From Bacteroidales bacterium (GTDB taxonomy: Bacteria > Bacteroidota > Bacteroidia > Bacteroidales > UBA12077): a stretch of 64,000 nt of DNA. The DNA is taken from the NCBI GenBank assembly GCA_018334675.1, contig JAGXLL010000002.1, forward strand, positions 62,001 through 126,000. Reading direction: 5' to 3'. Of the stretch, positions 1 through 64,000 are shown in pieces; positions within the stretch are counted from its first letter, which is position 1, and each line of letters begins with the position of its first letter. The notes beneath the pieces were generated by a model. That model was given only the letters and a program-made list of their open reading frames with translations, was not told where the DNA came from and ran no database searches. The position numbers and the translations under genes were made by a program.

Positions 1-46
1 TGTTCAGGAATTTTCGTCCTTGATGACAAAACCACTACATGATTGA

Positions 47-355
47 ATGATGAAGATAAAGATTTTAACAGGGATCGCCGCTCTGCTATTTTCATCTGTG
101 ATATGGACGCAGGCAGCAGATGATGCAACCTCCGGTGACAAGAAAGTGACTCGCGAAGTATCTTCTTTCACAGAAATTGAACTTTCCGTCGCAGCCAATC
201 TGTACCTGAAACAAGGTAGCGAACATCGTTTGGTACTGGAAGGGGATGAGGATGAGCTGGATGTGTCCATTTCAGGAAGCGGTAAAGTTCGCTATAAAGG
301 AGCACCCAGGGTCAATGCCAGCATATCGGGTTCGGGCAGGGCAGAGTCATATTAA
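47..355 (+). CDS. Short head-GIN (DUF2807-like) secreted protein, internally shortened
   Basis: This is a 102-residue protein with an N-terminal signal peptide (residues 1 to about 23, ending TQA). The segment REVSSFTEIELSVAANLYL resembles the start of the head-GIN adhesin-like domain (DUF2807). The end, with two SISGSG motifs around KVRYKG, resembles the end of the same domain. Family members usually exceed 200 residues with many SGxG turns of a beta-helix; here the middle appears to be missing while the frame is intact. It may be a small functional variant or a decaying gene. The two adjacent ATG codons at 47 and 50 are both possible starts. The function of the family is not established. 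Confidence 0.6.
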   Translation: MMKIKILTGIAALLFSSVIWTQAADDATSGDKKVTREVSSFTEIELSVAANLYLKQGSEHRLVLEGDEDELDVSISGSGKVRYKGAPRVNASISGSGRAESY

Positions 356-361
356 AGGTTC

Positions 362-928
362 TCACTCCCGGATCACTTTCACCTCCCCGCCGGGTCCTAC
401 CTTGATGATGGACGAAGGGGAGGCTTTTTTATTTTCATCCTGCCTCCATTGCACCACATAATCGACCGAGCGGATGATGGCCGGGTCAATTTGCTTGAAG
501 TTGGCAGGTGAAGGCTTGTTGCTCAGGTTGGCGGAGGTCGAAACAATGGGTTTTTTGAAGCGCTTGAGCACTTCCAGGCAAAAGGGATCGCTGGTAACGC
601 GGATGCCGATGCTGCCATCGGAAGCCACCAGTTTTTCGGGCAAATTGCGGGCCTGATGGTAGATAAGGGTAAGGGGTTTATCGGTCACTTCCATCAGATC
701 CCAGGCAATACCGGGCATATCCTCAACATAGCGCTCCACCCGGGCCTCCGAATCCAGCAGGATCAGCATGCTTTTCCCGGGATCCCGCTCTTTTATATTG
801 TAAAGCCGCTCTATGGCTTGTTCGTTGGTAGCATCGCAACCCAGGCCCCATATGGTATCGGTGGGGTAAAGGATCACCCCGCCGCTGTAAAGCACATCCA
901 GTGCCTTCTTAATATCTTCCTGCATCAT
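362..928 (-). CDS. tsaC: L-threonylcarbamoyladenylate synthase (TsaC/Sua5/YrdC family)
   Basis: The enzyme makes threonylcarbamoyl-AMP from threonine, bicarbonate and ATP, the first step of t6A37 modification of ANN-decoding tRNAs. The 188 residues form a single YrdC domain. PTDTIWGLG lies near residue 22, KERDPGKSM near 46, the STSANLS segment near 131, and the terminal SSIIKV strand is present. The length fits the short TsaC form without a Sua5 C-terminal domain. Its start overlaps the end of the upstream glycosyltransferase by 4 bases, so the two genes are probably translationally coupled. Confidence 0.93.
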   Translation of the reverse strand: MMQEDIKKALDVLYSGGVILYPTDTIWGLGCDATNEQAIERLYNIKERDPGKSMLILLDSEARVERYVEDMPGIAWDLMEVTDKPLTLIYHQARNLPEKLVASDGSIGIRVTSDPFCLEVLKRFKKPIVSTSANLSNKPSPANFKQIDPAIIRSVDYVVQWRQDENKKASPSSIIKVGPGGEVKVIRE

Positions 929-2034
929 TGCAATAAAGCTTCCATTTGATCGATGGATTGTTCCACGTTGAATTGTTGCTCCAATCTTCTTCTGGCTTCC
1001 TTCCCCAGGCGCATACGAAGATCCCTGTTACGCAACAAATCCAGCTTTTCTTTCACACCCTGCACATCACCCTTGTTCAGCAAATAACCGGTTTCATTGT
1101 TGCGGATGATCTCCGGGTTGCTTCCTTCGTTGTAAGCAATAACAGGCTTATAACGGGCCATGGCATACATCAGGGGGTGGTTGAATCCGTTGCTGGTATT
1201 GCCGGTGACAAACACATCGATCGAATTCATGAATTCCACCAGGTTGCGGGAGCAGCTGTCCCACACCAGCATCTTCTGCAGCTCGGGGTTTCGCTTGAGC
1301 TTATGTTTGAGGGAACGGATCAACTGTCCGTTGCCATGGATCAGGAACCTGAAATGGGCAGCATCGTCCTTCCTTTCCCTCCTGATCAGCTCGAAAAGAG
1401 TCAAAAAACGCGAAGGATGAACATCCCCGGTCATGACACCCACCATGAGCTCGCCGTTGTTCCGGTAGTCGTGGTAATTGGATGAAGCAGCCCTTTGACC
1501 TGTAACACGCAATCCATTGTATATCACCCGGGTGGACTCCGGCCGGTACATATGGCTTTTGCTTCGAAGCATCCATATCCTGTTGGCATCGGAGTTGGTG
1601 ATCACTGTGGTGATATACCGGTTCAGGATCCAGCGGTTAATGATATTCTCCCGGACAGAAGAGACGGTGCCCCGGCGGTACACCACATTTTTTACCCCGG
1701 CAATACGGGCAGCCAGAGCTCCGGTTTTCACATCGGGAGGATAATTGACGAAAAGGGTGGTGATTTGATCCCGTTTGAGCCGGCGGGCGAGTTTAAGTAT
1801 GTCGGCAGGCATAAAGCCACGCTTTTTGAACTTCTTTACAATCATGCCGTATCGCTTGCCTTTGGCATAAAGCCGGCCGTGAGGATTGGCCAGTATCTCC
1901 ACGGTGTGCCCGCGATCAAACAGGGCCCGCCCCATTTCATAAGGCCAACGCTGATGGTTGGTCCATGAAGACGATGATGTGTAAAAGCATACCCTTATAT
2001 GTGGATCGCGTTCGCTCATAGATTGCCTGATCAT
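925..2034 (-). CDS. Glycosyltransferase, GT-B fold (family 4-like)
   Basis: The 369-residue cytoplasmic protein has a two-Rossmann GT-B layout. The N-terminal half contains WTNHQRWPYEMGRAL followed by RGHTVEILANP. The C-terminal half carries the donor-binding region with NTSNGFNHPLMYAMARYKP and NEGSNPEIIRNNETGYLL, equivalent to the ExxxxxxxxE region of family 4 enzymes. Sugar donor and acceptor cannot be told from sequence. The start is uncertain: the next Met is at residue 6 (MSERDP). It precedes tsaC in the same transcription unit. Confidence 0.8.
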   Translation of the reverse strand: MIRQSMSERDPHIRVCFYTSSSSWTNHQRWPYEMGRALFDRGHTVEILANPHGRLYAKGKRYGMIVKKFKKRGFMPADILKLARRLKRDQITTLFVNYPPDVKTGALAARIAGVKNVVYRRGTVSSVRENIINRWILNRYITTVITNSDANRIWMLRSKSHMYRPESTRVIYNGLRVTGQRAASSNYHDYRNNGELMVGVMTGDVHPSRFLTLFELIRRERKDDAAHFRFLIHGNGQLIRSLKHKLKRNPELQKMLVWDSCSRNLVEFMNSIDVFVTGNTSNGFNHPLMYAMARYKPVIAYNEGSNPEIIRNNETGYLLNKGDVQGVKEKLDLLRNRDLRMRLGKEARRRLEQQFNVEQSIDQMEALLQ

Positions 2035-2305
2035 ATAAAATTAATACAAAATTATTATGGTTCCATATTCATCCGGGAATAATTGCAAACAAATCCATTC
2101 CAATTGGGTTCAGTAAAATTTTGAATCCAAAAGGATTGTTCCGCAGTACCATTGAAAATCTTACTCTACGAGTTTGAGCGTTAAAAAGTTGTAACAAAAT
2201 GATTGATCGAATAAATGCGTAAATCATTGTTCCATATTCCTTACCATAAATTGCCGAAAGATTTATATTTTAGAGCGAATAAAACCACACAAAAAACCAT
2301 ACGTT

Positions 2306-3694
2306 ATGTTTAAAAAAGAGGTTTATATAGACCGCCGCAAGAGGTTAAAAGAAAAGGTAAACAACGGCTTGATCTTTATTCCCGGCAACGGGGAGACCCC
2401 GATGAATTATCCGGGCAATGCCTATCTTTTCCGTCAGGACAGTGCTTTCCTTTATTATTTCGGTCTGGACATGCCGGACCTGGTTGGCATCATTGACCTG
2501 GACAATGACAAGGAATACATCTTCGGAGATGATGTAAACCTGGACGACATCATCTGGATGGGACCGCAGCCCTCCATGAAGGAGCTGAGCAGCGAAGCAG
2601 GGGTGGAAAATTCCATGCCCGTAAAGGAATTGTCCGGTTTTCTGCGGAAAGCCAAAGACAAGGGTCAGAAGATCCACACGCTCCCTTTCTACCGGGCTGA
2701 GAACATCATTCGTTTCGCCGACTGGTTAGGCATTCATCACAACCAGGCGGGAGAGTATGTTTCAGAAGAACTGATCCATGCAGTTGTGGAAATGCGCAGC
2801 ATCAAGGACAGCCATGAAATCGGGGAGCTGGAGAAGGCTGCCGCCATCGGTTATGAGATGCACGTTACCGCCATGAAGATGTGCAATCCGGGGGTATATG
2901 AAAGGGAGATATCAGGTGTGCTGGAAGGTATTCCCCGCACCTACGACGGTATGATCTCTTTCCCGGTGATCCTTACACAGCATGGAGAAACGCTGCACAA
3001 CCATTATCATGGCAACAAGCTGGAAGAAGGCAAGATGATGCTCACCGATGCAGGGGCGGAAACCAATATGCACTATGCTTCCGACATAACCCGTACCATC
3101 CCTGTTGGCGGCAGGTTCAGCGACCGTCAGAAGAGCATTTACAACATCGTGCTGGAGGCCAACGACCGGGCCAGGGAGATGACCAAGCCGGGCGTACCTT
3201 ATCTGGATGTGCATACCGAAGCGGCCCGCACCATCATCAAAGGCCTGAAAGACCTTGGCATCATGAAGGGAGACGTGGAAGAGGCACTCAACAAGGGGGC
3301 CCATGCCATGTTTATGCCTCACGGGCTGGGTCATCCCATGGGCCTGGATGTGCACGATATGGAAGGCCTGGGTGAGAACCTGGTGGGCTACGACAATGAG
3401 ATCAAGCGCTCCAGTGTCTTTGGCTTCTCCGGCCTGCGATTTGGCAAGCGGGTTCAGCCCGGCCATGTCCTGACCAATGAACCGGGATGCTATTTCATTC
3501 CCGAGCTCATCGACAACTGGGAAGGTGAAAAGAAATTCAGCGAACACATCGACTACAAGAAAGTTCGTGAATTCCAGGGCTTCGGCGGAGTACGCCTGGA
3601 AGACGACATCCTGGTCACCAACGATGGCTGTCGCATCCTGGGCAAACGCATCCCCATCACCGTTGAGGAAGTGGAAAAAACCATGAACACCTAA
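2306..3694 (+). CDS. Xaa-Pro aminopeptidase family protein (M24B, aminopeptidase P)
   Basis: The 462-residue cytoplasmic metallopeptidase would remove N-terminal residues preceding proline. An N-terminal creatinase-like domain (about 1-165) is followed by the pita-bread catalytic domain. All five dinuclear-metal ligands are visible: Asp in LTDAGAE, Asp in SDITRT, His in MPHGLGHPMGLDVHD, Glu in TNEPGCYF and Glu in RLEDDILV. A second, clearly different M24B protein lies at 7466-8731. A TATATTTT element about 35 bases upstream resembles the Bacteroidota -7 box in 7 of 8 positions. Confidence 0.92.
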   Translation: MFKKEVYIDRRKRLKEKVNNGLIFIPGNGETPMNYPGNAYLFRQDSAFLYYFGLDMPDLVGIIDLDNDKEYIFGDDVNLDDIIWMGPQPSMKELSSEAGVENSMPVKELSGFLRKAKDKGQKIHTLPFYRAENIIRFADWLGIHHNQAGEYVSEELIHAVVEMRSIKDSHEIGELEKAAAIGYEMHVTAMKMCNPGVYEREISGVLEGIPRTYDGMISFPVILTQHGETLHNHYHGNKLEEGKMMLTDAGAETNMHYASDITRTIPVGGRFSDRQKSIYNIVLEANDRAREMTKPGVPYLDVHTEAARTIIKGLKDLGIMKGDVEEALNKGAHAMFMPHGLGHPMGLDVHDMEGLGENLVGYDNEIKRSSVFGFSGLRFGKRVQPGHVLTNEPGCYFIPELIDNWEGEKKFSEHIDYKKVREFQGFGGVRLEDDILVTNDGCRILGKRIPITVEEVEKTMNT

Positions 3695-3752
3695 GGTTAC
3701 ACTTGAATGAAACCATCGCCTAATAGTCGCTGAGCGCCTGTTAGATGATAAG

Positions 3753-3794
3753 AAAAAAGGGATCTCCGGCAGTCGCCGGACAGATCCCTTTTTT
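3753..3794. terminator. Bidirectional rho-independent terminator
   Basis: A long stem pairs AAAAAAGGGATCT and CCGGC with GCCGG and AGATCCCTTTTTT around an AGTC loop. It has A-tracts on one side and T-tracts on the other, and so can stop transcription from both the aminopeptidase gene and the converging sdh operon. Confidence 0.85.
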
Positions 3795-3905
3795 GATGGA
3801 TATCATTTATGGGGGATGATCTCTCTGGTCGTTTTTTCAGGCATCATTTGCGGAGAATGTTCCCCCTTATGCTCCTCCCCGAGATACATGGGTCCTGCCA
3901 GGTGC

Positions 3906-4658
3906 TCAGTCCTTTTCCTCAGAAAAAGAGGCCTTCAGATATTCGCGGTTCATGCGGGCTATGTGATCGAGGGAAATCGACTTGGGACATTCAACCTCGC
4001 ATGCTTCGGTGGAAGTACAGCTTCCGAATCCCAGCTCTTCCATCTTAGCCACCATATTGAGGGCCCGTCTTTTGGCCTCCGGTTTGCCCTGGGGAAGCAA
4101 GGCCAGTTGAGATATCTTGGCTGCCACAAAAAGCGTGGCAGAGGAATTTTTGCAGGCCGCCACACAGGCTCCACATCCAATGCATACTCCGGCATCAAAG
4201 GCCCTTTCCGCATGCTGCCTCTTGACAGGCGTAGAGTTGGCCTCCGGCGCCGACCCCGTATCGACCGATACGAACCCTCCCGCATCCATGATCTTCTCAA
4301 AAGCACTGCGGTCGACGATCAGATCTTTGATCACGGGAAAAGCTTGGGCCCGCCAGGGTTCCACTACGATGGTCTGACCGTCGCGGAAAGAACGCATGTG
4401 CAACTGGCAGGTGGCTACTTCCTTTTCCGGACCATGGGGCCGGCCATTGATAAACAGACCACACGACCCGCATATGCCTTCGCGGCAATCATGCTCGTAT
4501 GCCACCGGGTCCTCCCCCTTCTCTATGAGTTGTTTGTTCAGGGCATCCAACATCTCCAGAAAGGACATCTCCGGATTGATATCATTCAGCGAATAATCAA
4601 CGAACTGACCCTTCGTCTGGGCATTGGGCTGGCGCCATATTTTGAGTTGTACTTTCAT
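3906..4658 (-). CDS. sdhB: Succinate dehydrogenase/fumarate reductase iron-sulfur subunit
   Basis: This 250-residue electron-transfer subunit of complex II or fumarate reductase sits on the cytoplasmic face of the membrane. The [2Fe-2S] ligands are C58, C63, C66 and C84 (CREGICGSC). The [4Fe-4S] ligands are C159, C162, C165 plus C169 ([11 protein letters not shown]), and the [3Fe-4S] group has C214, C220 and C224. It is the last gene of an operon transcribed sdhC, sdhA, sdhB. Sequence alone does not settle whether the enzyme runs as dehydrogenase or fumarate reductase in this organism. Confidence 0.94.
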
Positions 4659-4694
4659 ATCAGCAGATTTTGAATATTATTGGATTGGGATATA

Positions 4695-6614
4695 CTATTT
4701 ATAGGTGCGCGCTTTTACTTCGACAAACTCAAAGTTCAGGGGTTCCTTGTGGAGCCTGGGCATCTGATCCTCCCCCTGATACTCCCAGGTCGCTACGTAC
4801 ATGTAGTTCTCATCATCCCGCAGGGCTTCGCCCGCTTCGGTCTGATATTCCTGCCGGAAATGGCCCCCGCACGATTCATTGCGGTTCAGGGCATCCTCGA
4901 TCAGCAGCTGACTCATCTCTAAGAAGTCGGCCACCCGAACGGCCTTTTCCATTTCCTGGTTGAGCTCGTTCAGGGTACCCGGGACCTGCAGATCCTTCCA
5001 AAACTCCTGTTTCAGCTCCCGAACCTCTGTGCGGGCTTTGTTCAAACCCTCTTCACTGCGGAGCATACCACAATGGTCCCACATGATCTTGCCCAGCCTT
5101 TTGTGGAAAGAAGAAGCCGTTTGTGTACCGTTGATGTTCAACAGCTTTTCAAGTCGCTCCCGTACCTTCTGCTCGGCCTCTTCAAATTCCTTTTCCTCAG
5201 TAGATAAGCGGGGCACCTTGATCTTGTCGGCCAGGTAATTGCCGATGGTGTTGGGCAGGATGAAATAGCCATCGCCGGCTCCTTGCATCAGGGAGCTGGC
5301 CCCCAGCCTGTTGGCTCCATGGTCGGAGAAGTTGGCCTCTCCTATGGCATAAAGTCCGGGAATGGTGGTCATCAGTTCATAATCGACCCATAACCCTCCC
5401 ATGGTGTAGTGCCCGGCGGGATAGATGCGCATGGGTGTTTCATAGGGGCTCTCGCCGGTGATCTTTTCATAGAGCTCAAAGAGGTTGCCATATTTACCGC
5501 CAATGGTTTTGGCGCCCTGTTCCCGGATGGCATGTCTGAATTCCAGGTATACGGCCTGGCCGGTGGGTCCAACGCCGTAGCCTGCATCACATCGCTCCTT
5601 AGCTGCCCGGGAAGCCACATCACGTGGCACCAGGTTGCCGAAGGCCGGATAGCGCCGCTCCAGGTAATAATCCCGCTCCTCTTCCGGTATCTCATTGGGA
5701 TCGCGTTTGTCGCCTTTTGCCTTGGGCACCCAGATGCGTCCGTCGTTGCGCAGGGATTCGGACATCAGGGTCAGCTTCGACTGGAAATCGCTTAGCTGTG
5801 GGATGCAGGTAGGATGGATCTGAATAAAGCTGGGATTGCTGAAAAAAGCCCCATTGCGGTAGGCGATCATGGCCGCCGAACCACTGGATGAGACACCCAG
5901 GGTGGAGAGATAGTAGACGGTGCCATACCCGCCGGTAGCCAACACCACGGCATGGGCAGTATGCCGCTCCAGCTCGCCGGTCACCAGGTTGCGGGCGATG
6001 ATGCCGCGGGCCTGTCCGTCCTTGATCACCAACTCCAGCATCTGGCGGCGCGAATACATCTGCACCTTACCCCGGGCGATCATCCTTTTCAGGGCAGAAT
6101 AGGATCCCAGCAGCACCTGCTGCCCGGTCTGTCCCTGGGCATAAAAGGTACGGGATACCTGTACCCCGCCAAAAGAGCGGGTGGTAATCTGGCCGCCGTA
6201 CTCCCGGGCAAAAGGTACACCCTGTGCCGTGAGCTGGTCTATGATCCCGTTGCTTACTTCCGCCGCCCGGTACACATTGGCCTCACGGGCCCGGTAATCA
6301 CCCCCTTTGATCATATCATAAAAATGCCGGTATACCCCGTCACCGTCATTGCGGTAGTTCTTCGAGGCATTGATGCCGCCCTGGGCCGCCACCGAGTGTG
6401 CCCGGCGCGGACTATCCTGGTAACAGAAAACCTTGACATTGTACCCCAGCTGAGCCAGCGTGGCAGCGGCCGGTGATCCGGCAATGCCCGTGCCGACTAC
6501 GATGATGTCCAGCTTCTTCTTGTTGGCCGGACTCACCAGCTTCATGGTATTCAAATAATTGGTCCACTTTTCTTTTAAGGGTCCTTCGGGTATTTTAGCA
6601 TCTAATGTAGCCAT
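4695..6614 (-). CDS. sdhA: Succinate dehydrogenase/fumarate reductase flavoprotein subunit
   Basis: The 639-residue catalytic subunit carries covalent FAD and interconverts succinate and fumarate. The dinucleotide-binding motif [12 protein letters not shown] lies near residue 40. The FAD-attachment region [11 protein letters not shown] contains the expected His. The capping-domain and substrate regions ([30 protein letters not shown]) are intact, as is the C-terminal FAD motif [10 protein letters not shown]. Length and motifs match the Bacteroidota form paired with a single-polypeptide cytochrome b. It lies 45 bases downstream of sdhC and 36 bases upstream of sdhB. Confidence 0.95.
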
Positions 6615-6659
6615 AATATAGAATGTTACTTTTTACAATTTTGTGTGGTAAAGCAGGTA

Positions 6660-7331
6660 TTAGCCGGAAGTGATCAGGAAGTAGACAGGAATGCTTGCGA
6701 ACCCCACCCCCATGATCACAGCAAAGACATAGGCAATGCGCTTCAAACGGATCCGCCACAGGTCATTATCCCATCCCAGACTCTGAAAAGCAGCCCAGAA
6801 ACCATGAGATAGATGGAGGCCGAGGAACAAAGCACCCAGAATATAAATCACGTCATACCACCACCAATTGATGAACAATCCCGATACCAGGCCGTATAAG
6901 TTCTCCATCTCCGTGCCCTCGACCATTACCGTGTCGAGATGCCCAAACCTGACTTTCCAGTAAAAATTGGACAGGTGGATCACCAGGAAAATCAGGATCA
7001 GCACGCCCAAAATGAACATGTTCCTGGATGGCCATGTCGTGCTGCCCCACCTGTCGACCTTTTTATAGCGGACCGGACGGTAACGCTGGTTCTGCAGGGT
7101 GAGGTAGGCAGAATAGATGATGTGGATGATGAAGCCCAGGGCAAGTATTGGCTCCAAAATCCTGATAAACGGATTGGTCACCATGAAATGAGCAGCCGAG
7201 TTAAAGGCATCGGAACCGACCATCAAAAGGGAATTGACGGACAGGTGAACAATCAGAAACAACATCAGAAAGATCCCGGTGATGCTCATTATGAACTTCT
7301 TGCCGACAGGAGAGGTAAAAAAATGGCTCAT
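6660..7331 (-). CDS. sdhC: Succinate dehydrogenase/fumarate reductase cytochrome b subunit
   Basis: This 223-residue integral membrane subunit anchors SdhAB and passes electrons to or from quinone through haem b. I place the start at Met 7331 (MSHFFTSPVGKK), where family members begin; an in-frame upstream Met at 7409 would add 26 residues unlike the family. About five hydrophobic helices are visible, with candidate haem ligands in IVHLSVNS, IIHIIYSAY, VIHLSNFYW and GLHLSHGFW. It is the first gene of the sdhCAB operon. Confidence 0.92.
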   Translation of the reverse strand: MSHFFTSPVGKKFIMSITGIFLMLFLIVHLSVNSLLMVGSDAFNSAAHFMVTNPFIRILEPILALGFIIHIIYSAYLTLQNQRYRPVRYKKVDRWGSTTWPSRNMFILGVLILIFLVIHLSNFYWKVRFGHLDTVMVEGTEMENLYGLVSGLFINWWWYDVIYILGALFLGLHLSHGFWAAFQSLGWDNDLWRIRLKRIAYVFAVIMGVGFASIPVYFLITSG

Positions 7332-7391
7332 AGGTATGGTTTTTTGGTAAATTTTATAAACTTGCAGAAAGTGCTCAAGTGGGGTTATATA

Positions 7392-7399
7392 CAAATATA
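7392..7399 (-). promoter_or_regulatory. Bacteroidota-type -7 element before sdhC
   Basis: On the minus strand this reads TATATTTG, an exact match to the TAnnTTTG -7 consensus, about 60 bases before the chosen sdhC start. The -33 element is not clear. Confidence 0.5.
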
Positions 7400-7465
7400 T
7401 TGGCCGCAAAGGGTAAATGAAATGTTTCTCAGCAGAAAATTGACAATTTAAACTTATTCTAAGTT

Positions 7466-8731
7466 ATGGAGCCAACATCTCATCAGAATCTCTTTGAGCG
7501 AAACAGAACAAAACTGACCGTTGAAATGGGAAAGGAGGAACTGGTGGTGATGTTTTCCGGTCAAAGAATGCCACGCAACGGCGACCAGTACTTCCCTTTC
7601 CGGCAGGATTCCGATTTTTTCTACCTCACAGGCATTGAACAACCCGACAGCATACTTGTGCTCAACAAATCCGACGCCTTCCTCTTCATCACAGAACCAT
7701 CCGGGCAGGTGGCCCTCTGGGAAGGACAACAGCTGGATGCCGAAAAAGCCCGGGGCATCTCCGGTATTGAAAACATCAGGTGGCTTGGCGAGTTTGAAAA
7801 AATAACGGAAAAACTCCTGCAGACGCACCATACCATCTGTTTCAACCTCCCGGAGAAGATTCCCTCCGGAAAACCCCCCTCCCGGGATGCCTTGTACCTG
7901 GAAGAATTTACAAAGACCCATCCCTTTCACCGCATTCGTTCGCTCAGGCCCCGGATGAAAAAACTCCGGCTGAAAAAGGAACCCGAAGAACTGGAGCACA
8001 TACGCGGGGCCATTGGCATTACCCATCAAGCCTTCAACCGGGTACTGCAAATACTCAAACCCGGGATAAAGGAAAAGACCATCGAGGCTGAGATCACACA
8101 TCAACTCATCATCAGTGGGGCTCAGGGTTTTGCATTCGACCCGATCATGGCGTCGGGGAACAATGCAACTACGCTTCATTACACCGCCAACAGTGCCATC
8201 TGCAAAAACGAGGACTTATTGCTGATGGATTTTGGGGCGGAATACCGGAACTACGCCGCCGACATAACCCGAACCATACCGGTCAGCGGTAAGTACACCC
8301 CCCGACAGAAAGAATGCTACCAGGCCGTGCTGGAGGTGATGAATGAACTCATGGATGAGATCAAACCGGGCACCACCATCGCACAACTCCAACAACAGGT
8401 AGCCAGGGCGCTCTCCCAAAAACACCAGCAGCTGGGTCTCTACACTACCAGTGATGTCAAGGAGGAGGAAAATCGGTGGAAAAAATATTTCCCCCATGGA
8501 GTATCGCACTTCATGGGTCTGGACGTCCACGACTACGGCGATAAAAACACCGTGCTGGAAAAAGGAATGGTCATCAGCTGGGAACCCGGTCTGTATATCC
8601 CGGAAGAAGACATCGGCATACGCATTGAAGATGACATCCTGGTGGACGATAAACCGGTCAACCTCTCGGGGGACATCCCCAAAGACCCCGGACAAATAGA
8701 ATCACTGATGCAGGAAAAAGCAACGACATGA
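7466..8731 (+). CDS. pepP: Aminopeptidase P (M24B Xaa-Pro aminopeptidase)
   Basis: The 421-residue metallopeptidase is closer to classical PepP than the protein at 2306-3694. The N-terminal domain contains FPFRQDSDFFYLTG, typical of PepP. Metal ligands are Asp in LMDFGAEY, Asp in ADITRTIP, His in FPHGVSHFMGLDVHD, Glu in SWEPGLYIP and Glu in IRIEDDILV. It diverges from sdhC across a 134-base gap, and its stop overlaps the recO start by 4 bases (ATGA), indicating coupling with recO. Confidence 0.93.
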   Translation: MEPTSHQNLFERNRTKLTVEMGKEELVVMFSGQRMPRNGDQYFPFRQDSDFFYLTGIEQPDSILVLNKSDAFLFITEPSGQVALWEGQQLDAEKARGISGIENIRWLGEFEKITEKLLQTHHTICFNLPEKIPSGKPPSRDALYLEEFTKTHPFHRIRSLRPRMKKLRLKKEPEELEHIRGAIGITHQAFNRVLQILKPGIKEKTIEAEITHQLIISGAQGFAFDPIMASGNNATTLHYTANSAICKNEDLLLMDFGAEYRNYAADITRTIPVSGKYTPRQKECYQAVLEVMNELMDEIKPGTTIAQLQQQVARALSQKHQQLGLYTTSDVKEEENRWKKYFPHGVSHFMGLDVHDYGDKNTVLEKGMVISWEPGLYIPEEDIGIRIEDDILVDDKPVNLSGDIPKDPGQIESLMQEKATT

Positions 8732-9453
8732 TCCATAAAACCCGGGCCCTGGTATTACATCACATCAAATACAGCGATACCAGCATCATCATGCATGCAT
8801 ACACCGAAGCATATGGCAGGCTCAGCTTTATGGTCCAGGGAGTAAGAAAAAGAAACAGCCGGATGAAGATCGGCCTTTTTCAACCCCTTTCTATCCTGGA
8901 CCTGGAAATACAATACAAGGAAAAAAGACAGCTGCAGAAAATCAGGGAAGCACGCAACGCCCACCCTTTCCAAAGTATCCCCCATGACTACCGCAAAACC
9001 AGCATGGCCCTCTTCATGGCCGAACTGCTCTACAAAACCCTTCGGGAAGAGCAGCCCGATCCGGATCTGTTCCATTTCCTCATGAACCATCTGCGGGTGT
9101 TTGATCTGAAAAAAAAGGGACTGGCCAACTTTCACCTCTTTTTCATGACCCAGCTTACCAAATACCTGGGCTTCTTCCCCCACAACAACTTCGATGAGTC
9201 CAACGTATATTTCGACAGCAACAAAGGCTGCTTTATCCCCTTCAAACCCCACCACAACCACTACCTGGAAAAGCCTGAGAGTGAGTTTTTTCATGCCCTC
9301 CTCCGGCATTCCCCCGACCAACATGAGGAACGGATCATTCCCAAATCAAGCCGCCTGAAATTGCTTCATGCCCTGGTTGACTTCTACTACCTCCATAATC
9401 CGGCAATGGGGCATATCCATTCCTTCGAAATACTCCGGGAAACATTTCGTTGA
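8728..9453 (+). CDS. recO: DNA repair protein RecO
   Basis: The 241-residue protein helps RecA load on single-stranded DNA coated by SSB in the RecFOR pathway. The N-terminal OB fold begins KTRALVLHHIKYSDTSIIMHAYTEAYGR and includes FMVQGVRKRNSR, both typical of RecO, followed by the helical domain. The zinc cysteines of some RecO proteins are absent, as is common in Bacteroidota. Its start overlaps the stop of pepP. Confidence 0.9.
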   Translation: MIHKTRALVLHHIKYSDTSIIMHAYTEAYGRLSFMVQGVRKRNSRMKIGLFQPLSILDLEIQYKEKRQLQKIREARNAHPFQSIPHDYRKTSMALFMAELLYKTLREEQPDPDLFHFLMNHLRVFDLKKKGLANFHLFFMTQLTKYLGFFPHNNFDESNVYFDSNKGCFIPFKPHHNHYLEKPESEFFHALLRHSPDQHEERIIPKSSRLKLLHALVDFYYLHNPAMGHIHSFEILRETFR

Positions 9454-9562
9454 TTTGGTGAATGGATCGATTATTTTGATAAAACATGCTCACTTCTTCA
9501 TGGCAGAGATCTTCCATGAAAATTTAATTTGTAAATTTACGCTCATTTTTAAATCAGCGCTG

Positions 9563-10699
9563 ATGTTTGGCAACAAGCTTAAAGACACCACAAAGGATCT
9601 GTTTTCCATTATTACCGACAAGGCCAGTGAGATGGATGCCATCAACCTGGTACAGCCCCGCTATAGCGACTGTCCGAAGAAACTGGCTTCCCTGGCGAAT
9701 CAATACATTACAGGAGCTTACAACCACTATGCACCCCCCTATGGTGTATATGAGCTCAGAAAACAAATTGCCGCAAAAATTCAAACCGACTATCAACGCC
9801 AGGTGGACCCCATCAGCGAGATCACCATCACGGCAGGGGCTAACCAGGCCGTTTATACGGCCATCAGCACCCTCGTCTCAGAGGAAGATGAAGTAGTGGT
9901 TTTTGAGCCTGCTTACAAGAGCTATGTCCCCTCCATTCAAAATGCAGGAGGACGCCCCATATATGTACCCCTCAAAATGCCCGACTATCACATCGACTGG
10001 TCGGAGCTGCAGAAGGTGATCAACCCCCGGACTAAAATGATCGTCATCAACACGCCGCACAACCCTACCGGAACGCTGCTGTCTCAAAACGACCTGGTAC
10101 GGCTGAGAAAAATCGTCAACGGCACCAACATCACCATCCTGAGCGACGAGGTATTCGAACACTTTATTTTCGGGGATCATGAACACCAGAGCATCCTGCA
10201 GATCCCGGAGCTTTACCAAAGAAGCATTGTAGTATCTTCCTTTGGCAAATTATTTAATATACCCGGCTGGAAAATCGGTTACTGCATCGCCCCTGAAAAA
10301 CTCTCGCACGAAATACAAAAAACCCACACCTTCCAGATCAATTCGGTGAATACACCCCTGCAGCATGCCCTGGCCGATTATCTGCAGGAAGGTATGGATG
10401 TGCAGGCGATCAAAGACAAGTATGAGGCCAAAAAAGACCTGGTACAACAATACCTGCGGAACTCCAAATTCAAAATGATAGAATCCCGGGGCAGCTATTT
10501 CCAACTGCTGAAATTCGATGCCATCAGCCAAAAAAAGGATACCGAATTTGTTCCTGAACTGATCAAAGACCATAAGGTGGCACTATTCCCCCTTTCCTTT
10601 TATTACCATGATTTTGTTGACAATCATGTAGTGGGGCTCAGTTTTGCACAACCCGACGATCACCTGAAAAAAGGTCTTGAAATCCTGAAAGATATCTAA
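9563..10699 (+). CDS. Class I/II PLP-dependent aminotransferase, methionine aminotransferase-like but divergent
   Basis: I start this 378-residue protein at Met 9563 (MFGNKLKD); upstream in-frame codons overlap recO and do not match the family. Fold-type I features are present: NTPHNPTG (Asn168), Asp195 in LSDEVFEH and the PLP lysine Lys229 in SSFGKLFNIPGWKIGY. The overall layout resembles YbdL/methionine aminotransferases. Two usually conserved parts differ. The QGFPDF-type segment reads QPRYSD, and the C-terminal arginine that holds the substrate carboxylate (usual pattern IRxxF) is replaced by glycine (VGLSF, Gly358). The substrate is therefore uncertain. Confidence 0.82.
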   Translation: MFGNKLKDTTKDLFSIITDKASEMDAINLVQPRYSDCPKKLASLANQYITGAYNHYAPPYGVYELRKQIAAKIQTDYQRQVDPISEITITAGANQAVYTAISTLVSEEDEVVVFEPAYKSYVPSIQNAGGRPIYVPLKMPDYHIDWSELQKVINPRTKMIVINTPHNPTGTLLSQNDLVRLRKIVNGTNITILSDEVFEHFIFGDHEHQSILQIPELYQRSIVVSSFGKLFNIPGWKIGYCIAPEKLSHEIQKTHTFQINSVNTPLQHALADYLQEGMDVQAIKDKYEAKKDLVQQYLRNSKFKMIESRGSYFQLLKFDAISQKKDTEFVPELIKDHKVALFPLSFYYHDFVDNHVVGLSFAQPDDHLKKGLEILKDI

Positions 10700-10796
10700 A
10701 AGAGAACGCACGTAGAACTTTTCCTGCAGGTTCTTTCCCACTATAGGCGGTTGAAGACAACAGGTTCATGCGGGAATGGACATACAATGGAAATCA

Positions 10797-10826
10797 TTTA
10801 ACATTCAAATTTTATGTATATATTTG
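10797..10826 (+). promoter_or_regulatory. Bacteroidota-type promoter before the GH3-family gene
   Basis: TATATTTG at 10819-10826 matches the TAnnTTTG -7 consensus exactly, with TTTAAC near 10797 as a weak -33 element. The start codon follows 23 bases later. Confidence 0.5.
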
Positions 10827-10849
10827 AATAATAAGTAAACGAAGCTATT

Positions 10850-12367
10850 ATGCAGATTATTAATTCATTGGTTAATTGGCTTAATATCAAGCGGATGTAT
10901 CAGATCGAGCTGTTCAAAAAACATCCGGTAGATGTTCAGCAGGAGCAGCTCTTCAAGATCGTGGGCAGGGCAGCTAACACGGAATGGGGGCAGAAATACG
11001 GATACCACTCCGTGAACAGCGTACGCGATTTCCAGGAAAGAGTACCCATCAACCGTTATGAAGAACTCAAACCCTATGTCGACCGGTTGCTGAAGGGAGA
11101 AACCAATGTGCTCTGGCCCGGCAGCATTCGCTGGTTTGCCAAATCCTCCGGCACCACAAGCGACAAGAGCAAATTCATACCGGTGAGCAAGGAAGCACTG
11201 GAAAACTGTCATTTCAGGGGCGGCAAAGATACCCTGGCCATCTATTTCTCCAATTATCCCGATTCAAAGCTATACTCGGGCAAGGGGCTTACCCTGGGCG
11301 GCAGTCAGCAGATCAACAAGATCAACAACAAATCTTTTTACGGGGATCTCTCAGCCATCCTGATCGACAACATGCCCTTCTGGACGTACTTTGTCAAGAC
11401 TCCCCGCCAGGACATTGCCCTGATGGCCGAATGGGAAGAAAAACTCGAGAAGCTCAGCGAGGCCACCATCAAGGAAAATATCACCAACATCAACGGCGTA
11501 CCCTCCTGGATGCTGGTGCTTTTGAAACACATCCTTAAGAAAACAGGCAAAGACAACATTCTGGAGGTATGGCCCAACCTGGAGCTTTTTGTGCATGGAG
11601 GGGTCAGCTTCGAGCCTTACAAAGACCATTTCAGAAAGATCATCCCTGCCGACAACATGCGTTATGTGGAAGCCTACAATGCTTCGGAAGGATTCTTCGC
11701 CATTCAGGATTCCCCTTACCGAAAAGATATGCTGCTGATGCTTGACTACGGGGTGTTCTATGAATTCATCCCTATGGACGAGCTGGGCAAAGACCATCCC
11801 CGCGCCCTGACACTCGGGGAAGTAGAGACCGGCACCAACTACGCCATCGTGATATCTACCAACGGAGGATTATGGCGTTATATGATCGGCGATACCATTC
11901 AATTCACCAGCACATTCCCCCATAAAATCAAGATATCAGGCCGAACCAAGCACTTCATCAATGCCTTTGGTGAGGAAGTGATCATCGATAACGCAAAAAA
12001 TGCGTTAAAAAAAGCGTGTGACAAAACGGGCGCGATGATCAAAGAGTATACGGCTGCTCCGGTATATATGGGTACGCAATCCAAAGGCAAGCACGAATGG
12101 ATCGTAGAATTTGAAAAGCAACCCAAAGATCTGGAGTATTTCAGGCATGTACTGGACAATGCCCTGCAATCGATCAATTCCGATTACGAGGCCAAACGCT
12201 ATAAAAACATCACCCTTGATCCCCCGTTGGTGCATCAGGCCCAACCCGGGTTGTTTTATCAATGGATGAAGAAGCGCGGCAAGCTAGGCGGCCAGAACAA
12301 AGTGCCCCGCCTGTCCAACGACCGCAAATACATCGACGACCTGCTTGAAATGAACAGTCAAATGTAA
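10850..12367 (+). CDS. GH3 auxin-responsive-promoter family protein (acyl-adenylating enzyme superfamily)
   Basis: This 505-residue cytoplasmic protein belongs to the GH3 branch of adenylate-forming enzymes, which in plants conjugate acyl acids to amino acids. The nucleotide-binding SSGTTSDKSKFIPVS lies near residue 100. The second motif is YNASEGFFAIQ, and the third is WRYMIGDTIQFTS. Bacterial members are widespread in Bacteroidota but their substrate is unknown. The next gene begins two bases after its stop, so the two are probably co-transcribed. Confidence 0.85.
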   Translation: MQIINSLVNWLNIKRMYQIELFKKHPVDVQQEQLFKIVGRAANTEWGQKYGYHSVNSVRDFQERVPINRYEELKPYVDRLLKGETNVLWPGSIRWFAKSSGTTSDKSKFIPVSKEALENCHFRGGKDTLAIYFSNYPDSKLYSGKGLTLGGSQQINKINNKSFYGDLSAILIDNMPFWTYFVKTPRQDIALMAEWEEKLEKLSEATIKENITNINGVPSWMLVLLKHILKKTGKDNILEVWPNLELFVHGGVSFEPYKDHFRKIIPADNMRYVEAYNASEGFFAIQDSPYRKDMLLMLDYGVFYEFIPMDELGKDHPRALTLGEVETGTNYAIVISTNGGLWRYMIGDTIQFTSTFPHKIKISGRTKHFINAFGEEVIIDNAKNALKKACDKTGAMIKEYTAAPVYMGTQSKGKHEWIVEFEKQPKDLEYFRHVLDNALQSINSDYEAKRYKNITLDPPLVHQAQPGLFYQWMKKRGKLGGQNKVPRLSNDRKYIDDLLEMNSQM

Positions 12368-12369
12368 AC

Positions 12370-13191
12370 ATGGCCATGGTGAGAACGGTCCTGCTTGGAA
12401 CGATCCTGCTGACGCTCTTCCCTCTGCGGGCAGAGCCTTTTGAACTGATCAAAAAAGTGCCCGTGCCGGCCAAACACTACTCGGTCGACATCATGGGCCA
12501 CATCTACTGGTCGCAAGACGCTACCCTGATCCGTCTCGACCCCGCCACCGGTGAAAAAACCGAGTACACCAACACCTTTCTGGGTGACATACACTCCTGG
12601 GATGCCTCCAATCCATTTAAAATAGGGGTTTTTCACAAAGATTTCAATACCCTGGTCTTTCTCGATCAATCCCTCTCCACCATACGCTCTCCGGTCAACC
12701 TCGATGAGCTTACCGCCAGCCAGGCTACTGCAACCTGCCTGTCCCAACAGGGAGGCTTCTGGTTGGTCAATGCCTCCACAGGCCAGATTCAACAGTATGA
12801 TCCCGGGCTGAATCAAATCAACCAGTCAACTGCCATACCCGAACTTTCGACACGCCATCAAAGCAACCCGCTCATCAGAGCACACAACCGGCAGCTCTAC
12901 TGCCTGATACCCCATTGCTGTGCCCTGGTTTTCGACCGTTTCGGCAACCTGCAACGACGCCGCCCTTTAAAAAATGTTGATAACATTCAAATCCTCAACC
13001 AAAATATTTATTATTTTTACAAAGGTGATTTATACAGGCTTGATAAGGACCTGCAAAGCACCGGCAAAATACACCTGCCCACAGGTAAAGGCAAGTGGGA
13101 TTTTGCAAGAATGGGACCCCGGAACAGGCTCTACCTGTTGAAGAAAGATCAATTGTACATTTACAAAATCGATAAAACACCGGTTACGTGA
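12370..13191 (+). CDS. Secreted hypothetical protein, beta-propeller-like
   Basis: The 273-residue protein has an N-terminal signal peptide (residues 1-21, ending LRA). The remainder contains repeated strand-turn blocks such as ATLIRLDPATGEK, TLVFLDQSLST, GGFWLVNASTGQIQQYDPG and GDLYRLDKDLQ. These read like blades of a small periplasmic beta-propeller. I do not recognise a named family. It sits between the GH3-family gene (2-base gap) and a small DNA-binding-like gene (4-base overlap), so it is part of one transcription unit. An LPS/envelope assembly role is possible but not shown. Confidence 0.65.
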   Translation: MAMVRTVLLGTILLTLFPLRAEPFELIKKVPVPAKHYSVDIMGHIYWSQDATLIRLDPATGEKTEYTNTFLGDIHSWDASNPFKIGVFHKDFNTLVFLDQSLSTIRSPVNLDELTASQATATCLSQQGGFWLVNASTGQIQQYDPGLNQINQSTAIPELSTRHQSNPLIRAHNRQLYCLIPHCCALVFDRFGNLQRRRPLKNVDNIQILNQNIYYFYKGDLYRLDKDLQSTGKIHLPTGKGKWDFARMGPRNRLYLLKKDQLYIYKIDKTPVT

Positions 13192-13430
13192 AAAGGAAGC
13201 AAAAAAAGAAAGAAGAAAACCTCAAACGCATCCATCGCAAATCCATCCTGTTTAACAAACGTGAGCTCAACGCCATCAACCATTATTGCCGCAAATACAA
13301 GATAAAAAACCGGTCAAAATTCATGCGTGAAACCATCATCAGTGCCATCCTCCAAAGATTCGACGAAGATCATCCCTCTCTTTTTGAGGATCAACCCAAC
13401 TTATTCGCCCCCTCTAAAAGAAATTATTAA
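13188..13430 (+). CDS. Small basic protein, possible ribbon-helix-helix fold
   Basis: The 80-residue product starts at a GTG that overlaps the previous stop codon (GTGA). Lys/Arg-rich residues 1-20 are followed by ILFNKRELNAINHYCRKYK and NRSKFMRETIISAILQRF, a strand-helix-helix pattern like ribbon-helix-helix regulators. It lies between the secreted protein and the deoxynucleoside kinase. No operator can be assigned. Confidence 0.6.
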   Translation: MKRKQKKKEENLKRIHRKSILFNKRELNAINHYCRKYKIKNRSKFMRETIISAILQRFDEDHPSLFEDQPNLFAPSKRNY

Positions 13431-13442
13431 AAACACGATTAT

Positions 13443-14057
13443 ATGCACATAGCCATAGCAGGAAACATAGGCTCCGGGAAAACAACACTCGCCGGTCTTC
13501 TGGCAAAACACTACGGTTGGGAAGCCCATTATGAAAAGGTGGATGACAATCCCTATCTCAATGACTTCTACGAAGACATGCAACGGTGGTCGTTCAATCT
13601 TCAGATATATTTCCTGAATTCCCGTTTCAGTCAGATCCTGAAGATCAAAAATTTAGATAAAACGGTTATACAAGACCGCACCATATACGAAGACGCACAT
13701 ATCTTTGCTCCCAACCTGCACTCCATGGGGCTGATGTCAACCCGGGACTTCGAGAATTATTTCTCCCTGTTCAGCCTGATGAGCTCCCTGATCGAGCCGC
13801 CCGATCTGATCCTCTATCTCAAGGGCAGTGTGCCCACCCTGGTCAAACAGATCCAGAAAAGGGGACGGGAATACGAAAACAATATCCGCCTCGACTACCT
13901 GAAGAAATTGAATGAACGTTACGAAACATGGGTAGACAGCTACAACCTGGGCAAACTGCTTGTGATCAACGTGGACAACCTGAATTTTTCCGAAAACAAG
14001 GAAGACCTGAGAAAGGTGATCGACCGGATTGATGCCGAAATCCACGGTTTATTCTAA
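13443..14057 (+). CDS. Deoxynucleoside kinase (dCK/dGK family)
   Basis: The 204-residue enzyme phosphorylates deoxynucleosides for salvage. The P-loop GNIGSGKTT is at residues 7-15. The catalytic Glu/Arg region is IQDRTIYEDAHIF, and the lid-like arginines are in QKRGREYENNI. The substrate-pocket region MQRWSFNLQIYFLNSR is typical of the family. Length agrees with bacterial members. Base preference (dA, dC or dG) is not decidable here. Confidence 0.9.
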   Translation: MHIAIAGNIGSGKTTLAGLLAKHYGWEAHYEKVDDNPYLNDFYEDMQRWSFNLQIYFLNSRFSQILKIKNLDKTVIQDRTIYEDAHIFAPNLHSMGLMSTRDFENYFSLFSLMSSLIEPPDLILYLKGSVPTLVKQIQKRGREYENNIRLDYLKKLNERYETWVDSYNLGKLLVINVDNLNFSENKEDLRKVIDRIDAEIHGLF

Positions 14058-14080
14058 AGATTATTTTTTTCGGTTGGGTT

Positions 14081-14108
14081 ACAACTAAATCACGGTTTGA
14101 TTCGTCTA
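14081..14108 (+). promoter_or_regulatory. Putative ECF sigma promoter before the acidic lipoprotein and sigma gene
   Basis: ACAACT at 14081-14086 is separated by exactly 16 bases from CGTCTA at 14103-14108. CGTC is a common -10 core for ECF sigma factors, and the same spacing recurs before other genes of this cluster. The lipoprotein start lies 20 bases downstream, and the sigma gene follows, which suggests autoregulation. Confidence 0.5.
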
Positions 14109-14127
14109 ACAGATAGATTACAATCAA

Positions 14128-14913
14128 ATGATAATCATGAAACGATATCTAATGCTGACTTTCATTGCATTTATCCTGGCAGGGTTATCTTCCTGCACCG
14201 AGGATGAATTCATTGAACCGGCAACCGTAGATCTAAAGATCACGATGACCCATACCGAGCCCTTCGACGATCCCGGAGGTGGCCCACCCTTTGACGATGA
14301 GCTGGAGTTTTCCACGGGAAAACTGCAGCTGAGCTCCCTGGAGTTTGAGGGGGAAAGGGAAAACAATGACAGCCACTACTTCTCCAGGGACTTCTCCGAA
14401 GTATTGGTGGCCGATCTGAGCGAAGGGGAGCTGAATCAGTCGGTGAGCTTCGACATACCCCAGGGCAGCTATAACCACATCCGGCTGAAACTGCATACTT
14501 GTGCGACCGACAGTTGTGCCGGCTTGGTTTTCCGGGGCAGATGGGAACAGGACGATGACGATGACGACGAGGATGATGGCACCAGCAAAAAACGGGGTCT
14601 TATCCCCGGTGATCCCGAAGAACTGCCCATTGAGCTTAATTTCTTTCAGCAGGCCGAGACCATCCCCCTGACACTTAAAACCCAGGACAACCAACAACAA
14701 ATACTGATCGAACAGGACAACTGGGATACCCTGGAGATCACCATCGACCTGGCCCATATGTTCCGTTATATCAACCCGGCTAAATTGGGGCAGGCCCAGG
14801 TTCATGGCATCGGTAATCAAAGAAGAATCATTATTTCAGCCAATCATAACACGGAAATATATTACAGCCTGATGGAAAGGGTGGAAAGATCCATCCAGGC
14901 TGTCATCAAATAA
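14128..14913 (+). CDS. Acidic lipoprotein, paralogue of the protein at 18092
   Basis: The 261-residue protein has a lipoprotein signal with lipobox LSSC, so it would be anchored by lipid. It contains VDLKITMTH, the FDIPQGSYNHIRLKL strand pattern seen in DUF4382-type proteins, and an aspartate run (D/E about residues 141-150). The C-terminal HNTEIYYSLMERVERSIQAV is matched by HNPHIHDRLTENMHESIRAV in the 18092 protein, showing common descent. It begins the unit that contains the sigma factor (11-base gap). Function unknown; a metal- or surface-binding envelope role is only a guess. An internal Met at 14137 is an alternative start. Confidence 0.75.
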   Translation: MIIMKRYLMLTFIAFILAGLSSCTEDEFIEPATVDLKITMTHTEPFDDPGGGPPFDDELEFSTGKLQLSSLEFEGERENNDSHYFSRDFSEVLVADLSEGELNQSVSFDIPQGSYNHIRLKLHTCATDSCAGLVFRGRWEQDDDDDDEDDGTSKKRGLIPGDPEELPIELNFFQQAETIPLTLKTQDNQQQILIEQDNWDTLEITIDLAHMFRYINPAKLGQAQVHGIGNQRRIIISANHNTEIYYSLMERVERSIQAVIK

Positions 14914-14924
14914 ACCAATCATTC

Positions 14925-15470
14925 ATGGGGGAACGGGAATTGTACAGCGACGCTGAACTGGTTCAGGGTTGTAAAAACAATAATCGCAAATACCAGGAAT
15001 TGCTGTACCGCAAATATGCCAAAAAGATGTACGGCATTTGCCTGAGTTACGCCACAGACCGGTCGATGGCCCAGGATATGCTGCAGGATGGTTTCATCAA
15101 GGTCTTCAAAAAGATCGATACCTTCCGCGAGCAGGGATCCCTGGAAGGATGGGTGCGGCGGATCATCACGAACACAGCCCTGGATTACATGAGACAGAAA
15201 TCAAGAACCTTCGACTTCATCGATCACAATCAGGAGGTGGAGGAGCAGCAACTGGACAACAGCATCATGGAAAAAATCAACAGCGACGGACTTTTCAGGA
15301 TCATTGAGCAACTGCCCCAGGGCGCACGAATGGTATTCAACCTTTATGCAGTGGAAGGATATACCCATAAAGAGATCGCAGATAAACTGGAGATCACCGA
15401 GGGTACTTCCAAATCGCAGTTTAAGCGGGCACGGGCTCTGTTAAAAAATTTGATCCAAGATCTGATATAA
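14925..15470 (+). CDS. ECF-type RNA polymerase sigma factor
   Basis: The 181-residue sigma-70 family protein contains regions 2 and 4 only. Region 2 runs over YRKYAKKMYGICLSYATDRSMAQDMLQDGFIKVFKKI. Region 4 carries LPQGARMVFNLYAVEGYTHKEIADKLEITEGTSKSQ with its helix-turn-helix. It follows the acidic lipoprotein by 11 bases and precedes the membrane-spanning partner by 4 bases, the usual sigma/anti-sigma pairing. I infer that it reads the ACAACT/CCCACC-N16-CGTCTW motifs found before the neighbouring lipoprotein genes. Confidence 0.92.
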   Translation: MGERELYSDAELVQGCKNNNRKYQELLYRKYAKKMYGICLSYATDRSMAQDMLQDGFIKVFKKIDTFREQGSLEGWVRRIITNTALDYMRQKSRTFDFIDHNQEVEEQQLDNSIMEKINSDGLFRIIEQLPQGARMVFNLYAVEGYTHKEIADKLEITEGTSKSQFKRARALLKNLIQDLI

Positions 15471-15474
15471 TACA

Positions 15475-16929
15475 ATGGACAACCAGGCATTTCATAGATG
15501 GTATAAGCGGCTGATCGAAGATCCGCCCCAGGCTCCTCCCGAGATCGTTTGGGAGCACATCAGCCTGGAGCTGGACCGGGAGTTCTATGACTGGTACCGC
15601 ACGACATTGGAAGAGGGTGCTCCTGTGCCGCCTGCAGCCGTCTGGGATAACATCGAGGACAACCTGGACAGCGGGCTGCATCAATGGTACCAAACCTCCA
15701 TCGAAGAACCCACCGAGGAACCGCCGCAGGAAGTTTGGAGCAACATACAGGACCAACTGGACATCGACGACACCTGGGTCGGTATCTCCCGGGAATTGGA
15801 CCGCAAATGGAAAAAACGCACCCGGCAGCTTGTATATGCCCTGGCAGCAGCTGTGCTGTTGCTCTTTGCGCTTCAGATCTTCCTGCCCACCAGCGAGCAT
15901 TCACCCTTCAGAGAATCCACCACCCCGGTGGCACAGGAAGAAAAGCCGCAGCCGGATAAGAAACAGGAAGAACAAGCCACGCAAGAACCCGGAGAGAAAC
16001 AGCAGGAACCCATCCCGCAAACTCCTTCAGCTGACCAGAGGGAGAGGAAAGAAAGGCTGGCCATGGGCAAAGATCAATCCGCCACAGCCGATAGCCGGGA
16101 ATCGGAAAAGGAAGAAAAAACACAGGAAAGAAAAGAAACGGACCGGAGCGAAGGATTAGAAAGGCTGGCCGACCGCTCATCTATGACATTGGCAAAAGCC
16201 GATCCCACACAAATACAACTGAATGTTCAAACGAATGAACAGTTGGCTTCCATGCCGGAAACCGGTATCTCGGTATCTCAAACACGGGAGGATAAGGAAC
16301 AGCCCGGCCAGGTGCGATACTATGCTGGAATAAGCGGGGAAGTAGGCAACTCCTGGTTGCTGAGCAACAAGACCATATACAGCATCCGGAAATCGCCTTA
16401 CAGCTCGGCCTCACCCGAGGTGGGCAAATCCTATGGCATCATGGGTGGCGCCTCGCTGAACGATCATTTTGATGTGCAGGCTGAGGCCCTGTTCACCAGC
16501 GAGACAGGCCAGAAATATCGTGAATACACCAACGGACAGGTTCTCCACAACCAGATCCTTCTGAATTATACCTCCCTGAAGATCACCGGACGCTACAAGA
16601 TCTTTGGCTCCAGCTTCCAGCTTCCCGTTTCCCATCACCTGGTGTTGGGCACCTATGGCAGCTATCTGAAAAATGCCCAACAACAAACCGACGGGCAAAC
16701 CAAAAACATCAAGGGCGCTTATAAAAACTACAACCTGGGAGTCGTTGTCGGTTACGAACTGGACACCCATATCGCCCCGAATTACAGCCTTTCGGCCGGC
16801 CTGCGCTTCAACCCGGGCTTTATAAATATCTACGAGGGTACTTCCATGCTCCCTGCACAGTTTAACAAGACCTACAGCTCCTCGGTGAACATCAACATCG
16901 CCCTGAAATACAACCTCTCCTCACAATAA
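15475..16929 (+). CDS. Anti-sigma-like protein fused to an outer-membrane beta-barrel
   Basis: The 484-residue protein has an unusual layout. Residues 6-34, 37-65 and 68-96 are three copies of a motif of about 30 residues with the pattern aromatic-xWY-(8-9 residues)-PP-(2-3 residues)-VWxxI-(4-5 residues)-LD, followed by a partial fourth copy. A single membrane helix lies at about 117-137. A long Glu/Lys/Gln-rich linker follows (about 138-280). From about residue 285 there are alternating strands ending LKYNLSSQ, like an 8- to 10-strand outer-membrane barrel. Placed 4 bases after the sigma gene, it is the natural anti-sigma candidate, able to link outer membrane to cytoplasm. The anti-sigma role is inferred. 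Confidence 0.75.
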   Translation: MDNQAFHRWYKRLIEDPPQAPPEIVWEHISLELDREFYDWYRTTLEEGAPVPPAAVWDNIEDNLDSGLHQWYQTSIEEPTEEPPQEVWSNIQDQLDIDDTWVGISRELDRKWKKRTRQLVYALAAAVLLLFALQIFLPTSEHSPFRESTTPVAQEEKPQPDKKQEEQATQEPGEKQQEPIPQTPSADQRERKERLAMGKDQSATADSRESEKEEKTQERKETDRSEGLERLADRSSMTLAKADPTQIQLNVQTNEQLASMPETGISVSQTREDKEQPGQVRYYAGISGEVGNSWLLSNKTIYSIRKSPYSSASPEVGKSYGIMGGASLNDHFDVQAEALFTSETGQKYREYTNGQVLHNQILLNYTSLKITGRYKIFGSSFQLPVSHHLVLGTYGSYLKNAQQQTDGQTKNIKGAYKNYNLGVVVGYELDTHIAPNYSLSAGLRFNPGFINIYEGTSMLPAQFNKTYSSSVNINIALKYNLSSQ

Positions 16930-16952
16930 AAAAAATTTTCTCTCCCCCCTTT

Positions 16953-16980
16953 CCCACCTTCTGGTCCCTGGTTTCGTCTT
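16953..16980 (+). promoter_or_regulatory. Putative ECF sigma promoter before the first DUF4382 lipoprotein
   Basis: CCCACC at 16953-16958 and CGTCTT at 16975-16980 are separated by 16 bases. The identical pair and spacing occur at 18873-18900 before the paralogous gene. The start codon is 30 bases downstream. Confidence 0.55.
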
Positions 16981-17010
16981 AGAAGCAAACAAACCAAAAA
17001 ACCGATTATC

Positions 17011-17940
17011 ATGAAAACCAAAATCACCTTAATCATTGCTCTTCTCGTATCTCTTGGCGCCTTCATGGGATGCGAAGAAGACGATGCAGGGCAAACCGGA
17101 ACGCTGGCCCTTTCCCTTACCGATGCCCCCATCGACGACACCAGTGTAACCGGTGTATGGGTCACGATCACCGGCATTCAATACCATATGCAGGACAGTG
17201 CCTGGAAAACCTTTGAAGGCTTCCAGGGTCCGCAAAAATTCAACCTGCTGGCCCTGACCGACAGCATCAGCGAGGTGCTGGGTGCGGCTCAGATCGAAGC
17301 CGGACAATACAACCAGCTGCGTTTCATGCTCGACGCCCCTGAAAAAGGCCAGGGTCCGCCAACCAGCCCCGGCTGCTACATAGAATTTGATGGGGGAGAA
17401 ACCCAACCCATGTTTGTCCCCAGCGGCGGACAAACGGGTTACAAAGCCGTGGGCGCCTTCCGTGTTCCTTCCAATGGTACCGTTGAAGTGACGGCCGATT
17501 TCGATGCCCGCAAATCCGTTCGCGAGACAGGCGGCATGCGGGAACATTACATCCTTCAGCCTACCATACGCCTTGTTGTGAATAACCAGGCCGGCAGCAT
17601 AGCGGGTGAAGTAACCCCCTTACCCTCCGACGGCAGCAACATCGCCGTCTATGCCTATGAAGACAATGCTTATACTTCTGATGAAGCAGCCGACCCGGCC
17701 GAAGGAGAAACCCGCTTCCCCAATGCCGTAACTTCGGATGTGGTAGGGGATAATGACTGCAACCACTCACAGAAATGTTACCACCTGTACTATCTCGCTC
17801 CTATAACTTACGACCTGGTGGTGGTAAGAACCCTGGACGGGGAATTCCAGGAAGTACTGGGTATCTCTGAAGATGTTGCGGTAGAAAGCAAAAAAAATAC
17901 CGGTCACCCCATTGACCTGAATGATCTTTCCTCCCTGTAA
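17011..17940 (+). CDS. DUF4382-family lipoprotein, first copy
   Basis: The 309-residue protein has a signal peptide and a lipobox-like GAFMGC with the Cys at residue 21. The DUF4382 part begins GTLALSLTDAPIDD and continues VWVTITGIQYH and QIEAGQYNQLRFMLD. A C-terminal domain (from about residue 200) starts AGSIAGEVTPLP and may be a carboxypeptidase-regulatory-like beta sandwich. It is closely similar along its whole length to the protein at 18937-19833. Function of the family is unknown; it is extracytoplasmic. Confidence 0.85.
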   Translation: MKTKITLIIALLVSLGAFMGCEEDDAGQTGTLALSLTDAPIDDTSVTGVWVTITGIQYHMQDSAWKTFEGFQGPQKFNLLALTDSISEVLGAAQIEAGQYNQLRFMLDAPEKGQGPPTSPGCYIEFDGGETQPMFVPSGGQTGYKAVGAFRVPSNGTVEVTADFDARKSVRETGGMREHYILQPTIRLVVNNQAGSIAGEVTPLPSDGSNIAVYAYEDNAYTSDEAADPAEGETRFPNAVTSDVVGDNDCNHSQKCYHLYYLAPITYDLVVVRTLDGEFQEVLGISEDVAVESKKNTGHPIDLNDLSSL

Positions 17941-17960
17941 GAACCCGTATCCTCGAAAAG

Positions 17961-17991
17961 CCCCGGTGCTTAATGGTGCCGGGGTTTTTTT
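17961..17991 (+). terminator. Rho-independent terminator
   Basis: A stem formed by CCCCGG and CCGGGG with a 12-base loop is followed by a run of seven T. It ends the sigma/lipoprotein unit after the gene at 17011-17940. Confidence 0.8.
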
Positions 17992-18031
17992 ATATATCCT
18001 TTCCTATCCCCTGAAAAACAGGGAAAAAACT

Positions 18032-18058
18032 ACAACTTATTGCCTCAAACCCCGTATA
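18032..18058 (+). promoter_or_regulatory. Putative weak ECF sigma promoter before the 18092 gene
   Basis: ACAACT at 18032-18037 matches the -35-like element at 14081 exactly. The -10-like CGTATA lies at 18053-18058, with 15-base spacing and one change from CGTCTA. It is the weakest member of the set. Confidence 0.35.
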
Positions 18059-18091
18059 ATATTCTAACAATGAATTCAACAGCATCATGCC

Positions 18092-18814
18092 ATGTCTCGT
18101 TTGATCATACTATCCCTGTTGCTGGCGGTGATTACTTACTTCAACCATGCCGGCACCGATAAAACGCCCCTCAGGGAACCTTCCCTGATCAAACTCAGCA
18201 TGCACCTCACCCAAACCCGGGCCAACCCAGCCGCATCATCTCAGGATCTCTCCCGCATCACATTTCAAAACGGCATCTTATCCCTTTCTTCAGTCGAATT
18301 TTTAGGATCGCCCCACAACACCACCGATTTTCATTTTACCTCCTCCCTCCACAGCCAATACCAATTGCAGCCTGAAAAAAGCCCGCTTCCCTTATTGGAA
18401 TTTGACGTACCTGCCGGCAGGTACCGATCGGCGAAGATCATCCTCCATGCCAACAGCCGGGACAGCCTTCCTGCCATGACAGTCCATGCCCGGTGGCAAA
18501 AAAAGGACGGGCCCAAACCGATCGACATCCATATCCGGCTGTTCGATCTGCCCCGGATCCTTTCCCTGGAAGTCAAACCGGAAGGAAAGGAGAGGTCCCT
18601 GATGTTTCCCCGGCAGGGTTTCTCCAATCTACAGATCCGGATCGACCCCATGCAACTCTTCGACCCAGCTGTGATGGATCAGCTGCAGGAGGCAAAAATG
18701 CAGGATACGCCCACCGGCCGTAAGGTGATCCTTTCACGACATCACAACCCCCACATACACGACCGCCTGACAGAAAATATGCACGAATCCATCCGGGCGG
18801 TCCTGCAGCGGTGA
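18092..18814 (+). CDS. Secreted protein, paralogue of the acidic lipoprotein at 14128
   Basis: The 240-residue protein has an N-terminal hydrophobic signal (residues 1-20) but no lipobox Cys, unlike its paralogue. Shared features include LSLSSVEFLG (against LQLSSLEFEG), the FDVPAGRYRSAKIIL strand and the terminal HNPHIHDRLTENMHESIRAV. The acidic run of the paralogue is absent here. Together with the DUF4382 gene at 18937 it forms a second copy of a two-family pair. Function unknown. Confidence 0.7.
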   Translation: MSRLIILSLLLAVITYFNHAGTDKTPLREPSLIKLSMHLTQTRANPAASSQDLSRITFQNGILSLSSVEFLGSPHNTTDFHFTSSLHSQYQLQPEKSPLPLLEFDVPAGRYRSAKIILHANSRDSLPAMTVHARWQKKDGPKPIDIHIRLFDLPRILSLEVKPEGKERSLMFPRQGFSNLQIRIDPMQLFDPAVMDQLQEAKMQDTPTGRKVILSRHHNPHIHDRLTENMHESIRAVLQR

Positions 18815-18872
18815 ATCCATGCGGATTGAGCTCCCCGGCACCAGATTTTTCGGCAAAACTTTCCTTTTCATT

Positions 18873-18900
18873 CCCACCCTTTTTGTGAAACCTACGTCTT
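18873..18900 (+). promoter_or_regulatory. Putative ECF sigma promoter before the second DUF4382 lipoprotein
   Basis: CCCACC at 18873-18878, then 16 bases, then CGTCTT at 18895-18900. This is the same pair and spacing as at 16953-16980, while the spacer between them is not conserved. That argues for a binding site and against plain recent duplication. Confidence 0.55.
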
Positions 18901-18936
18901 TATTACAAATACTTCAAACCCCAAAATCATTGGACC

Positions 18937-19833
18937 ATGAAAACACGAATTTTTATTTTAATCGTACTGATGATTCCCTTCGCCCTTTTTACCGGATGCG
19001 AGGAGGAAAAAAGCGAAACAGGCACCCTGGATCTTTCCCTGACCGATGCCCCCATTGATCAACAAGATGTGACAGGAGTATATATCACCATCAACGGCCT
19101 GGAATATCACAAGCAGAATAACGACTGGGCTACCTTCGAAGAATACGGGGAAGCCAAAAAGTTCAACCTGTTGGAATTGACCGATGGCATGAGCGAAATG
19201 CTGGGATCCTTCGAGATGGAAGCCGGACAGTATAACCAGTTGCGTTTTATGCTGGAGGCTCCGGTAAGAGGTGAATCTACCCCATCCAATGCAGGTTGTT
19301 ACCTTGAATTTGAAGGTGGAGAAACCGAGCCTCTTTTCGTACCCAGCGCAGGCAACACAGGCTACAAGGCGGTAGGTGCCTTTACCGTTCCCTCCAATGG
19401 AACTGTTGAGCTGACCGCAGATTTCGATGCCCGCAAGTCTGTCGTTGAAACAGGAACAGCCGGGATGTATATTCTTCAGCCCACCATCCGTCTGATCGTC
19501 AACAATGAGGCTGGCAGCATCGCCGGCAGCATCAGCAATTTCCCCACCGATGGCAGCAATATCATTGTCTATGCCTACGAAGATGGAGATTATTCCGATA
19601 CGGAAGCAGCCGATCCCGAGGCCGAAGAAAGCCGGTTCCCCAATGCCGTCACCAGCGATATAGCAGATGAGCAAAACAGTTATAAACTGCATTACCTGGC
19701 CCCGATGAACTATGACCTGGTCGTTGTAAGGTCTCTGGACGGGCAGTTCCAGGAAGTATTACAGGTAGTAGAAGATGTTGCGGTGGAAAGCAAAGAGACC
19801 ACACCGCAGCCCATCGATCTTTCCACCCAATAG
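18937..19833 (+). CDS. DUF4382-family lipoprotein, second copy
   Basis: The 298-residue lipoprotein is a paralogue of the 17011-17940 product. The lipobox-like LFTGC has its Cys at residue 21. GTLDLSLTDAPIDQQ, VYITINGLEYHK and EAGQYNQLRFMLEAP correspond block by block to the first copy, as do FPNAVTSD, YDLVVVRSLDG and the final ESKE..PQPIDL. It lacks the short Cys-containing insertion (NDCNHSQKC) of the first copy. Extracytoplasmic, function unknown. Confidence 0.85.
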   Translation: MKTRIFILIVLMIPFALFTGCEEEKSETGTLDLSLTDAPIDQQDVTGVYITINGLEYHKQNNDWATFEEYGEAKKFNLLELTDGMSEMLGSFEMEAGQYNQLRFMLEAPVRGESTPSNAGCYLEFEGGETEPLFVPSAGNTGYKAVGAFTVPSNGTVELTADFDARKSVVETGTAGMYILQPTIRLIVNNEAGSIAGSISNFPTDGSNIIVYAYEDGDYSDTEAADPEAEESRFPNAVTSDIADEQNSYKLHYLAPMNYDLVVVRSLDGQFQEVLQVVEDVAVESKETTPQPIDLSTQ

Positions 19834-19855
19834 TCCCCGTAACCTCGATGAATGA

Positions 19856-19899
19856 AAGGCTGACTCCCGCTCCGAAGCGGGGGAAAGCCTTTTTTTTTA
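19856..19899 (+). terminator. Rho-independent terminator
   Basis: AGGCT and CTCCCGCT pair with AAGCGGGGG and AGCCT around a short loop, followed by a run of nine T. It follows the second DUF4382 gene. Confidence 0.85.
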
Positions 19900-20037
19900 T
19901 GGAACCTGTCCGCTCGAGGCAGGTAGATGAAGAAGGTGAAAAAATTTTATGCAGCTGTTGGAAAATTGACAAAAAGCTTTTACTTTTGCTCCTCGTTCAC
20001 CGATAACGGATCTTTCAAATACCACGGGATAACATAT

Positions 20038-20111
20038 TCCTCAGTAGCTCAGTTGGTTAGAGCACCTGACTGTTAATCAGGGGGTCGTAGGTTCAAGTCC
20101 TACCTGGGGAG
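20038..20111 (+). tRNA. tRNA-Asn (anticodon GTT)
   Basis: The acceptor stem TCCTCAG pairs with CTGGGGA (one G-T pair) and is followed by discriminator G. The D arm contains AGCTCAGTTGGTTAGAGC. The anticodon stem CCTGA/TCAGG encloses loop CTGTTAA with anticodon GTT at 20072-20074. The T arm contains GGTTCAAGTCC. The CCA end is not encoded. Confidence 0.96.
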
Positions 20112-20121
20112 CATCACAAAG

Positions 20122-20158
20122 AAGGAGTTGCAACAGCCGTGTGCAGCTCCTTTTTTTT
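20122..20158 (+). terminator. Terminator after tRNA-Asn
   Basis: AAGGAGTTGCA pairs with TGCAGCTCCTT (one G-T pair) around a 7-base loop, followed by eight T. Confidence 0.85.
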
Positions 20159-20379
20159 GTAATTTTTTCCTACCTCCCTTTTTGTCCAATTTTTACAATA
20201 CAACCATCCGAATTATTCCTATTTTTATATAAATATTTAATATTCAACAAGATGATGTCTGTTAGTGGAATGGATCATTATTTATATCTTTCACAGCATG
20301 ACGGGCTAATATAAATCCTCTTTCCATGTCCAACCCCTATCTACCTGTATGAATACCATTTTTAACCATATCATCACTC

Positions 20380-20874
20380 ATGTTTTTCAAAACCCTTGCT
20401 GTCAGTGCCGTTCTCATGCTGGGATGGGCACTGACGGGTCTGCAAGCACAGGAAGCCTTACCTGCCAGTGGCGGAGAGGCTTCAGGCAACGGTGGCTCGG
20501 TGAGCTTTACTGTTGGACAGGTTGCATGCACCTTTCAAACGGGCAACGAATGCTCCGTATCCCAAGGTGTACAGCAACCTTATGAAATATACACTGTGGT
20601 AGAAACGACAATACCCAAAGGCCTTGACCTTTTCTACACTTGCTATCCCAATCCGGTGACCGACAATCTGATACTCAAAACAGAAACGGATCACCCCAGC
20701 CATTTTATCCGGTTTCAGCTCCACAACATGAACGGAAAACTGCTGAAAAACGGAAAAATCAAAGGCAGCACAACCTCTGTTCACATGGCTGATCTTTCTT
20801 CCGGGACCTATCTGCTGAAGGTGATCGATGGAAATACAGAGATCATCACGTTCAAAATCATCAAAAATCCGTAA
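20380..20874 (+). CDS. Secreted protein with C-terminal type IX secretion sorting domain
   Basis: The 164-residue protein has a signal peptide (residues 1-23, ending LQAQ). It has a short glycine/serine-rich middle part. The C-terminal T9SS type A domain shows CYPNPVTDNLIL, FQLHNMNGKLL and LSSGTYLLKVIDG. It should be exported by Sec, then across the outer membrane by T9SS. The middle part, GGEASGNGGSVSFTVGQ, is commonly seen before such domains in Bacteroidota. It lies three bases upstream of the S74-type gene, probably the same transcript. Confidence 0.88.
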   Translation: MFFKTLAVSAVLMLGWALTGLQAQEALPASGGEASGNGGSVSFTVGQVACTFQTGNECSVSQGVQQPYEIYTVVETTIPKGLDLFYTCYPNPVTDNLILKTETDHPSHFIRFQLHNMNGKLLKNGKIKGSTTSVHMADLSSGTYLLKVIDGNTEIITFKIIKNP

Positions 20875-20876
20875 TC

Positions 20877-22604
20877 ATGAAAAAAATCTACATCCTCTTC
20901 CTGTCCTTTCTTTTCACTGCAACCGCCTGGAGCCAGTCACCTGAAAAAATGAGCTATCAGGCTGTCATCAGGGATTCAGATGAAAACCTGGCTACCAATC
21001 AAACGGTAGGCATCCAGATCAGTATTTTACAAGGCTCTGCCAGCGGCACCGCCGTATATGTCGAAACACAACAGCCTGCTACCAATGACAACGGACTGGT
21101 AACGCTGGAAATCGGAACCGGCACAGTCGTCTCAGGAGATTTCGCATCCATTGACTGGGCTGACGGACCCTATTTCCTGAAAACCGAAACCGATCCTGCA
21201 GGGGGAAGCAGCTACAGCACCTCCGGAACCTGCGAGCTGGTGAGCGTGCCCTTTGCCCTGTATGCTCAAAATGCCGGAAATGTTTTTTCCGGCGAACACA
21301 ATGACCTGACTTTCAATGGAACGGGACAATCTGTGTTCATCGGTAAGGGAGCAGGGACCCATGACGACCTGTCGGACAACCAGAACGTGTTTACCGGCGA
21401 TTCCACAGGGTTCCAAAACACCGACGGACATAAGAATACTGCCCTCGGCTTCGCAGCATTTTTCTCCAATACAGGAGGGTATGGCAATACCGCCACCGGG
21501 TATAGATCACTATACTACAACAGCAACGGCAACTACAACATTGCCAGCGGTTACAACTCCATGTACAGCAATACTTCTGGCAATTACAACATCGCCATTG
21601 GTGGCGAGGCATTATTCTACAATACCGTCCGAAGTGGTCTGGTAGCCGTGGGACACGAAGCTTTGCATAAAAATGCGCAAACCATCTCCGATGCCAATGA
21701 CGGCGTCAACAATACTGCGGTAGGCTACCGGGCGCTGCACAATAACACGGTAGGATTCAGCAATACAGGCATCGGTAACCAGTCATTAATCAATAACACG
21801 GAAGGTGGAAGCAACACAGCTGTGGGAAATAAAACCTTATTCTCCAATACTACCGGCAGCATCAACACGGCCGTGGGAAATGATGCCATGTTGTACAATA
21901 CCTCTGGATATTCCAACGCGGCCATGGGGCACAATGCTTTATTTGCCAATACCACCGGTACTCATAACACAGCGATCGGTTGCCGGACTCTAAAGAACAA
22001 TACTACCGGAAGCAGAAACACCGCAGTGGGATACTATGCCGGCCCAACCAGCGGCAACGACAACCTGTTCAACACCGGTGCTTTTGGATATAATGCCACA
22101 GTAGCCACCAACAACACCATCCGCATTGGGGACAACAATATTACCTCGATATTCGGAGCCGTGGGATGGGGAAGCCCATCCGACGGCCGCTTCAAAACCA
22201 ATGTCACGCCAGATGTACCCGGACTGGAGTTCATAACGAAACTGAAGCCCGTGACCTTCAACTGGGATCTGGATGCACTAAACGAATTCCAGGGTAAGGA
22301 GGAGGGGAATAAAAAAGATCCCAGAATAAAAAAGGCCCGGCGGAAGAAAGAACAAAAGGACTACACCGGCTTTGTGGCCCAGGAAGTGGAAAAAGCTGCA
22401 GAGGCCTGCGGGTATGATTTCAGCGCGGTGAGCAAACCGCCCAACGACAAATCCACTTATCACCTCACTTATTCCGAGTTTGTAGTGCCTCTGGTGAAAG
22501 CGGTTCAGGAACAACAAAAAGAAATAGAAAACCTGGAGAATAAAATGGCGGAACAGGATGAGCGCATAGAATCCCTAATCCGTGAAATAGAAAAGCTTCA
22601 ATGA
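20877..22604 (+). CDS. Tail-fibre/YadA-head-like repeat protein with S74 chaperone domain
   Basis: The 575-residue secreted protein has signal peptide residues 1-19 (TAWSQ). An N-terminal domain of about 120 residues is common in Bacteroidota tail-fibre-domain proteins. About twelve short repeats of the type NTAxG-x-LxxNTTG follow between about residues 150 and 400, predicting a left-handed beta-roll as in YadA heads. The C-terminal part begins SDGRFKTNV and contains FITKLKPVTFNWD and YTGFVAQEVEKA, marking the endosialidase-type intramolecular chaperone (Peptidase_S74), then a coiled coil (about 535-575). S74 domains usually direct trimerisation and self-cleavage. It has no T9SS tail itself. 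Confidence 0.85.
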   Translation: MKKIYILFLSFLFTATAWSQSPEKMSYQAVIRDSDENLATNQTVGIQISILQGSASGTAVYVETQQPATNDNGLVTLEIGTGTVVSGDFASIDWADGPYFLKTETDPAGGSSYSTSGTCELVSVPFALYAQNAGNVFSGEHNDLTFNGTGQSVFIGKGAGTHDDLSDNQNVFTGDSTGFQNTDGHKNTALGFAAFFSNTGGYGNTATGYRSLYYNSNGNYNIASGYNSMYSNTSGNYNIAIGGEALFYNTVRSGLVAVGHEALHKNAQTISDANDGVNNTAVGYRALHNNTVGFSNTGIGNQSLINNTEGGSNTAVGNKTLFSNTTGSINTAVGNDAMLYNTSGYSNAAMGHNALFANTTGTHNTAIGCRTLKNNTTGSRNTAVGYYAGPTSGNDNLFNTGAFGYNATVATNNTIRIGDNNITSIFGAVGWGSPSDGRFKTNVTPDVPGLEFITKLKPVTFNWDLDALNEFQGKEEGNKKDPRIKKARRKKEQKDYTGFVAQEVEKAAEACGYDFSAVSKPPNDKSTYHLTYSEFVVPLVKAVQEQQKEIENLENKMAEQDERIESLIREIEKLQ

Positions 22605-23094
22605 CCGGCCCTGCAACACCCACATATTAGCACCATAAGGGTAACCGACCACACCAAAGCCGGGGGAAGGCAAATACACGACTCAGATCGTCAACGAAAA
22701 AAGCATCTCCCGGCTTTGTTCCTTCTCTCCAGTATGCTTTGGCTACCCTCAATATGAGCTGGCTGTCAACTTCCATGGTTCGACCTATCCCCGCGGATGG
22801 GCCCGCACCTATCACAAAAGCAACAGCCAATAAAGAAGGATTCATCCCATCGCCGCATTTCAAAAAAAATCACTACCTTTATGGGTTCATTTACTTATAT
22901 ACTCTTATGCCAAATCCCATAGGAGATGGATTGAAAAGGTTCAGATGCCATCTCCCCCATAGAATAGCAGCCAGGTTTGGGGTAAGGATCTTTTTATTGG
23001 TTTACCAGCAATAAACCGATTCCAATTACAGTTGAACTATTGACAGGGGCTGTTTGTATATACACATAGCTTCTTGTACCAAATGATCAGAAAA
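22605..23094. other. 490-base intergenic stretch, no supported gene
   Basis: I see no convincing gene. A minus-strand reading of about 72 residues starting MNPSLLAVAF (22863-22627 region) has a signal-peptide-like start and could be the head of a lost gene, but no family match is recognised. AAAGCCGGG near 22657 and CCCGGCTTT near 22709 form a loose inverted repeat. Confidence 0.4.
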
Positions 23095-23364
23095 ATGAAC
23101 ATTTACATTGGAAACCTGAATTACACCGTCGACGAAGCAAAACTCAGAAAAGTATTTGAAAAGTACGGCGAAGTGACTTCCGCCCGGATCATCACCGACA
23201 AAGAAACAGGAGAAAGCAAAGGATACGGCTTTGTGGAAATGAAAGATGATGATGAAGCCAAAAAAGCGATCCAGCATCTCAGCAGTTCTGAGATTGACGG
23301 AAGGCACATTAAAGTAAACATTGCCAAGCCCAGGAAGAACTTCTACGGAGGAAAAAGATCCTAA
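23095..23364 (+). CDS. RRM-domain RNA-binding protein
   Basis: The 89-residue protein is one RNA recognition motif. RNP2 is IYIGNL (residues 3-8) and RNP1 is KGYGFVEM (about 42-49), followed by the short basic tail RKNFYGGKRS. I chose Met 23095 because the fold begins at MNIYIGNL; a start at 23074 would add seven unrelated residues. Such small RRM proteins are common in Bacteroidota and cyanobacteria and bind single-stranded RNA. A specific target is not known here. Confidence 0.92.
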   Translation: MNIYIGNLNYTVDEAKLRKVFEKYGEVTSARIITDKETGESKGYGFVEMKDDDEAKKAIQHLSSSEIDGRHIKVNIAKPRKNFYGGKRS

Positions 23365-23485
23365 TACCCCGCTCCACACAGGGGGTTTCTATATTGCTTC
23401 ACAGCAACCGGAAGGATTTTTTGCGCTGGCATTTTCCAATGGTGTGAATTGATTCAATGAGACAAACATTGTTATCTATGAGAAG

Positions 23486-24352
23486 ATGAGACAGTTAATC
23501 ATTTCCAAGCAGGTCACTGACCGGGGTCAGGATTCGATAGACAAATATTTTCATGACATCAGCAAATATGAACTGCTCTCCCCCCAGGAAGAGGTGGAGC
23601 TGACCCGCCTGATCAAAAAAGGCGACGAAAAAGCCCTGGAAAGACTTACTTTGTCCAACCTGCGGTTTGTCGTATCCGTGGCCAAACAATATCAGAACCG
23701 GGGTTTAAGCCTGCAGGATCTGATCAATGAAGGCAACCTGGGGCTGATCCGGGCAGCCAAACGCTTTGATGAAACAAGGGGATTTAAGTTCATCTCCTAC
23801 GCGGTTTGGTGGATCCGGCAAGCCATCATCCAGGCCATTGGCGAGCAGTGTCGCATTGTTCGCCTGCCCCTGAACAAGGTGGCCAACATCAATAAAGTCA
23901 ACCGGGCATCAGCCGAACTGGAACAAAAATATGAGCGGGAACCTACCGATCAGGAGATTGCACGCCAGACTGAACTGACCGAGGATATGGTATCTGTGGC
24001 ACAATCGACCAAGAACCGGCACCATTCCCTGGATGCCCCTCTACGAAACAACGATGATGAATCCGGCAACCTCATCGATTTCATCATTCCTGCCAACAAC
24101 CCATCCCCCGACCTGAATCTGTTGAATGAGTCGCTCAAAGAAGAGATCAACTCCGCTATGAAGTACCTCTCACCCAAAGAGATCCTAATACTCGAACATT
24201 TCTTCGGACTGAACGGTAAGATGAAGCTTTCCCTGGGAGAAATCGCAGGCAAACTCAGTTTATCCAAGGAACGGGTGCGGCAAATCAAGAATATTGCCCT
24301 GCGCAAATTGAAAAAAGCCCCCAACAAAGGATTGCTTCAAAAATTCATCTAG
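23486..24352 (+). CDS. Sigma-70 family sigma factor (primary-like, group 1/2)
   Basis: The 288-residue protein carries regions 1.2 to 4.2. SIDKYFHDISKYELLSPQEEVEL is region 1.2. NLRFVVSVAKQYQNRGLSLQDLINEGNLGLIRAAKRFD and FKFISYAVWWIRQAI cover region 2. The region 4 helix-turn-helix is LSLGEIAGKLSLSKERVRQIKN. Length and the MRQL start match the Bacteroidota RpoD class. Regions 3 and 4 look more divergent than in the primary factors I can recall, so a second, housekeeping-like paralogue is likely. I therefore withhold the rpoD symbol. Confidence 0.85.
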   Translation: MRQLIISKQVTDRGQDSIDKYFHDISKYELLSPQEEVELTRLIKKGDEKALERLTLSNLRFVVSVAKQYQNRGLSLQDLINEGNLGLIRAAKRFDETRGFKFISYAVWWIRQAIIQAIGEQCRIVRLPLNKVANINKVNRASAELEQKYEREPTDQEIARQTELTEDMVSVAQSTKNRHHSLDAPLRNNDDESGNLIDFIIPANNPSPDLNLLNESLKEEINSAMKYLSPKEILILEHFFGLNGKMKLSLGEIAGKLSLSKERVRQIKNIALRKLKKAPNKGLLQKFI

Positions 24353-24849
24353 GGATCCCCGACAGGCATCATCGTAAATACTCCCACTCATAAATCGATC
24401 TGCTGCAAAAGATTATAAGCCAGAAACAGCCTTTTCAAAGACGAATTCAGATTAGGCTGAACAAAAACACCCCCGTTTTTGTACCTATAAAGAAGCATGT
24501 AAACTGGAATTTGTACATACCTTACTTACCCATTGCGGTAGAAAGGGTTAATGAATATTCCGTTTTATGCTCATGCGGGTTTGGAGGTGAAGGCTGTATA
24601 GGGAAACAAACCATGTTTCCACTATATAGCCTTCTTTTTTGATTATTGTTCCGGAAAATCTCCCGTTATCCGCCTCCAAAACCAATTTTACAAAATAAAA
24701 TTCAACAAAATGGCCAGAGCGATGTATCTAACATAATGGCTGTTTGAAAAACCCGTCGCTCCGTACTTAAGGATAAGGCAGGGTCTGAGGGGCCTGCGCA
24801 TCCAGATCTTAATAATAATACCAAAGTGATATAAAAGCATGAGGAGGAA
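24353..24849 (+). promoter_or_regulatory. 497-base leader region of metE with several hairpins
   Basis: No gene is visible. The stretch holds a short hairpin (ACAAAAAC/GTTTTTGT, about 24461-24482), a very strong terminator-like hairpin (24589-24640), a GC-rich hairpin at 24771-24803 (GGAT/ATCC and GCAGG/CCTGC) and a strong Shine-Dalgarno sequence (GAGGAGG, 24841-24847). I cannot assign it to a known SAM or cobalamin riboswitch class by eye. Either attenuation of metE or a small RNA with its own terminator would fit. Confidence 0.45.
24589..24640 (+). terminator. Strong terminator hairpin upstream of metE
   Basis: GAAGGCT, GTATAG and GGAAACA pair with TGTTTCC, CTATATA and AGCCTTC around a loop of about five bases, followed by TTTTTT. 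It lies about 210 bases before the metE start and about 240 bases after the sigma gene. Confidence 0.8.
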
Positions 24850-27159
24850 ATGATGAAAACGCATATCTTAGGTTATCCGAGAATAGGAGCAAAAAGGGAA
24901 ACCAAAAAGGCCTGTGAGCAATACTGGTCGGGTAAGATCACGCTGGAAGAACTGCTGGAGACAGGTAAACAACAAAGACAATACAACTGGCAGATTCAAA
25001 AGGACGCCGGCATTGATCTGATCCCCGTCAACGATTTTTCCTTTTACGATCATATTCTGGATATAACATTAACCGTTGGGGCCATACCAGAAAGATTTCA
25101 GGCATTGAAAGACCTGGACCCCAATGATCTCTATTTCGCCATGGCCAGGGGTTATCAGGAAGGCAACCATGATATCATACCCATGGAGATGACCAAATGG
25201 TTTGATACCAACTACCATTACATTGTTCCGGAATTCAAAAAGGATCAACAATTCCGGTATTTTTCCGATAAGATCATCAACGAGTTCAGGGAAGGGAAGG
25301 CCTATGGCATAGATGCCAAGCCCGTGATAACAGGTCCCGTTTCCTTTCTCCTGCTTGGTAAAGAAAAAGAAAAAGGATTCGACCGGTTGGACCTGTTAAA
25401 CAACCTTCTTCCCGTCTATAATAAGATCTTCTCCAAACTCCAGGAGGCCGGTGCTGAGTGGATCCAGTTGGATGAACCCTTCCTGGCCATGGACCTGAGC
25501 GATAAGCAAAAAGAACAATACAGGAGGGTTTATCAGCTGATCCGGGATAAATTTCCCTCCCTCAAGTTCATGCTGGCCACCTATTTCGAGGGTTTGCACG
25601 ACAACACAGACCTGGCGGTTTCTTTGCCGGCCGATGCCCTGCACCTGGACCTGATCAGGGACTCCGGACAGCTGGATGAAGTACTGGACAAAACAAGTGA
25701 ACATCAGCACCTATCCCTGGGTGTGGTGGATGGCAGAAACATATGGAAGAACGATTTCGATCATTCCCTCAAGATCATCAACCAGGCAAAGAAAAAGAAA
25801 GATGCCACCCGGCTGATGATTGCCCCATCCAGTTCATTGCTTCATACGCCCTATGACCTGGATCTGGAGGACGATGAAAAGAACCTGCCGGTGAGGATCA
25901 AGAACTGGCTGGCCTTTGCCAGACAAAAGCTGGATGAGGTAAAAACACTGGGCCTTTTGGCCAATGAGGAGCCGGACCCGGAGGCTCAACACAAGCTGGG
26001 GGAAAACCGGGAAGCCATCAGGAGCCGCCGTCAGTCGGAGCTGATCCATAAATCCTCCGTCCGGCAAAGACTGAATGGTGTGACCCCCGATATGACCAGT
26101 CGTCAAAGACCTTTCAGCGAACGGCACAAAGAACAGGTTAAAGAGCTGAACCTGCCGGAATATCCCACCACCACCATCGGATCTTTCCCCCAAACAAAGG
26201 ATGTACGGCAGCTGCGGCGCCAGTTCAAACGCGGAGAAATCGACCGGGAGGAATACGAAAGCAGCCTGAGGGATAAAATACGGGAAGCCATCCGCAAGCA
26301 GGAAGAAGCCGGGTTGGATGTGCTGGTTCATGGTGAATTTGAGCGAAACGACATGGTGGAATATTTCGGCGAGCAGCTGGAAGGATTCCTCTTTACCAAA
26401 AACGGATGGGTTCAGAGTTATGGCACCAGGGGTGTCAAACCCCCCATCATTTTTGGGGATGTGGAAAGAAAAGGACCCATGACCGTGAAATGGTCGGCCT
26501 ATGCCCAGTCACTCACCGATCGCCCGGTGAAGGGTATGCTCACCGGTCCGGTCACCATTCTGCAATGGTCCTTTGCCCGCGACGATCAGCCACGCAAAGA
26601 TACGGCCCATCAGATTGCCCTGGCCATACGCGATGAGGTGAATGACCTGGAGGAATCAGGCATTAAGCTGATACAGATCGATGAACCGGCTTTCCGCGAA
26701 GGACTGCCTCTGCGAAGAAAAGACTGGCAGGATTACCTGACCTGGGCCGTGCAGGCCTTCAGGATAGCATCATCCGGTGTGCGCGATGATACCCAGATCC
26801 ACACCCATATGTGCTACTCGGAGTTCAACGACATCATACAGGAGATCGCCAACCTCGATGCCGATGTCATCACCATCGAAACATCCAGAAGCCAGATGGA
26901 ACTGCTGGAGGCCTTCGGCGACTTTCAATACCCCAATGAGATCGGACCCGGAGTATACGACATCCACTCCCCCCGCATCCCCTCATCCGAAGAAATGCAG
27001 GATCTGCTCAGAAAGGCCGCCGGGGTGATACCCAAACAACAGATCTGGGTGAACCCCGATTGCGGCCTGAAGACCAGAAAATGGGAGGAAACCTGGCCTG
27101 CATTGGAAAACATGGTGAGAGCAGCCAGGAACCTGAGGCATCAGGAGAATGGGCAATAA
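24850..27159 (+). CDS. metE: Cobalamin-independent methionine synthase
   Basis: The 769-residue enzyme transfers methyl from 5-methyl-tetrahydropteroyl-tri-glutamate to homocysteine, giving methionine. The N-terminal half begins HILGYPRIGAKRETKKA. The C-terminal catalytic half includes TTTIGSFPQT, LVHGEFERNDMVEYF, and the zinc ligands His and Cys in HTHMCYSEF and the distal Cys in NPDCGLKTR. Two in-frame ATG codons (24850, 24853) follow the Shine-Dalgarno sequence GAGGAGG, which is unusual for this phylum. It may be regulated through the structured leader upstream. Confidence 0.95.
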   Translation: MMKTHILGYPRIGAKRETKKACEQYWSGKITLEELLETGKQQRQYNWQIQKDAGIDLIPVNDFSFYDHILDITLTVGAIPERFQALKDLDPNDLYFAMARGYQEGNHDIIPMEMTKWFDTNYHYIVPEFKKDQQFRYFSDKIINEFREGKAYGIDAKPVITGPVSFLLLGKEKEKGFDRLDLLNNLLPVYNKIFSKLQEAGAEWIQLDEPFLAMDLSDKQKEQYRRVYQLIRDKFPSLKFMLATYFEGLHDNTDLAVSLPADALHLDLIRDSGQLDEVLDKTSEHQHLSLGVVDGRNIWKNDFDHSLKIINQAKKKKDATRLMIAPSSSLLHTPYDLDLEDDEKNLPVRIKNWLAFARQKLDEVKTLGLLANEEPDPEAQHKLGENREAIRSRRQSELIHKSSVRQRLNGVTPDMTSRQRPFSERHKEQVKELNLPEYPTTTIGSFPQTKDVRQLRRQFKRGEIDREEYESSLRDKIREAIRKQEEAGLDVLVHGEFERNDMVEYFGEQLEGFLFTKNGWVQSYGTRGVKPPIIFGDVERKGPMTVKWSAYAQSLTDRPVKGMLTGPVTILQWSFARDDQPRKDTAHQIALAIRDEVNDLEESGIKLIQIDEPAFREGLPLRRKDWQDYLTWAVQAFRIASSGVRDDTQIHTHMCYSEFNDIIQEIANLDADVITIETSRSQMELLEAFGDFQYPNEIGPGVYDIHSPRIPSSEEMQDLLRKAAGVIPKQQIWVNPDCGLKTRKWEETWPALENMVRAARNLRHQENGQ

Positions 27160-27168
27160 GACCTGTTC

Positions 27169-27212
27169 CGGCCTCACTGCGGATTATGGAACATCATGTC
27201 CCAGTGAGGCCG
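27169..27212. terminator. Inverted repeat between convergent genes
   Basis: CGGCCTCACTG (27169-27179) pairs with CAGTGAGGCCG (27202-27212) with a 22-base loop. It overlaps the last codons of the aldo/keto reductase and lies 9 bases after metE. There is no T-tract, so termination is only possible, not certain. Confidence 0.4.
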
Positions 27213-28092
27213 CGTATATTCCAAACCACTGCTCCCGGGTGAGGGGTATCTTCAGGGCATCCACAGCCCGGGCCAACCGCCCGGTCTTGCCCGTCCCAAC
27301 CACCGGAATAATGCCTGCCGGATGCCGAAGTACCCAGGCATAAATCACCTTGTCCATGTCATCCACACCAAGCTGCCCGGCCACCTCTTCCAGTTTTTGC
27401 TTTACCCGGAGCCCTCTGGCATCTGCAGGCTGATACAGGTTCCCTCCGGCAAGTGGCGACCAGCCCATGGGCCTGATCCGCTCCTTCATCAGGAAATCCA
27501 GGTTGCCATTCTCCAAATGCTCCAGCTGGTAAGGCGACACTTCAATCTGATTGGTCACCAGATCCCCGGAATAGTAACTGCTTAACATCTGATACTGCAG
27601 GGGGGTGAAGTTGGAAACACCAAAATGCAATACTTTGCCGTCTCTGAAAAGCCTCTCAAAAGCCTTGGCAGTGGAAGCAGGATCCATAAGGGGATCAGGA
27701 CGGTGAACCAGCAAAAGATCGATATAATCGGTTTGAAGGTTCTTCAAAGACTGTTCTACACTGGATATGATGTGATCGTATCCCGTATCATAATGCTTCA
27801 GCTTTCTTTGAGGATATTTCGGTGATAAAAGCTTGATACCGCATTTGGTGATCAGCTGCATGCGCTTTCTTAACCCGGGTTTCAGTGTGAAAATCCTGCC
27901 GAAAAGTTGTTCGCAGGTATAATCGCCATAGATGTCGGCATGATCGAATGTGGTCACCCCCATATCAAGGGCCTCTTCCACATACTTAAGCAGTTTCCGG
28001 TCCGACATATCCCATTGATCCAGACGCCATAATCCCTGGGCAATACCCGAGACAGTAAGATCTTCCGATAACTTTACATTTACCATAGACAT
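27184..28092 (-). CDS. Aldo/keto reductase (YdhF-like)
   Basis: The 302-residue NADPH-dependent oxidoreductase has a TIM-barrel fold. The catalytic tetrad is visible: Asp and Tyr in TTFDHADIYGDY, Lys in LITKCGIK, His in LLVHRPDP. Downstream, FGVSNFTPLQ and the C-terminal cofactor segment VVGTGKTGRL match the family. Physiological substrate cannot be predicted. It converges on metE and ends within an inverted repeat. Confidence 0.88.
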   Translation of the reverse strand: MSMVNVKLSEDLTVSGIAQGLWRLDQWDMSDRKLLKYVEEALDMGVTTFDHADIYGDYTCEQLFGRIFTLKPGLRKRMQLITKCGIKLLSPKYPQRKLKHYDTGYDHIISSVEQSLKNLQTDYIDLLLVHRPDPLMDPASTAKAFERLFRDGKVLHFGVSNFTPLQYQMLSSYYSGDLVTNQIEVSPYQLEHLENGNLDFLMKERIRPMGWSPLAGGNLYQPADARGLRVKQKLEEVAGQLGVDDMDKVIYAWVLRHPAGIIPVVGTGKTGRLARAVDALKIPLTREQWFGIYAASLGHDVP

Positions 28093-28104
28093 AGGCTTTT
28101 TACT

Positions 28105-28567
28105 TTATTTATTCGAAACTGTATTGGGGGAATCAAAATCCTTTTCTTTTCTTCGTTTTTGAATCTCTTCCACAGCGCGCTGCAGCACTTCATCTGTACC
28201 CCCGGATATACCGGAACGGGTTCTTTTTACATGGATATCAGGAACCACTCGCTGATTGCCGGACGGGTCATTATCGCCAGGCTGAATCTTTTCTCCCGGG
28301 AACAGGACCTTGACGTCTCCGGGCAGACTGATGCGGGTCATTCCGGGGGGCAGAGATGAAGTCGGTTTACCAACCAGAAACACGCCCTCCAGCAGGCTCA
28401 ACTCATGGGCCTGCAGGCAGGTGTTATCCCTAAGGGGGAAGATCATTCATCTCATCCCATCCATAGTGGTAACGGCTCACCACCTCCAAATGCCGTATGG
28501 AATCCTGTGCAGAGAGGTTGGTCAAAAAAAGAAAAAACAGCAGGGTATGTACAGCAACGTGTTTCAT
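28105..28567 (-). pseudogene. Remnant of a secreted S41-peptidase-like gene
   Basis: Reading minus from the ATG at 28567 gives a signal peptide (MKHVAVHTLLFFLFLTNLSA) and about 24 further residues (QDSIRHLEVVSRYHYG and so on) before a TAG near 28433. In a different frame, directly after, comes a stretch ending VVPDIHVKRTRSGI and DEVLQRAVEEIQKR. This resembles the C-terminal end of S41 tail-specific peptidases (PD...D.vL..A...i). The catalytic middle is missing. I read this as a gene with a large internal deletion and frameshift. The S41 assignment rests on a short segment. Confidence 0.6.
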
Positions 28568-28721
28568 AATTCTCCAAATCCCGGCAAAATAAAAGGCATC
28601 CGGCGGCGCCGTCTTTTACTTACCAGCATTGGGGAAACAGCCGCAGAATGCGAGTCTTTCTTTCAATCAAATGTAATACAATTTTTTCGGATGAAGGGAA
28701 AATCAAAAGAAGAAGGGGATC

Positions 28722-28776
28722 AAAAGAAAAAGAGCGTCTGAAGAAGCCGGATGTTGATTCCATGCTTTTCAGACGC
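28722..28776 (-). terminator. Terminator of the lipoprotein pair (minus strand)
   Basis: GCGTCTGAA (28734-28742 on plus) pairs with TTCAGACGC (28768-28776). On the minus strand the stem is followed by a U-rich TCTTTTTCTTTTG tract. It lies just after the Bor-like lipoprotein gene. Confidence 0.65.
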
Positions 28777-28802
28777 CCCGGTAACTTCATTGACCCCTGG
28801 CG

Positions 28803-29102
28803 CTACTTCTCCACAGTCACCGTCCTGGACACCACCGTAACATAGGTGGTGAAGATATTGATGATCACATCCAGGGGAGCCTGTTCGGTGGTAATGGTGT
28901 AATTCTGTGCATCACCTGCCATCTCGCGGCTATCCACATCATTGAGAGGAACAAGCCCCCATAAAACAAACCATTGTCGTTCTTCCATACTGGTGTTGCC
29001 CTGTGCACCAGAGCCAACAGTGTGTACATGGGTTGCGCATGAGGCGAAAAAGAACATAACGCCCAGCATAAGAGCGGTTAATTTAAGTGCTGTTTTTTTC
29101 AT
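28803..29102 (-). CDS. Bor/Iss-like small lipoprotein
   Basis: The 99-residue protein has a lipoprotein signal with lipobox FASC (Cys22). THVHTVG near the N-terminus, FVLWGLVPLNDVD in the middle and NYTITTEQAPLDVIINIFTTYV near the end match the pattern of the lambda Bor/Iss family, where such proteins are outer-membrane lipoproteins linked to serum survival. Here a general envelope role is more likely. It follows the 29125-29694 gene by 22 bases on the same strand. Confidence 0.7.
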   Translation of the reverse strand: MKKTALKLTALMLGVMFFFASCATHVHTVGSGAQGNTSMEERQWFVLWGLVPLNDVDSREMAGDAQNYTITTEQAPLDVIINIFTTYVTVVSRTVTVEK

Positions 29103-29124
29103 GATACAAGTTTTGGTTAAACAA

Positions 29125-29694
29125 TTAAAGGTGACCTATCGAGCCAATAGAAGACTCAATCTTTCTGATTTCATCCTGATAAATATTGCGGGAGATAAAA
29201 TAGTCGAAACGTACATTCGGATCGGCCTGACCTACAAAAAGCCTGAAAGAGACCCACCGGGAGCTCTGCAGCAGATACTGGGTAAATGACAAACCCTGAT
29301 GTTCAAAATGACCTTCTCTCACATCCTGCCATGGTTCGCTGCCAAAAGGGTCGGAGGACAGGGATTGGGGCCCGGCAAACGGAGCGAGGGTATCTGAAAG
29401 GACAGAAACAACCATAAAGGCGGTAGAAGCGGAATCTTTATACACCTCCAGAATTTTTTTGAATTGAGAAGAATATTTGTTATCGATGCGTTCCTGAAAA
29501 ACATCTTCCTCAACGGAATTCCATCCGGCCGGCGGACAATACTGCAATTCATAATCGGCGATGTGAACCGCCTCCGACAATTGTGCACTGTCCACTCGAA
29601 ATTGCATGCCTGAGCCGCCCGATCCCTGGTCCTTTGAATGGCAGGAAATACAGAAAACAAGATAGACCAAAACATACAGAGGTTTAAAATTCAA
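29125..29694 (-). CDS. Hypothetical lipoprotein
   Basis: The 189-residue protein has signal peptide residues 1-17 and lipobox CISC (Cys18). The mature part contains YELQYCPPAGWNSVEEDVF and a mixed strand pattern ending FDYFISRNIYQDEIRKIESSIGSI, reminiscent of PsbP/YfiR-type small lipoproteins. I do not recognise a defined family. On the minus strand a TATTTTTG -7-like element lies at 29724-29731, about 30 bases before the start, so it probably leads a two-gene unit with the Bor-like gene. Confidence 0.6.
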   Translation of the reverse strand: MNFKPLYVLVYLVFCISCHSKDQGSGGSGMQFRVDSAQLSEAVHIADYELQYCPPAGWNSVEEDVFQERIDNKYSSQFKKILEVYKDSASTAFMVVSVLSDTLAPFAGPQSLSSDPFGSEPWQDVREGHFEHQGLSFTQYLLQSSRWVSFRLFVGQADPNVRFDYFISRNIYQDEIRKIESSIGSIGHL

Positions 29695-30011
29695 AACATT
29701 ATAAGCTTAAGGTTTCTCTTAACCAAAAATACAAAAAAAATCCCTGTTATGCCATGGCCCGCTGGACTACAGACAACTACATCATCACCAACCATCTTAT
29801 ACAGAAGCATCAGCGAAGAAAATCTCCTTTGAAAAAACTTTTCAACATTTCTTTTTCAACATATTTGTAGATAATCCGACCCCCAACCGCCACTCAGCAT
29901 AGTTCTTTTATTTTCAATTCAATATTTAACTTAAAATAAATTGCGAATCACTTGATTTTCTCATTCTAAATGCTATATTCGCAATAATTGCAAACAAGTT
30001 ATTAACAGCCT
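29695..30011. promoter_or_regulatory. AT-rich 317-base divergent intergenic region
   Basis: It contains TATTTTTG on the minus strand (29724-29731) for the lipoprotein gene. On the plus strand CATATTTG near 29861 is a 7-of-8 match to TAnnTTTG. No further gene is visible. Confidence 0.4.
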
Positions 30012-30752
30012 ATGCCTTACCGCAGACTTCCCAACACCGACAAAGCAAGAATGAGAGCCCTTAAAACAGCCCATGAACTAGGCAAAGAGATACCTCCCTT
30101 CAAACTGGCCTTTTCACAGCAAACCCTGCAACGGCTCAGCTCATTTCTGCCCAAATACGAGAAAGCCCTTCAGGAATACAACAATACCTATAAAATACAA
30201 ACTTCCAACCAGAAAGAATATCAGAACAGGCTGAAAAAAGCGAGGTTATACATCTCCCATTTCATTCAGGTGGTTAACATGTCGATTACCCGTGGGGAGA
30301 TGCCACCCAAAACCAGGACTTATTACGGCATGCAGGAAGACGAAAAAAAACTCCCCGCTCTCACCACTGAACAGGACCTCAAGAAATGGGGGTCGCGAAT
30401 CATCGAGGGGGAAGAGCAACGTAAAAAAACGGGACTGCCACCGGTCACCAATCCCACCATTGCCGTTGTGAAAGTCAATTATGACAATTTCATCGATGCT
30501 TACCAGTTTCAGAAACAATTGCAGGAGAACCATCATCGGGCTGCCGAAAAGATACACGAAATGCGTAAGGAAGCCGATCAGATCATATCCAGCACCTGGG
30601 ATGAAGTAGAAAGCACTTTTTCCGACCGGACCGATCAGCAAAGACGTTCCAAAGCAAAGGAATACGGAGTAGTTTATTTTTACCGGAAAAATGAACTGGG
30701 GAAACTCAACTTTCAATACCTGCAAAACAACAGCGGAGCCTCACTCCTTTAA
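30012..30752 (+). CDS. Conserved-looking hypothetical protein, alpha-helical
   Basis: The 246-residue protein lacks a signal peptide or membrane helix. The start MPYRRLPNTDKARMRALKTA and the charged helices at about 45-95 and 165-205 suggest a mostly helical, partly coiled-coil protein. I do not recognise the family and assign no function. Its last 12 bases overlap the end of the convergent CPBP protease gene. Confidence 0.65.
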   Translation: MPYRRLPNTDKARMRALKTAHELGKEIPPFKLAFSQQTLQRLSSFLPKYEKALQEYNNTYKIQTSNQKEYQNRLKKARLYISHFIQVVNMSITRGEMPPKTRTYYGMQEDEKKLPALTTEQDLKKWGSRIIEGEEQRKKTGLPPVTNPTIAVVKVNYDNFIDAYQFQKQLQENHHRAAEKIHEMRKEADQIISSTWDEVESTFSDRTDQQRRSKAKEYGVVYFYRKNELGKLNFQYLQNNSGASLL

Positions 30753-31655
30753 CCGCTGCCCATCCATATAGACGACCAGACAGCACAAAACGATCAACAC
30801 CCCGCTTATCACCACGGTGGAGGGCTCTATCCCCAATGAATCGTAGCGGGATGAATGGAGCGAAGCGTCCTCCTGACTCACATAATAGTATATCACCGCA
30901 CTGGCATTATTGATGAAATGCCCGAGGATGGGCAACCAGACAGAGCCGCTCCACAGAAACAAATACCCAAACAACACCCCCAAAAACATACGTGGTATCA
31001 GACCATAAAACTGTACATGCATGGCGCTGAACAGAAAAGCAGCAATCAAAATGCCCAGGTGGGCATTGCGGGTCCATTGGGTAAGCACCTTCTGGATAAT
31101 ACCCCGGAAAATAAGTTCCTCTCCAACAGACGGCAGTAAGGCTACCATGAAAAGATTCAATGCCAGCATGGAAAGTGTATCGGCCTGGAGAAACTTGCCG
31201 GTGATCTGCCGGGCACTTTCCTCCCGGTTCATCAACCATCTTTCCATGGACCCGAATATCTCAGGCAGCTGGATCTCCTGGTTCAACTCGGTCAGGAAGT
31301 TGATAAAGGGAACCGCCATCCAGATCAGCACGATCACGGCTACCCATGACCAGCTCCCAGGTCTTTTGTCAAATCCCAGGTACTGTAGCGGCCGGTCCGA
31401 GAAGTAACGAACCGCCAGAAATGGTGGCAAAACAAAAAGACCTATGGTTTGTATAATCTGAAAATATTTGATGATGGCAGTATGCTCAGCGGTAATCTCA
31501 CCGGAGAGAATGTTGGAAAGTTCTGCGAACGACAGTCCAAAAAGTGGAATGGCCAGGAGATAGCTCAGTATAAACAAAACAAAAAAACTGGTGACCATAA
31601 TAAAAACAAGGGTCAGCAGTTTTGTGAAAGGATGGCGAAAGAAATCCGGATGCAT
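30741..31655 (-). CDS. CPBP-family intramembrane metalloprotease (CAAX/Abi type)
   Basis: The 304-residue polytopic membrane protein has about eight helices. The catalytic motifs are present: EELIFRG with Glu179-Glu180, then SAMHVQFYG with a motif-2 His, and GHFINNASA with a motif-3 His and Asn. Family members cleave within membranes; bacterial substrates are mostly unknown. It diverges from dusB and converges on the hypothetical gene at 30012. Confidence 0.88.
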   Translation of the reverse strand: MHPDFFRHPFTKLLTLVFIMVTSFFVLFILSYLLAIPLFGLSFAELSNILSGEITAEHTAIIKYFQIIQTIGLFVLPPFLAVRYFSDRPLQYLGFDKRPGSWSWVAVIVLIWMAVPFINFLTELNQEIQLPEIFGSMERWLMNREESARQITGKFLQADTLSMLALNLFMVALLPSVGEELIFRGIIQKVLTQWTRNAHLGILIAAFLFSAMHVQFYGLIPRMFLGVLFGYLFLWSGSVWLPILGHFINNASAVIYYYVSQEDASLHSSRYDSLGIEPSTVVISGVLIVLCCLVVYMDGQRLKE

Positions 31656-31656
31656 G

Positions 31657-31685
31657 TTGAGATGAATTAAAACTTCCTATTTTTG
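31657..31685 (+). promoter_or_regulatory. Bacteroidota-type promoter before dusB
   Basis: TATTTTTG at 31678-31685 matches TAnnTTTG, with TTG at 31657-31659 and 18 bases between as a fair -33 element. The start codon lies 30 bases downstream. Confidence 0.55.
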
Positions 31686-31714
31686 CAGGATAAAAATAAT
31701 CAAATAAAGCATTG

Positions 31715-32734
31715 ATGAAAATAGGCCCCATAGTATTACCCGACCAACCGCTGTTTCTTGCTCCGATGGAGGATGTCACCGATCAGCCTTTCCGCCATAT
31801 ATGCAAGGAATACGGAAGTGATGTGATGATCTCTGAATTCATTGCTTCGGAGGGTTTGATCCGGGACTGTGAAAAAAGCATGAAAAAGATGCAGATTGAC
31901 GGTTTAGAGCGACCTTTCGGGGTTCAGCTCTATGGCACCCGCATTGAAGCCATGGTAGAGGCCACCAAAATGGCGGAGGCCGCCAGGCCTGACTTCATAG
32001 ACCTGAACTTTGGTTGTCCGGCAAAAAAGATCGCCCATAAAGGTGCCGGGGCGGGTATGCTTCAAAACATACCCCGGATGATCGAGATGACCCGGGCAGT
32101 GGTAGAAGCCACCAACCTGCCGGTAACCGTTAAGACCCGCCTGGGATGGGACCACCAAAGCATCCGCATTGTTGAGATAGCGCAAAAACTGCAGGATGCT
32201 GGTATCCAGGCACTCACCATTCACGGACGCACCAAAGCCCAAATGTATCAGGGTCGGGCAGACTGGGAAAAAATTGCCGAGGTAAAACATCACCCGGACA
32301 TCAGCATTCCTGTTGTTGGCAATGGAGACATCACCCGGCCGGAGGATGCAGGAAAAGCCTTCGACGACTACGGAGTCGACGGCATCATGATCGGCCGTGC
32401 CACGGTAGGCAAGCCCTGGCTCTTCAAGGCCATACGCACCTACCTGGATGAAGGAGTTCTCATGGAGGAACCCCGGGTCTGGGAAAAGGTTGAGGTAGCA
32501 AAAAAACACCTGGAAAAATCAATCGAATGGAAGGGCACACCAAGAGGCATATACGAGATGAGAAGGCACCTGTCTAACTATTTTAAGGGCCTGCCCCATT
32601 TCAAGCACCTGCGTACCAGGCTGGTCACTTCACTCGACCCCAACGAACTCTTCGATACCCTGGATTACATCGGTGAAAAATATGCCGATTTCGATGCTTC
32701 GAAGCTGAAGAGCGATTCGTTCTTTCATTATTGA
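31715..32734 (+). CDS. dusB: tRNA-dihydrouridine synthase B
   Basis: The FMN-dependent enzyme reduces specific uridines of the tRNA D-loop. The TIM barrel begins LFLAPMEDVTDQPFR. The catalytic Cys is in FIDLNFGCPAKKI, and the FMN/RNA contacts are in VTVKTRLGW, LTIHGRTKAQMYQG and VVGNGDIT. A C-terminal helical domain follows. I use the ATG at 31715 instead of the TTG three bases earlier. The product is 339 residues, the usual length. Confidence 0.93.
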   Translation: MKIGPIVLPDQPLFLAPMEDVTDQPFRHICKEYGSDVMISEFIASEGLIRDCEKSMKKMQIDGLERPFGVQLYGTRIEAMVEATKMAEAARPDFIDLNFGCPAKKIAHKGAGAGMLQNIPRMIEMTRAVVEATNLPVTVKTRLGWDHQSIRIVEIAQKLQDAGIQALTIHGRTKAQMYQGRADWEKIAEVKHHPDISIPVVGNGDITRPEDAGKAFDDYGVDGIMIGRATVGKPWLFKAIRTYLDEGVLMEEPRVWEKVEVAKKHLEKSIEWKGTPRGIYEMRRHLSNYFKGLPHFKHLRTRLVTSLDPNELFDTLDYIGEKYADFDASKLKSDSFFHY

Positions 32735-32836
32735 GGCTGAGGAAGAAGAATGATCGGGTGATATAGTAAAAAATGCGATAATGCGTGAATAACTGAATGA
32801 TTGAATGATTGAATCAACAGCAAAAAAAACGTCACA

Positions 32837-33901
32837 TTAACCATTCAACTTCTTAACATTCAACCCTTCGGGCTGGCCGGCTGATCTTTGGATAAGGAGG
32901 CGGGCGGTATGGGCCGGGTCATCCAGGTAGACGGGAAAAGGATGGATCTTGGCGGGATCCCGTTTGCTTAATCCGTGCAGATAGGCTTTGTCGTAGTAAT
33001 CGAGGGTAAGCTCCACAGCGGTATAAAAATCTTCATGATCCACGGCTTCCATAGCCTTTTGGGTCTTCAGGCCTCCCAGCCTTTTGCTTATCTTTTGGAT
33101 GTTCTCCTGGATCTGTTGTTTGTCAAAACCCGTATATTCCTTCACCAGTCTTTCCACCCGCATATGCTTGCTCATCTCCAGCTTAAAAACCGGGGCTGCA
33201 CGCATGGAATGAAACAATTCGTCAGGAATGCCGTTTTTACCGATCATCTTACTCTCATCCTCGATCCAGACCGGACGATTCAAATCCAAACGCATCCATT
33301 GGTCAAAGACCTGGTTTTCAAATTGTTCGCCGGCAGGTTGCTCCTGGTGACCCATAGCACCAAAGGCCGAGCCCTTGTGATGAGCCAGGCCCTCCAGGTC
33401 CAGCACCTGCTCACCCTGATCCGCAAGAGCCTTCAGGATATCGGTTTTTCCGCTGCCGGTATAACCACCCAGGATGATCAGAGGGACGGGGTTTTTGAGT
33501 TGTTCACGCCCATATCTGCGGTACTGCTTATAGCCACCCTGCAACACGTAATTGGTGATGCCCAGCTTATCAAACAACCATGCCATGCTCTCGCTTCTCA
33601 TGCCGCCCCTCCAGCAATGCAAAATCAATTCCCTTTGGCTGCCGGCTTTTTCACGGGCCTGCTCAGCCAGTTTCTCCATCCTGGGCCCTGCGATTCGCAG
33701 GCCCTCCATCACTGCTTCCTGCCGACCGGCATGGTGGTAGGCAATGCCCACCCGGGCGCGCTGATCGTCATCAAACAACGGGATATTGTGGGCTCCGGGA
33801 ATATGACCTTTTTGGAACTCTCCGGGTGAGCGTACATCAACAAGGGGGATGCGGTCTCTCTTCCGGAAGAATTCCTCGATGTCAATCCTTCTCATAAGCA
33901 A
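32837..33901 (-). CDS. mnmH: tRNA 2-selenouridine synthase
   Basis: The 354-residue enzyme (SelU/MnmH) exchanges sulfur for selenium at the wobble 2-thiouridine via a geranylated intermediate. The N-terminal rhodanese domain contains PLVDVRSPGEF and the active Cys96 in LHCWRGGMRS. The C-terminal P-loop is GGYTGSGKT (145-153). Its presence suggests selenophosphate use, though selD is not in the window. Confidence 0.93.
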   Translation of the reverse strand: MLMRRIDIEEFFRKRDRIPLVDVRSPGEFQKGHIPGAHNIPLFDDDQRARVGIAYHHAGRQEAVMEGLRIAGPRMEKLAEQAREKAGSQRELILHCWRGGMRSESMAWLFDKLGITNYVLQGGYKQYRRYGREQLKNPVPLIILGGYTGSGKTDILKALADQGEQVLDLEGLAHHKGSAFGAMGHQEQPAGEQFENQVFDQWMRLDLNRPVWIEDESKMIGKNGIPDELFHSMRAAPVFKLEMSKHMRVERLVKEYTGFDKQQIQENIQKISKRLGGLKTQKAMEAVDHEDFYTAVELTLDYYDKAYLHGLSKRDPAKIHPFPVYLDDPAHTARLLIQRSAGQPEGLNVKKLNG

Positions 33902-33941
33902 AAACCTGTTTTTCAGCCCGTTTCATCCGAAGCATACCGTT

Positions 33942-35876
33942 TCATCCGGCATTGGAGAATACCTGAGGTTTAACAGCGGCGCGTATTGCCCGGGCAATTC
34001 CTTCGGCATCAAAGCCGCATAGCTTCTGAAGTTCCTCGGGCTTGCCATGTTCGATGAAACGGTCGGGGATACCCAGCTTCCTGATCCGGGCCTGATATTG
34101 ATGCCCGGCCATGAACTCCATCACAGCCGAACCCATACCCCCGAGAATGGTACCATCCTCCACGGTGATGATGTGATTGAATTTTTTGCCCACTTCGTGA
34201 AGCAGTTCTTCATCCAGGGGTTTGAGAAAACGCATATCATAGTGGGCAATGCTGATGTTTTGTGCCTCCAGTTCCTGAATGGCCTGCTTAGCAGAGTTTC
34301 CGGTGTGGCCGAGGGTCAGGATGGCCACATCATCCCCCGCCTGCAATTTTCTTCCTTTACCTATGGGTATCTCCTGCATGGGCTGGCGCCAGTCGATGGT
34401 CACACCCCTCCCACGCGGATAACGGATCGAGAAGGGTCCCTTATTGGGCAGCTGGGCGGTAAACATCATGTTGCGCATCTCCACCTCGTCCATGGGGGCC
34501 GCCACGGTCATATTGGGTACCGATCGCATGAACGACAGATCCAGAGCTCCGTGATGGGTGGCTCCGTCAGCTCCCACCAGTCCACCCCGGTCCAGGCAAA
34601 ACACCACGTTCAGGTTCTGCAGGGCCACATCGTGCACCAGCTGATCATAGGCCCGTTGCATGAAAGTGGAGTATATATTGCAGAAAGGCACCATCCCGTC
34701 AATGGCCAGCCCGGCAGAAAAAGTCACCGCATGCTGCTCGGCGATGCCCACATCAAAAGCCCGGTGGGGATACTTCTGCATCATGATGTTCATGGATGAG
34801 CCGGTGGGCATGGCCGGGGTAATACCTGCCACCCGTTCATTCCTGTCGGCCAGCTCCACCAGGGTATGGCCAAAAACATCCTGGTAACGCGGCGGCTCGG
34901 GTTGATCCGAACCTGCCTTATGCAGCTGGCCCGTCTCCTTGTCGAAAGTGCCGGGGGCCCTGTGCCAGGTAGTCTGATCATTTTCAGCTTGCTTGAAGCC
35001 CTTGCCTTTCTTGGTGATGCAATGGAGAAGCTTGGGACCCTCGATGTGCTTCAAATCGGAAAGCACCTTGGTGAGGTAGACCACATCATGCCCGTCAACC
35101 GGACCAAAATATCTGAAATTAAGCGCTTCGAAAAAGTTGCTTTGCTGAAAAACAGCCGTCTTGATGGCACTCTCCAGCTGGGAGGCAAGCCGCTGGTAAT
35201 TGGGCCCCAGCTTGCTGATCTTTCCCAGCACATTCCATACTTCATTCTTAAGCTTATTGTATGTCCTGGAGGTGGTGATGTCCAGCAAATATTCCTTCAA
35301 CGCCCCCACATTGGGGTCAATGGCCATATTGTTGTCGTTGAGGATCACCAGCAGATTGGAACGCTCCACGCCGGTATTGTTCAAACCCTCAAAAGCCAGG
35401 CCCCCGGTAAGCGAACCATCACCAATGACGGCCACAATGTTGCGGTCGGTTAAACCCTGCAACTCGGTGGACTTGGCCAGTCCCAGGGCAGCGGATATAG
35501 AGGTGGAGGCATGACCCACTCCAAAGGCATCGTATTTGCTTTCTGCCGGATTCGGAAAGCCACTGATGCCATGAAGCTTGCGATTGGAGTAAAAAAGCTC
35601 TTTCCGCCCGGTCAGGATCTTATGTCCATAAGCCTGATGACCTACATCCCATACGATCTTGTCATAGGGGGTGTTATAAACATAGTGTAAGGCCACCGTC
35701 AGTTCAACCACACCCAGGCTCGCTCCCAAATGACCCGGATTGACCGAAGCCTCATCAATAATGAACTTTCTCAGTTCCCTGCTCAGCGAAATCAAATCCA
35801 ATTCCCTTAATTGTTTAAGATCCGCGGGGAACTCTATTCGACTTAAGATAGAATCGTTCGATGACATCATCTCCAA
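33942..35876 (-). CDS. dxs: 1-deoxy-D-xylulose-5-phosphate synthase
   Basis: The 644-residue thiamine-diphosphate enzyme condenses pyruvate and glyceraldehyde 3-phosphate as the first step of the MEP isoprenoid pathway. Visible features are [36 protein letters not shown], the ThDP motif beginning GDGSLTGG and ending NDNNMAI, and in the second half [14 protein letters not shown] and [15 protein letters not shown]. Length is standard. The start may be any of Met 1, 3 or 4. It lies 40 bases upstream of mnmH on the same strand. Confidence 0.96.
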
Positions 35877-35956
35877 ATTCGCTTAAAAATATTCTATTCA
35901 AAATTAAGAATTATTTTAATTCCATGGGCAATCCTATGGGTCAATTACATATTTAT

Positions 35957-35964
35957 TATCTTTG
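35957..35964 (+). promoter_or_regulatory. Bacteroidota-type -7 element before the OmpA-like lipoprotein
   Basis: TATCTTTG is an exact TAnnTTTG match 58 bases before the chosen start. The -33 element is weak. Confidence 0.5.
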
Positions 35965-36022
35965 TTCGGGTCGGAAAGGCTATCCCTTACCAAACAAAAA
36001 CGATCATTTAATTCCATTTCAT

Positions 36023-37018
36023 ATGAAGATACAGTATTTATTCATCATCTTGATCCTCATCACTTCCTGCGTCCCCCAAAAGGAATTTAAAAAGATGCGC
36101 GACCAGAAGGAAGCCTGCCTGGAGGAGCAGGATTCCCTGAAACAAAGCAATCGGAGGCTGAAGGTAAAAAATAAAGAGCTGCAATCCAGAAATCGGGTGC
36201 TTTCGGACAAAGCCGACCGGCTGATCAAAGACAGCATGAGCCGGGCCAGACGCCTGATCTCCTACCGCAAGGAAAAGGAGCGGTTGCAGGACAAATACGA
36301 ATCGCTGAAAGCTACCCAGGAGAAACTGCTGAAAGGAACTACCCAGGAAACCAGGGAGTTGCTCAGAGAAATCCAGAGCACCCAGGAGAAGCTGCAAAAC
36401 AAAGAAGACCGGTTACAGGAACTGGAAAAGAATCTCAACACGGAAAGGGAGCAACTCAAAGATCTTCGTAACCAGCTGGAAAGCAAACAGAAAAGACTGG
36501 TGGAACTGGAGCGGATCCTGCATCAAAAGGACTCCCTGGTAGAGGTGCTTAAGCAGAAAGTGAGCGATGCACTCTATGGTTTCAGGAGCGAGGGACTGGA
36601 TGTAAAGATCAAAAACGGCAAGGTATATGTTTCGATGGAGGAAAAGCTGCTCTTCCCTTCGGGCAGCACACAAATCGACCCCAGGGGAAAGGAAGCCCTG
36701 AAGAAGCTGGCCAATGTCCTGGAAAAAAACCGCGACATCAATATCATGGTTGAAGGTCACACCGATGATGTGCCGGTAATATCAAGCCAAGCCATCCGGG
36801 ACAACTGGGACCTGAGTGTGAAAAGAGCTACCGCCGTGATCCGGATCCTGATGAACAACTCAAATATCAAGGGAGAAAGGATCATCGCCGCCGGCCGAAG
36901 CAAATATATGCCCATTGAGCCCAACGACACCGAAGCAGCACGAAGAAAAAACCGAAGGACAGAGATCATCCTGACGCCAAAATTTGATGAGCTGCTGCAG
37001 ATCCTTAATATGGAATGA
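36023..37018 (+). CDS. OmpA-family lipoprotein with long coiled coil
   Basis: The 331-residue lipoprotein starts at Met 36023 (MKIQYLFI), giving a proper signal and lipobox ITSC (Cys16); an upstream in-frame Met at 35861 overlaps dxs and gives no signal. Residues about 20-190 are a charged coiled coil. The C-terminal OmpA domain shows LLFPSGSTQIDPRG, VEGHTDDVPV, DLSVKRATAVIRIL and the closing RRKNRRTEIIL, binding peptidoglycan. It is likely outer-membrane anchored, bridging to the cell wall. Confidence 0.88.
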   Translation: MKIQYLFIILILITSCVPQKEFKKMRDQKEACLEEQDSLKQSNRRLKVKNKELQSRNRVLSDKADRLIKDSMSRARRLISYRKEKERLQDKYESLKATQEKLLKGTTQETRELLREIQSTQEKLQNKEDRLQELEKNLNTEREQLKDLRNQLESKQKRLVELERILHQKDSLVEVLKQKVSDALYGFRSEGLDVKIKNGKVYVSMEEKLLFPSGSTQIDPRGKEALKKLANVLEKNRDINIMVEGHTDDVPVISSQAIRDNWDLSVKRATAVIRILMNNSNIKGERIIAAGRSKYMPIEPNDTEAARRKNRRTEIILTPKFDELLQILNME

Positions 37019-37093
37019 CCATCGGGGTTGACACAGGTGCCATGCCAGCCCGAAAAAACCCAAACCGTTTCAGTGCCGGAAACATAAACCCCC

Positions 37094-37125
37094 AAGCCCC
37101 GGTGGTAAGAACGCCGGGGCTTTGT
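37094..37125. terminator. Bidirectional terminator
   Basis: AAGCCCCGG (37094-37102) pairs with CCGGGGCTT (37114-37122), with T-rich sequence following on plus. It lies between the convergent OmpA-like and PagL-like genes. Confidence 0.7.
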
Positions 37126-37130
37126 ATTGC

Positions 37131-38213
37131 TCAAAATTGATAGTTGAGCAATACATTAAAGTTGTGGGCTGTTTCGGCATGGGCCTTTAGGGTGACACCC
37201 CCATGCAGATGCCCGGTCAGTTGATAGGTTAGTGTATAACGCTGAAAAAAATGCCGGTTATAATAAGGAGCATACAGGTAGGTACCCCAATACTGGGAAA
37301 AAACAAACTTACCGAAGGTCAGGTCGTGGCCGGCCAGAAAAGAAATCTGCTGGTGCTCCTGCTCACCCCCTGACGCTTCCAGTATCTCACCGTCCCACAG
37401 ATATTCAACCCCCAGGCTCAACGCATTGAGCCGGGAGACGCTTTTTCTGGCTCTGCCTATCACCCCAAACCCAAAGGTCCGCTTCCCGACCTCATCCTGG
37501 TCTACCACCACCTTCTTCATGGTTGCAAAAACCCCCAGAGAAGGTACGATACTCCGATCCTTCAAAGGTATGGGCTCACGGGTTCTCATCTGGACCGGAT
37601 CCAGCATATAATCCATACCCACCCCAAAAGTGGGAAAATTCATACCCTTATTGGGTTCATCAATACCCCCGTTTGAGATGTGGTTATATTTGCCGAAAAT
37701 ATTCACATACCACTGATCATTTAACCGGTAATGGATCATCAGATCCAGATGGATGATGAAACTTAAATGGTTGCTGAAAAAAAGATTCTCCGGATTGTCT
37801 TGCCGGTCATAAACCTTGCTCAGATAACTCGGACCAACGCCCATTCTTAGAGATGTCAACAGATCTCCACGGTAGTTGAGCCAGGGCTCGGCAAACATGA
37901 TCACACTGGTGGAGCTGCCCAGTGTCGCCGGGTTATTAAAATCGACATGCAGCACGGAAAATCCCGCTTTTGAGTAACAGTTGCACCGACGCCAATCTTT
38001 ATCCTTCGACAACACCCAGCCATAATCCACTTCCAGCCCATATGGTCTGGACTGGCTTATATCCCTTATCTTATTGCTGTGAGGTATAATGAAACCATAC
38101 TGAGGCTTGAACCCCCAAAAAACCGTATTCTGTTTGGCATCCTGGGCCTTCAGGGAGCCAATGGATAAGGCGAGGGCAAAAAACAACAACAACCGCATGG
38201 GCAACCAATTCAT
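37131..38213 (-). CDS. Acyloxyacyl hydrolase (PagL-like lipid A 3-O-deacylase family)
   Basis: The 360-residue outer-membrane protein has a signal peptide (residues 1-23, ending LKAQ). The hydrolase motif KYNHISNGGIDEPNKGMNF contains the His178-x-Ser180 pair typical of PagL; the barrel strands precede and follow it. After residue about 210 it continues for about 150 residues in a strand-rich part longer than classical PagL, as in other Bacteroidota members. Substrate (lipid A acyl chain) is inferred from the family. It follows the C1 peptidase gene by 3 bases. Confidence 0.82.
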   Translation of the reverse strand: MNWLPMRLLLFFALALSIGSLKAQDAKQNTVFWGFKPQYGFIIPHSNKIRDISQSRPYGLEVDYGWVLSKDKDWRRCNCYSKAGFSVLHVDFNNPATLGSSTSVIMFAEPWLNYRGDLLTSLRMGVGPSYLSKVYDRQDNPENLFFSNHLSFIIHLDLMIHYRLNDQWYVNIFGKYNHISNGGIDEPNKGMNFPTFGVGMDYMLDPVQMRTREPIPLKDRSIVPSLGVFATMKKVVVDQDEVGKRTFGFGVIGRARKSVSRLNALSLGVEYLWDGEILEASGGEQEHQQISFLAGHDLTFGKFVFSQYWGTYLYAPYYNRHFFQRYTLTYQLTGHLHGGVTLKAHAETAHNFNVLLNYQF

Positions 38214-38216
38214 CGT

Positions 38217-39323
38217 TTACCGGAGTCTCTTGCCTATATCATCAGGCAAAGATTCCTGATGGATCATGATGGAGGTGGTCTTCAACCTGAAATAGGGTAC
38301 CGATACATAGAGGTAACCCCCGTAAGGATTGAGCGTTCCGTGGGAATTCTTCACGATAAAATACAGGGCACCTTCTTCATCTTCCGCCATACCGGTGATG
38401 TGCATCAGATGATCATCGGTGGTGGAATAATTATCAAAATCCCTTTGGCGCATCTCCGCAGAAACAGCTCCTTCCATTGTCTTGCGTCTATCCCGGGGAA
38501 GGAGGGCCATGCCGCTTCGGGAATCGAACCCCGGATTGCTCACATCAGCAGCCCAGGCAACCGTGTAACCCTCCTCGAGCGATTGCTTCACGATGCGTAC
38601 CAGCTCATCCAGCGGGACATTGTAGATCTGCTCCATCGACCAGTTATCCGGAGATTCAAAAACATACCAGCTGAAATAATCATGGTTCATGAAGGATGTT
38701 GCAGGCATATAATCGGAGGGTGCCAGGCCCAGATCCCGGACAAAAGAGGTGGGATCATAACTTTCCCCTTCATAGGAAAACCGCCGGGGGGTATCTCCCA
38801 GATAAGCATCCAGTATGCCCCGAAAACCTTCCTGCCATGAGGAAGAAAGAGTTCCATTGGGGTTGTCTGTCACCTTTTGCATATAGCCCTTCAGTACCGC
38901 ATCCATTTCCCCGTGCCGGTGAATGCCTTCATATCGCTGCCGGCCGGGATAAACATCCTGTGGTACCAGCCCGTCATCCTGCATCACCTGTATGACATCC
39001 CAGGCCTGGGCTCCCGGTCCGAAATTCAGATGCCCGTGGAAACGTACATAAAGTTCTGCCCGGTCGATGTATGAGTTCCTTACCACAAACATCTCCGAGA
39101 GATCATGTTCTCCCTGGTCCATCCTCAGCAGTTCCGACTCCAGGAAGGATAGGGTGGCAAAACTCCAGCAGGTGCCGGTATGGCCCTGGTCTTTTACCGG
39201 CGTGGCAGGTAACCTGACAATCTCCTTAAAAGATCGGGTATCCTGCGCAAAGGACGTCAGAGAAAAAGCCGCTAGTATAACAGGGATCAGCGTCGGTCGT
39301 AAAATGCGGGTGTATCGGTTCAT
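38217..39323 (-). CDS. Secreted C1-family cysteine peptidase (aminopeptidase C/bleomycin-hydrolase-like)
   Basis: The 368-residue protein starts at Met 39323, giving a signal peptide ending TSFAQ; the longer reading from 39371 adds 16 unlikely residues. Gln46 and Cys52 lie in VKDQGHTGTCWSFAT, His in TTDDHLMHITGMA and Asn in VKNSHGTLNPYGG, a full papain-type active site. DDHLMHITGMA is typical of bleomycin hydrolases. Those are usually cytoplasmic; secretion here suggests use of external peptides. A TATGTTTG element (minus strand) lies at 39365-39372. Confidence 0.88.
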   Translation of the reverse strand: MNRYTRILRPTLIPVILAAFSLTSFAQDTRSFKEIVRLPATPVKDQGHTGTCWSFATLSFLESELLRMDQGEHDLSEMFVVRNSYIDRAELYVRFHGHLNFGPGAQAWDVIQVMQDDGLVPQDVYPGRQRYEGIHRHGEMDAVLKGYMQKVTDNPNGTLSSSWQEGFRGILDAYLGDTPRRFSYEGESYDPTSFVRDLGLAPSDYMPATSFMNHDYFSWYVFESPDNWSMEQIYNVPLDELVRIVKQSLEEGYTVAWAADVSNPGFDSRSGMALLPRDRRKTMEGAVSAEMRQRDFDNYSTTDDHLMHITGMAEDEEGALYFIVKNSHGTLNPYGGYLYVSVPYFRLKTTSIMIHQESLPDDIGKRLR

Positions 39324-39364
39324 AAAGGAAAATTTTTGCCCAATAAACGAAGGTTCCTTAATAG

Positions 39365-39372
39365 CAAACATA
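39365..39372 (-). promoter_or_regulatory. -7 element before the C1 peptidase
   Basis: Minus-strand TATGTTTG matches TAnnTTTG exactly, about 42 bases before the chosen start. Confidence 0.45.
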
Positions 39373-39426
39373 TAAAATAATCCGTTTAACTAAATAAATG
39401 TATTTTAATTTAATACGATTTTTTGT

Positions 39427-39434
39427 TATCTTTG
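39427..39434 (+). promoter_or_regulatory. -7 element before the HU/SPOR gene
   Basis: TATCTTTG matches TAnnTTTG exactly, 30 bases before the ATG at 39465. It is divergent from the C1 peptidase promoter. Confidence 0.5.
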
Positions 39435-39464
39435 ATAGGTAACTAATCCCAAATAACATACGTT

Positions 39465-40661
39465 ATGCTTGATGATTATATAAAGGAACTGATTGCTAGC
39501 AACAATCGGGTCATCATTCCCAATTTCGGCGCCTTTCTTTTGAGGGCCACCTCCAAGAACAAAAACAAAAAAGAGCTTTCCGAAAAGATTGAAGATATAT
39601 ACTTCAGCCCCTTCTTAAAATTCAACGATGAACTGTTGGTCAACCACATCGTACAGAAGGAAGGGGATGATCAGTCCGGTGCCATGGACAAGATCAACCA
39701 GTACATCAAGACCATTGAGCAGCAGGTGAAAGAGGAAGGATCCTATACCATTGAGAAACTGGGTGACTTCTACATGGACGATCAGGGTAAGGTCCAGTTC
39801 AAGGTCCATGGCAATGCCCGCCGGGAAACACCTGCCGGCAAAAAGGAACCCGGGGAAAGTGAGGAGTCCCCTTCCGCCAAAACCATCAACGAGAAGGCTG
39901 CCGAAGGCAAAAAGACCTCTTCCGGGGATCAGGGTGAAAAGAAAGAACCTGCCGGAAAGCCTGAACCCGCAACTCCCAAGGCTGACTCAGCCAAAAGCGG
40001 GAAATCCACGACTCAGCCCGGTACAGGCGCGTCCAAAGGCAAAAAATCCCATACCCCACCCCCGCCACCAAAGGACAAAAGCAAAAAGACAAAAGAGAGA
40101 TCGGATTCTGGAACCAACCGGGGACTGATCCTGTCGGTTGCCATTGGGGTGCCCATTGCCGTGATCTTCATCTGGGCAATGCTGAATTTCGATACGGTTC
40201 AGGACCTCTTCAGGAAAGACAGCCAGCAGATCGACACTCCCCAGCAAACCGAGGCCCCTTCTGAGAACAGTTCTATGGACAAGGCCGGGAGCGAATCACC
40301 ATCCGAGACCCAATCCGAAACCTCTACGGGCAGCTCCAAGCGTTCCTCCGGGGAACCTTCGGAAAGCCCGAAGGCCGCTGACCGGCAGTCGGGTTCGCAG
40401 CAGCAAACAGCCGGACAGCAGCAAACCCTCACCGCTGGCAAGAAATATTATCTGGTTGCCGGCAGCTTTCAGAAAAAGGAAAACGCGGTGAATTTCCGTG
40501 AGAAGCTGATGGATCAGGGCTATAATGCTGAAATGGTAGGAGAAAGGAATGGCATGCATGCGGTCAGCTACGCCTCTTTCCAAAACAAGAGCAAAGCACA
40601 GAGTGAACTACGCCGGCTTCGTGAAGAAGAGGGACTCACGGCCTGGCTGCTTTACCATTAG
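39465..40661 (+). CDS. HU-CCDC81-like and SPOR domain membrane protein
   Basis: The 398-residue protein begins with the CCDC81-like prokaryotic HU domains (MLDDYIKELIASNNRVIIPNFGAFLL, then YTIEKLGDFY). A long Lys/Pro/Ser-rich linker (about 120-220) leads to one membrane helix (about 223-243, LILSVAIGVPIAVIFIWAML). A polar Ser/Gln linker follows, and a C-terminal SPOR domain (from about 325, KKYYLVAGSFQKKENAVNFREKL). SPOR binds denuded peptidoglycan at division sites, so the protein may connect DNA-binding-like domains in the cytoplasm with septal wall. That link is inferred. Confidence 0.85.
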   Translation: MLDDYIKELIASNNRVIIPNFGAFLLRATSKNKNKKELSEKIEDIYFSPFLKFNDELLVNHIVQKEGDDQSGAMDKINQYIKTIEQQVKEEGSYTIEKLGDFYMDDQGKVQFKVHGNARRETPAGKKEPGESEESPSAKTINEKAAEGKKTSSGDQGEKKEPAGKPEPATPKADSAKSGKSTTQPGTGASKGKKSHTPPPPPKDKSKKTKERSDSGTNRGLILSVAIGVPIAVIFIWAMLNFDTVQDLFRKDSQQIDTPQQTEAPSENSSMDKAGSESPSETQSETSTGSSKRSSGEPSESPKAADRQSGSQQQTAGQQQTLTAGKKYYLVAGSFQKKENAVNFREKLMDQGYNAEMVGERNGMHAVSYASFQNKSKAQSELRRLREEEGLTAWLLYH

Positions 40662-41164
40662 CCGCCACGGATCATCCCTCGTAGCAGTTCACGCGAAAGC
40701 TTGTCCACTTCCCGGTTATAATCGGTTATCTCACTTCTGCCCGCTTTGCTGTGGCTGGCAACGCGCGTGAAGACCACCGGAAGCCGATCCATCAACTCAA
40801 ATAACTTGCGGATCCTGTCCCGGTTCTGAACAGGCTTGCCTTTTTGGGTCAGATAACCAGCGGCCTCCAGGCGCGCTCTTCGATCCGGCAAATCAACAAC
40901 ATACTGGCTGTCGCTGTATACCTCCACCTGGCAAACATTTTTCTCGTGCGTTTGTATATAAAGCAAACCCTCAATTACTGCCTGAAGCTCCATGGCATGA
41001 TGTGTTACCGACCAGGCCGTTCCACTAAGCATACGTTTACCACCCGCGCTTATCACGCAGGCAGCCCAGGCCCCTGCTCCATATTGGGAGTTGGCACTCC
41101 CATCTGTAAATAAGCGTAACCGATGCAACAAGATTGAATAAATATTTCTTATTTTTAGTTGCAA
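40658..41164 (-). CDS. Ribonuclease H-like protein
   Basis: The protein has up to 168 residues. Active-site carboxylates are Asp in RLFTDGSAN, Glu in AMELQAVIEGL, Asp in EVYSDSQYVVD and a distal Asp in NREVDKLSREL, matching the RNase HI arrangement. There is no ATG; possible TTG starts are at 41164 and 41131, the latter giving a protein starting just before HRLRLFTDG. It converges with the SPOR gene, overlapping by 4 bases. It would degrade RNA in RNA-DNA hybrids. Confidence 0.85.
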   Translation of the reverse strand: MQLKIRNIYSILLHRLRLFTDGSANSQYGAGAWAACVISAGGKRMLSGTAWSVTHHAMELQAVIEGLLYIQTHEKNVCQVEVYSDSQYVVDLPDRRARLEAAGYLTQKGKPVQNRDRIRKLFELMDRLPVVFTRVASHSKAGRSEITDYNREVDKLSRELLRGMIRGG

Positions 41165-41196
41165 ATAAAAAGAAATTTAGTCAATAATCAGGCATC

Positions 41197-43113
41197 ATGC
41201 AACCCACAGTCCTACTGAACATATCATTCAACTTTGAATTCTACCCCTTGCTGATAGTAGCCCTGGTGGCATGGCTCATTCCCATGCTGCTCTCTTTGCT
41301 TAAGCTTCAAAAGTTGCCGACTGTAATTGCCGAAATCCTTGCCGGTTATTTGATCGGTAAATTCATCATCGCACAGATTCCCGATCCCCATATTCAATCC
41401 CTGGATTTTCTGGCGCTTTCAGGATTTATGTTTCTGATGTTCCTGAGCGGGGTGGAAATAGATGTAAATCAAATCCTGATCTCTTTCCCCAAAAAGAAGC
41501 TGAACATGGGGCGTTTTCTGAGCAACCCCCTGCTGGTAGGTTTCGCCTTTTTCGTGCTTTCGCTTTTCCTTTCCTATGGTAGTGCCCATCTGCTGGATAT
41601 GATCATACCCATTAATAACAAATGGTATTTTGCCCTGATCATGGTGACCACCTCAGTGGGTATCATCTTACCGGTGCTGAAAAACCGCAATGAACTCAAT
41701 TCAAGATATGGGCAGATGATCATCACGGCTGCCGCGATTGCCGACATACTCAGCATCATCCTGTTCTCCTTCACCGCCTTCATCATCAAACATGGGTTCC
41801 AGCCGCAGCTGTTTCTGATCCTCGGGCTTTTCTTTCTTTTTTATCTGTTCTACCGAATCGGGGAAAGGCTTACTCAAAAAACCCTTTTTAAACGGCTCAC
41901 TTATCAGCTTTCCCATGCTGCCTCACAGATACAGATCAGGGGCACCCTGCTGCTGATCATCCTTTTTGTGGTGCTGGCCCAGTTCATTGGTAAGGAGATC
42001 ATGCTGCTGGGTGCTTTCCTGGCGGGACTGCTGTTGTCGACCTTTATGAACAAATCCCGCTCCATCCTTCTGCTCAAGCTCGATGGTATGGGATACGGCT
42101 TTTTCATCCCCATATTTTTTATCATGGTCGGGGTCCATTTCGATGACAGCGCCCTGTCGCAAATGGACAGCTCCCCGTGGCTTTTCTTGCTGGGCCTGCT
42201 GGTGGTGCTCTATGCTATCAAACTGGTGCCGGGCTTCCTGTGGCAGCGGATCTTCGGCTTTCGCAAGGCTTTTGCCGGGGGTATCCTGATGGCCTCCAGA
42301 CTCAGCCTGATCATTGCCGCCTCGAAGATCGGCCTGGACTTCGGCATCATATCCCCCGGCATCAATGCTTCATTTGTACTGATGGCCGTGATCACATGCA
42401 TCCTCTCTCCCCTGCTCTATAACCTGATCTCACCCATGGAAATGCTCAAGACCGACAAGGTGATCATCGTAGGTGGCAGCAGCTCCGGTGTATTGCTGGC
42501 CCGAAGGCTGAAGATGCACGGGAAAAATGCCATCATCGTTGAAAACAATAAAAACCGGTATCTGGAGATACTCTCCAAAGGCCTCCATGCACACTACGGA
42601 AGCGGCTTCGACCGGCAAACCTTCTATAAGCTGAATCTCCAACCCCATAATTATGTGGTGCTGATCACCGAATCTGAGCTGAAAAATACCCGCATCAGCA
42701 TGATGCTGAAGGATGAGTTCCAGCACCCCAAGATCATCAGCAAGAGCAGCAGTTCGATCATTGAGAAGCACTTGCAGCGCATGCAGGTAGAGTACCTGGA
42801 TGTGACCCGGCTGATGGCTACCACCATCGAAAGCTTGATCCTCCGCCCAAGTACTTACCATACCCTGGTGGAATCCTTTGAAAACTATCATGTGGAAGAG
42901 ATCACCATTACCAACGAACGGATGGGAGGACGACAGATCAAAGAGATACCCTTCCATAAGGATGGGGAACTCATACTGGTGAGAAGAGGGCCAAAAGCAA
43001 ACATCCCCCATGGTGATACCTACTTGCATATCCATGACATTGTCACGGTGATGGGCACGGAAGCCGCATTGCAGGATTTCAGGGAGAAGTTCAAATCCAG
43101 CCTGGCAAGGTAA
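41197..43113 (+). CDS. CPA2-family cation:proton antiporter with TrkA/RCK domains
   Basis: The 638-residue protein starts with about twelve membrane helices (1-410). It contains VIAEILAGYLIGKF, LSGFMFLMFLSGVEID, and IADILSIILFSF typical of KefB/NhaS-type exchangers. The cytoplasmic part has a TrkA-N Rossmann domain (KVIIVGGSSSGVLLARRLKMHGKNAIIVENN) and a TrkA-C/RCK-like end. It probably exchanges K+ or Na+ for H+ under nucleotide control; ion choice is not decidable. Confidence 0.87.
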   Translation: MQPTVLLNISFNFEFYPLLIVALVAWLIPMLLSLLKLQKLPTVIAEILAGYLIGKFIIAQIPDPHIQSLDFLALSGFMFLMFLSGVEIDVNQILISFPKKKLNMGRFLSNPLLVGFAFFVLSLFLSYGSAHLLDMIIPINNKWYFALIMVTTSVGIILPVLKNRNELNSRYGQMIITAAAIADILSIILFSFTAFIIKHGFQPQLFLILGLFFLFYLFYRIGERLTQKTLFKRLTYQLSHAASQIQIRGTLLLIILFVVLAQFIGKEIMLLGAFLAGLLLSTFMNKSRSILLLKLDGMGYGFFIPIFFIMVGVHFDDSALSQMDSSPWLFLLGLLVVLYAIKLVPGFLWQRIFGFRKAFAGGILMASRLSLIIAASKIGLDFGIISPGINASFVLMAVITCILSPLLYNLISPMEMLKTDKVIIVGGSSSGVLLARRLKMHGKNAIIVENNKNRYLEILSKGLHAHYGSGFDRQTFYKLNLQPHNYVVLITESELKNTRISMMLKDEFQHPKIISKSSSSIIEKHLQRMQVEYLDVTRLMATTIESLILRPSTYHTLVESFENYHVEEITITNERMGGRQIKEIPFHKDGELILVRRGPKANIPHGDTYLHIHDIVTVMGTEAALQDFREKFKSSLAR

Positions 43114-43225
43114 AACCGAAAAATAAGAATCCATTCTTTTCGATCTTTGATATTCCGATAGCTTATTCATAAATTAGTAAATTTCTGATCCATGGAGATA
43201 AGGAATCATCCAAAAACCTCATACC

Positions 43226-44365
43226 ATGACCCAATATAACAAGCAAACCCTTTGCGTGCACAGCGGCACCATCATTGACCCGCAGGACCAGGGCGCCAAC
43301 TCTCCCATCTTCACTTCCACCTCTTTTGGTTACCTGGATAAGGAAACGCCCATGTATCCCAGGTATTTCAATACCAAAAATCAGCAGGCGCTGGCTGAGA
43401 AGATCAGCGACCTGGAGAACGGAGAAAGCGCACTGGTCTTCAGCTCCGGCATGGCAGCGATCACCAGCACCCTGTATTCCTTCCTGAGCCAGGGAGACCA
43501 CATCATCTTTCAGAGTGCCTTATACGGGGGGACCCTCAATTTCATCCTGAAAGACCTGAACCGTTTCGGCATCGAATACACGCTGGTCAACAGCACCTAT
43601 ACCGAAGATTTTGAGCAAGCCATCCGCGAGAACACCCGGGCGATCTATATAGAAACACCCTCCAATCCGCTGCTGAAGATCACCAACCTGGAAGAGCTGG
43701 CCCGTATGGCCAAATCCAATAACATATTCTCCATCATCGACAACACCTTTGCCTCGCCTGTAAACCAAAATCCCATCGACTGGTGGATGGATATTGTGAT
43801 ACACAGTGCCACCAAGTACCTGAACGGCCACAGCGATGTCACCGCAGGCGCCGTAATCTCCACACGCCATGAGATAGAAAGGATATGGGAAACGGCCCGC
43901 AACCTGGGAGGCAGCCTCAATGCCCAAATATGCTACCTGCTGGAGAGAAGCCTGAAAACCCTGCATATCCGTGTAAAGGCCCAAAATGAAAATGCCATTC
44001 AGCTGGCCCATTTCCTGGAGGCGCATAATAAAGTACAAAAAGTATGGTATCCCGGATTAAAAAGTCACATAGGCCATGAGACAGCCAAAAAACAAATGAA
44101 CGGATTCGGCGGGATGCTCTCTTTTGAACCGAAAAACAAAAGCATCATTGAACTGCAGAGAAAGCTGAAGTTGATCCGTCCTGCCGTAAGCCTGGGAGGC
44201 ATCGACTCGACCATCTGCTCACCGGCCATGACATCACATAAAGGCCTTACCCAGGAAGAGAGAGAAAAACAGGGCATCAGCGATACCATGCTCCGGCTAT
44301 CCGTGGGAATAGAAGATCCCGACGATCTGATGCAGGACCTCGATCAGGCATTGGAGAGCTTATGA
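43226..44365 (+). CDS. Cys/Met-metabolism PLP enzyme (cystathionine gamma-synthase/lyase type)
   Basis: The 379-residue trans-sulfuration enzyme has the PLP lysine in HSATKYLNGHSDV. The pyridoxal-stacking region is YGGTLNF, with FSSGMAA in the phosphate-binding loop and SLGGIDSTICSPA near the end. Candidates are cystathionine gamma-synthase, cystathionine gamma-lyase or methionine gamma-lyase; signature positions do not let me separate these by eye. Length is standard. Confidence 0.88.
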   Translation: MTQYNKQTLCVHSGTIIDPQDQGANSPIFTSTSFGYLDKETPMYPRYFNTKNQQALAEKISDLENGESALVFSSGMAAITSTLYSFLSQGDHIIFQSALYGGTLNFILKDLNRFGIEYTLVNSTYTEDFEQAIRENTRAIYIETPSNPLLKITNLEELARMAKSNNIFSIIDNTFASPVNQNPIDWWMDIVIHSATKYLNGHSDVTAGAVISTRHEIERIWETARNLGGSLNAQICYLLERSLKTLHIRVKAQNENAIQLAHFLEAHNKVQKVWYPGLKSHIGHETAKKQMNGFGGMLSFEPKNKSIIELQRKLKLIRPAVSLGGIDSTICSPAMTSHKGLTQEEREKQGISDTMLRLSVGIEDPDDLMQDLDQALESL

Positions 44366-44370
44366 AAACC

Positions 44371-45120
44371 CTAAAAATCCACTTTGCCCCTGAAAGAAGG
44401 TTTGCCGGTGGTGGCATGGATCCCTTCAAACTGATAGGTTGTCTCATCTTCCTGATCCCGGTACATGCGAAGGGTTTCGCGAGGCCGGGTCTCTTTCATA
44501 TAATTCACGCTCAAATGCCTGGGATAATGCTTTCCATGGAAATCAAAGGAAAAGGTATCCATCATCCAGTCGATGTAACGGGTAGAGGTGACGTGCCTGT
44601 TCAAATCAAAATCGTAGTAGGTGGGTTGAATCTCATATAGCTGCCCATCCCGAGCACGGGCAAGCTTTAAAGGCGACCGCTCCAGCCCGTGCCGCTCACG
44701 CAGCTGCTCGAATATCTCAGCTTCCACTCCCTCCAGCCTCTTGGGTCGTTTGGTTTGCTGGTCAATGGCCAGCCAGCCCGATGTACCCCGGGCAACCTCC
44801 TGCTTTTCTCCATCCCGAACGATATAGTCGCGGAGATAGATCAGCTTCTCCACATCCTTGGCCCAGGTCTCCACTTCAAGCGATTCATACCATTGGAGCG
44901 GACGATAGATGTCCAGGGTCAAACGACTGAGTACCCAAAACAAGTGCTGTTTCCGCAATCCGCCGAAGCCAAAGCCCAAACTGTCAGCAGACTGAATGGA
45001 AGCCTGGATCAGGTAGTTCATAAGCCCCCCGGGCCGCAACCGGTTGTACATGTCGGTATCAGCTGATGTTACAGAAAATGCTGTGGTCAGGATCAGATCT
45101 TCTTTTGCAGGTGAACTCAT
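44371..45120 (-). CDS. Acyl-ACP thioesterase (FatA/FatB-like double hotdog)
   Basis: The 249-residue cytoplasmic protein has two hotdog domains: first about 10-130 (FWVLSRLTLDIYRPLQWYESLEVETW), second about 150-249 with YDFDLNRHVTSTRYIDWMMD, which holds the Asp, Asn and His of the thioesterase active site. Family members release free fatty acids from acyl carrier protein. It converges on the trans-sulfuration gene with a 5-base gap. Confidence 0.88.
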   Translation of the reverse strand: MSSPAKEDLILTTAFSVTSADTDMYNRLRPGGLMNYLIQASIQSADSLGFGFGGLRKQHLFWVLSRLTLDIYRPLQWYESLEVETWAKDVEKLIYLRDYIVRDGEKQEVARGTSGWLAIDQQTKRPKRLEGVEAEIFEQLRERHGLERSPLKLARARDGQLYEIQPTYYDFDLNRHVTSTRYIDWMMDTFSFDFHGKHYPRHLSVNYMKETRPRETLRMYRDQEDETTYQFEGIHATTGKPSFRGKVDF

Positions 45121-45308
45121 GGGATGATGCTTTTGCCGGTTTATACAAAGGACTCAGCCGACAGATTGGCATTGCGGCTGGCATAAATTTAGCAAAATTA
45201 TTTCTCTTCAGCTATCCCCCAAAACACCTTTCGGGTGCATAACCGGCTCTTCTTAGCCAAATGCATCATTTTTGTATTCTCTTGCAAATAATTAATTTTA
45301 GGAACTAA

Positions 45309-46331
45309 ATGGATGGTATGGAGTTGTCACTGGCCATTGTTTTATTTCTTGCTGCCACTCTGGTCATAGCTGTTGCCGGCACCAAACTTACCCGAACGGC
45401 TGATCAGATGGCCGATCTTACCGGATGGGGAGAAGCCCTTTTTGGTGCCATCTTTTTGGGGGGCACCACCTCCCTGCCAGGTATCGTCACTTCTGTTGTC
45501 GCTGCATACAACGGCCATCCCCAGCTCGCCATCTCCAACGCCATAGGGGGCATAGCAGCCCAAACCCTGTTCCTGTCCATAGCAGATATTTCCTACCGCA
45601 AAACCAACCTGGAACATGCAGCTGCCTCCTTTGCCAACCTGATGCAGGGGCTGTTGCTGATCGGTCTGTTGTCGTTTGTGCTGATCGGTGTGTCGGGTCC
45701 CGAGCTGACCGTCTGGAACGTACATCCCCTTTCCATTGCCATGATCATATTATATTTAGCTGCTTCCAGGCTGATATCCAAAGCTAAGGACCGGCCTATG
45801 TGGAGCCCGCGCATCACCCTGGCAACGGTTCAGGACATACCCGATAGAAAAAACATTGAAAACCTGAGCCTGCGGCGGGTAACCTTTAAGTTCATCATGC
45901 TGGCCGTTGTTGTGGGCGCGGCCGGTTATGTGGTAGCCAAATCGGGTATCGCCATAGCCAATCAAACCGGTCTGTCCGAAACCATGATCGGGGTTCTGTT
46001 TACAGCCATCTCAACCTCTCTCCCGGAATTAATCGTCTCTCTGGCGGCTGTGCGCCAGAAAGCCCTCACCCTCTCGGTGGGCAACATCATCGGGGGCAAT
46101 ACCTTCGACGTGCTGTTTGTAGCCTTTGCCGATATCGCTTACAACAAAGGCAGCATCCTTCATGCCATCGCCAGCGATCAGATATACGTGGTGGCCCTGA
46201 CCATGATGATGACCAGCATCCTGATCCTGGGCCTCTTGCATAGAGAAAGAGAAGGCATCGGTAAGATAGGATGGGAAAGCCTGATGATCATCCTGGTCTA
46301 TCTGGCAGGCAATGCCTATCTTTTTCTCTAG
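45309..46331 (+). CDS. Sodium/calcium exchanger family protein with altered alpha-1 repeat
   Basis: The 340-residue membrane protein has ten helices in two inverted halves, as in CaCA-family exchangers. Repeat alpha-2 is standard (AISTSLPELIVSL with Glu241, GNIIGGNTFDV). Repeat alpha-1 reads GGTTSLPGIVTS, with Gly58 in place of the ion-binding Glu expected after Pro, and SNAIGGI in place of GNxxGSN. The loss of one of two key acidic ligands suggests a changed ion or non-Ca2+ transport. A CATTTTTG element lies at 45267-45274. Confidence 0.82.
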   Translation: MDGMELSLAIVLFLAATLVIAVAGTKLTRTADQMADLTGWGEALFGAIFLGGTTSLPGIVTSVVAAYNGHPQLAISNAIGGIAAQTLFLSIADISYRKTNLEHAAASFANLMQGLLLIGLLSFVLIGVSGPELTVWNVHPLSIAMIILYLAASRLISKAKDRPMWSPRITLATVQDIPDRKNIENLSLRRVTFKFIMLAVVVGAAGYVVAKSGIAIANQTGLSETMIGVLFTAISTSLPELIVSLAAVRQKALTLSVGNIIGGNTFDVLFVAFADIAYNKGSILHAIASDQIYVVALTMMMTSILILGLLHREREGIGKIGWESLMIILVYLAGNAYLFL

Positions 46332-46515
46332 CCCCGGGTCTGTAGATCGACTCCCCTTATACAAAAAACTACCGAACGCCTAAAATTTGCGTGCAGAAAA
46401 TTTACGTGCAGAAGAACATCATAATTAAGCTCAAACATCACGGCCCTTGTACATGTCTAATCACCAGTTTTTTGAACCAAACACCTTCGGAATCATTCTA
46501 AATAAGCCATTGATT

Positions 46516-46544
46516 CCAACTAAATCATACTGCTTCATCGTCTT
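46516..46544 (+). promoter_or_regulatory. Possible ECF-type promoter before the acidic lipoprotein
   Basis: CCAACT at 46516-46521 and CGTCTT at 46539-46544 are separated by 17 bases, one base longer than in the sigma cluster at 14-19 kb. The start codon follows 43 bases later. Confidence 0.35.
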
Positions 46545-46587
46545 CAAATCGAATAAGAAAAAACAGGAACCAACAAAATCCAAAACT

Positions 46588-47325
46588 ATGAAAATGAGAA
46601 TTCTCTTAACCATGCTCCTCGGTGTGATGATCGCTTTGACCGCATGCGAGGATGACGGGCAGATGAACAGCGACTCTAAAGTCACCCTGGGCTTCCAGGC
46701 CATGGAAAGCTCAAGTCTGCTCAAAGCTACCGACACCCTTGTCTTTGACTCGGCCATGGTAGGCATCAAAGACATTGAAATTGAAAGAGAAGAAGAAGCA
46801 GATGATGATGCAGTGGAATCAGACGACGGGGACGAGCTCGAATATGAATTCGAAGGACCCTATCAGGTCAATCTGCTGGCAGGTACGAAAATCCCGGAAC
46901 TTGCCGATGTTGAGCCCGGCTTCTATACCGAACTGGAAGCTGAACTGGCACCCGTATTGGAGAATAACCATTCGGTTTATATCGAAGCACGTTATACCAA
47001 TACCGCCGGAGAAACCTATCCGGTTATCTTTCACACCGATGAAGACATCGATTTTGAGATCGAAAGCGATGCGGGCATTCAGGTAGGTGATCAGGATATC
47101 AAAGATCTGATCGTTCGAATCGACCTGACAACCCTGTTTAACCACATTGATCTGGATGCTGCCGTCATCGACGATTCCGGGCGGATCCTCCTGGACGATG
47201 AGAACAATTCCTCCCTGGCGGATAAGCTGGAGGACTACCTGGAAGAGGTGGCCGAAATGGAAGAAGAGGACGACGACGACGATGACGATGAGGATGATGA
47301 CGACGACGATGGCGATGATGATTAA
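46588..47325 (+). CDS. Very acidic DUF4382-like lipoprotein
   Basis: I start at Met 46588 (MKMRILLTMLLG), which gives a signal peptide and lipobox-like ALTAC; the upstream in-frame Met at 46447 adds an unlikely 47 residues. The 245-residue protein includes VTLGFQAMESSS and an acidic segment in the middle, VEPGFYTELEAEL (like the xAGxYxxLRF element of the DUF4382 proteins) and a C-terminal tail that is almost entirely Asp/Glu (last 25 or so residues). It probably binds cations or surfaces outside the cytoplasm. It is likely related to the proteins at 14128 and 17011. Confidence 0.7.
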   Translation: MKMRILLTMLLGVMIALTACEDDGQMNSDSKVTLGFQAMESSSLLKATDTLVFDSAMVGIKDIEIEREEEADDDAVESDDGDELEYEFEGPYQVNLLAGTKIPELADVEPGFYTELEAELAPVLENNHSVYIEARYTNTAGETYPVIFHTDEDIDFEIESDAGIQVGDQDIKDLIVRIDLTTLFNHIDLDAAVIDDSGRILLDDENNSSLADKLEDYLEEVAEMEEEDDDDDDDEDDDDDDGDDD

Positions 47326-47356
47326 AACGGGGTCAACCGTTTTATTGCGCGCCGGA

Positions 47357-47941
47357 TGAGAAAATCATCCCGGAAAAACCTTCAATCCCCACATTTGAAA
47401 AAGACTTCAGTCTCATTCAGATGTGGGGTTTGTGATTGCAAAAATGTGATGGCCTTCCTTGTATTCATAGGATATTTCCAGACCACTCACCTGACATATC
47501 TTTTTAACAATAGACAGGCCCAGGCCAAGGGTCTTTTGTCCATTTCCCCTGCGGAAACGGTCGAATATCTGTTGCGGCTCAAAATCCGGGGCCTCCCCCT
47601 GAAGGATCAAAGTGTGAACAGCAACAGGTCATACTCCTTGCGGGTGAGATTCAGTACTTTGTTGTGAATGGTGGCCTTTCTTGCACTCAAATCCACGGTG
47701 AGCTCATTGAATTGGATTTGACGGGAACCTCCCGATATACGCCCCCGGAGGATCGAATGGACCCGGGCCTTGAGTTCTGCCTTGTGGAAAGGCTTGATCA
47801 GGTAATCATCGCCACCCTGCTCCAAACCCTGTACTTTTGTATCAATAGCATCCCCTGCCCTAAGCACAAGAATGGCTGTCCCTTCATGGTGCTGCCGGAT
47901 CTCACCGATCAGATTCAGACCGTTGCCTTGGGCGAAGGTGC
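47357..47941 (-). repeat. Left copy of the two-component-system direct repeat
   Basis: From TGAG at 47357 the sequence matches 62378 onward in the same orientation. By eye there are only three differences over the first 245 or so bases and three over about 75 bases after the deletions. The match is broken by at least three internal deletions relative to the right copy. It ends near 47941 within what was a receiver domain; the rest of the right copy lies beyond the window. Confidence 0.85.
47413..47941 (-). pseudogene. Deleted remnant of a response regulator and histidine kinase pair
   Basis: Minus strand, 47941 to about 47640: part of a receiver domain (GNGLNLIGEIRQHHEGT, then DDYLIKPF) and the start of an OmpR-type DNA-binding domain (VLNLTRKEYDLLLF). 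It then passes abruptly into the last about 60 residues of the histidine kinase (EAPDFEPQQIFDRFRRG, ending ITNPTSE), which are identical to the right copy's protein at 62434. The phospho-acceptor Asp region, most of the DNA-binding domain, and all of the kinase sensor and HisKA parts are gone. It cannot encode a working system. Confidence 0.88.
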
Positions 47942-48154
47942 TGGTATTACTTACTTCTTTTCATTATAATTCTTGAGTCTCCTCCGAAAAGTAATTTTTA
48001 AGAGAATAAGGCCTTTTATGGTTTTGTAATATGCTGATTGATAGGTTTTTAACAGATCAAAAATTCATGCTTTTTATCAGGCAGACTTTTTGTAGTGGAC
48101 TCATTCTTTAATGTTTGAAACAAAACGAAACAGGAGCAAGAAATCTCATTATTC

Positions 48155-49300
48155 CTACTTCTTTGCTGCATTCTTTAAACTATTGAAGTATATTGAAAAT
48201 GGACGGTAAGCAAGATGCGACCATTTTGAAAAAGGTACTTCAATCATAAGCATTGGAAACAATACCATCAAATGAAAAACATACATATAATAAGTGGGAT
48301 TTGGCATGCCGTTTATCCTGAAAATATGTACAAGAATTCCGCTAATGGTTGTTAAGAATAACAAAATAAGAAACGTCCAGTCTGTATAGTGCGAAAATTT
48401 GCTCTTCTCGTTATTCTTCTTCAATCGAATTGCTGTAAAATAGATAATCCCAGCAGTTAACCCGAAGGTTGCATAATATCCCAGTAATCTCTGAGGATGC
48501 CACCAGTTATGGATTTCATCCGTCTGAAACCATTCAAGAAATCCGACAATCAGCACAAAGAGTGTCACATAACCCGACATCAGCAACCAGTGCATGATCC
48601 AATAGGTGACTGATTTTTTCTTATTATCCGGATTTTCTTCTTCTGTACTACATTTTTTAAACTGCCATTGGGTAGCAAAATGAAATATGAGTTTCCATAA
48701 TTCGGTAAAATAAAGTTTAAGGGGTACTTTAACCGACTTATCTTTGAGTATTACTTTTCTGTACATATTAAATACATTGGAAAGTAAGAAAAAAGATAAA
48801 AATCCGGCCATAATCCAGTCGCCTATTTCAATTGTCTTCCAGGGAGCAAAAGTATTCAGTTTTACACCCCCTTGTTCAGTAAGTGTAGTTTCCATGGGTC
48901 CGTGATAAAGCAGGAACAGGACTAAAACAACCGTAGCAAGAAGGACAATGGCTACCAACTCCCATATCTTGGAAGTATAAAACTTCTTTGACAGGCCGGT
49001 CCAGTCATATGCAGCTGTCAGATACCGACGCAACGACATCATCAACTCTCCCGGATTGGCTTCACGCGGACAGGTACTGCTGCATTCACCACAATAATAG
49101 CAGTTCCATGGATCCAGCGAACGCTGAATCTTGTCTTCCAGTCCTAAAACACTGGCGCGAATCATATTTCTTGGGAATGAGTTATCCGTATCAGACAAAG
49201 AGCATATGGCCGTGCAATTCCCACAGTTATAGCACATGCTTGTATCGAATGCCCCAAACTTCTTTAGAGTAACTGAAAAATCAGGGTTTAATATAGACAT
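48155..49300 (-). CDS. qmoC: QmoC-like membrane subunit (HdrC fused to cytochrome-b-like HdrE)
   Basis: The 381-residue protein starts with two [4Fe-4S] motifs: C23, C26, C29, C33 (CYNCGNCTAIC) and C67, C70, C73, C77 (CYYCGECSSTC). About six membrane helices follow from residue 113, including WIMHWLLMSGYVTL and HYTDWTFLILLFLTTISGILVHIF with candidate haem His. This fused layout is that of QmoC, the quinone-interacting subunit of the Qmo complex. It is last in the operon, 7 bases after the HdrA gene, and probably carries electrons between the cytoplasmic HdrA subunits and the quinone pool. Confidence 0.88.
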   Translation of the reverse strand: MSILNPDFSVTLKKFGAFDTSMCYNCGNCTAICSLSDTDNSFPRNMIRASVLGLEDKIQRSLDPWNCYYCGECSSTCPREANPGELMMSLRRYLTAAYDWTGLSKKFYTSKIWELVAIVLLATVVLVLFLLYHGPMETTLTEQGGVKLNTFAPWKTIEIGDWIMAGFLSFFLLSNVFNMYRKVILKDKSVKVPLKLYFTELWKLIFHFATQWQFKKCSTEEENPDNKKKSVTYWIMHWLLMSGYVTLFVLIVGFLEWFQTDEIHNWWHPQRLLGYYATFGLTAGIIYFTAIRLKKNNEKSKFSHYTDWTFLILLFLTTISGILVHIFRINGMPNPTYYMYVFHLMVLFPMLMIEVPFSKWSHLAYRPFSIYFNSLKNAAKK

Positions 49301-49307
49301 CTTTCCA

Positions 49308-51530
49308 TTATTTTTTTAGTTCATATAAATAATACTCATCTTCGTTGATCTCTTCCGTATCCTTCACGAAGCCATATTTTCTCAACGACATTAAGTAATA
49401 CATTACATCTTCACTCGGGTGCTTCAACTCTGCAGCTATTTCAGGAATTGCTTTAGAACCTGATTCAAGTGATTGAAGTATTCTCTTGCTCATTTCAGGT
49501 AATGCATTTGCCAGTTTGTCTGCGTTATTGGTCACACCTTCAGCTGATTCGGCTTCTTTTGCCTGATGGTCTTCAATTAACCGGACATCTTTAACAAAAG
49601 CATCAATCATCCCTTCTATTTCCTCATTGGAGTAACCAACAATACTTATTGCATCAGAAGGACAAACGGGAGTACATGCTCCGCAACCTTTACACAAGGC
49701 TTTGTTTACTTTAGCTACAGTTTTCCCGTCCGCTTCCACTTTTTCAAATGCATTGTAACTGCAAAGTTCATCACACTTTCCGCACCATTCACAAAGATCA
49801 GTATCAACAGTTGCAATAATTGGCTCAAGCTCTATCTTTCCCGAGTTAATCAATGAATTGGCTTTTGCTGAAGCGGCTAAAGTTGAAGCCATGGTGCCCC
49901 TCACATTTTTAGGACTCTGGCAAGCACCGGCAATAAAAACACCATCAATTACAGTCTCTACAGGTCGGAGTTTTGTATGCACCTCATTATAAAATTTATC
50001 GCTTCCAATAGGAACTTTCAAAATTTCAGCAACACTTTGATCCTTTCTTTGAACCATTCCGGTAACCAATACAACCAGGTCGGCAGAGACTTCAATGTTT
50101 TCATTTTGTGTCAGTGCATCCTGAACGGTTATTTTAGTTTGTTCACCTCTCTTTTCTACTTCAGGAAATGCTCCTTCAAAAAACTGGAGGTAAATATCCC
50201 CTTGTCTCGAAGAGTCGGTAAAGCATGTTTCCTGTTTTCCATAGGTTCTGATGCCCCTTGTAATATGGAAATTTCTGACTTCAGGATATTTGTTCTTTAC
50301 ATTCAATGCCGACTGAATAGCAGAGGTACAACAATAACGCGAACAATGTTTGTTGTCCCCATCAGGCTGGCGACTACCAACACAATATATGTAGGCAATA
50401 TCCCGGATCTTCTTTCCTTTGTATTCAAGCGTTCCATTGCTCATATCAAGTAAGCGGCGGAATTGCTGAAGAGTAATCACATTGTCTACAGTTTTATATC
50501 CAAACTCACCCTCCTCAGGTTCATACGGGTCAAACCCGGTATTAAGAAGGATAGCACCCGCATTGAAAGTAATATGCTCCACTTCCTGATCAAGATCGAT
50601 TTTTCCGTCACAGATTTTTTGGCACGCTCCACACTTATTACACAATTCCATATCAATTACAGGACTTTCCGGATAGGCTTCCCTGTAATTTTTATAGATC
50701 GCTTTGCGTTTGGTGAGCCCAAAATTGAATTCATCCTCCACTTCAAGCGGGCAGGCTTTCAATACCTGATCGAGAAAATCGTCGTCGCATTTTCCAAAGA
50801 CATACCGGGGTGTTATCTTAACACCTAACTCGAAATTACCAATGTTCCCATTTAAAGATTCAACCTCTGCTCCTGTAAAGAGTGTAATGTCATCGCGTTC
50901 TTTAATTTGTTTATAAAGTCGCTCAACAAGATTTTTCCCTTCCTCGTTTGTTGGAAATAAATGACCCCACTGAGCTGTTCTTCCTCCTACAAAGTGATCT
51001 TTCTCGATCAGATACACCTGACTTCCCTGGTCAGCCAGTTCAATGGCTGAACGCATTCCGGAAATCCCTGCACCAATAACAGCGGCAACGTTTTTTGCTT
51101 CAATTTCAATAGGTTGTAAACTTTGAGACATTCTGACCTTTGAGATAGCCGCTCTTATAATACGTACCGCCTTATCCGTTGCATCATCGGTACGGTCGGA
51201 ATGAGCCCATGAGCATTGCTCCCGGATGTTTGCATGGACATAGTTGTATTGGTTTAGCCCGGCCCTCTTTGCCACATCCCTGAAAGTGAGCAAGTGCAGC
51301 TTAGGAGAACAGGATGCTACCACCATACCATCCAGATCGTTTTCAATGATCTTTTCAATGATTTCAACCTGGGCTGAATCGGAACAAGTAAACATGGTTG
51401 TTTTCACTAACTGAACACCAGGTTCATTTTCAACAACTTTTGCTACTTTTTCCACCTCTACATAATCGGAAATATTTCCGCCGCAATAGCAGATGAATAC
51501 GCCTATTTTTTCTTTATGATCTTTTTTCAT
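49308..51530 (-). CDS. hdrA: HdrA-like FAD/iron-sulfur protein with C-terminal winged-helix-like extension
   Basis: The 740-residue protein has an HdrA N-terminal domain (1 to about 130: IGVFICYCGGNI, SCSPKLHLLTFRDVAKRAG). The FAD-binding motif GAGISGMRSAIELA starts at 153. A cluster lies at C297-C300-C303-C307, the HdrA-type CVGSRQ...HCSRYCC region at 383-401, and a C-terminal ferredoxin domain at C580, C583, C586, C590 and C613, C616, C619, C623. Residues about 676-740 look like a winged helix (SKRILQSLESGSKAIPEIAA). HdrB-type CCG domains are absent. The gene overlaps the previous one by 4 bases and has AGGAGG before its start. Confidence 0.88.
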   Translation of the reverse strand: MKKDHKEKIGVFICYCGGNISDYVEVEKVAKVVENEPGVQLVKTTMFTCSDSAQVEIIEKIIENDLDGMVVASCSPKLHLLTFRDVAKRAGLNQYNYVHANIREQCSWAHSDRTDDATDKAVRIIRAAISKVRMSQSLQPIEIEAKNVAAVIGAGISGMRSAIELADQGSQVYLIEKDHFVGGRTAQWGHLFPTNEEGKNLVERLYKQIKERDDITLFTGAEVESLNGNIGNFELGVKITPRYVFGKCDDDFLDQVLKACPLEVEDEFNFGLTKRKAIYKNYREAYPESPVIDMELCNKCGACQKICDGKIDLDQEVEHITFNAGAILLNTGFDPYEPEEGEFGYKTVDNVITLQQFRRLLDMSNGTLEYKGKKIRDIAYIYCVGSRQPDGDNKHCSRYCCTSAIQSALNVKNKYPEVRNFHITRGIRTYGKQETCFTDSSRQGDIYLQFFEGAFPEVEKRGEQTKITVQDALTQNENIEVSADLVVLVTGMVQRKDQSVAEILKVPIGSDKFYNEVHTKLRPVETVIDGVFIAGACQSPKNVRGTMASTLAASAKANSLINSGKIELEPIIATVDTDLCEWCGKCDELCSYNAFEKVEADGKTVAKVNKALCKGCGACTPVCPSDAISIVGYSNEEIEGMIDAFVKDVRLIEDHQAKEAESAEGVTNNADKLANALPEMSKRILQSLESGSKAIPEIAAELKHPSEDVMYYLMSLRKYGFVKDTEEINEDEYYLYELKK

Positions 51531-54235
51531 TTCAACCTCCTTAAATAACTTGCTGCTTCAGAAGCCGCACCGCCTGCAGAAAGAATGGTATCCGGAATAT
51601 CTTTGGGACCGGAGGCTGTTCCTGCGACAAATACTCCATCTATATTTGTTGAAGCGGGACTGGCTAATTCATCAACTTGTTTGACATAATTGAATCTATC
51701 CAGCTCAATGGATTTTTCTGAAAACATGCCGGAGACATCCATATTCGGAAGAGCCCCAACAGACAGCACAGTTAAATCATGTTTGGCTTCCTTTACTTTA
51801 CCTTCCAGGACATCTTCATATCTCAATATCATATCTCCATTTTCGCTTTCCTTCACTTTCGCAACTTTTCCTTTGACAAAGTTGACCCCCATCCCTTTGG
51901 CTCGTTGATAGAATTCTTCGAAACCTTTTCCGAATGATCTGATATTCATGTAATAAATTGTAATATCGGCAAGAGGCAATGCGCCCATCAATAATTGAGC
52001 TTGTTTGATGGAATACATACAACAGATTTGTGAGCAAATCGGGTTTCCAACGGTTTCATCCCTTGATCCGGCACATAGTATGTAAGCAATGTTATCAGGA
52101 ATCCTTCCGTCCGATGGTCTTAGAACTGTGTTGTAAGGACGGGTGGGAACCAAATGTCGTTCCATATCCATTGCTGTTATCACATTGGATATTTTTCCTC
52201 CACCGTAGTTGGGGAGATTTTCCTTGGGGAAGAGCTTAAATCCGGTGGAAACAATAACAGATTTTGCATCAACAGAAAGCTCTTCTTCCTTTTGAGAAAA
52301 ATCAATGGCATCGGCAGGGCATGCAGAAACGCATTGATGACATTCCCTGCAAATATTACAATCCAGACACCTGCTGGCATTCAGGAAAGCTTCTTCCTCT
52401 GAATAGGTGGCTTCAATCTCTTCAAAATCTTTAATCCTTTCTTCGGCGGATCTTTCATATGCCATTACAGGCATTACCGATGGCTGATTTTCCATCCGGG
52501 CCAGCACTTCTTCCTTACTGGCAGGGGGTAATCTGTGATCAAATTCATGATCCGCCAGGTTTTCCCCCTGCAAATATTTATCAATAAAGAAGGCGGCTCG
52601 TTTCCCTTGCCCGGCTGCTTCAATAATTGATGAAGCACCTGTAACCACGTCACCACCGGCAAAAATATGTGCCTGGGAAGTTTGCAGGGTTTCAGAATTC
52701 ACATTGATGGTACCGTTCTTATTCAATTCCAGTTCATTGGTGAAAGTAGAGGTTGTGGCAAGCAAACCGATTGAGGTAATTGCCAGCTCTGCTTTTATAA
52801 CGTGTTCCGAACCTTTTATCTCTTCAGGCCTTCTTCTTCCACTTGCATCAGGTTCACCCAGTTTCATCCTGACACACTTCACTGCATTTAATTTTCCGTT
52901 TTCTCCTATGAATTCGACAGGATTCTTTAGAAACTGGAATTCAATACCTTCATCTTCTGCTTCTTTTACTTCCACATCAGCAGCCGGCATTTGATAACGG
53001 TCACGGCGGTATACAACTATTACTTTCTCCGCTCCCAATCTTTTTATTGTTCTGGCTGAGTCCATAGCAACATTTCCTCCACCAAAAACCAATACCGTTT
53101 TACCTGAAACATCCATCTTATCTCCCTTGTTTACACTTTTCAGGAAAGATAAACAGCACAATATACCCTCAAGGTCCTTTCCTTTGAGGTCAAATTTCAC
53201 GGTTTCATGCGTACCGACAGAAACATAAATTGCATCAAACCCCTGGCTTTTAAGCTCTTCAAAATTTTCCACAACATGATTCACTTCATATTCAACACCA
53301 AGAGCCGTAATGTTCTTTATATCTCTTTCTACAATATTATTGGGAAGGCGAAAAGAAGGAATGGATGATTTTAACATACCACCCAATTCGCTGTCGCCCT
53401 CGAATATTTTAACGCTATGTCCGGATTTTGCCAGATGATAAGCAGCTGTCAAACCTGAAGGTCCTGACCCGATAACAGCCACCTTTTTACCAGACTGAGC
53501 TTCAATATCTTCAAATTTGGGTTCTGAATATTTATTGTAATAATAATCAGAAAAAAATCTTTTGATGCGACGAATAGTTACGGGTTCGTCTTTATCTTTT
53601 CTTGTACATTCTCCTTCACAGGGTGCATAACAAGCCCTTCCGAGTGAACCGGGCAGTGGAATATCCTCCAGGTGAAGATTCATAGCTTCTTCATACAATC
53701 CATTCCGGACAAGAGAAACATAGCCATGTGCTTTTACTCCACCCGGGCAGGTGGTAATACAGGGAGAAGAGGTTCCGTTTCTTTGTATAGTGGCTACCTT
53801 AGGACTTGCAGTTGTAAATGGGATAAATGCTGTTTTCTTGGCAACAAATCCATAATTATAAGGATCTTCGTTATATTCAGGGCAACTCACTTCACATTCG
53901 CTACACCCTGTACAGATAGATTCATTGACGTATCTTGGATTCTTAATGATGTTTGCATTAAATCCATTTCCGTTTTTGGCTATACCTTGAACTTCGCTGT
54001 AAGTTAAAAGAGTTATATTGGGATGGCGGCTTGTTTCAGACATTTTGGGTGTCGTAATGCAAGCAGAGCAGTCAAGTGTAGGAAATACTTTGCTCAGGTG
54101 GATCATTTTACCACCAATAGACAGGTCTTTTTCAACCAACAGCACTTTAAATCCCATTTTAGCGAGATTAAGAGAAGCTTCCTGACCTGCTACACCGCCT
54201 CCAATAATTAGCGAATCGTATTTGTTATTATCCAT
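51527..54235 (-). CDS. HdrA split by an inserted NfnB/GltD-like NAD(P)H oxidoreductase module
   Basis: I start at Met 54235 (MDNNKYDSLI), just before the FAD motif; a start at 54268 would overlap the previous gene by 41 bases. Of 902 residues, 1-130 are HdrA-like: GGGVAGQEAS, FPTLDCSACITTPKM and cluster C108-C111-C114-C118. Residues about 155-560 are GltD/NfnB-like: C159, C163, C202, C206, C210, then FAD motif GSGPSGLTAAYHLAK (256), and NADPH-type GGGNVAMDSARTIKRLG with YRRDR (385-413). Residues about 600-902 resume HdrA: six Cys over C623-C639, CAGSRD (721) and ICSQICCMYSIKQA (733). This would let NAD(P)H exchange electrons with the Hdr/Qmo-like complex. Confidence 0.87.
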   Translation of the reverse strand: MDNNKYDSLIIGGGVAGQEASLNLAKMGFKVLLVEKDLSIGGKMIHLSKVFPTLDCSACITTPKMSETSRHPNITLLTYSEVQGIAKNGNGFNANIIKNPRYVNESICTGCSECEVSCPEYNEDPYNYGFVAKKTAFIPFTTASPKVATIQRNGTSSPCITTCPGGVKAHGYVSLVRNGLYEEAMNLHLEDIPLPGSLGRACYAPCEGECTRKDKDEPVTIRRIKRFFSDYYYNKYSEPKFEDIEAQSGKKVAVIGSGPSGLTAAYHLAKSGHSVKIFEGDSELGGMLKSSIPSFRLPNNIVERDIKNITALGVEYEVNHVVENFEELKSQGFDAIYVSVGTHETVKFDLKGKDLEGILCCLSFLKSVNKGDKMDVSGKTVLVFGGGNVAMDSARTIKRLGAEKVIVVYRRDRYQMPAADVEVKEAEDEGIEFQFLKNPVEFIGENGKLNAVKCVRMKLGEPDASGRRRPEEIKGSEHVIKAELAITSIGLLATTSTFTNELELNKNGTINVNSETLQTSQAHIFAGGDVVTGASSIIEAAGQGKRAAFFIDKYLQGENLADHEFDHRLPPASKEEVLARMENQPSVMPVMAYERSAEERIKDFEEIEATYSEEEAFLNASRCLDCNICRECHQCVSACPADAIDFSQKEEELSVDAKSVIVSTGFKLFPKENLPNYGGGKISNVITAMDMERHLVPTRPYNTVLRPSDGRIPDNIAYILCAGSRDETVGNPICSQICCMYSIKQAQLLMGALPLADITIYYMNIRSFGKGFEEFYQRAKGMGVNFVKGKVAKVKESENGDMILRYEDVLEGKVKEAKHDLTVLSVGALPNMDVSGMFSEKSIELDRFNYVKQVDELASPASTNIDGVFVAGTASGPKDIPDTILSAGGAASEAASYLRRLK

Positions 54236-54653
54236 CTTTTTGTCCGGTTTCGTTTTTAATACTTCCAAGACCTGATAGGGTCTCAGAAAAACTTTTCATG
54301 TGGCCCACAAACGGATCAGCACAAACTGAACACAATGCAGCCATTTTAACTCTCGCCAGGTCAATTCCCTCCTCTTTCATTACTTGCTGTGCCTTCGATA
54401 TTGAATTGTTGGTTAACGCAGAGCAATCGGAACGGAATGCACAATCCGTTCCGTCGCTTGCGATAAAGACTCCGTCCATACCTTTGTGCAATGCTTTTAA
54501 AATCCAATTGGGTTTTACCGCACTTGTACAAGGTAAAGTAATGTTGTAAACACGAGGTGAATAATGCTTTTTGAGCAGACCGGCAAGATCAATAGCGGGA
54601 TCCGATATCTTTTCAGATGAAAATACAAGAATCCGTGGTTGATAGTCGCTCAT
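54228..54653 (-). CDS. MvhD/FlpD-like protein with partly lost cysteines
   Basis: The 141-residue protein follows the MvhD pattern: ILVFSSEKISDPAIDLAGLL, TLPCTSAVKPNWILKALHKGMDGVFIAS, DCAFRSDCSA, and FSETLSGLG. MvhD carries a [2Fe-2S] cluster in hydrogenase/Hdr electron transfer. The first Cys pair (usually CxxC in the FSCEWC segment) is replaced by SSEKIS, so the cluster may be missing or altered. Its stop overlaps the next start by 8 bases (ATGGATAA). It is the small partner of the two HdrA-like proteins. Confidence 0.75.
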   Translation of the reverse strand: MSDYQPRILVFSSEKISDPAIDLAGLLKKHYSPRVYNITLPCTSAVKPNWILKALHKGMDGVFIASDGTDCAFRSDCSALTNNSISKAQQVMKEEGIDLARVKMAALCSVCADPFVGHMKSFSETLSGLGSIKNETGQKDG

Positions 54654-54671
54654 AAGTTCAGAGTTTACTTG

Positions 54672-54923
54672 TTAATTTTTCTTTAAATACAATGTGAAAT
54701 ATCCGGCCTCTTCAAAGTCACCTAAATATTCGTGTCCTTGTTTCTTTGCCCATCGGGGAACATCTCTTTTTGTTCCTGCATCGGAAGAGAGGATTTCCAT
54801 GATTCCCCCGCTTGGTACATCGGCAATTGCCTGTTTTACTGCTAAAAGTGGGCCAGGGCATGCAGTTCCTCTTGAATCGACTACTTTGTGAGATTCTAAT
54901 GCTTTTAATTCTTCAGTTGTCAT
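54672..54923 (-). CDS. tusA: TusA-family sulfur carrier
   Basis: The 83-residue protein carries VVDSRGTACPGPLLAVKQAI with the sulfur-binding Cys22 in the CPxP motif, a GTKRDVPRWAKKQGH segment and a final strand pattern of the two-layer TusA fold. TusA accepts persulfide sulfur and passes it to partner proteins. It lies between the DsrE-like and MvhD-like genes. A second TusA begins the operon at 60621-60851. Confidence 0.92.
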   Translation of the reverse strand: MTTEELKALESHKVVDSRGTACPGPLLAVKQAIADVPSGGIMEILSSDAGTKRDVPRWAKKQGHEYLGDFEEAGYFTLYLKKN

Positions 54924-54953
54924 AATTGAAAGGTTTTAAAGTTAAATACTTTT

Positions 54954-55367
54954 TTATAGCGTAATATTGAGATCTGCACCAGATGCTCCTTCCAGGTATT
55001 CGCCGATACCTACGATTTCATCCACCAGATCGATAAAGTCTTCTTTATTTTCTCCACCTGCCACTTTTCCAGCCAGACTACATACATAAACATTTACTGA
55101 AGTCATATCCTTAGCCATTTCAAAAAATTCCGTCCATTTTGGCGTGGAAAACTGGTCGAGTGCCTGCTGAAATTTTTCCGCACTCTGGGCTGTATCCGCC
55201 ATACCGCTGACATTTCCATTCTGGCTTTTTACAAAAGCCTGACCGGCATTGACAAGGACATATACATCAACTTCCATATCCTCGGCAGCAGCCCCACTCA
55301 ATATAACTCCTGCATTGGTTAATTTATCTAATGAAGAAGTTGTTAATGCTAAAACTAATTTTGACAT
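54954..55367 (-). CDS. DsrE/DsrF-like protein
   Basis: The start is placed at Met 55367 (MSKLVLALTT), where the fold begins; the longer reading to 55448 runs into the rhodanese gene. The 137-residue alpha/beta protein (DsrE-like) has ALTTSSLDKLTNAGVILSGAA, MEVDVYVLVNAG and one Cys (Cys96 in VYVCSLAGK) near the position used for sulfur in DsrE/DsrE2 proteins. DsrE-type proteins take sulfur from TusA; here a TusA gene follows 30 bases downstream. Confidence 0.82.
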   Translation of the reverse strand: MSKLVLALTTSSLDKLTNAGVILSGAAAEDMEVDVYVLVNAGQAFVKSQNGNVSGMADTAQSAEKFQQALDQFSTPKWTEFFEMAKDMTSVNVYVCSLAGKVAGGENKEDFIDLVDEIVGIGEYLEGASGADLNITL

Positions 55368-55386
55368 ATTTCTCTGTTTTAATGAT

Positions 55387-55896
55387 TCAACCACCACATC
55401 CTCCTCCGGATGATTCTTCATTTTCAGGCGCAGCAGGTTGGGATTCATCCATTCCCTGTTCTACCCATTCCGGGTAAGCTTCTTGCCAATCAAACCAACT
55501 AAAATCCAGGAGATGACAGTCGGAATATTTGAGCAACTCCAGATTCTTGACAGCTAATGCTCCGCTTGCCATTTCATTACCAAATACCAGGGTTTTTAGC
55601 CTTCGATTTGAAAGTTTACCGGAAAACTCAAGCAACCCCCTGGGAATATGCATTGCAGAAGGAAAATGCCCAAGAATGTAATCGTATTCTGTCCGGCAGT
55701 CCACAATCTGGATGTTAACATTACTATCCAGCAATGCCCTGAATTGATCCATACCCATAAGAGAAATATCTTTCTTCGCTGTTTTTATCATTGCTTCAGG
55801 ACTTTCATATACCTTCTCCGTATCGAGCGGATTGCTGCAATTCCAAAAAAGGAACAGAAAAAGGAAGGCGGATATAAATAATTTTAAATTTTTCAT
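55387..55896 (-). CDS. Rhodanese-like lipoprotein lacking the active Cys but ending GGGCGG
   Basis: The 169-residue protein has a lipoprotein signal with lipobox-like FWNC (Cys20). A rhodanese domain covers about 45-150 (IQIVDCRTEYDYILGHFPSAMHIPRGLLEF). The catalytic loop reads LVFGNEMASGA, with Gly106 where the active Cys would be, so sulfur transfer in the usual way is unlikely. The tail ESSGGGCGG places Cys167 in GGCGG at the very C-terminus, as in SoxY carriers. The paralogous gene at 58863 has the same tail with an intact active site. Confidence 0.85.
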   Translation of the reverse strand: MKNLKLFISAFLFLFLFWNCSNPLDTEKVYESPEAMIKTAKKDISLMGMDQFRALLDSNVNIQIVDCRTEYDYILGHFPSAMHIPRGLLEFSGKLSNRRLKTLVFGNEMASGALAVKNLELLKYSDCHLLDFSWFDWQEAYPEWVEQGMDESQPAAPENEESSGGGCGG

Positions 55897-55903
55897 GCTT
55901 CTG

Positions 55904-56713
55904 TTAATTTAATTTCCACTCATTGTAAGCTCCATCGTAAACGGTTACATTGGAATACCCCAGCACTGAATTAAGGGCAAGAAATACGATACCGGCACGT
56001 GCACTTGTAGCGCAATAGAGAATCACTTCCTTATCCTTTGTGATCCCTGCACCCTTGAAAAGTTTGGCAAGTTCTTCCTTTGATTTCAATTTATCGCTAT
56101 CAGTAAGGACATTTTTATACTCCAGGTTTCTTGCGCCATTGATATGCCCTTCGTTAAATTCCTTATCGCTTCGCACGTCCAAAAGAGCCGCGCTGCTGAG
56201 CTTTGATTTTACATAACCCATGTCAGCAAAAATTGCCTTATTTACCTTAGGAGTAAAAGAAGTGGCTTGAACTTTGGTACCGCCATTGGTAACCGGCCCT
56301 CTTGCAGACCTCCAGGCTCTCATGTGCCCATCCATAATATTCACATCGGAAAAACCAAGATATTTGAGAACCCAATAAAGTCTTCCGGAACCAATGCCTG
56401 AACCACTATCATAAATAATGATTTTCTTGTCAGGAGAAATCCCTTTTCCTCCCAGAAGAGTGGCAAGTTCAGAAGAACCTTTCAATATGCCTTTAGGTTC
56501 ACCATCTTTTTCAAGTGTACCCATTGGTACATTTACTGCACCCCTGATATGCACCTTTGCATAATCACTTGCACCGCGAGCGGATACTACAATAGTATTG
56601 CTGCTTTTGAGCGCTTTCTTTGTATCGGCAGCAGAAATTAAATCCTGCGCCATGGAAGCCTGAGAGAATATAAGCATGAAAACCAGGCTGAATAAAATAC
56701 GTTGTGTCTTCAT
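55904..56713 (-). CDS. Secreted tandem-rhodanese sulfurtransferase
   Basis: The 269-residue protein has a signal peptide ending ASMAQ (residue 23) and two rhodanese domains (about 25-140, 155-269). The N-terminal domain has YDSGSGIGSG in place of a Cys loop and is inactive by sequence. The C-terminal one has ILYCATSARAG with Cys234 and LLDVRSDKEFNEGHINGA. This layout is that of SseA/TST-type sulfurtransferases, here periplasmic. It could move sulfane sulfur between small thiols and the GGCGG carriers beside it (7 bases upstream of the 55387 gene). Confidence 0.88.
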   Translation of the reverse strand: MKTQRILFSLVFMLIFSQASMAQDLISAADTKKALKSSNTIVVSARGASDYAKVHIRGAVNVPMGTLEKDGEPKGILKGSSELATLLGGKGISPDKKIIIYDSGSGIGSGRLYWVLKYLGFSDVNIMDGHMRAWRSARGPVTNGGTKVQATSFTPKVNKAIFADMGYVKSKLSSAALLDVRSDKEFNEGHINGARNLEYKNVLTDSDKLKSKEELAKLFKGAGITKDKEVILYCATSARAGIVFLALNSVLGYSNVTVYDGAYNEWKLN

Positions 56714-56761
56714 AATCTTCTTTCTTTTTATTTATTAATAATGCAGGCAAACAGCCTATTG

Positions 56762-57793
56762 CTAAAAAATAACCTGGGCCTGAATAACGAACTGATCGTT
56801 GGGCACCTCATCATCTCCCTCAGCCCTGTAGCGATAGTTCAACTGCAAGCGGGTCCAGTCGTTCATAAAGTAGTTCATCCCATATGTTAACACGGTTTCC
56901 GTATTGTTATCAATCGAAACATCCGAGTCATAAGCCTCATACTTCAGAACAGGCTGAATACTCCATTCAGTCATATACATAGCCTGCACAAAGTAGCCAT
57001 TCCGGGTAACGCCACCGGTATGGTATTCAATAGGCGTTCCGTCACAACCTCCACCGGTGGTATAATCTCCGGTATCGTCCCCCCAGAGGTACTCACCCTG
57101 GAGAAGAAAATTACCCAGTGTGAGTTGCAGCTCACCGCCCAAGCGGGTTTTTGTATTGTCGGATTCAGGACCTGTCATACCATAAGCAAAACTTCCTCCC
57201 ACCTGAAGTTGCTCAATGGGAGAAAACGTGAGGCGGCTCTTGAGACTCTTTTCTTTATTCTCATCCTTAAACCCCATTTTATAATCGTTCATGAAAGCGA
57301 TGTAATAATTTATCCTGGCGTCCATCAGTTTTCCGGAGAGCATCACTCCCAGGTCCCGTTGGGGTGCTGCCAGCTCATTAACCACCTTTGAACGATATAC
57401 GGTGTGTAAGCTTTGACAAGCCGTGTTTTGTTCCAGACTGAGGGGAGATTTGAACTGTCCGACGGAGGCATTTAACCAATCAAACCTATTGTAGGTGATG
57501 AATGCATCGAGAACATAGGGAGAACCAGGTTTAAACCTGGAAAAATCAACCATTAAATAATAACTAATGTCATAAGGGATATTCCCAAGTACACCCAACC
57601 TGGCACGATTGAAAGTAAAACTGTTGCTATTGCCTCCATCCGTTGTTTGTGCGTATTCCCACTGAGGTTGGAGATAACCTGCAATGTTCACACCTTCGGA
57701 AGAAGCTTCCATACATCCTTGCCCATTGGCCACCTGTAATGCAAACAGAGACGCTACAAACAGCAGGGCAACTCTTATTTTGTTTTTACGCAT
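56762..57793 (-). CDS. Porin, phosphate-selective OprO/OprP type
   Basis: The 343-residue outer-membrane barrel has a signal peptide ending VANGQ (residue 25). Typical features are VNIAGYLQPQWEY, FTFNRARLGVLGNI, VGQFKSPLSLEQ and the terminal aromatic F. OprO/P porins conduct anions. Within this operon it may admit thiosulfate, tetrathionate or other anionic sulfur compounds, but that is inferred from context alone. Confidence 0.87.
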   Translation of the reverse strand: MRKNKIRVALLFVASLFALQVANGQGCMEASSEGVNIAGYLQPQWEYAQTTDGGNSNSFTFNRARLGVLGNIPYDISYYLMVDFSRFKPGSPYVLDAFITYNRFDWLNASVGQFKSPLSLEQNTACQSLHTVYRSKVVNELAAPQRDLGVMLSGKLMDARINYYIAFMNDYKMGFKDENKEKSLKSRLTFSPIEQLQVGGSFAYGMTGPESDNTKTRLGGELQLTLGNFLLQGEYLWGDDTGDYTTGGGCDGTPIEYHTGGVTRNGYFVQAMYMTEWSIQPVLKYEAYDSDVSIDNNTETVLTYGMNYFMNDWTRLQLNYRYRAEGDDEVPNDQFVIQAQVIF

Positions 57794-57856
57794 ATCTTAA
57801 TCGATTAGTCTGTAAAAGAAAAGCTGAGCAGGACATTCCTGCCCAGCTTAAAATAT

Positions 57857-58822
57857 TTATTCCAAAGGAAGATCAGTTGATGGCGTGGCCCATTTATGAC
57901 TTTCCAGGTTGTCATAAATCATTCCGTTCGCACCGAATTTTAAACTAAGCGCATCATACCCCAATACATACAAGTATGCTGAAATAACAGAGGATGTCTG
58001 GCCGGTCCAGCAATACGTAACAATGCTTTTTTCAGGGTCGAGTTTTTTGTATTCTCCACCAGCAAGGGTTAAAGGTTTAATTCGGTATGCACCGGAAATG
58101 TTACCATAATGCTCTACATCTTCAGCACCCCAATAGTTATTTATAAAATACGATCCGGGATCGCCTAATACATCACCGTTACCCACACCATTAAATCCGT
58201 TTGATAATAAAGCATTTACTCTTGCTTCAAGAATTTCTGCGCCGGTTCCGGTTTCTGTGATATCCGGGTCATCATATTCATCAGTAGCTTCGACAGTTGA
58301 GCCGGGTGAATCAATCCATCCATCATTTGCTGTATTGCCAACATTAGACTCCCAGGGAGCCGAAAGTGAGCTGTTCCAGCCACTCATACCCCACTTGAGC
58401 ACTTTGGCATCCGGATATCCACTGAGTCGCAAAGCAGCAACTGCATGCCCGGCAGTTTGTCCTGTGTAACACACTACAACAGGTGTTTTATCACCTGCAT
58501 CCTCAGCAGTGGCAAGTATATTTCCTAATGTCGAATTCACAGCTCCGGAAATGCTGCCGCCATTATAAGACTCACTGCTTCTGATATCAATGACATAATA
58601 ATTGCTCAGGTTTGCATTTACATCCTGGGCTGTTGTTATCCAACCATCCAATAGATTGTTTAAATCCAGGTTTTCTGACTGCAGATGGGATACCAATGTC
58701 TGGAATTCTTCATCCGTTTGACGATTTGGTTGTAAGTCATCATCAGAATCCTCCTTACAGGAAGTGAGGATGACTGCTGAAAACAAAATGGCTAAGACTG
58801 AAATTTTCATTAAATTTTTCAT
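57857..58822 (-). CDS. Lipoprotein with two active-looking rhodanese domains
   Basis: The 321-residue protein has lipobox LTSC (Cys22). The first rhodanese domain (about 55-150) contains YYVIDIRSSESYNGGSISGA and Cys118 in VVVCYTGQTAG. The second (about 195-310) contains Cys271 in VTYCWTGQTSS. Both catalytic loops use CxTGQT instead of CRxGxR, an unusual loop shared by the two domains. It likely sits in the outer membrane facing the periplasm or outside. Confidence 0.85.
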   Translation of the reverse strand: MKNLMKISVLAILFSAVILTSCKEDSDDDLQPNRQTDEEFQTLVSHLQSENLDLNNLLDGWITTAQDVNANLSNYYVIDIRSSESYNGGSISGAVNSTLGNILATAEDAGDKTPVVVCYTGQTAGHAVAALRLSGYPDAKVLKWGMSGWNSSLSAPWESNVGNTANDGWIDSPGSTVEATDEYDDPDITETGTGAEILEARVNALLSNGFNGVGNGDVLGDPGSYFINNYWGAEDVEHYGNISGAYRIKPLTLAGGEYKKLDPEKSIVTYCWTGQTSSVISAYLYVLGYDALSLKFGANGMIYDNLESHKWATPSTDLPLE

Positions 58823-58862
58823 AATACTTGGTTTAATCTATTAATAATCATTTCTTTAATAA

Positions 58863-59348
58863 TTAACCGCCACAACCTCCCGAATCCGCTTCTTTCTCAA
58901 TGGCGGGTTCACCACCCGAGAAAGCGATCCAGCCACCTTTCAGGTTAGCGACGTTTTTAAATCCCAGTTGCTTTAGAGTATGAGCAGCAAGAACTCCTCT
59001 TACACCGGATTGGCAATAGACGATAATCTGATCTTCCTTCTCCGGGGTATACATGAATTGTTCTTCCCAGAAAGAGTCATCAAATATCTGGAATTCCAGA
59101 ACACCGCGGGGAATAGAAACAGACCCGGGTATGTTTCCTGCTTCCTTCTCATCCGGTTGCCTCACATCCAATAAGAGGAACTCAGCTCCATTATCGATCA
59201 TCGACTTTAAGGAATCGACTCCTATTTCATGTATTTCTGAGCGAAGACCATCGGCTAACTCATTCCCATCTTCATAAATACCTGTACAACCGACAGATAA
59301 AAAGAATAGGAGTGCTATTAGTGATACATTAAGTTGCATATATTTCAT
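58863..59348 (-). CDS. Rhodanese lipoprotein with SoxY-like GGCGG C-terminus
   Basis: The 161-residue protein has a lipoprotein signal (LSVGC, Cys21). The rhodanese domain (about 38-148) contains LLLDVRQPDEKEAGNIPGSVSIPRGVLEF and active-site Cys112 in IVYCQSGVRG. The C-terminus EADSGGCGG holds Cys159 in a GGCGG motif on a short Glu/Lys-rich linker. SoxY uses this motif as a swinging arm to carry sulfur intermediates; combining it with a rhodanese domain and lipid anchor is not an arrangement I recall. It is a paralogue of the 55387 product (shared IPRGxLEF). Confidence 0.88.
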   Translation of the reverse strand: MKYMQLNVSLIALLFFLSVGCTGIYEDGNELADGLRSEIHEIGVDSLKSMIDNGAEFLLLDVRQPDEKEAGNIPGSVSIPRGVLEFQIFDDSFWEEQFMYTPEKEDQIIVYCQSGVRGVLAAHTLKQLGFKNVANLKGGWIAFSGGEPAIEKEADSGGCGG

Positions 59349-59396
59349 TTCTTTTGTGGTTTTGTTTGTAATAACCTTTAACCCCTAGATTGCAAA

Positions 59397-60611
59397 TTAA
59401 AAAGCGCTGAATTTCCCTGTCCGTTCATTCCATTTGACAAAAAGGTACCAGCTGAATATGACGAGAAGTACAATCAGCACCGCACCAGTGTAGCCAACAT
59501 AGTCCGGCAAATAACTCCTAAACTTCATGGTATGTGGCAGCAGGCCATCTACGCCGTCCACGATGAATGATTTGGAAAGGGGGGAAATTAAAAGAAAACC
59601 AATGGCAGACATCCACAGCTTCACCTGTCCTTCACCTACCCGCCATAGTGTACCGACAGCGCAACCACCGGCAACTGTCATTCCCAGTCCGAATATAAAC
59701 CCTCCGAAAAGACCTCTTAACCAGAAATGCCCAAAGACCCATGCCATCTCTCTTGCGCGCAAAGCGTTTTCGCCGGCGCCTATTCCAAAGTATTTAATGG
59801 CTGTAAACCCCACTAAGGTGATAAGCAATCCGGCCATCACACCCACGGAACCATCCGATTCCCCGGTCATAAATGGATCTCTGAAAGCTTTAACAATACA
59901 AAAACGTGACCTTTGGCATATCAGTCCCATCAGCAAGCCTGAAATGATGAACCAGGCCAGTACACCGTTGGTTCCAGCTACCTGGTACGCCAAACCAAAA
60001 ACACCAATGAAAATGATCCAGCCAAGATAAACCTGCCAGTTTCCCTTCTTCTCCGTAGCAGAAAGAAAGGTATAACTCTTGCCGGTACTTATTTTGGGAT
60101 ATTTCTCCATTTCCCACATAAGATACCTCAAGGCAACAATGGTCCCGGCAAATAAACCCATGGTGAAAATTATGGCACCTCCAGATAGAGCGGGTACACC
60201 ACTGAAGAATGAGCCAATTGTGCAACCCAAACCAATAGTTGCACCAACAGCCATTAAACCGCCACCAATAAATCCTTTCACCAATTCACCTTTGGGAGGG
60301 ATACGAAGAGCAAATTCCTTTGAAAATAAGGCTCCAACTAATGAACCAACTATAATGATTAAACATAATATACCATATAAACTGGCACTTGTTGGGGTGG
60401 CATTTTCAAAACCGGCAATTCCAACGCTTTTAAAAACATTCTCACCCCAGTTGTTTATGCCACCGCTCGCTCCCCATGGACTTTTAACAGCAAACAACAG
60501 GATATTTAACAAACCAAGCGTCACTCCACCGACCCATACAGGCCAGTGTTTTGAGAAAAAGGTGTTGTATAGTTCTCGCAATATACCCGGTTCTTTATTT
60601 TGTTGTTCCAT
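59397..60611 (-). CDS. YeeE/YedE (TsuA/SoxT-type) sulfur-compound permease
   Basis: The 404-residue inner-membrane protein has about ten helices. Conserved cysteines are Cys130 in TIGLGCTIG, Cys232 and Cys238 in CQRSRFC, and Cys317 in VAGGCAVGTLWR, the features of the thiosulfate transporter TsuA and of SoxT. It would bring thiosulfate or sulfane sulfur to the cytoplasm. It follows tusA by 9 bases (TusA partners are common) and has AGGAGG before the start. Confidence 0.9.
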   Translation of the reverse strand: MEQQNKEPGILRELYNTFFSKHWPVWVGGVTLGLLNILLFAVKSPWGASGGINNWGENVFKSVGIAGFENATPTSASLYGILCLIIIVGSLVGALFSKEFALRIPPKGELVKGFIGGGLMAVGATIGLGCTIGSFFSGVPALSGGAIIFTMGLFAGTIVALRYLMWEMEKYPKISTGKSYTFLSATEKKGNWQVYLGWIIFIGVFGLAYQVAGTNGVLAWFIISGLLMGLICQRSRFCIVKAFRDPFMTGESDGSVGVMAGLLITLVGFTAIKYFGIGAGENALRAREMAWVFGHFWLRGLFGGFIFGLGMTVAGGCAVGTLWRVGEGQVKLWMSAIGFLLISPLSKSFIVDGVDGLLPHTMKFRSYLPDYVGYTGAVLIVLLVIFSWYLFVKWNERTGKFSAF

Positions 60612-60620
60612 TTTAACCTC

Positions 60621-60851
60621 CTACTTCTTTTGGATTAAAAACCTGAAGGCACCACCTTCCATCTCTCCTTCTTCAACCAATACATTGCCAGTTTTTGTAC
60701 ACCATTTGGGTAAATCAGATTTTGTTCCAGGATCGGTACCCAACATTTCCAGCACTTCACCAGAACTTAATTTCTTAATTGCCTTTGCCAGTTTCATCAT
60801 TGGCATTGGGCAAGAAAGACCTTTACAATCTAATGTTTCTTTTATTTCCAT
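60621..60851 (-). CDS. tusA: TusA-family sulfur carrier, first gene of operon
   Basis: The 76-residue protein has LDCKGLSCPMPMMKLAKAIKKL with Cys14 in CPMP and a second Cys9, then GTKSDLPKWCTKTGN. It is distinct in sequence from the 54672 TusA. Being immediately upstream of the YeeE/YedE gene, it is the likely acceptor of the transported sulfur. The leader holds two dyads: GTGTTA/TAACAC (60867-60884) and ATTGTTAACAAT (60889-60900). Confidence 0.92.
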   Translation of the reverse strand: MEIKETLDCKGLSCPMPMMKLAKAIKKLSSGEVLEMLGTDPGTKSDLPKWCTKTGNVLVEEGEMEGGAFRFLIQKK

Positions 60852-60883
60852 AATGACTCGATTTAAGTGTTAATTCAATAACA

Positions 60884-60900
60884 CAAATATTGTTAACAAT
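60884..60900 (-). promoter_or_regulatory. Likely operon promoter with small palindrome
   Basis: Minus-strand AATATTTG (60884-60891) is a 7-of-8 match to the -7 consensus, and ATTGTTAACAAT at 60889-60900 is a perfect 12-base palindrome overlapping it. The tusA start is about 35 bases downstream. Confidence 0.4.
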
Positions 60901-60956
60901 TTCACAGTAAAAAAGAAAACCCTGCTGAGATACATCCAGTATAAAAGGACAAAGAG

Positions 60957-60996
60957 ATCAGTGAAAAAACTGATCTAGATCAGTTTTTTCACTGAT
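60957..60996. promoter_or_regulatory. Perfect 40-bp palindrome, candidate Crp/Fnr operator
   Basis: The 20-base half-sites are exact reverse complements. Each half is itself a dyad (ATCAGT, six bases, ACTGAT), giving four alternating half-sites. The centre reads CTGATCTAGATCAG, which fits the FNR box TTGATnnnnATCAA at 8 of 10 defined positions. It lies between the divergent tusA operon and the regulator gene, next to the regulator's -7-like element. Confidence 0.7.
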
Positions 60997-61004
60997 TTAT
61001 TCAT

Positions 61005-61012
61005 TATATTTA
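61005..61012 (+). promoter_or_regulatory. -7-like element of the Crp/Fnr regulator gene
   Basis: TATATTTA matches TAnnTTTG at 7 of 8 positions, 29 bases before the ATG. The palindrome covers its expected -33 region, which suggests control of the regulator by itself. Confidence 0.4.
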
Positions 61013-61040
61013 TAACCTGATTAATTTTAAATCTTTGTAT

Positions 61041-61736
61041 ATGAAGTATTTGAACGCACTAAACAGTTGCACTGTCAGTAATGCCAAATGCATCTGTTTT
61101 GATTTTCTGACTCCGGAGCAACAAGAATTAATCAATCAAAATTCAACAGATGTTCGATTTAAAAAGGGTGAAAATATATGCAAACATGGAACCTTATCTC
61201 CCCATATTATCTATTTAAAGTCAGGATTGGCCAAAATTTTCATGGAAGGTCTGAATGAGTCGTTAATATTAAAAATCATTCCCCCGGGGAATCTTATCGG
61301 GTTAACATCGCTGCGTGATGGCAATAATCGGTTTCATTATTCATCAATGGCTTACATGGATTCTGAGGCTACATTAATCGATATCGATGTATTCAGAAAA
61401 ATAATAAATGAAAACGCAAAATTTGCCTCTTCAATCATCGATATATTGTGTGAAAATTCCTTGCAAACGTTTGGCAGATTCTTTTGTTTTACCCACAAAC
61501 AACTCTATGGTCGCCTTGCAGATATTCTCTTATGTCTGTCTGAAAGAATATTTAAAGAGGATGAATTTGAACTCAATCTTTCCAGAAAGGAATTAGCAGA
61601 ACTAACAGGAATGTCCACAGAAAGTGTTATCCGGATGCTCAAAAAATTTAAAGACGACCAGATTATTCAGATGGAGGGTAAAAAAATCAGGATAACCGAT
61701 GCCCAATTACTGAAAAAAATCAGCGAATACGGTTAA
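61041..61736 (+). CDS. Crp/Fnr-family transcriptional regulator
   Basis: The 231-residue protein has an N-terminal cyclic-nucleotide-binding-like beta barrel (about 25-140: FKKGENICKHGT, YLKSGLAKIFMEG, PPGNLIGLTSL) and a C-terminal helix-turn-helix (about 180-203: LSRKELAELTGMSTESVIRMLKKF). N-terminal Cys10, Cys17 and Cys19 plus others (47, 137, 149, 165) could hold a cluster or sense thiols, though the spacing differs from FNR (C-x2-C-x5-C). Start at ATG 61041; a TTG six bases upstream is possible. Divergent from the operon, it is the likely controller. Confidence 0.85.
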   Translation: MKYLNALNSCTVSNAKCICFDFLTPEQQELINQNSTDVRFKKGENICKHGTLSPHIIYLKSGLAKIFMEGLNESLILKIIPPGNLIGLTSLRDGNNRFHYSSMAYMDSEATLIDIDVFRKIINENAKFASSIIDILCENSLQTFGRFFCFTHKQLYGRLADILLCLSERIFKEDEFELNLSRKELAELTGMSTESVIRMLKKFKDDQIIQMEGKKIRITDAQLLKKISEYG

Positions 61737-62122
61737 ACCTGCACATCCATGGCATCCTCATATTTGATCTCCTGTTCCGGATAGACGACCTCAATATTGG
61801 TATCTGTAAAAAGCCGATCCAATTTCTCAGGGATCTGGCCTGTTTCTTTATAATAAGAGACCGTATGTTTCCTGGTTTTAACAATTGCAAGCAGGTCTTC
61901 ATTCTTCAGTTTCTTTAACATGACCTTTAACACGTCAATACTTTTCGCCAGTCTGTAAACTACATCAAATGTTTTGGTGCTTTTGGCAAAATATTGCTTC
62001 AGCTTTTCATGGGTATGCTCATATCCCCATAATACCATCTGGTTGTCTGTATAACCATAAATATCGCAGATCTCAGAAACCCATTCATAAAATCCTTCCT
62101 CATATTCTGTATTAGTTGGCAT
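61733..62122 (-). CDS. Hypothetical protein
   Basis: The 129-residue soluble, charged product begins MPTNTEYEEGFYEWVSEICD and contains a helix-rich middle (DVVYRLAKSIDVLKVMLKKLKNEDLLAIV). I recognise no family. Its stop overlaps the convergent regulator's stop by 4 bases. It lies inside the candidate island but has no visible tie to sulfur metabolism; a fragment of a larger gene is possible. Confidence 0.45.
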   Translation of the reverse strand: MPTNTEYEEGFYEWVSEICDIYGYTDNQMVLWGYEHTHEKLKQYFAKSTKTFDVVYRLAKSIDVLKVMLKKLKNEDLLAIVKTRKHTVSYYKETGQIPEKLDRLFTDTNIEVVYPEQEIKYEDAMDVQV

Positions 62123-62377
62123 AAGGGCAGAAGAAACCAGTTTCCCGATTGTCTTTGGATTGGAAATGGGAATGAGTATGCGCTCCCCACTTCTTTACGG
62201 TATCTCTTCTCCCTGCTCTCTTTCAAAGGCTATAGCCATACCGGATCGTTCAGTGAAAAAACTACTTATCAGGCAAGTGAAACATCCATGTGGCCAATAG
62301 ATTAAATAAAAAATATCCCATAAAACTGAAATAATAGAATTCTCGCAATGGACGCAGCCGCTCTGTTCCGTTCTGGT
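62123..62377. other. Island-edge spacer
   Basis: I see no supported gene in these 255 bases between the hypothetical gene and the start of the right repeat copy. Confidence 0.4.
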
Positions 62378-62392
62378 TGAGAAAATCATCCC

Positions 62393-62449
62393 GGAAAAAC
62401 CTTCAGGCCCCACATTTGAAAAAGACTTCAGGCTCATTCAGATGTGGGG
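62393..62449 (-). terminator. Terminator-like hairpin at the kinase 3' end
   Basis: CCCCACAT (62408-62415) pairs with ATGTGGGG (62442-62449). On the minus strand it overlaps the last codons and is followed after eight bases by TTTTT. The same hairpin is kept in the left copy. Confidence 0.5.
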
Positions 62450-63708
62450 TTTGTGATTGCAAAAATGTGATGGCCTTCCTTGTATTCATAGGATATTTCC
62501 AGACCACTCACCTGACATATCTTTTTAACAATAGACAGGCCCAGGCCAAGGGTCTTTTGTCCATTTCCCCTGCGGAAACGGTCGAATATCTGTTGCGGCT
62601 CAAAATCCGGGGCCTCCCCCTGGTTGACAAAGCGCATGCCTGCATCGCCGGTTTCGACATGGATGGTGGATCCATGTGAAGCATATCGTATGGCATTCTT
62701 CAGAAGATTCCGCAACATAACATCCAGCAATCCCGGATCGATGGTAAAGGCATGTTTGGGATCCAGAGCTTTCTTAATTTGCAGTTCCTTCATATCGGTC
62801 ATTTCGCGAACCTTTTCCAGGTGACCCTCAATGACAGGCGCCGTTTTGATGGTTCGTATATTCTGAAACTCCTGATTCTCGATCTGGGTGATCAAATTCA
62901 AAGCTTTGCCCAGCCTGGATAGTTGTTGGGTCTCCTCGTAAATCGCCTTCACCTGTTTGGCTTGTATGGTGCTCAGGTTGTTCTGTGAGAGCATCGCCTC
63001 CGTCTTGTTCTGAATGATGCTCAAGGGTGTCTGCAATTCATGCGACATGTTTTCTGTATATTCCTTTAACTGGAAATAATCATTCTCAATGCGCTGCTGC
63101 ATCCGTTGATAAAGCTGTTTAAGACGATCGAATTCGTAGGTGGTGGTTTTGATGGAGGGAAGCGATCCGGCTTGTCCGATCTTATAGGATGCCATCTGGC
63201 CCAGGATACGCCGGAAAGGCTCGAAAAGGTGACCCGAAAGGATATAGTTGGCCAGTAAGATGGCCAGGGCCAATATCAAAAAGACCGGCAGCACAATATG
63301 GAAGACATCATCTTTAAACCGATAGAGCTCATCGGCTTCTTTGGTCATCTCTACCTTGTAATGGGTCCCTTCCACCGTCATGTAGGTGGTTTTCTTCCGG
63401 TAGATATTTTCCCGCCGGGTATGCTCATTGAGCATGAGCGTATCGGTATAAAAAGGTTCGAAGCCTTCAGGAACATGATCTACCTGCCGAACATGGGCAT
63501 AGGATGAATTTTGGAGCTTATCCGGCTCATGCTTCAGAATATATTCAATGCGGTGTTCCCTATGATGAAACCTGTTCTCCAGAATGTTGTGCATGTGATC
63601 ATTGGCCTCCCGCTGAAGGATCAAAGCACTTATAATAAAGGAAACAAGTGTGAACAGCAGATAGAAGAAGACGGCTTTGGAAAGCAGCCTGAATTTTCGT
63701 TTGCTCAT
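62434..63708 (-). CDS. Sensor histidine kinase
   Basis: The 424-residue membrane kinase has a helix at about 11-31, a periplasmic sensor loop (about 32-135), and a second helix at about 136-156. A HAMP-like linker follows, then HisKA with His223 in MSHELQTPL. The ATPase domain has an N-box RNLLKNAIRYA and a G-box LGLGLSIVKKI. The sensor loop has no recognisable domain. Its start overlaps the response regulator stop by 4 bases. Its C-terminal 60 residues also occur in the remnant at 47413. Confidence 0.92.
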   Translation of the reverse strand: MSKRKFRLLSKAVFFYLLFTLVSFIISALILQREANDHMHNILENRFHHREHRIEYILKHEPDKLQNSSYAHVRQVDHVPEGFEPFYTDTLMLNEHTRRENIYRKKTTYMTVEGTHYKVEMTKEADELYRFKDDVFHIVLPVFLILALAILLANYILSGHLFEPFRRILGQMASYKIGQAGSLPSIKTTTYEFDRLKQLYQRMQQRIENDYFQLKEYTENMSHELQTPLSIIQNKTEAMLSQNNLSTIQAKQVKAIYEETQQLSRLGKALNLITQIENQEFQNIRTIKTAPVIEGHLEKVREMTDMKELQIKKALDPKHAFTIDPGLLDVMLRNLLKNAIRYASHGSTIHVETGDAGMRFVNQGEAPDFEPQQIFDRFRRGNGQKTLGLGLSIVKKICQVSGLEISYEYKEGHHIFAITNPTSE

Positions 63709-64000
63709 GACGGGTCGCTTACAAATTTATATCCCATGCCGTACATCGAACGGATGTAGTTTTTCCCTCCGGCCTGACTGATCTTACGACGCAGGTTCTT
63801 GATGTGGTTGTATATAAAATCAAAATTGTCAGCCTGATCAAAATGATCGCCCCACAGGTGTTCGGCAATGCTTTCTTTGGTCAGCAGCAGATTCTTGTTA
63901 TAAACCAGGAACAGCAGAAGATCATACTCCTTGCGGGTGAGGTTCAGTACATTGTTGTGAATGGTGGCCTTTCTTGCACTCAAATCCACGGTCAGCTCAT
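63705..64000 (-). CDS. OmpR-type response regulator, cut by the window end
   Basis: Only the C-terminal about 98 residues are inside the window: a winged helix with LNLTRKEYDLLLFLVYNKN, ESIAEHLWGD and KNLRRKI, ending YGMGYKFVSDPS. The receiver domain continues beyond 64000; the internal Met codon before DLSARK is not the true start. It pairs with the kinase downstream. Confidence 0.9.
   Translation of the reverse strand, partial: ELTVDLSARKATIHNNVLNLTRKEYDLLLFLVYNKNLLLTKESIAEHLWGDHFDQADNFDFIYNHIKNLRRKISQAGGKNYIRSMYGMGYKFVSDPS

Follow-up and report, generated by a model that had tools for sequence, protein, structure and literature searches.

An HdrA-type protein carrying a predicted NADP(H)-binding NfnB/StnC-like module in a conserved sulfur-carrier operon of Bacteroidales

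Introduction

By what route might an anaerobic Bacteroidales bacterium move electrons among NADPH, sulfur, and the membrane? An operon in the window, the whole 64,000-nucleotide stretch of DNA analyzed here, points to an uncharacterised route among the three, and the question touches the Qmo complexes as well: whether QmoABC confurcates electrons, and with what second donor, is open (PMC10553843), and no role is known for type II Qmo complexes that lack Apr/Dsr (PMC10504309). A first-pass annotation of the window had read one gene as HdrA interrupted by a complete NfnB/GltD-like module, whereby one chain would link NAD(P)H to an Hdr/Qmo-like complex and could hold a flavin-based bifurcation or confurcation site.

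Results

An NfnB/StnC-like module lies within the inserted ferredoxin of an HdrA-type protein

The gene and its inserted module are as follows.

51527..54235, minus strand: HdrA-NfnB fusion, 902 aa, in the QmoA position of the operon (profile and PDB searches, alignment, AlphaFold model)
52349..53782, minus strand: inserted NfnB/StnC-like module, residues 152-629, predicted to bind NADP(H) and FAD, with a permuted cluster helix at its C-terminal end (433-aa relatives; PDB 9bov_A and 8oh5_C)

The span 51527-54235 given by the first-pass annotation is correct, and the coding strand is the minus strand; the plus-strand translation contains 29 stops. All the motifs claimed are present in the 902-aa protein: the FAD motif GGGVAGQEA (residues 12-20), DCSAC (55-59), and CTGCSECEVSC (108-118) in the first HdrA part; a second FAD motif, GSGPSGLTAA (256-265), the NADP motif GGGNVAMD (385-392), and YRRDR (409-413) in the module; and CAGSRD (721-726) and CSQICC (734-739) in the later HdrA part. 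Pfam/NCBIfam and PDB searches recovered both families in the order HdrA (1-152), NfnB-StnC-GltD (154-658), and HdrA (621-898), with E-values of 1e-146 to 1e-39, far above chance, and the HdrA family matches (NF040770, 5odc) flank the insert on either side.

The module had been assigned to residues 155-560; it is indeed there, but alignment with insert-less 433-aa relatives sets its borders at approximately 152 and 629. At the junction, the relatives have the sequence NPRIAAI-DIEN-C-x2-C-x2-C-x3-C, and that of the window protein is SPKVATIQR-(module, about 152-629)-C-x2-C-x2-C-x3-C. We therefore place the module in the loop that joins the first and second halves of the ferredoxin normally inserted in HdrA. 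The HdrA part does not resume at CAGSRD and CSQICC, as had been proposed; it restarts well upstream, at C629-x2-C-x2-C-x3-C639, the second half of this ferredoxin, into which the last Cys helix of the module (RC623LDC626) continues directly. Compared with NfnB, the module shows a circular permutation, as the N-terminal helix of NfnB (E...RCLQC) aligns with the C-terminal end of the module; StnC/PRK12771 proteins share this permutation, with the RCLxC helix likewise at the C-terminal end. The GltD fold of bifurcating NfnB (NfnL), with its FAD and NADP(H) sites, was also found in the module (4ylf_B and 5jca_L, Z 37). The N-terminal cluster domain and the C-terminal two-cluster ferredoxin of the HdrA family are missing from the fusion chain and are found in its QmoB-like partner.

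An AlphaFold2 model of the fusion, built from 41 sequences, gave the same division (mean pLDDT 80.8, pTM 0.75), with low-confidence stretches mainly at residues 45-62 and 122-147, the latter directly preceding the junction. When the model was compared with known structures by VIA-align, NfnABC and StnC were the best matches of the module (Z 46-48). For residues 153-639, the superposition on NfnABC 9bov_A covered 473 residues with Z 47.6 and an rmsd of 1.8, and that on StnC 8oh5_C gave Z 46.3. Residues 5-902 minus the insert matched the HdrA structures from M. marburgensis and M. thermolithotrophicus (Z ~35, ~400 residues), in keeping with the FAD/TrxR-like fold and inserted ferredoxin of the HdrA family.

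Conserved cofactor residues distinguish the two flavin sites

The following residues of the fusion were assigned by alignment.

54059..54061, minus strand: Cys59, equivalent of HdrA Cys197
53561..53563, minus strand: Lys225, equivalent of StnC K170 (Glu in NfnB; alignment, 41 species)
53003..53008, minus strand: Arg410-Arg411 of YRRDR, predicted 2'-phosphate (NADP) site, invariant
52004..52006, minus strand: Lys744, corresponding to Lys409 of HdrA, which sits at the flavin N5 (role from PMC6405883)

C59, K744, R296, K225, and R410-R411 are invariant in the HdrA-NfnB proteins of 41 species. In StnC, bifurcation has been lost and K170 ligates the cluster beside the FAD, where NfnB has a Glu (PMC10482914). 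The Glu ligand of the FAD-proximal [4Fe-4S] cluster of NfnB is replaced by Lys225 in 41/41 species, and a Lys occupies this position in every StnC-like and HdrA-inserted module compared. Because the Lys of non-bifurcating StnC stands in for the NfnB Glu, the inserted module looks like an NADP(H) port, and bifurcation at its flavin is disfavoured. R296, which corresponds to the N5 Arg of NfnB/StnC, is uninformative on this point, as StnC has the Arg too. The operon block also holds no NfnA partner with a [2Fe-2S] cluster and a-FAD among its conserved genes. The description of the module as a complete NfnB is thus not supported as it stood, but the proposal of a bifurcation site keeps some ground in the HdrA half: Lys409 of HdrA sits at the flavin N5 (PMC6405883), and since the bifurcation-linked Lys409 and Cys197 of M. 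thermolithotrophicus HdrA are kept there as K744 and C59, the HdrA FAD is the more plausible branch point. The RR pair suggests, short of proof, that the fusion prefers NADP over NAD; it is replaced by LE in a GltD-like protein of the same genome.

The fusion gene belongs to a conserved sulfur-carrier operon

Read 5' to 3' on the minus strand, the window operon encodes YeeE, two rhodaneses, a porin, two rhodaneses, DsrE, TusA, FlpD, HdrA-NfnB, a QmoB-like HdrA, and QmoC, the final genes overlapping or almost touching. The features other than the fusion are:

61035..61736, plus strand: Crp/Fnr-family regulator, divergent
59397..60611, minus strand: YeeE/YedE-type sulfur transporter
58863..59348, minus strand: rhodanese-domain protein
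57857..58822, minus strand: rhodanese-domain protein
56762..57793, minus strand: Porin_O_P outer-membrane protein
55904..56713, minus strand: tandem rhodanese protein
55387..55896, minus strand: rhodanese-domain protein
54954..55367, minus strand: DsrE-like protein with an invariant Cys; start set by comparison with 137-aa relatives, at the matching Met (the longest ORF extends to 55448)
54672..54923, minus strand: TusA sulfur carrier; CPGP, C22 invariant
54228..54653, minus strand: FlpD/MvhD variant; usual CCxxC lost; C42, C71, C77, and C108-x2-C111 invariant; overlaps the start of the fusion gene
49308..51530, minus strand: QmoB-like HdrA of 740 aa that has the N-terminal domain and the C-terminal ferredoxins but has lost the Cys197/Lys409 equivalents; 4-base overlap with the fusion gene
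48155..49300, minus strand: QmoC-like membrane subunit; two [4Fe-4S] motifs, ~5 membrane helices, three invariant His

The claim that one chain joins an NAD(P)H-FAD module to the HdrA-type subunit of an Hdr/Qmo-like set holds, as a second HdrA and QmoC adjoin the fusion and the RR pair is invariant. None of 71 QmoB-like proteins has a Cys at the Cys197 position or a Lys at the Lys409 position; the Cys residues of the N-terminal cluster domain are invariant and those of the C-terminal ferredoxins nearly all so. Chadwick et al. take such a complementary pattern in tandem or fused HdrA proteins as a heterodimer (PMC9012536). Given the complementary cofactor residues of the two chains, HdrA-NfnB and the QmoB-like HdrA therefore probably form a heterodimer. 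All eight cluster Cys are conserved in QmoC, and the window protein scores 195.9 bits, under the curated cut-off of 300. TusA and DsrE each keep one Cys across all members aligned. Of 72 aligned sequences, one of them an ordinary MvhD taken for comparison, at least 70 retain the FlpD Cys set; this new invariant set, seen in the window and ~70 relatives, perhaps marks a different cluster or a sulfur site. Ahead of the sulfur operon, the region 55387-60611 holds four rhodanese proteins, two of them with a GGCGG end, together with the porin and the YeeE transporter.

A scan of 84,980 species genomes found the fusion at 80 loci in ~80 species. That the gene might be an assembly artefact, a possibility raised beforehand, is ruled out by these loci, which come from independent genomes and include one complete chromosome (Petrimonas sp. 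IBARAKI). The order DsrE - TusA - FlpD - HdrA-NfnB - QmoB-like HdrA - QmoC is nearly constant, often with overlapping starts: FlpD lies immediately upstream of the fusion in 67/70 loci with room and DsrE within 2.5 kb in 66/70, and the QmoB-like gene follows immediately in 71/74 and QmoC in 62/63. TusA was found at 58/70 loci, a count from which the simple ORF caller may have missed some. An apparent TusA-FlpD fusion at one locus (L114, a 243-aa TusA match) is actually TusA behind an upstream regulator-like ORF. The carriers are mainly Bacteroidales (Petrimonas, Proteiniphilum, Paludibacter, Mariniphaga, Draconibacterium, and Marinifilum), with a few Acidobacteriota/Aminicenantes, Spirochaetota, Myxococcota, and Actinomycetota.

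A twin operon lacks the inserted module

Sister operons with the same genes encode an insert-less HdrA of 430-460 aa and serve as a natural control. Among 393 genomes of the order, ~50 have the insert-less form (at least ~60% identity) and 12 have the fusion. At 30 insert-less loci, which are short, FlpD was present in 30/30, the QmoB-like gene in 29/30, and TusA and DsrE in 25/30 each; the winged-helix tail of the QmoB-like protein is a separate gene there. The module would thus be an optional port, the complex being present without it as well. Two genomes hold both forms, and in one of them (G722) the two operons lie ~12 kb apart on a single contig; the other is G757. One further insert-less QmoA-like copy (L137, genome G050) carries an in-frame TAG that could reflect decay or a sequencing error. 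The TusA/DsrE/FlpD operon and this twin, the most telling evidence, were missing from the first-pass annotation.

A quick core tree groups the insert-less proteins in one clade (support 100) nested among the insert carriers; the inserted modules form a single clade (100). An AU test did not reject a single clade of insert carriers (p 0.232), and the data therefore fit one switch, gain or loss of the insert alike.

AprA, DsrA, and type I Qmo in operon carriers

We detected no DsrA in the window's genome or in 12 other operon carriers, and no AprA above the cut-off in the window's genome or in 10 of these 12. The window's genome, Petrimonas, G005, and G048 carry the operon and lack AprA, and G007, G008, and G009 have AprA with no trace of the operon. 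True aprA (740-915 bits, above the cut-off) was seen in 17 of 117 relatives, all Bacteroidales. Two close relatives (G013 and G014), both among the 12 carriers searched for DsrA, have a separate aprB-aprA-qmoABC operon in addition to the window-type operon, and its QmoAB form a clade apart from the window-type proteins even within one genome. AprAB or DsrAB is rejected as the partner, given these negative searches and the fact that aprA, where it accompanies the operon in these two relatives, has its own qmoABC. The separate operon and clade therefore point to the window complex as a paralogous, probably type-II-like Qmo, with sulfur carriers replacing AprAB.

Discussion

We assign a probability of roughly one half to the reading that the fusion is the NADP(H)-accepting flavoprotein subunit of a type-II-Qmo-like membrane complex exchanging electrons among NADP(H), menaquinone, and the sulfane sulfur of TusA/DsrE. 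The complex would consist of the FlpD variant, HdrA-NfnB, the QmoB-like HdrA, and QmoC. NADPH would reduce the FAD of the StnC-like module, and single electrons would pass through the module clusters to the HdrA ferredoxin, the second half of which follows the module without a break, and reach the HdrA FAD, the sole site that keeps the bifurcation-type Lys and Cys. There they could be split, one branch leading to QmoC and menaquinone and the other, via the QmoB-like partner and the FlpD variant, to persulfide sulfur on TusA/DsrE. On standard potentials, NADPH reduces sulfur by ~50 mV only and menaquinol cannot, which counts against the quinone branch. A point against the reading as a whole is that the operon encodes neither an HdrB-type CCG subunit nor any other sulfur active site of a known kind.

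The net direction is most likely reduction of sulfur to sulfide, judging from the carriers: black colonies with sulfide yielded Petrimonas sp. IBARAKI, which has the operon, and P. sulfuriphila, its relative at the 99% level by 16S, forms H2S from S0 (PMC5940944); the TusA and DsrE Cys are also conserved. The opposite direction we regard as unlikely: rhodaneses, TusA, and DsrE would relay the electrons of sulfane sulfur or sulfide to the complex, which would split them between menaquinone and NADP+ as part of sulfur oxidation or disproportionation, with AprAB-QmoABC taking part in some species. YeeE, the four rhodaneses, TusA, and DsrE do resemble the import and relay genes of oxidisers and of the YTD cluster, and two of the closest relatives have aprBA-qmoABC but no detectable dsrA, which would agree with a life style of oxidation or disproportionation and counts against the reductive reading; however, AprA and the operon do not co-occur consistently, as the genomes listed above show, and a near kin of one carrier reduces sulfur.

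The NADPH-to-menaquinone drop of ~250 mV would be enough to drive ferredoxin reduction, and with the conserved HdrA-type site residues and a quinone subunit the complex could be a Fix-like, flavin-based bifurcating NADPH:menaquinone/ferredoxin oxidoreductase for which TusA/DsrE merely supply Fe-S or sulfur for cofactors. This is quite unlikely, as the sulfur carriers are tied to the operon with or without the NADPH module and a dedicated DsrE/TusA pair would be needless for generic Fe-S supply. Very doubtful, too, is a simple non-bifurcating NADPH:menaquinone dehydrogenase with the HdrA FAD as a plain relay: the reaction is downhill and the module is of the non-bifurcating StnC kind, yet the conserved sulfur carriers and the Lys/Cys signature of the HdrA half would be left unexplained. 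Returning to the NADPH-linked reductive reading, that it represents a new sulfur-respiratory complex, Qmo-like and menaquinone-linked, with NADPH hard-wired as second carrier, the HdrA FAD as its branch point, and protein-bound persulfide as its substrate, is a tentative and somewhat unlikely proposal. If true, it would give Qmo-type complexes their missing second partner and Bacteroidales a dedicated sulfur-reducing energy system without DsrAB.

The operon offers a concrete candidate gene set for sulfur reduction in fermentative Bacteroidales such as Petrimonas, where DsrA was undetected, and a Qmo-like complex with a predicted NADP(H) port in one subunit, found in ~80 species and matched by a port-less relative, makes the Qmo question directly testable. 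The HdrA-NfnB fusion itself is already known from HdrL (PMC2702500) and ANME-1 HdrA9-11 (PMC9012536). A search of the searchable literature returned no description of a DsrE-TusA-FlpD-HdrA-NfnB-QmoC operon. By that measure, the novelty lies in the DsrE-TusA-FlpD-HdrA-NfnB-QmoB-QmoC operon and how widely it occurs, in its twin without the insert, in the variant FlpD, and in the Lys signature, by which the inserted module is placed in the non-bifurcating type.

Comparison with known systems

In HdrL of Desulfobacterium autotrophicum HRM2, a glutamate-synthase-like domain with an NADH site is joined to HdrA; every hdrL lies beside mvhD (FlpD), and the authors propose electron transfer from NADH to sulfite (PMC2702500). 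By this description, it shares with our fusion the HdrA, the NAD(P)H-site domain, and the adjoining mvhD/FlpD; however, HdrL1 adjoins dsrABC, and the accessible part of the source describes no QmoC/TusA/DsrE operon. ANME-1 HdrA9, 10, and 11 are described as carrying a ~500-aa NfnB-like insertion in the HdrA ferredoxin domain, a site as in the fusion, but they belong to archaeal methane metabolism, and the available part of the source describes no TusA/DsrE/QmoC operon there (PMC9012536).

The window's own genome encodes a paralogue on contig C90 (L009:8805-13259), a 1484-aa HdrA-NfnB-HdrA with 39% identity. It has the NfnB module in the same HdrA loop and both HdrA types in a single chain, but it is clustered with hdrC, hdrB, metF, metV, and mvhD (C1 metabolism), an arrangement that recalls the Moorella MetFV-HdrABC complex, yet with an NfnB module. 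In a random sample of 395 genomes of the phylum, the metF-type fusion alone was found, in two genomes besides the window's own.

The large subunit of StnC/NfnABC (8oh5, 9bov) shares with the fusion the permuted GltD/NfnB module with a Lys cluster ligand. StnC is an NADPH port for another, bifurcating unit, fused to a NuoG-like protein and feeding a HydBC-like FMN, whereas the module of the fusion sits inside HdrA. The sHdr sulfur-oxidation system combines HdrB-type CCG subunits and HdrA with TusA and DsrE; the core block here is without HdrB, an HdrB-like gene lying near the fusion in just 3/80 loci. In the YTD cluster of disproportionators, yedE, tusA, dsrE, and chp are in synteny; the window has YeeE, TusA, and DsrE, parted by rhodaneses.

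In type II Qmo, QmoAB are nearer to HdrA than to type I and occur with or without Dsr/Apr, their function being stated as open; the accessible part of the source mentions neither an insert nor a sulfur-carrier operon (PMC10504309). The window complex, which we compare with type II by description only, has two HdrA-type proteins plus QmoC, its QmoA-like chain being near HdrA. With type I QmoABC, it shares the HdrA-type pair and the HdrC/cytochrome-b-type QmoC; type I has no NfnB insert and stands alongside aprBA, and the window complex has FlpD, TusA, and DsrE instead.

Follow-up and report, generated by a model that had tools for sequence, protein, structure and literature searches.

Sud of Wolinella succinogenes is a small extracytoplasmic rhodanese that gives polysulfide sulfur to a respiratory reductase. 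It binds this sulfur at the rhodanese active-site Cys, and we know of no GGC tail on it. LbpA, a carrier of the sHdr pathway, is cytoplasmic, has the lipoate-binding protein fold and uses lipoate. A likeness to SoxY, with its GGCGG motif, has been noted for LbpA, in which the C-terminal Cys is often Gly-flanked (PMC6067878). In lucinid symbionts, a SoxY variant, SoxY-S3, is described as adjoining an octaheme tetrathionate reductase (PMC11237559), and the SoxY Cys has been called a conceivable donor of sulfur to SoxT, a YeeE-like transporter (PMC11582611). YedE/YeeE, TusA and DsrE are reported together in the YTD cluster of sulfur disproportionators (PMC12998232, PMC9751629), the complete form of which is placed only in Desulfobacterota and Nitrospirota in the distribution given by one of these accounts (PMC12998232). 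The route that sulfane sulfur takes through the periplasm to importers of the YeeE type is an open question, and the in-cell substrate of octaheme tetrathionate reductase is debated.

Two rhodanese lipoproteins end in a Gly-Cys arm

The window (the whole stretch of DNA analysed, 64,000 nucleotides) encodes two single-domain rhodanese lipoproteins on the minus strand, RhdA (58863..59348, 161 amino acids) and RhdB (55387..55896, 169 amino acids); the plus-strand translation of these regions has stops throughout. Translation bore out the original prediction that both products end in GGCGG, RhdA with ...EADSGGCGG (arm end SGGCGG, Cys159) and RhdB with ...EESSGGGCGG (arm end SGGGCGG, Cys167). PF00581 (Rhodanese) is the sole Pfam domain in each protein, over the cut-off in both RhdA (E-value 9.6e-19) and RhdB (4.7e-10), and is matched by 27/27 RhdB members. 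A Foldseek search with RhdA returned rhodaneses as the top matches. In the models of the two proteins the rhodanese core has a pLDDT above 90 and the tails lie below 50, the C-terminal tail of RhdA being disordered in its AlphaFold2 model. RhdA has the catalytic Cys112 (YCQSGVRG), and the aligned residue in RhdB is a Gly, as predicted, but it is residue 106 and not 112. Both proteins have the predicted signal peptide and lipobox Cys of lipoproteins. The lipobox of RhdA is good (SVGC), with Cys21 invariant in the 31 rows of its alignment; that of the window RhdB is atypical (FWNC), although it is good in RhdB relatives, Cys20 being present in at least 90% of 27 rows. The IPRGxLEF motif, which had been read as a sign of paralogy, is indeed common to RhdA and RhdB but also occurs beyond them, and we rejected it as proof because tail-less rhodaneses of other phyla (Ideonella, Sulfuricurvum and Ponticoccus) carry a version of it. 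On the tree, RhdA and RhdB separate (100/98).

The pattern GGNGGNTGYGGNGGNTRR matched the 3.09 Mb genome twice, at RhdA and at RhdB, with no further GGCGG-stop in this genome; the reversed control pattern matched once. Because these two matches are the two genes, their tails use different codons and the tail Cys is kept in relatives, the presence of GGCGG in both exceeds chance. We found no published description of tailed rhodaneses in the open-licence PMC literature.

Like SoxY, RhdA and RhdB end in a GGCGG arm with one Cys on a flexible segment, and they are predicted to act in the periplasm in a sulfur pathway. Unlike SoxY, they have a rhodanese fold and a lipoprotein anchor, and their operon lacks sox genes: neither SoxZ nor soxXAB was found among its 13 genes. 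Searches for the SoxY family gave no match for RhdA or RhdB at an E-value of 0.01, nor for the 27 members of the RhdB alignment at an E-value of 1, and the fold search is led by rhodaneses; membership of the SoxY family was rejected on profile and fold. A whole-genome search with TIGR04488 had no match, but neither had its controls, and it carries no weight here. Sud (PDB 1qxn), the periplasmic polysulfide-sulfur transferase, matches the tailed rhodanese in sequence and fold; its active-site Cys, however, has no counterpart in most RhdB proteins. The likeness to LbpA lies in the extra C-terminal Cys, often Gly-flanked in that family, and in service to an Hdr-like system, as described for the sHdr pathway.

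The terminal Cys is kept where the active site is lost

A scan of named genomes with patterns lying outside the tail gathered 30 loci, and the RhdA tail was read at 28 of them, or 29 if the +1 frame is included. In a pool of 94 distinct relatives, part of which was gathered by a profile that includes the tail columns and is biased toward tailed matches, the terminal Cys is present in 53/56 RhdA-type and 35/36 complete RhdB-type proteins. Before this count we had dropped RhdA matches scoring up to 150 bits and RhdB matches scoring up to 125 bits, which excluded the tail-less L018 and L019 as well as double rhodaneses; duplicates were removed by their last 100 residues, and the ordinary rhodaneses of loci L020-L031 and L082-L110 lay outside the pool. 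We looked for loss of the tail in most relatives and did not see it: just three of the 56 RhdA proteins are tail-less (L081, L144 and L124, the last of them frameshifted, with ...SSGGCGG still encoded in the +1 frame), together with one complete RhdB-like copy (L044). A tail with its Cys replaced was also looked for among the relatives and none was found. The 88 tails vary in the length and letters of the linker and in what follows the Cys (53 end in GG, 18 stop at the Cys and 17 end in GD, GE or one G alone), but all 88 have the Cys. The conserved element is hence not GGCGG as such, as first proposed, but a Gly-Cys terminus with variants that end at the Cys or in GGCGD, GGCGE or GGCG.

RhdA usually has both the catalytic and the tail Cys, and the three tailed RhdA proteins without the catalytic Cys keep that of the tail. 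The catalytic Cys is present in only 9 of 38 RhdB copies; it is lost in 27 complete copies, and 27/27 of these retain the tail Cys. On the tree, the catalytic position changed at least six times and switched between Cys and non-Cys at least twice. For RhdB, the 27/27 count strongly supports the proposal that selection acts on the tail rather than on catalysis by the rhodanese. Because the tail Cys is kept even where the active site is lost, RhdA and RhdB are probably sulfur carriers that work through the tail, and analogy and gene context indicate that this Cys probably bears sulfur.

The original prediction saw the carrier class in these two paralogues; the pair is tailed, but the class is wider. 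GGC tails were seen on several other rhodanese architectures, namely a YeeE-rhodanese fusion, a membrane rhodanese and a double rhodanese, and because YeeE-linked rhodaneses also have it, the tail is a portable module. Across the same loci, a tail of this type is present on 128/220 rhodanese ORFs versus 0/604 other ORFs, and all tailed copies seen are from Bacteroidota. Distant homologues outside the RhdA/RhdB gene context (L018 and L019) have no tail, and none was found on the rhodaneses of three other-phylum plasmids (3 of 68 matching plasmid records examined). A phylum-wide profile search of 395 genomes returned mainly ordinary rhodaneses, and in 29 of these loci taken as controls 0/30 rhodanese ORFs are tailed.

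RhdA and RhdB lie in an operon of sulfur-transfer and Hdr-type genes

The two genes belong to a 13-gene operon on the minus strand that also encodes TusA, YeeE and DsrE proteins, a porin, double rhodaneses and an HdrA/FlpD/QmoC complex. Candidate persulfide Cys residues are conserved at each step of the path proposed below: Cys14 of the sulfur carrier TusA1 (60621..60851; CPMP motif in the translation) in 29/30 relatives; C130, C238 and C317 of the YeeE/YedE-family sulfur transporter (59397..60611; NCBIfam NF033796/NF052577, under cut-off) in 34/34; the Cys of both Pfam domains of the double-rhodanese lipoprotein RhdRhdLP (57857..58822) in 38/38; Cys234 in the second domain of a double rhodanese with a Sec-type N-terminus (55904..56713; Pfam) in 43/43; Cys123 of a DsrE-like protein (54954..55448; PF13686) in 35/35; and Cys22 of the sulfur carrier TusA2 (54672..54923; PF01206) in 32/32. 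The listed start of the DsrE-like protein overlaps RhdB. The lipobox of RhdRhdLP is followed by an acidic stretch (CKEDSDDD), which we take to be similar to the Bacteroidota surface-export signal. Between the double rhodaneses lies an outer-membrane porin of the O/P type (56762..57793; ExtI-like, under cut-off). The remaining genes encode a FlpD/MvhD-type electron carrier subunit (54228..54653; PF02662), an HdrA-like flavoprotein identified by profile search (51527..54268), whose inserted GltD-type NAD(P)H domain is found elsewhere only in L055 and L069, a second HdrA-like subunit with 4Fe-4S clusters (49308..51530; NF040770, under cut-off) and a QmoC-like membrane subunit of the HdrC plus cytochrome b type (48155..49300; NF038018, E-value 1.3e-57, under cut-off), the probable quinone link. 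Divergent from the operon, on the plus strand, is a gene whose translated product is presumably a Crp-family regulator (61035..61736); it adjoins the operon in relatives too.

YeeE accompanies RhdA at 30/30 loci, and co-occurrence with YeeE, TusA, DsrE and Hdr proteins, suggested at the outset, was confirmed across the loci of relatives, where octaheme tetrathionate reductase (OTR) and PhsA are further neighbours of sulfur type. As in the YTD cluster, yedE, tusA and dsrE stand together, in relatives also; the YTD cluster adds chp1-chp3, which are conserved hypothetical proteins, whereas this operon has tailed rhodaneses, a porin and HdrA/FlpD/QmoC. The YeeE protein resembles SoxT, a YeeE-family importer thought to get SoxYZ-bound sulfur, but the periplasmic donor described for SoxT is SoxYZ, perhaps via DsbA or SoxS, and not a rhodanese (PMC11582611).

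Proposed sulfur carriage on the arm and its alternatives

The tail Cys, alone and exposed on its flexible arm, might instead be a structural or regulatory thiol that bears no sulfur: it could be joined in a mixed disulfide to another protein or in a disulfide to the Cys of its own domain (RhdA also has Cys112), or could sense redox state. We consider this unlikely, since the arm is kept in RhdB though the catalytic Cys is usually gone, and in these loci the tail occurs on rhodanese proteins only, beside sulfur carriers and thiosulfate/tetrathionate reductases. It is very unlikely that copper, selenite, tellurite or some other metal or anion is the ligand of the tail, in a detoxification role like that of the Geobacter Ext operon. 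The matches that point this way, of the porin to ExtI (54 bits, cut-off 150) and of YeeE to the selenium-related YedE model (126.5 bits, cut-off 350), are both sub-threshold, for which reason a selenite/tellurite operon was rejected; the motif has one Cys, with no His and no second Cys, and the neighbours TusA, DsrE, HdrA, QmoC, OTR and PhsA suggest sulfur.

Rhodanese partners are usual in pathways of ThiS/MoaD/TtuB-like thiocarboxylate carriers, which are activated at their last glycine, and most of the tails end in GG. That the working end is this Gly-Gly rather than the Cys is nevertheless extremely improbable: the terminal GG is not conserved, being absent from 35/88 tails, and GGC- and GGCGD-ending relatives largely refute the idea. 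In addition, the fold is that of a rhodanese and not ubiquitin-like, and the export signals direct the protein out of the cytoplasm, so that ATP-dependent adenylation would not reach it. We give just as little credence to the tail as a neutral relic of one Bacteroidota rhodanese lineage, spread by duplication. RhdA and RhdB are related and every tailed copy comes from that phylum, but the Cys stays while linkers differ, the catalytic site of RhdB drifted while the tail did not, and similar tails occur on distant rhodaneses of other architectures.

We favour sulfur carriage and think it likely, by analogy with SoxY, that RhdA and RhdB are periplasmic lipoprotein carriers whose arm Cys takes up and presents sulfane sulfur and feeds YeeE. 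The arm Cys would load this sulfur as a persulfide or S-thiosulfonate and offer it to partners. The path may start with an extracellular sulfur compound at the outer-membrane double-rhodanese lipoprotein and the porin, from which sulfur would pass by way of the periplasmic double rhodanese to RhdA, whose Cys112 could load its own arm. RhdA would hand it to RhdB, in most lineages just an arm on a dead rhodanese, and RhdB to YeeE; TusA1, TusA2 and DsrE would then deliver it to the HdrA-FlpD-QmoC complex, where electrons would be exchanged with quinone. The order of these steps, the direction of electron flow and the membrane that holds the anchors are what we infer.

If this is true, the rhodanese would be the third fold, after SoxY and LbpA, among carriers using a Gly-flanked terminal Cys, and the tail offers a sequence marker of a sulfur pathway in Bacteroidota genomes of uncultured origin. 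More tentatively, and with somewhat less than even confidence, we propose that Bacteroidota have their own equivalent of SoxY, in which Gly-Cys arms added to periplasmic rhodaneses of several architectures pass covalently held sulfur along a relay that leads from the surface of the cell to YeeE and on to a cytoplasmic Hdr/Qmo complex. RhdB would be its end point, a rhodanese made into a pure carrier, and in a sister system octaheme tetrathionate reductase would be offered sulfur still bound to the carrier arm, for instance as carrier-S-S-SO3. With a SoxY-like arm on a rhodanese kept beside both YeeE and this reductase, one-residue tests become possible. In a second operon type, a GGC-ending relative is paired with octaheme tetrathionate reductase (15/18), an arrangement that resembles the one described for SoxY-S3.

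The GGCGG tail and the operon of the two rhodanese lipoproteins

The two tailed rhodanese lipoproteins of the window, RhdA (P0002; 58863-59348, minus strand; 161 amino acids) and RhdB (P0001; 55387-55896, minus strand; 169 amino acids), end in ...ADSGGCGG and ...SSGGGCGG, respectively. Translation of the minus strand bore out the original prediction that both products end in GGCGG. The prediction that one paralogue has an active-site Cys112 and the other a Gly also held: RhdA has Cys112 at this position, whereas RhdB has Gly106. Both proteins are rhodaneses, the rhodanese domain being the only one found in either by Pfam search, and AlphaFold2 models gave a confident rhodanese core followed by a tail with pLDDT below 50 (residues 156-161 of RhdA and 152-169 of RhdB). 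Within the 3.09 Mb genome, GGCGG-stop occurs only in the RhdA and RhdB genes (2 occurrences, with 1 match for the reversed pattern used as a control).

The 13 genes of the operon (60851 to 48155, minus strand), which we infer from strand and spacing to form one transcript, encode, in order, TusA1, YeeE, RhdA, a double-rhodanese lipoprotein, a porin, a second double rhodanese, RhdB, a DsrE-like protein, TusA2, FlpD, an HdrA-like flavoprotein with an inserted GltD-type domain, a second HdrA-like protein, and a QmoC-like membrane subunit; these subfamily names are approximate because most NCBIfam matches were below the curated cut-offs. A Crp-type regulator (61035-61736, plus strand) is encoded divergently. 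This regulator adjoins operons of the window's type (class I) and of a second type (class II) in many loci and may sense sulfur or redox state.

The tail Cys is conserved even where the catalytic Cys is replaced

In an initial search of 198 genomes of the order (taken, here and below, as Bacteroidales), RhdA relatives with 49-57% identity were found in ten genomes beyond the window's own, together with five remoter ones (36-46% identity) in which Cys is the C-terminal residue (...GGC). Two peptide patterns, both located outside the tail, were used to scan named genomes and yielded 30 loci, all from metagenome-assembled genomes (MAGs) with titles of Bacteroidota lineages except for 1 Chlorobiota. 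By profile search, 38 of 393 genomes of the order matched at E 1e-25 or better (profile A1 takes in the tail columns), and the surroundings were fetched for most of them. The pooled non-redundant set consisted of 56 RhdA and 38 RhdB proteins. Across the analysis, loci were mostly from MAGs, and coverage of phyla other than Bacteroidota was sparse (three plasmid proteins).

RhdA carries the Gly-Cys tail in 28 of the 30 named-scan loci. The L066 gene (L numbers denote loci fetched from relatives' genomes) has a frameshift, perhaps due to misassembly, and in the +1 frame it still ends in ...PSSGGCGG-stop; RhdA of L081 has lost both the tail and the catalytic Cys. In the pooled set, the tail Cys is present in 53 of 56 RhdA proteins and absent from 3, and is followed by two residues in 34 of these 53, by one in 1, and by none in 18. 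It is also present in 35 of the 36 complete copies among the 38 RhdB, the exception being L044, and G166, C167, and G168 of RhdB are invariant in a 27-row alignment. All tails have the Cys (88/88), followed by GG (53), GD (10), GE (1), G (6), or nothing (18). The distance from the last conserved Gly of the domain to this Cys is 20-21 residues for RhdA of class I, 28-36 for RhdA of class II, and 27-38 for RhdB.

The catalytic position of the 38 RhdB copies is occupied by Cys (9), Ser (17), Gly (9, of which 2 copies are cut by contig ends), Asn (2), or Asp (1). The tail Cys is kept in all 27 complete RhdB copies lacking the catalytic Cys, and three class II RhdA proteins in which Ser or Asp replaces the catalytic Cys also keep the tail. 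In a tree calculated with the catalytic column left out, this position underwent at least 6 state changes, at least 2 of them between Cys and non-Cys, of which well-supported branches force only one. A Gly-Cys end was found in 128 of 220 distinct rhodanese-domain ORFs of the fetched loci, a fraction inflated by the selection of these loci on the basis of their rhodaneses, and in 0 of their 604 non-rhodanese ORFs with 120 amino acids or more, which are a fair background. The tail was likewise absent from the 30 ordinary rhodanese ORFs of 29 control loci.

Gly-Cys ends occur on several kinds of rhodanese

Co-occurrence with YeeE and TusA, proposed as a check on the original prediction, was found: RhdA is accompanied by YeeE in 30 of 30 named-scan loci and by TusA1 in 26, the remaining four contigs beginning too close. 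The class II relative of RhdA ends in ...GGC and is accompanied in most loci by the double rhodaneses and porin of class I. In 15 of 18 loci, it lies behind an octaheme tetrathionate reductase and a cytochrome b of the thiosulfate-reductase type; the L045 reductase matches TIGR04315 above the cut-off. In L044, the RhdA relative occurs with PhsABC-like genes. The class II neighbourhood may help to reveal what this octaheme cytochrome does in the cell. A GGC-ending rhodanese adjoins the reductase and cytochrome b in L043, L045, L139-L143, and L145-L152, often with double rhodaneses and porin.

Relatives of a YeeE half or YeeE-rhodanese fusion were found in 80 of the 198 genomes, many matching in the YeeE part only, and had no match in the window's genome. 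Of the 25 loci fetched from this group of 80 genomes, 23 have a YeeE-linked rhodanese ending in GGC, GGCS, or GGCE, and additional rhodaneses in these loci likewise end in GGC. These widespread halves or fusions, with several GGC-ending rhodaneses, are found at L041:903-2147 and L159-L183. A double rhodanese at L075:10719-11678 (minus strand) has, unlike its relatives, its own ...SSDGGC tail. The presence of Gly-Cys tails on RhdA, YeeE-linked, and double rhodaneses suggests that the tail is a portable module of rhodaneses.

Comparison with known systems and a possible sulfur route

SoxY identity was rejected, as there is no profile match, the fold differs, and the operon has no sox genes; by analogy, the tailed rhodaneses probably work like SoxY. 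LbpA, which has another fold, is an earlier example of a C-terminal Cys flanked by Gly (PMC6067878). YeeE, TusA, and DsrE are common to the YTD cluster and the window operon; according to a 2026 paper, the YTD cluster is complete in Desulfobacterota and Nitrospirota only (PMC12998232). In lucinid symbionts, the octaheme tetrathionate reductase is paired with a SoxY variant (PMC11237559), which parallels the class II pairing with a GGC-ending rhodanese. Literature searches covering open-licence papers yielded no account of tailed rhodaneses.

Candidate persulfide carriers of the operon include C130, C238, and C317 of YeeE, all invariant (34/34). The candidate persulfide Cys is also invariant in TusA2 (32/32), DsrE (35/35), both domains of the lipoprotein double rhodanese (38/38), and the other double rhodanese (43/43), and is present in 29 of 30 TusA1. 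In the lipoprotein double rhodanese, the lipobox is mostly followed by a Cys-Lys-acidic stretch, which resembles the surface-export signal of Bacteroidota; this presumed signal, together with the porin, suggests uptake from outside. Either Cys112 of RhdA itself or the double rhodaneses would load the RhdA arm, RhdB would serve as an additional arm, and YeeE would receive the sulfur, which the cytoplasmic TusA, DsrE, HdrA, FlpD, and QmoC proteins could reduce or oxidize. For SoxT, the SoxY arm has been termed conceivable as donor to a YeeE-type transporter (PMC11582611).

A GltD-type NAD(P)H domain lies in the middle of the HdrA-like protein in the window (51527-54268, minus strand), L055:15051-17768, and L069:2161-5007, and the protein in other complete class I loci has approximately 435-458 amino acids and no such insert. 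The insert may thus provide additional input from NAD(P)H in a small number of lineages.
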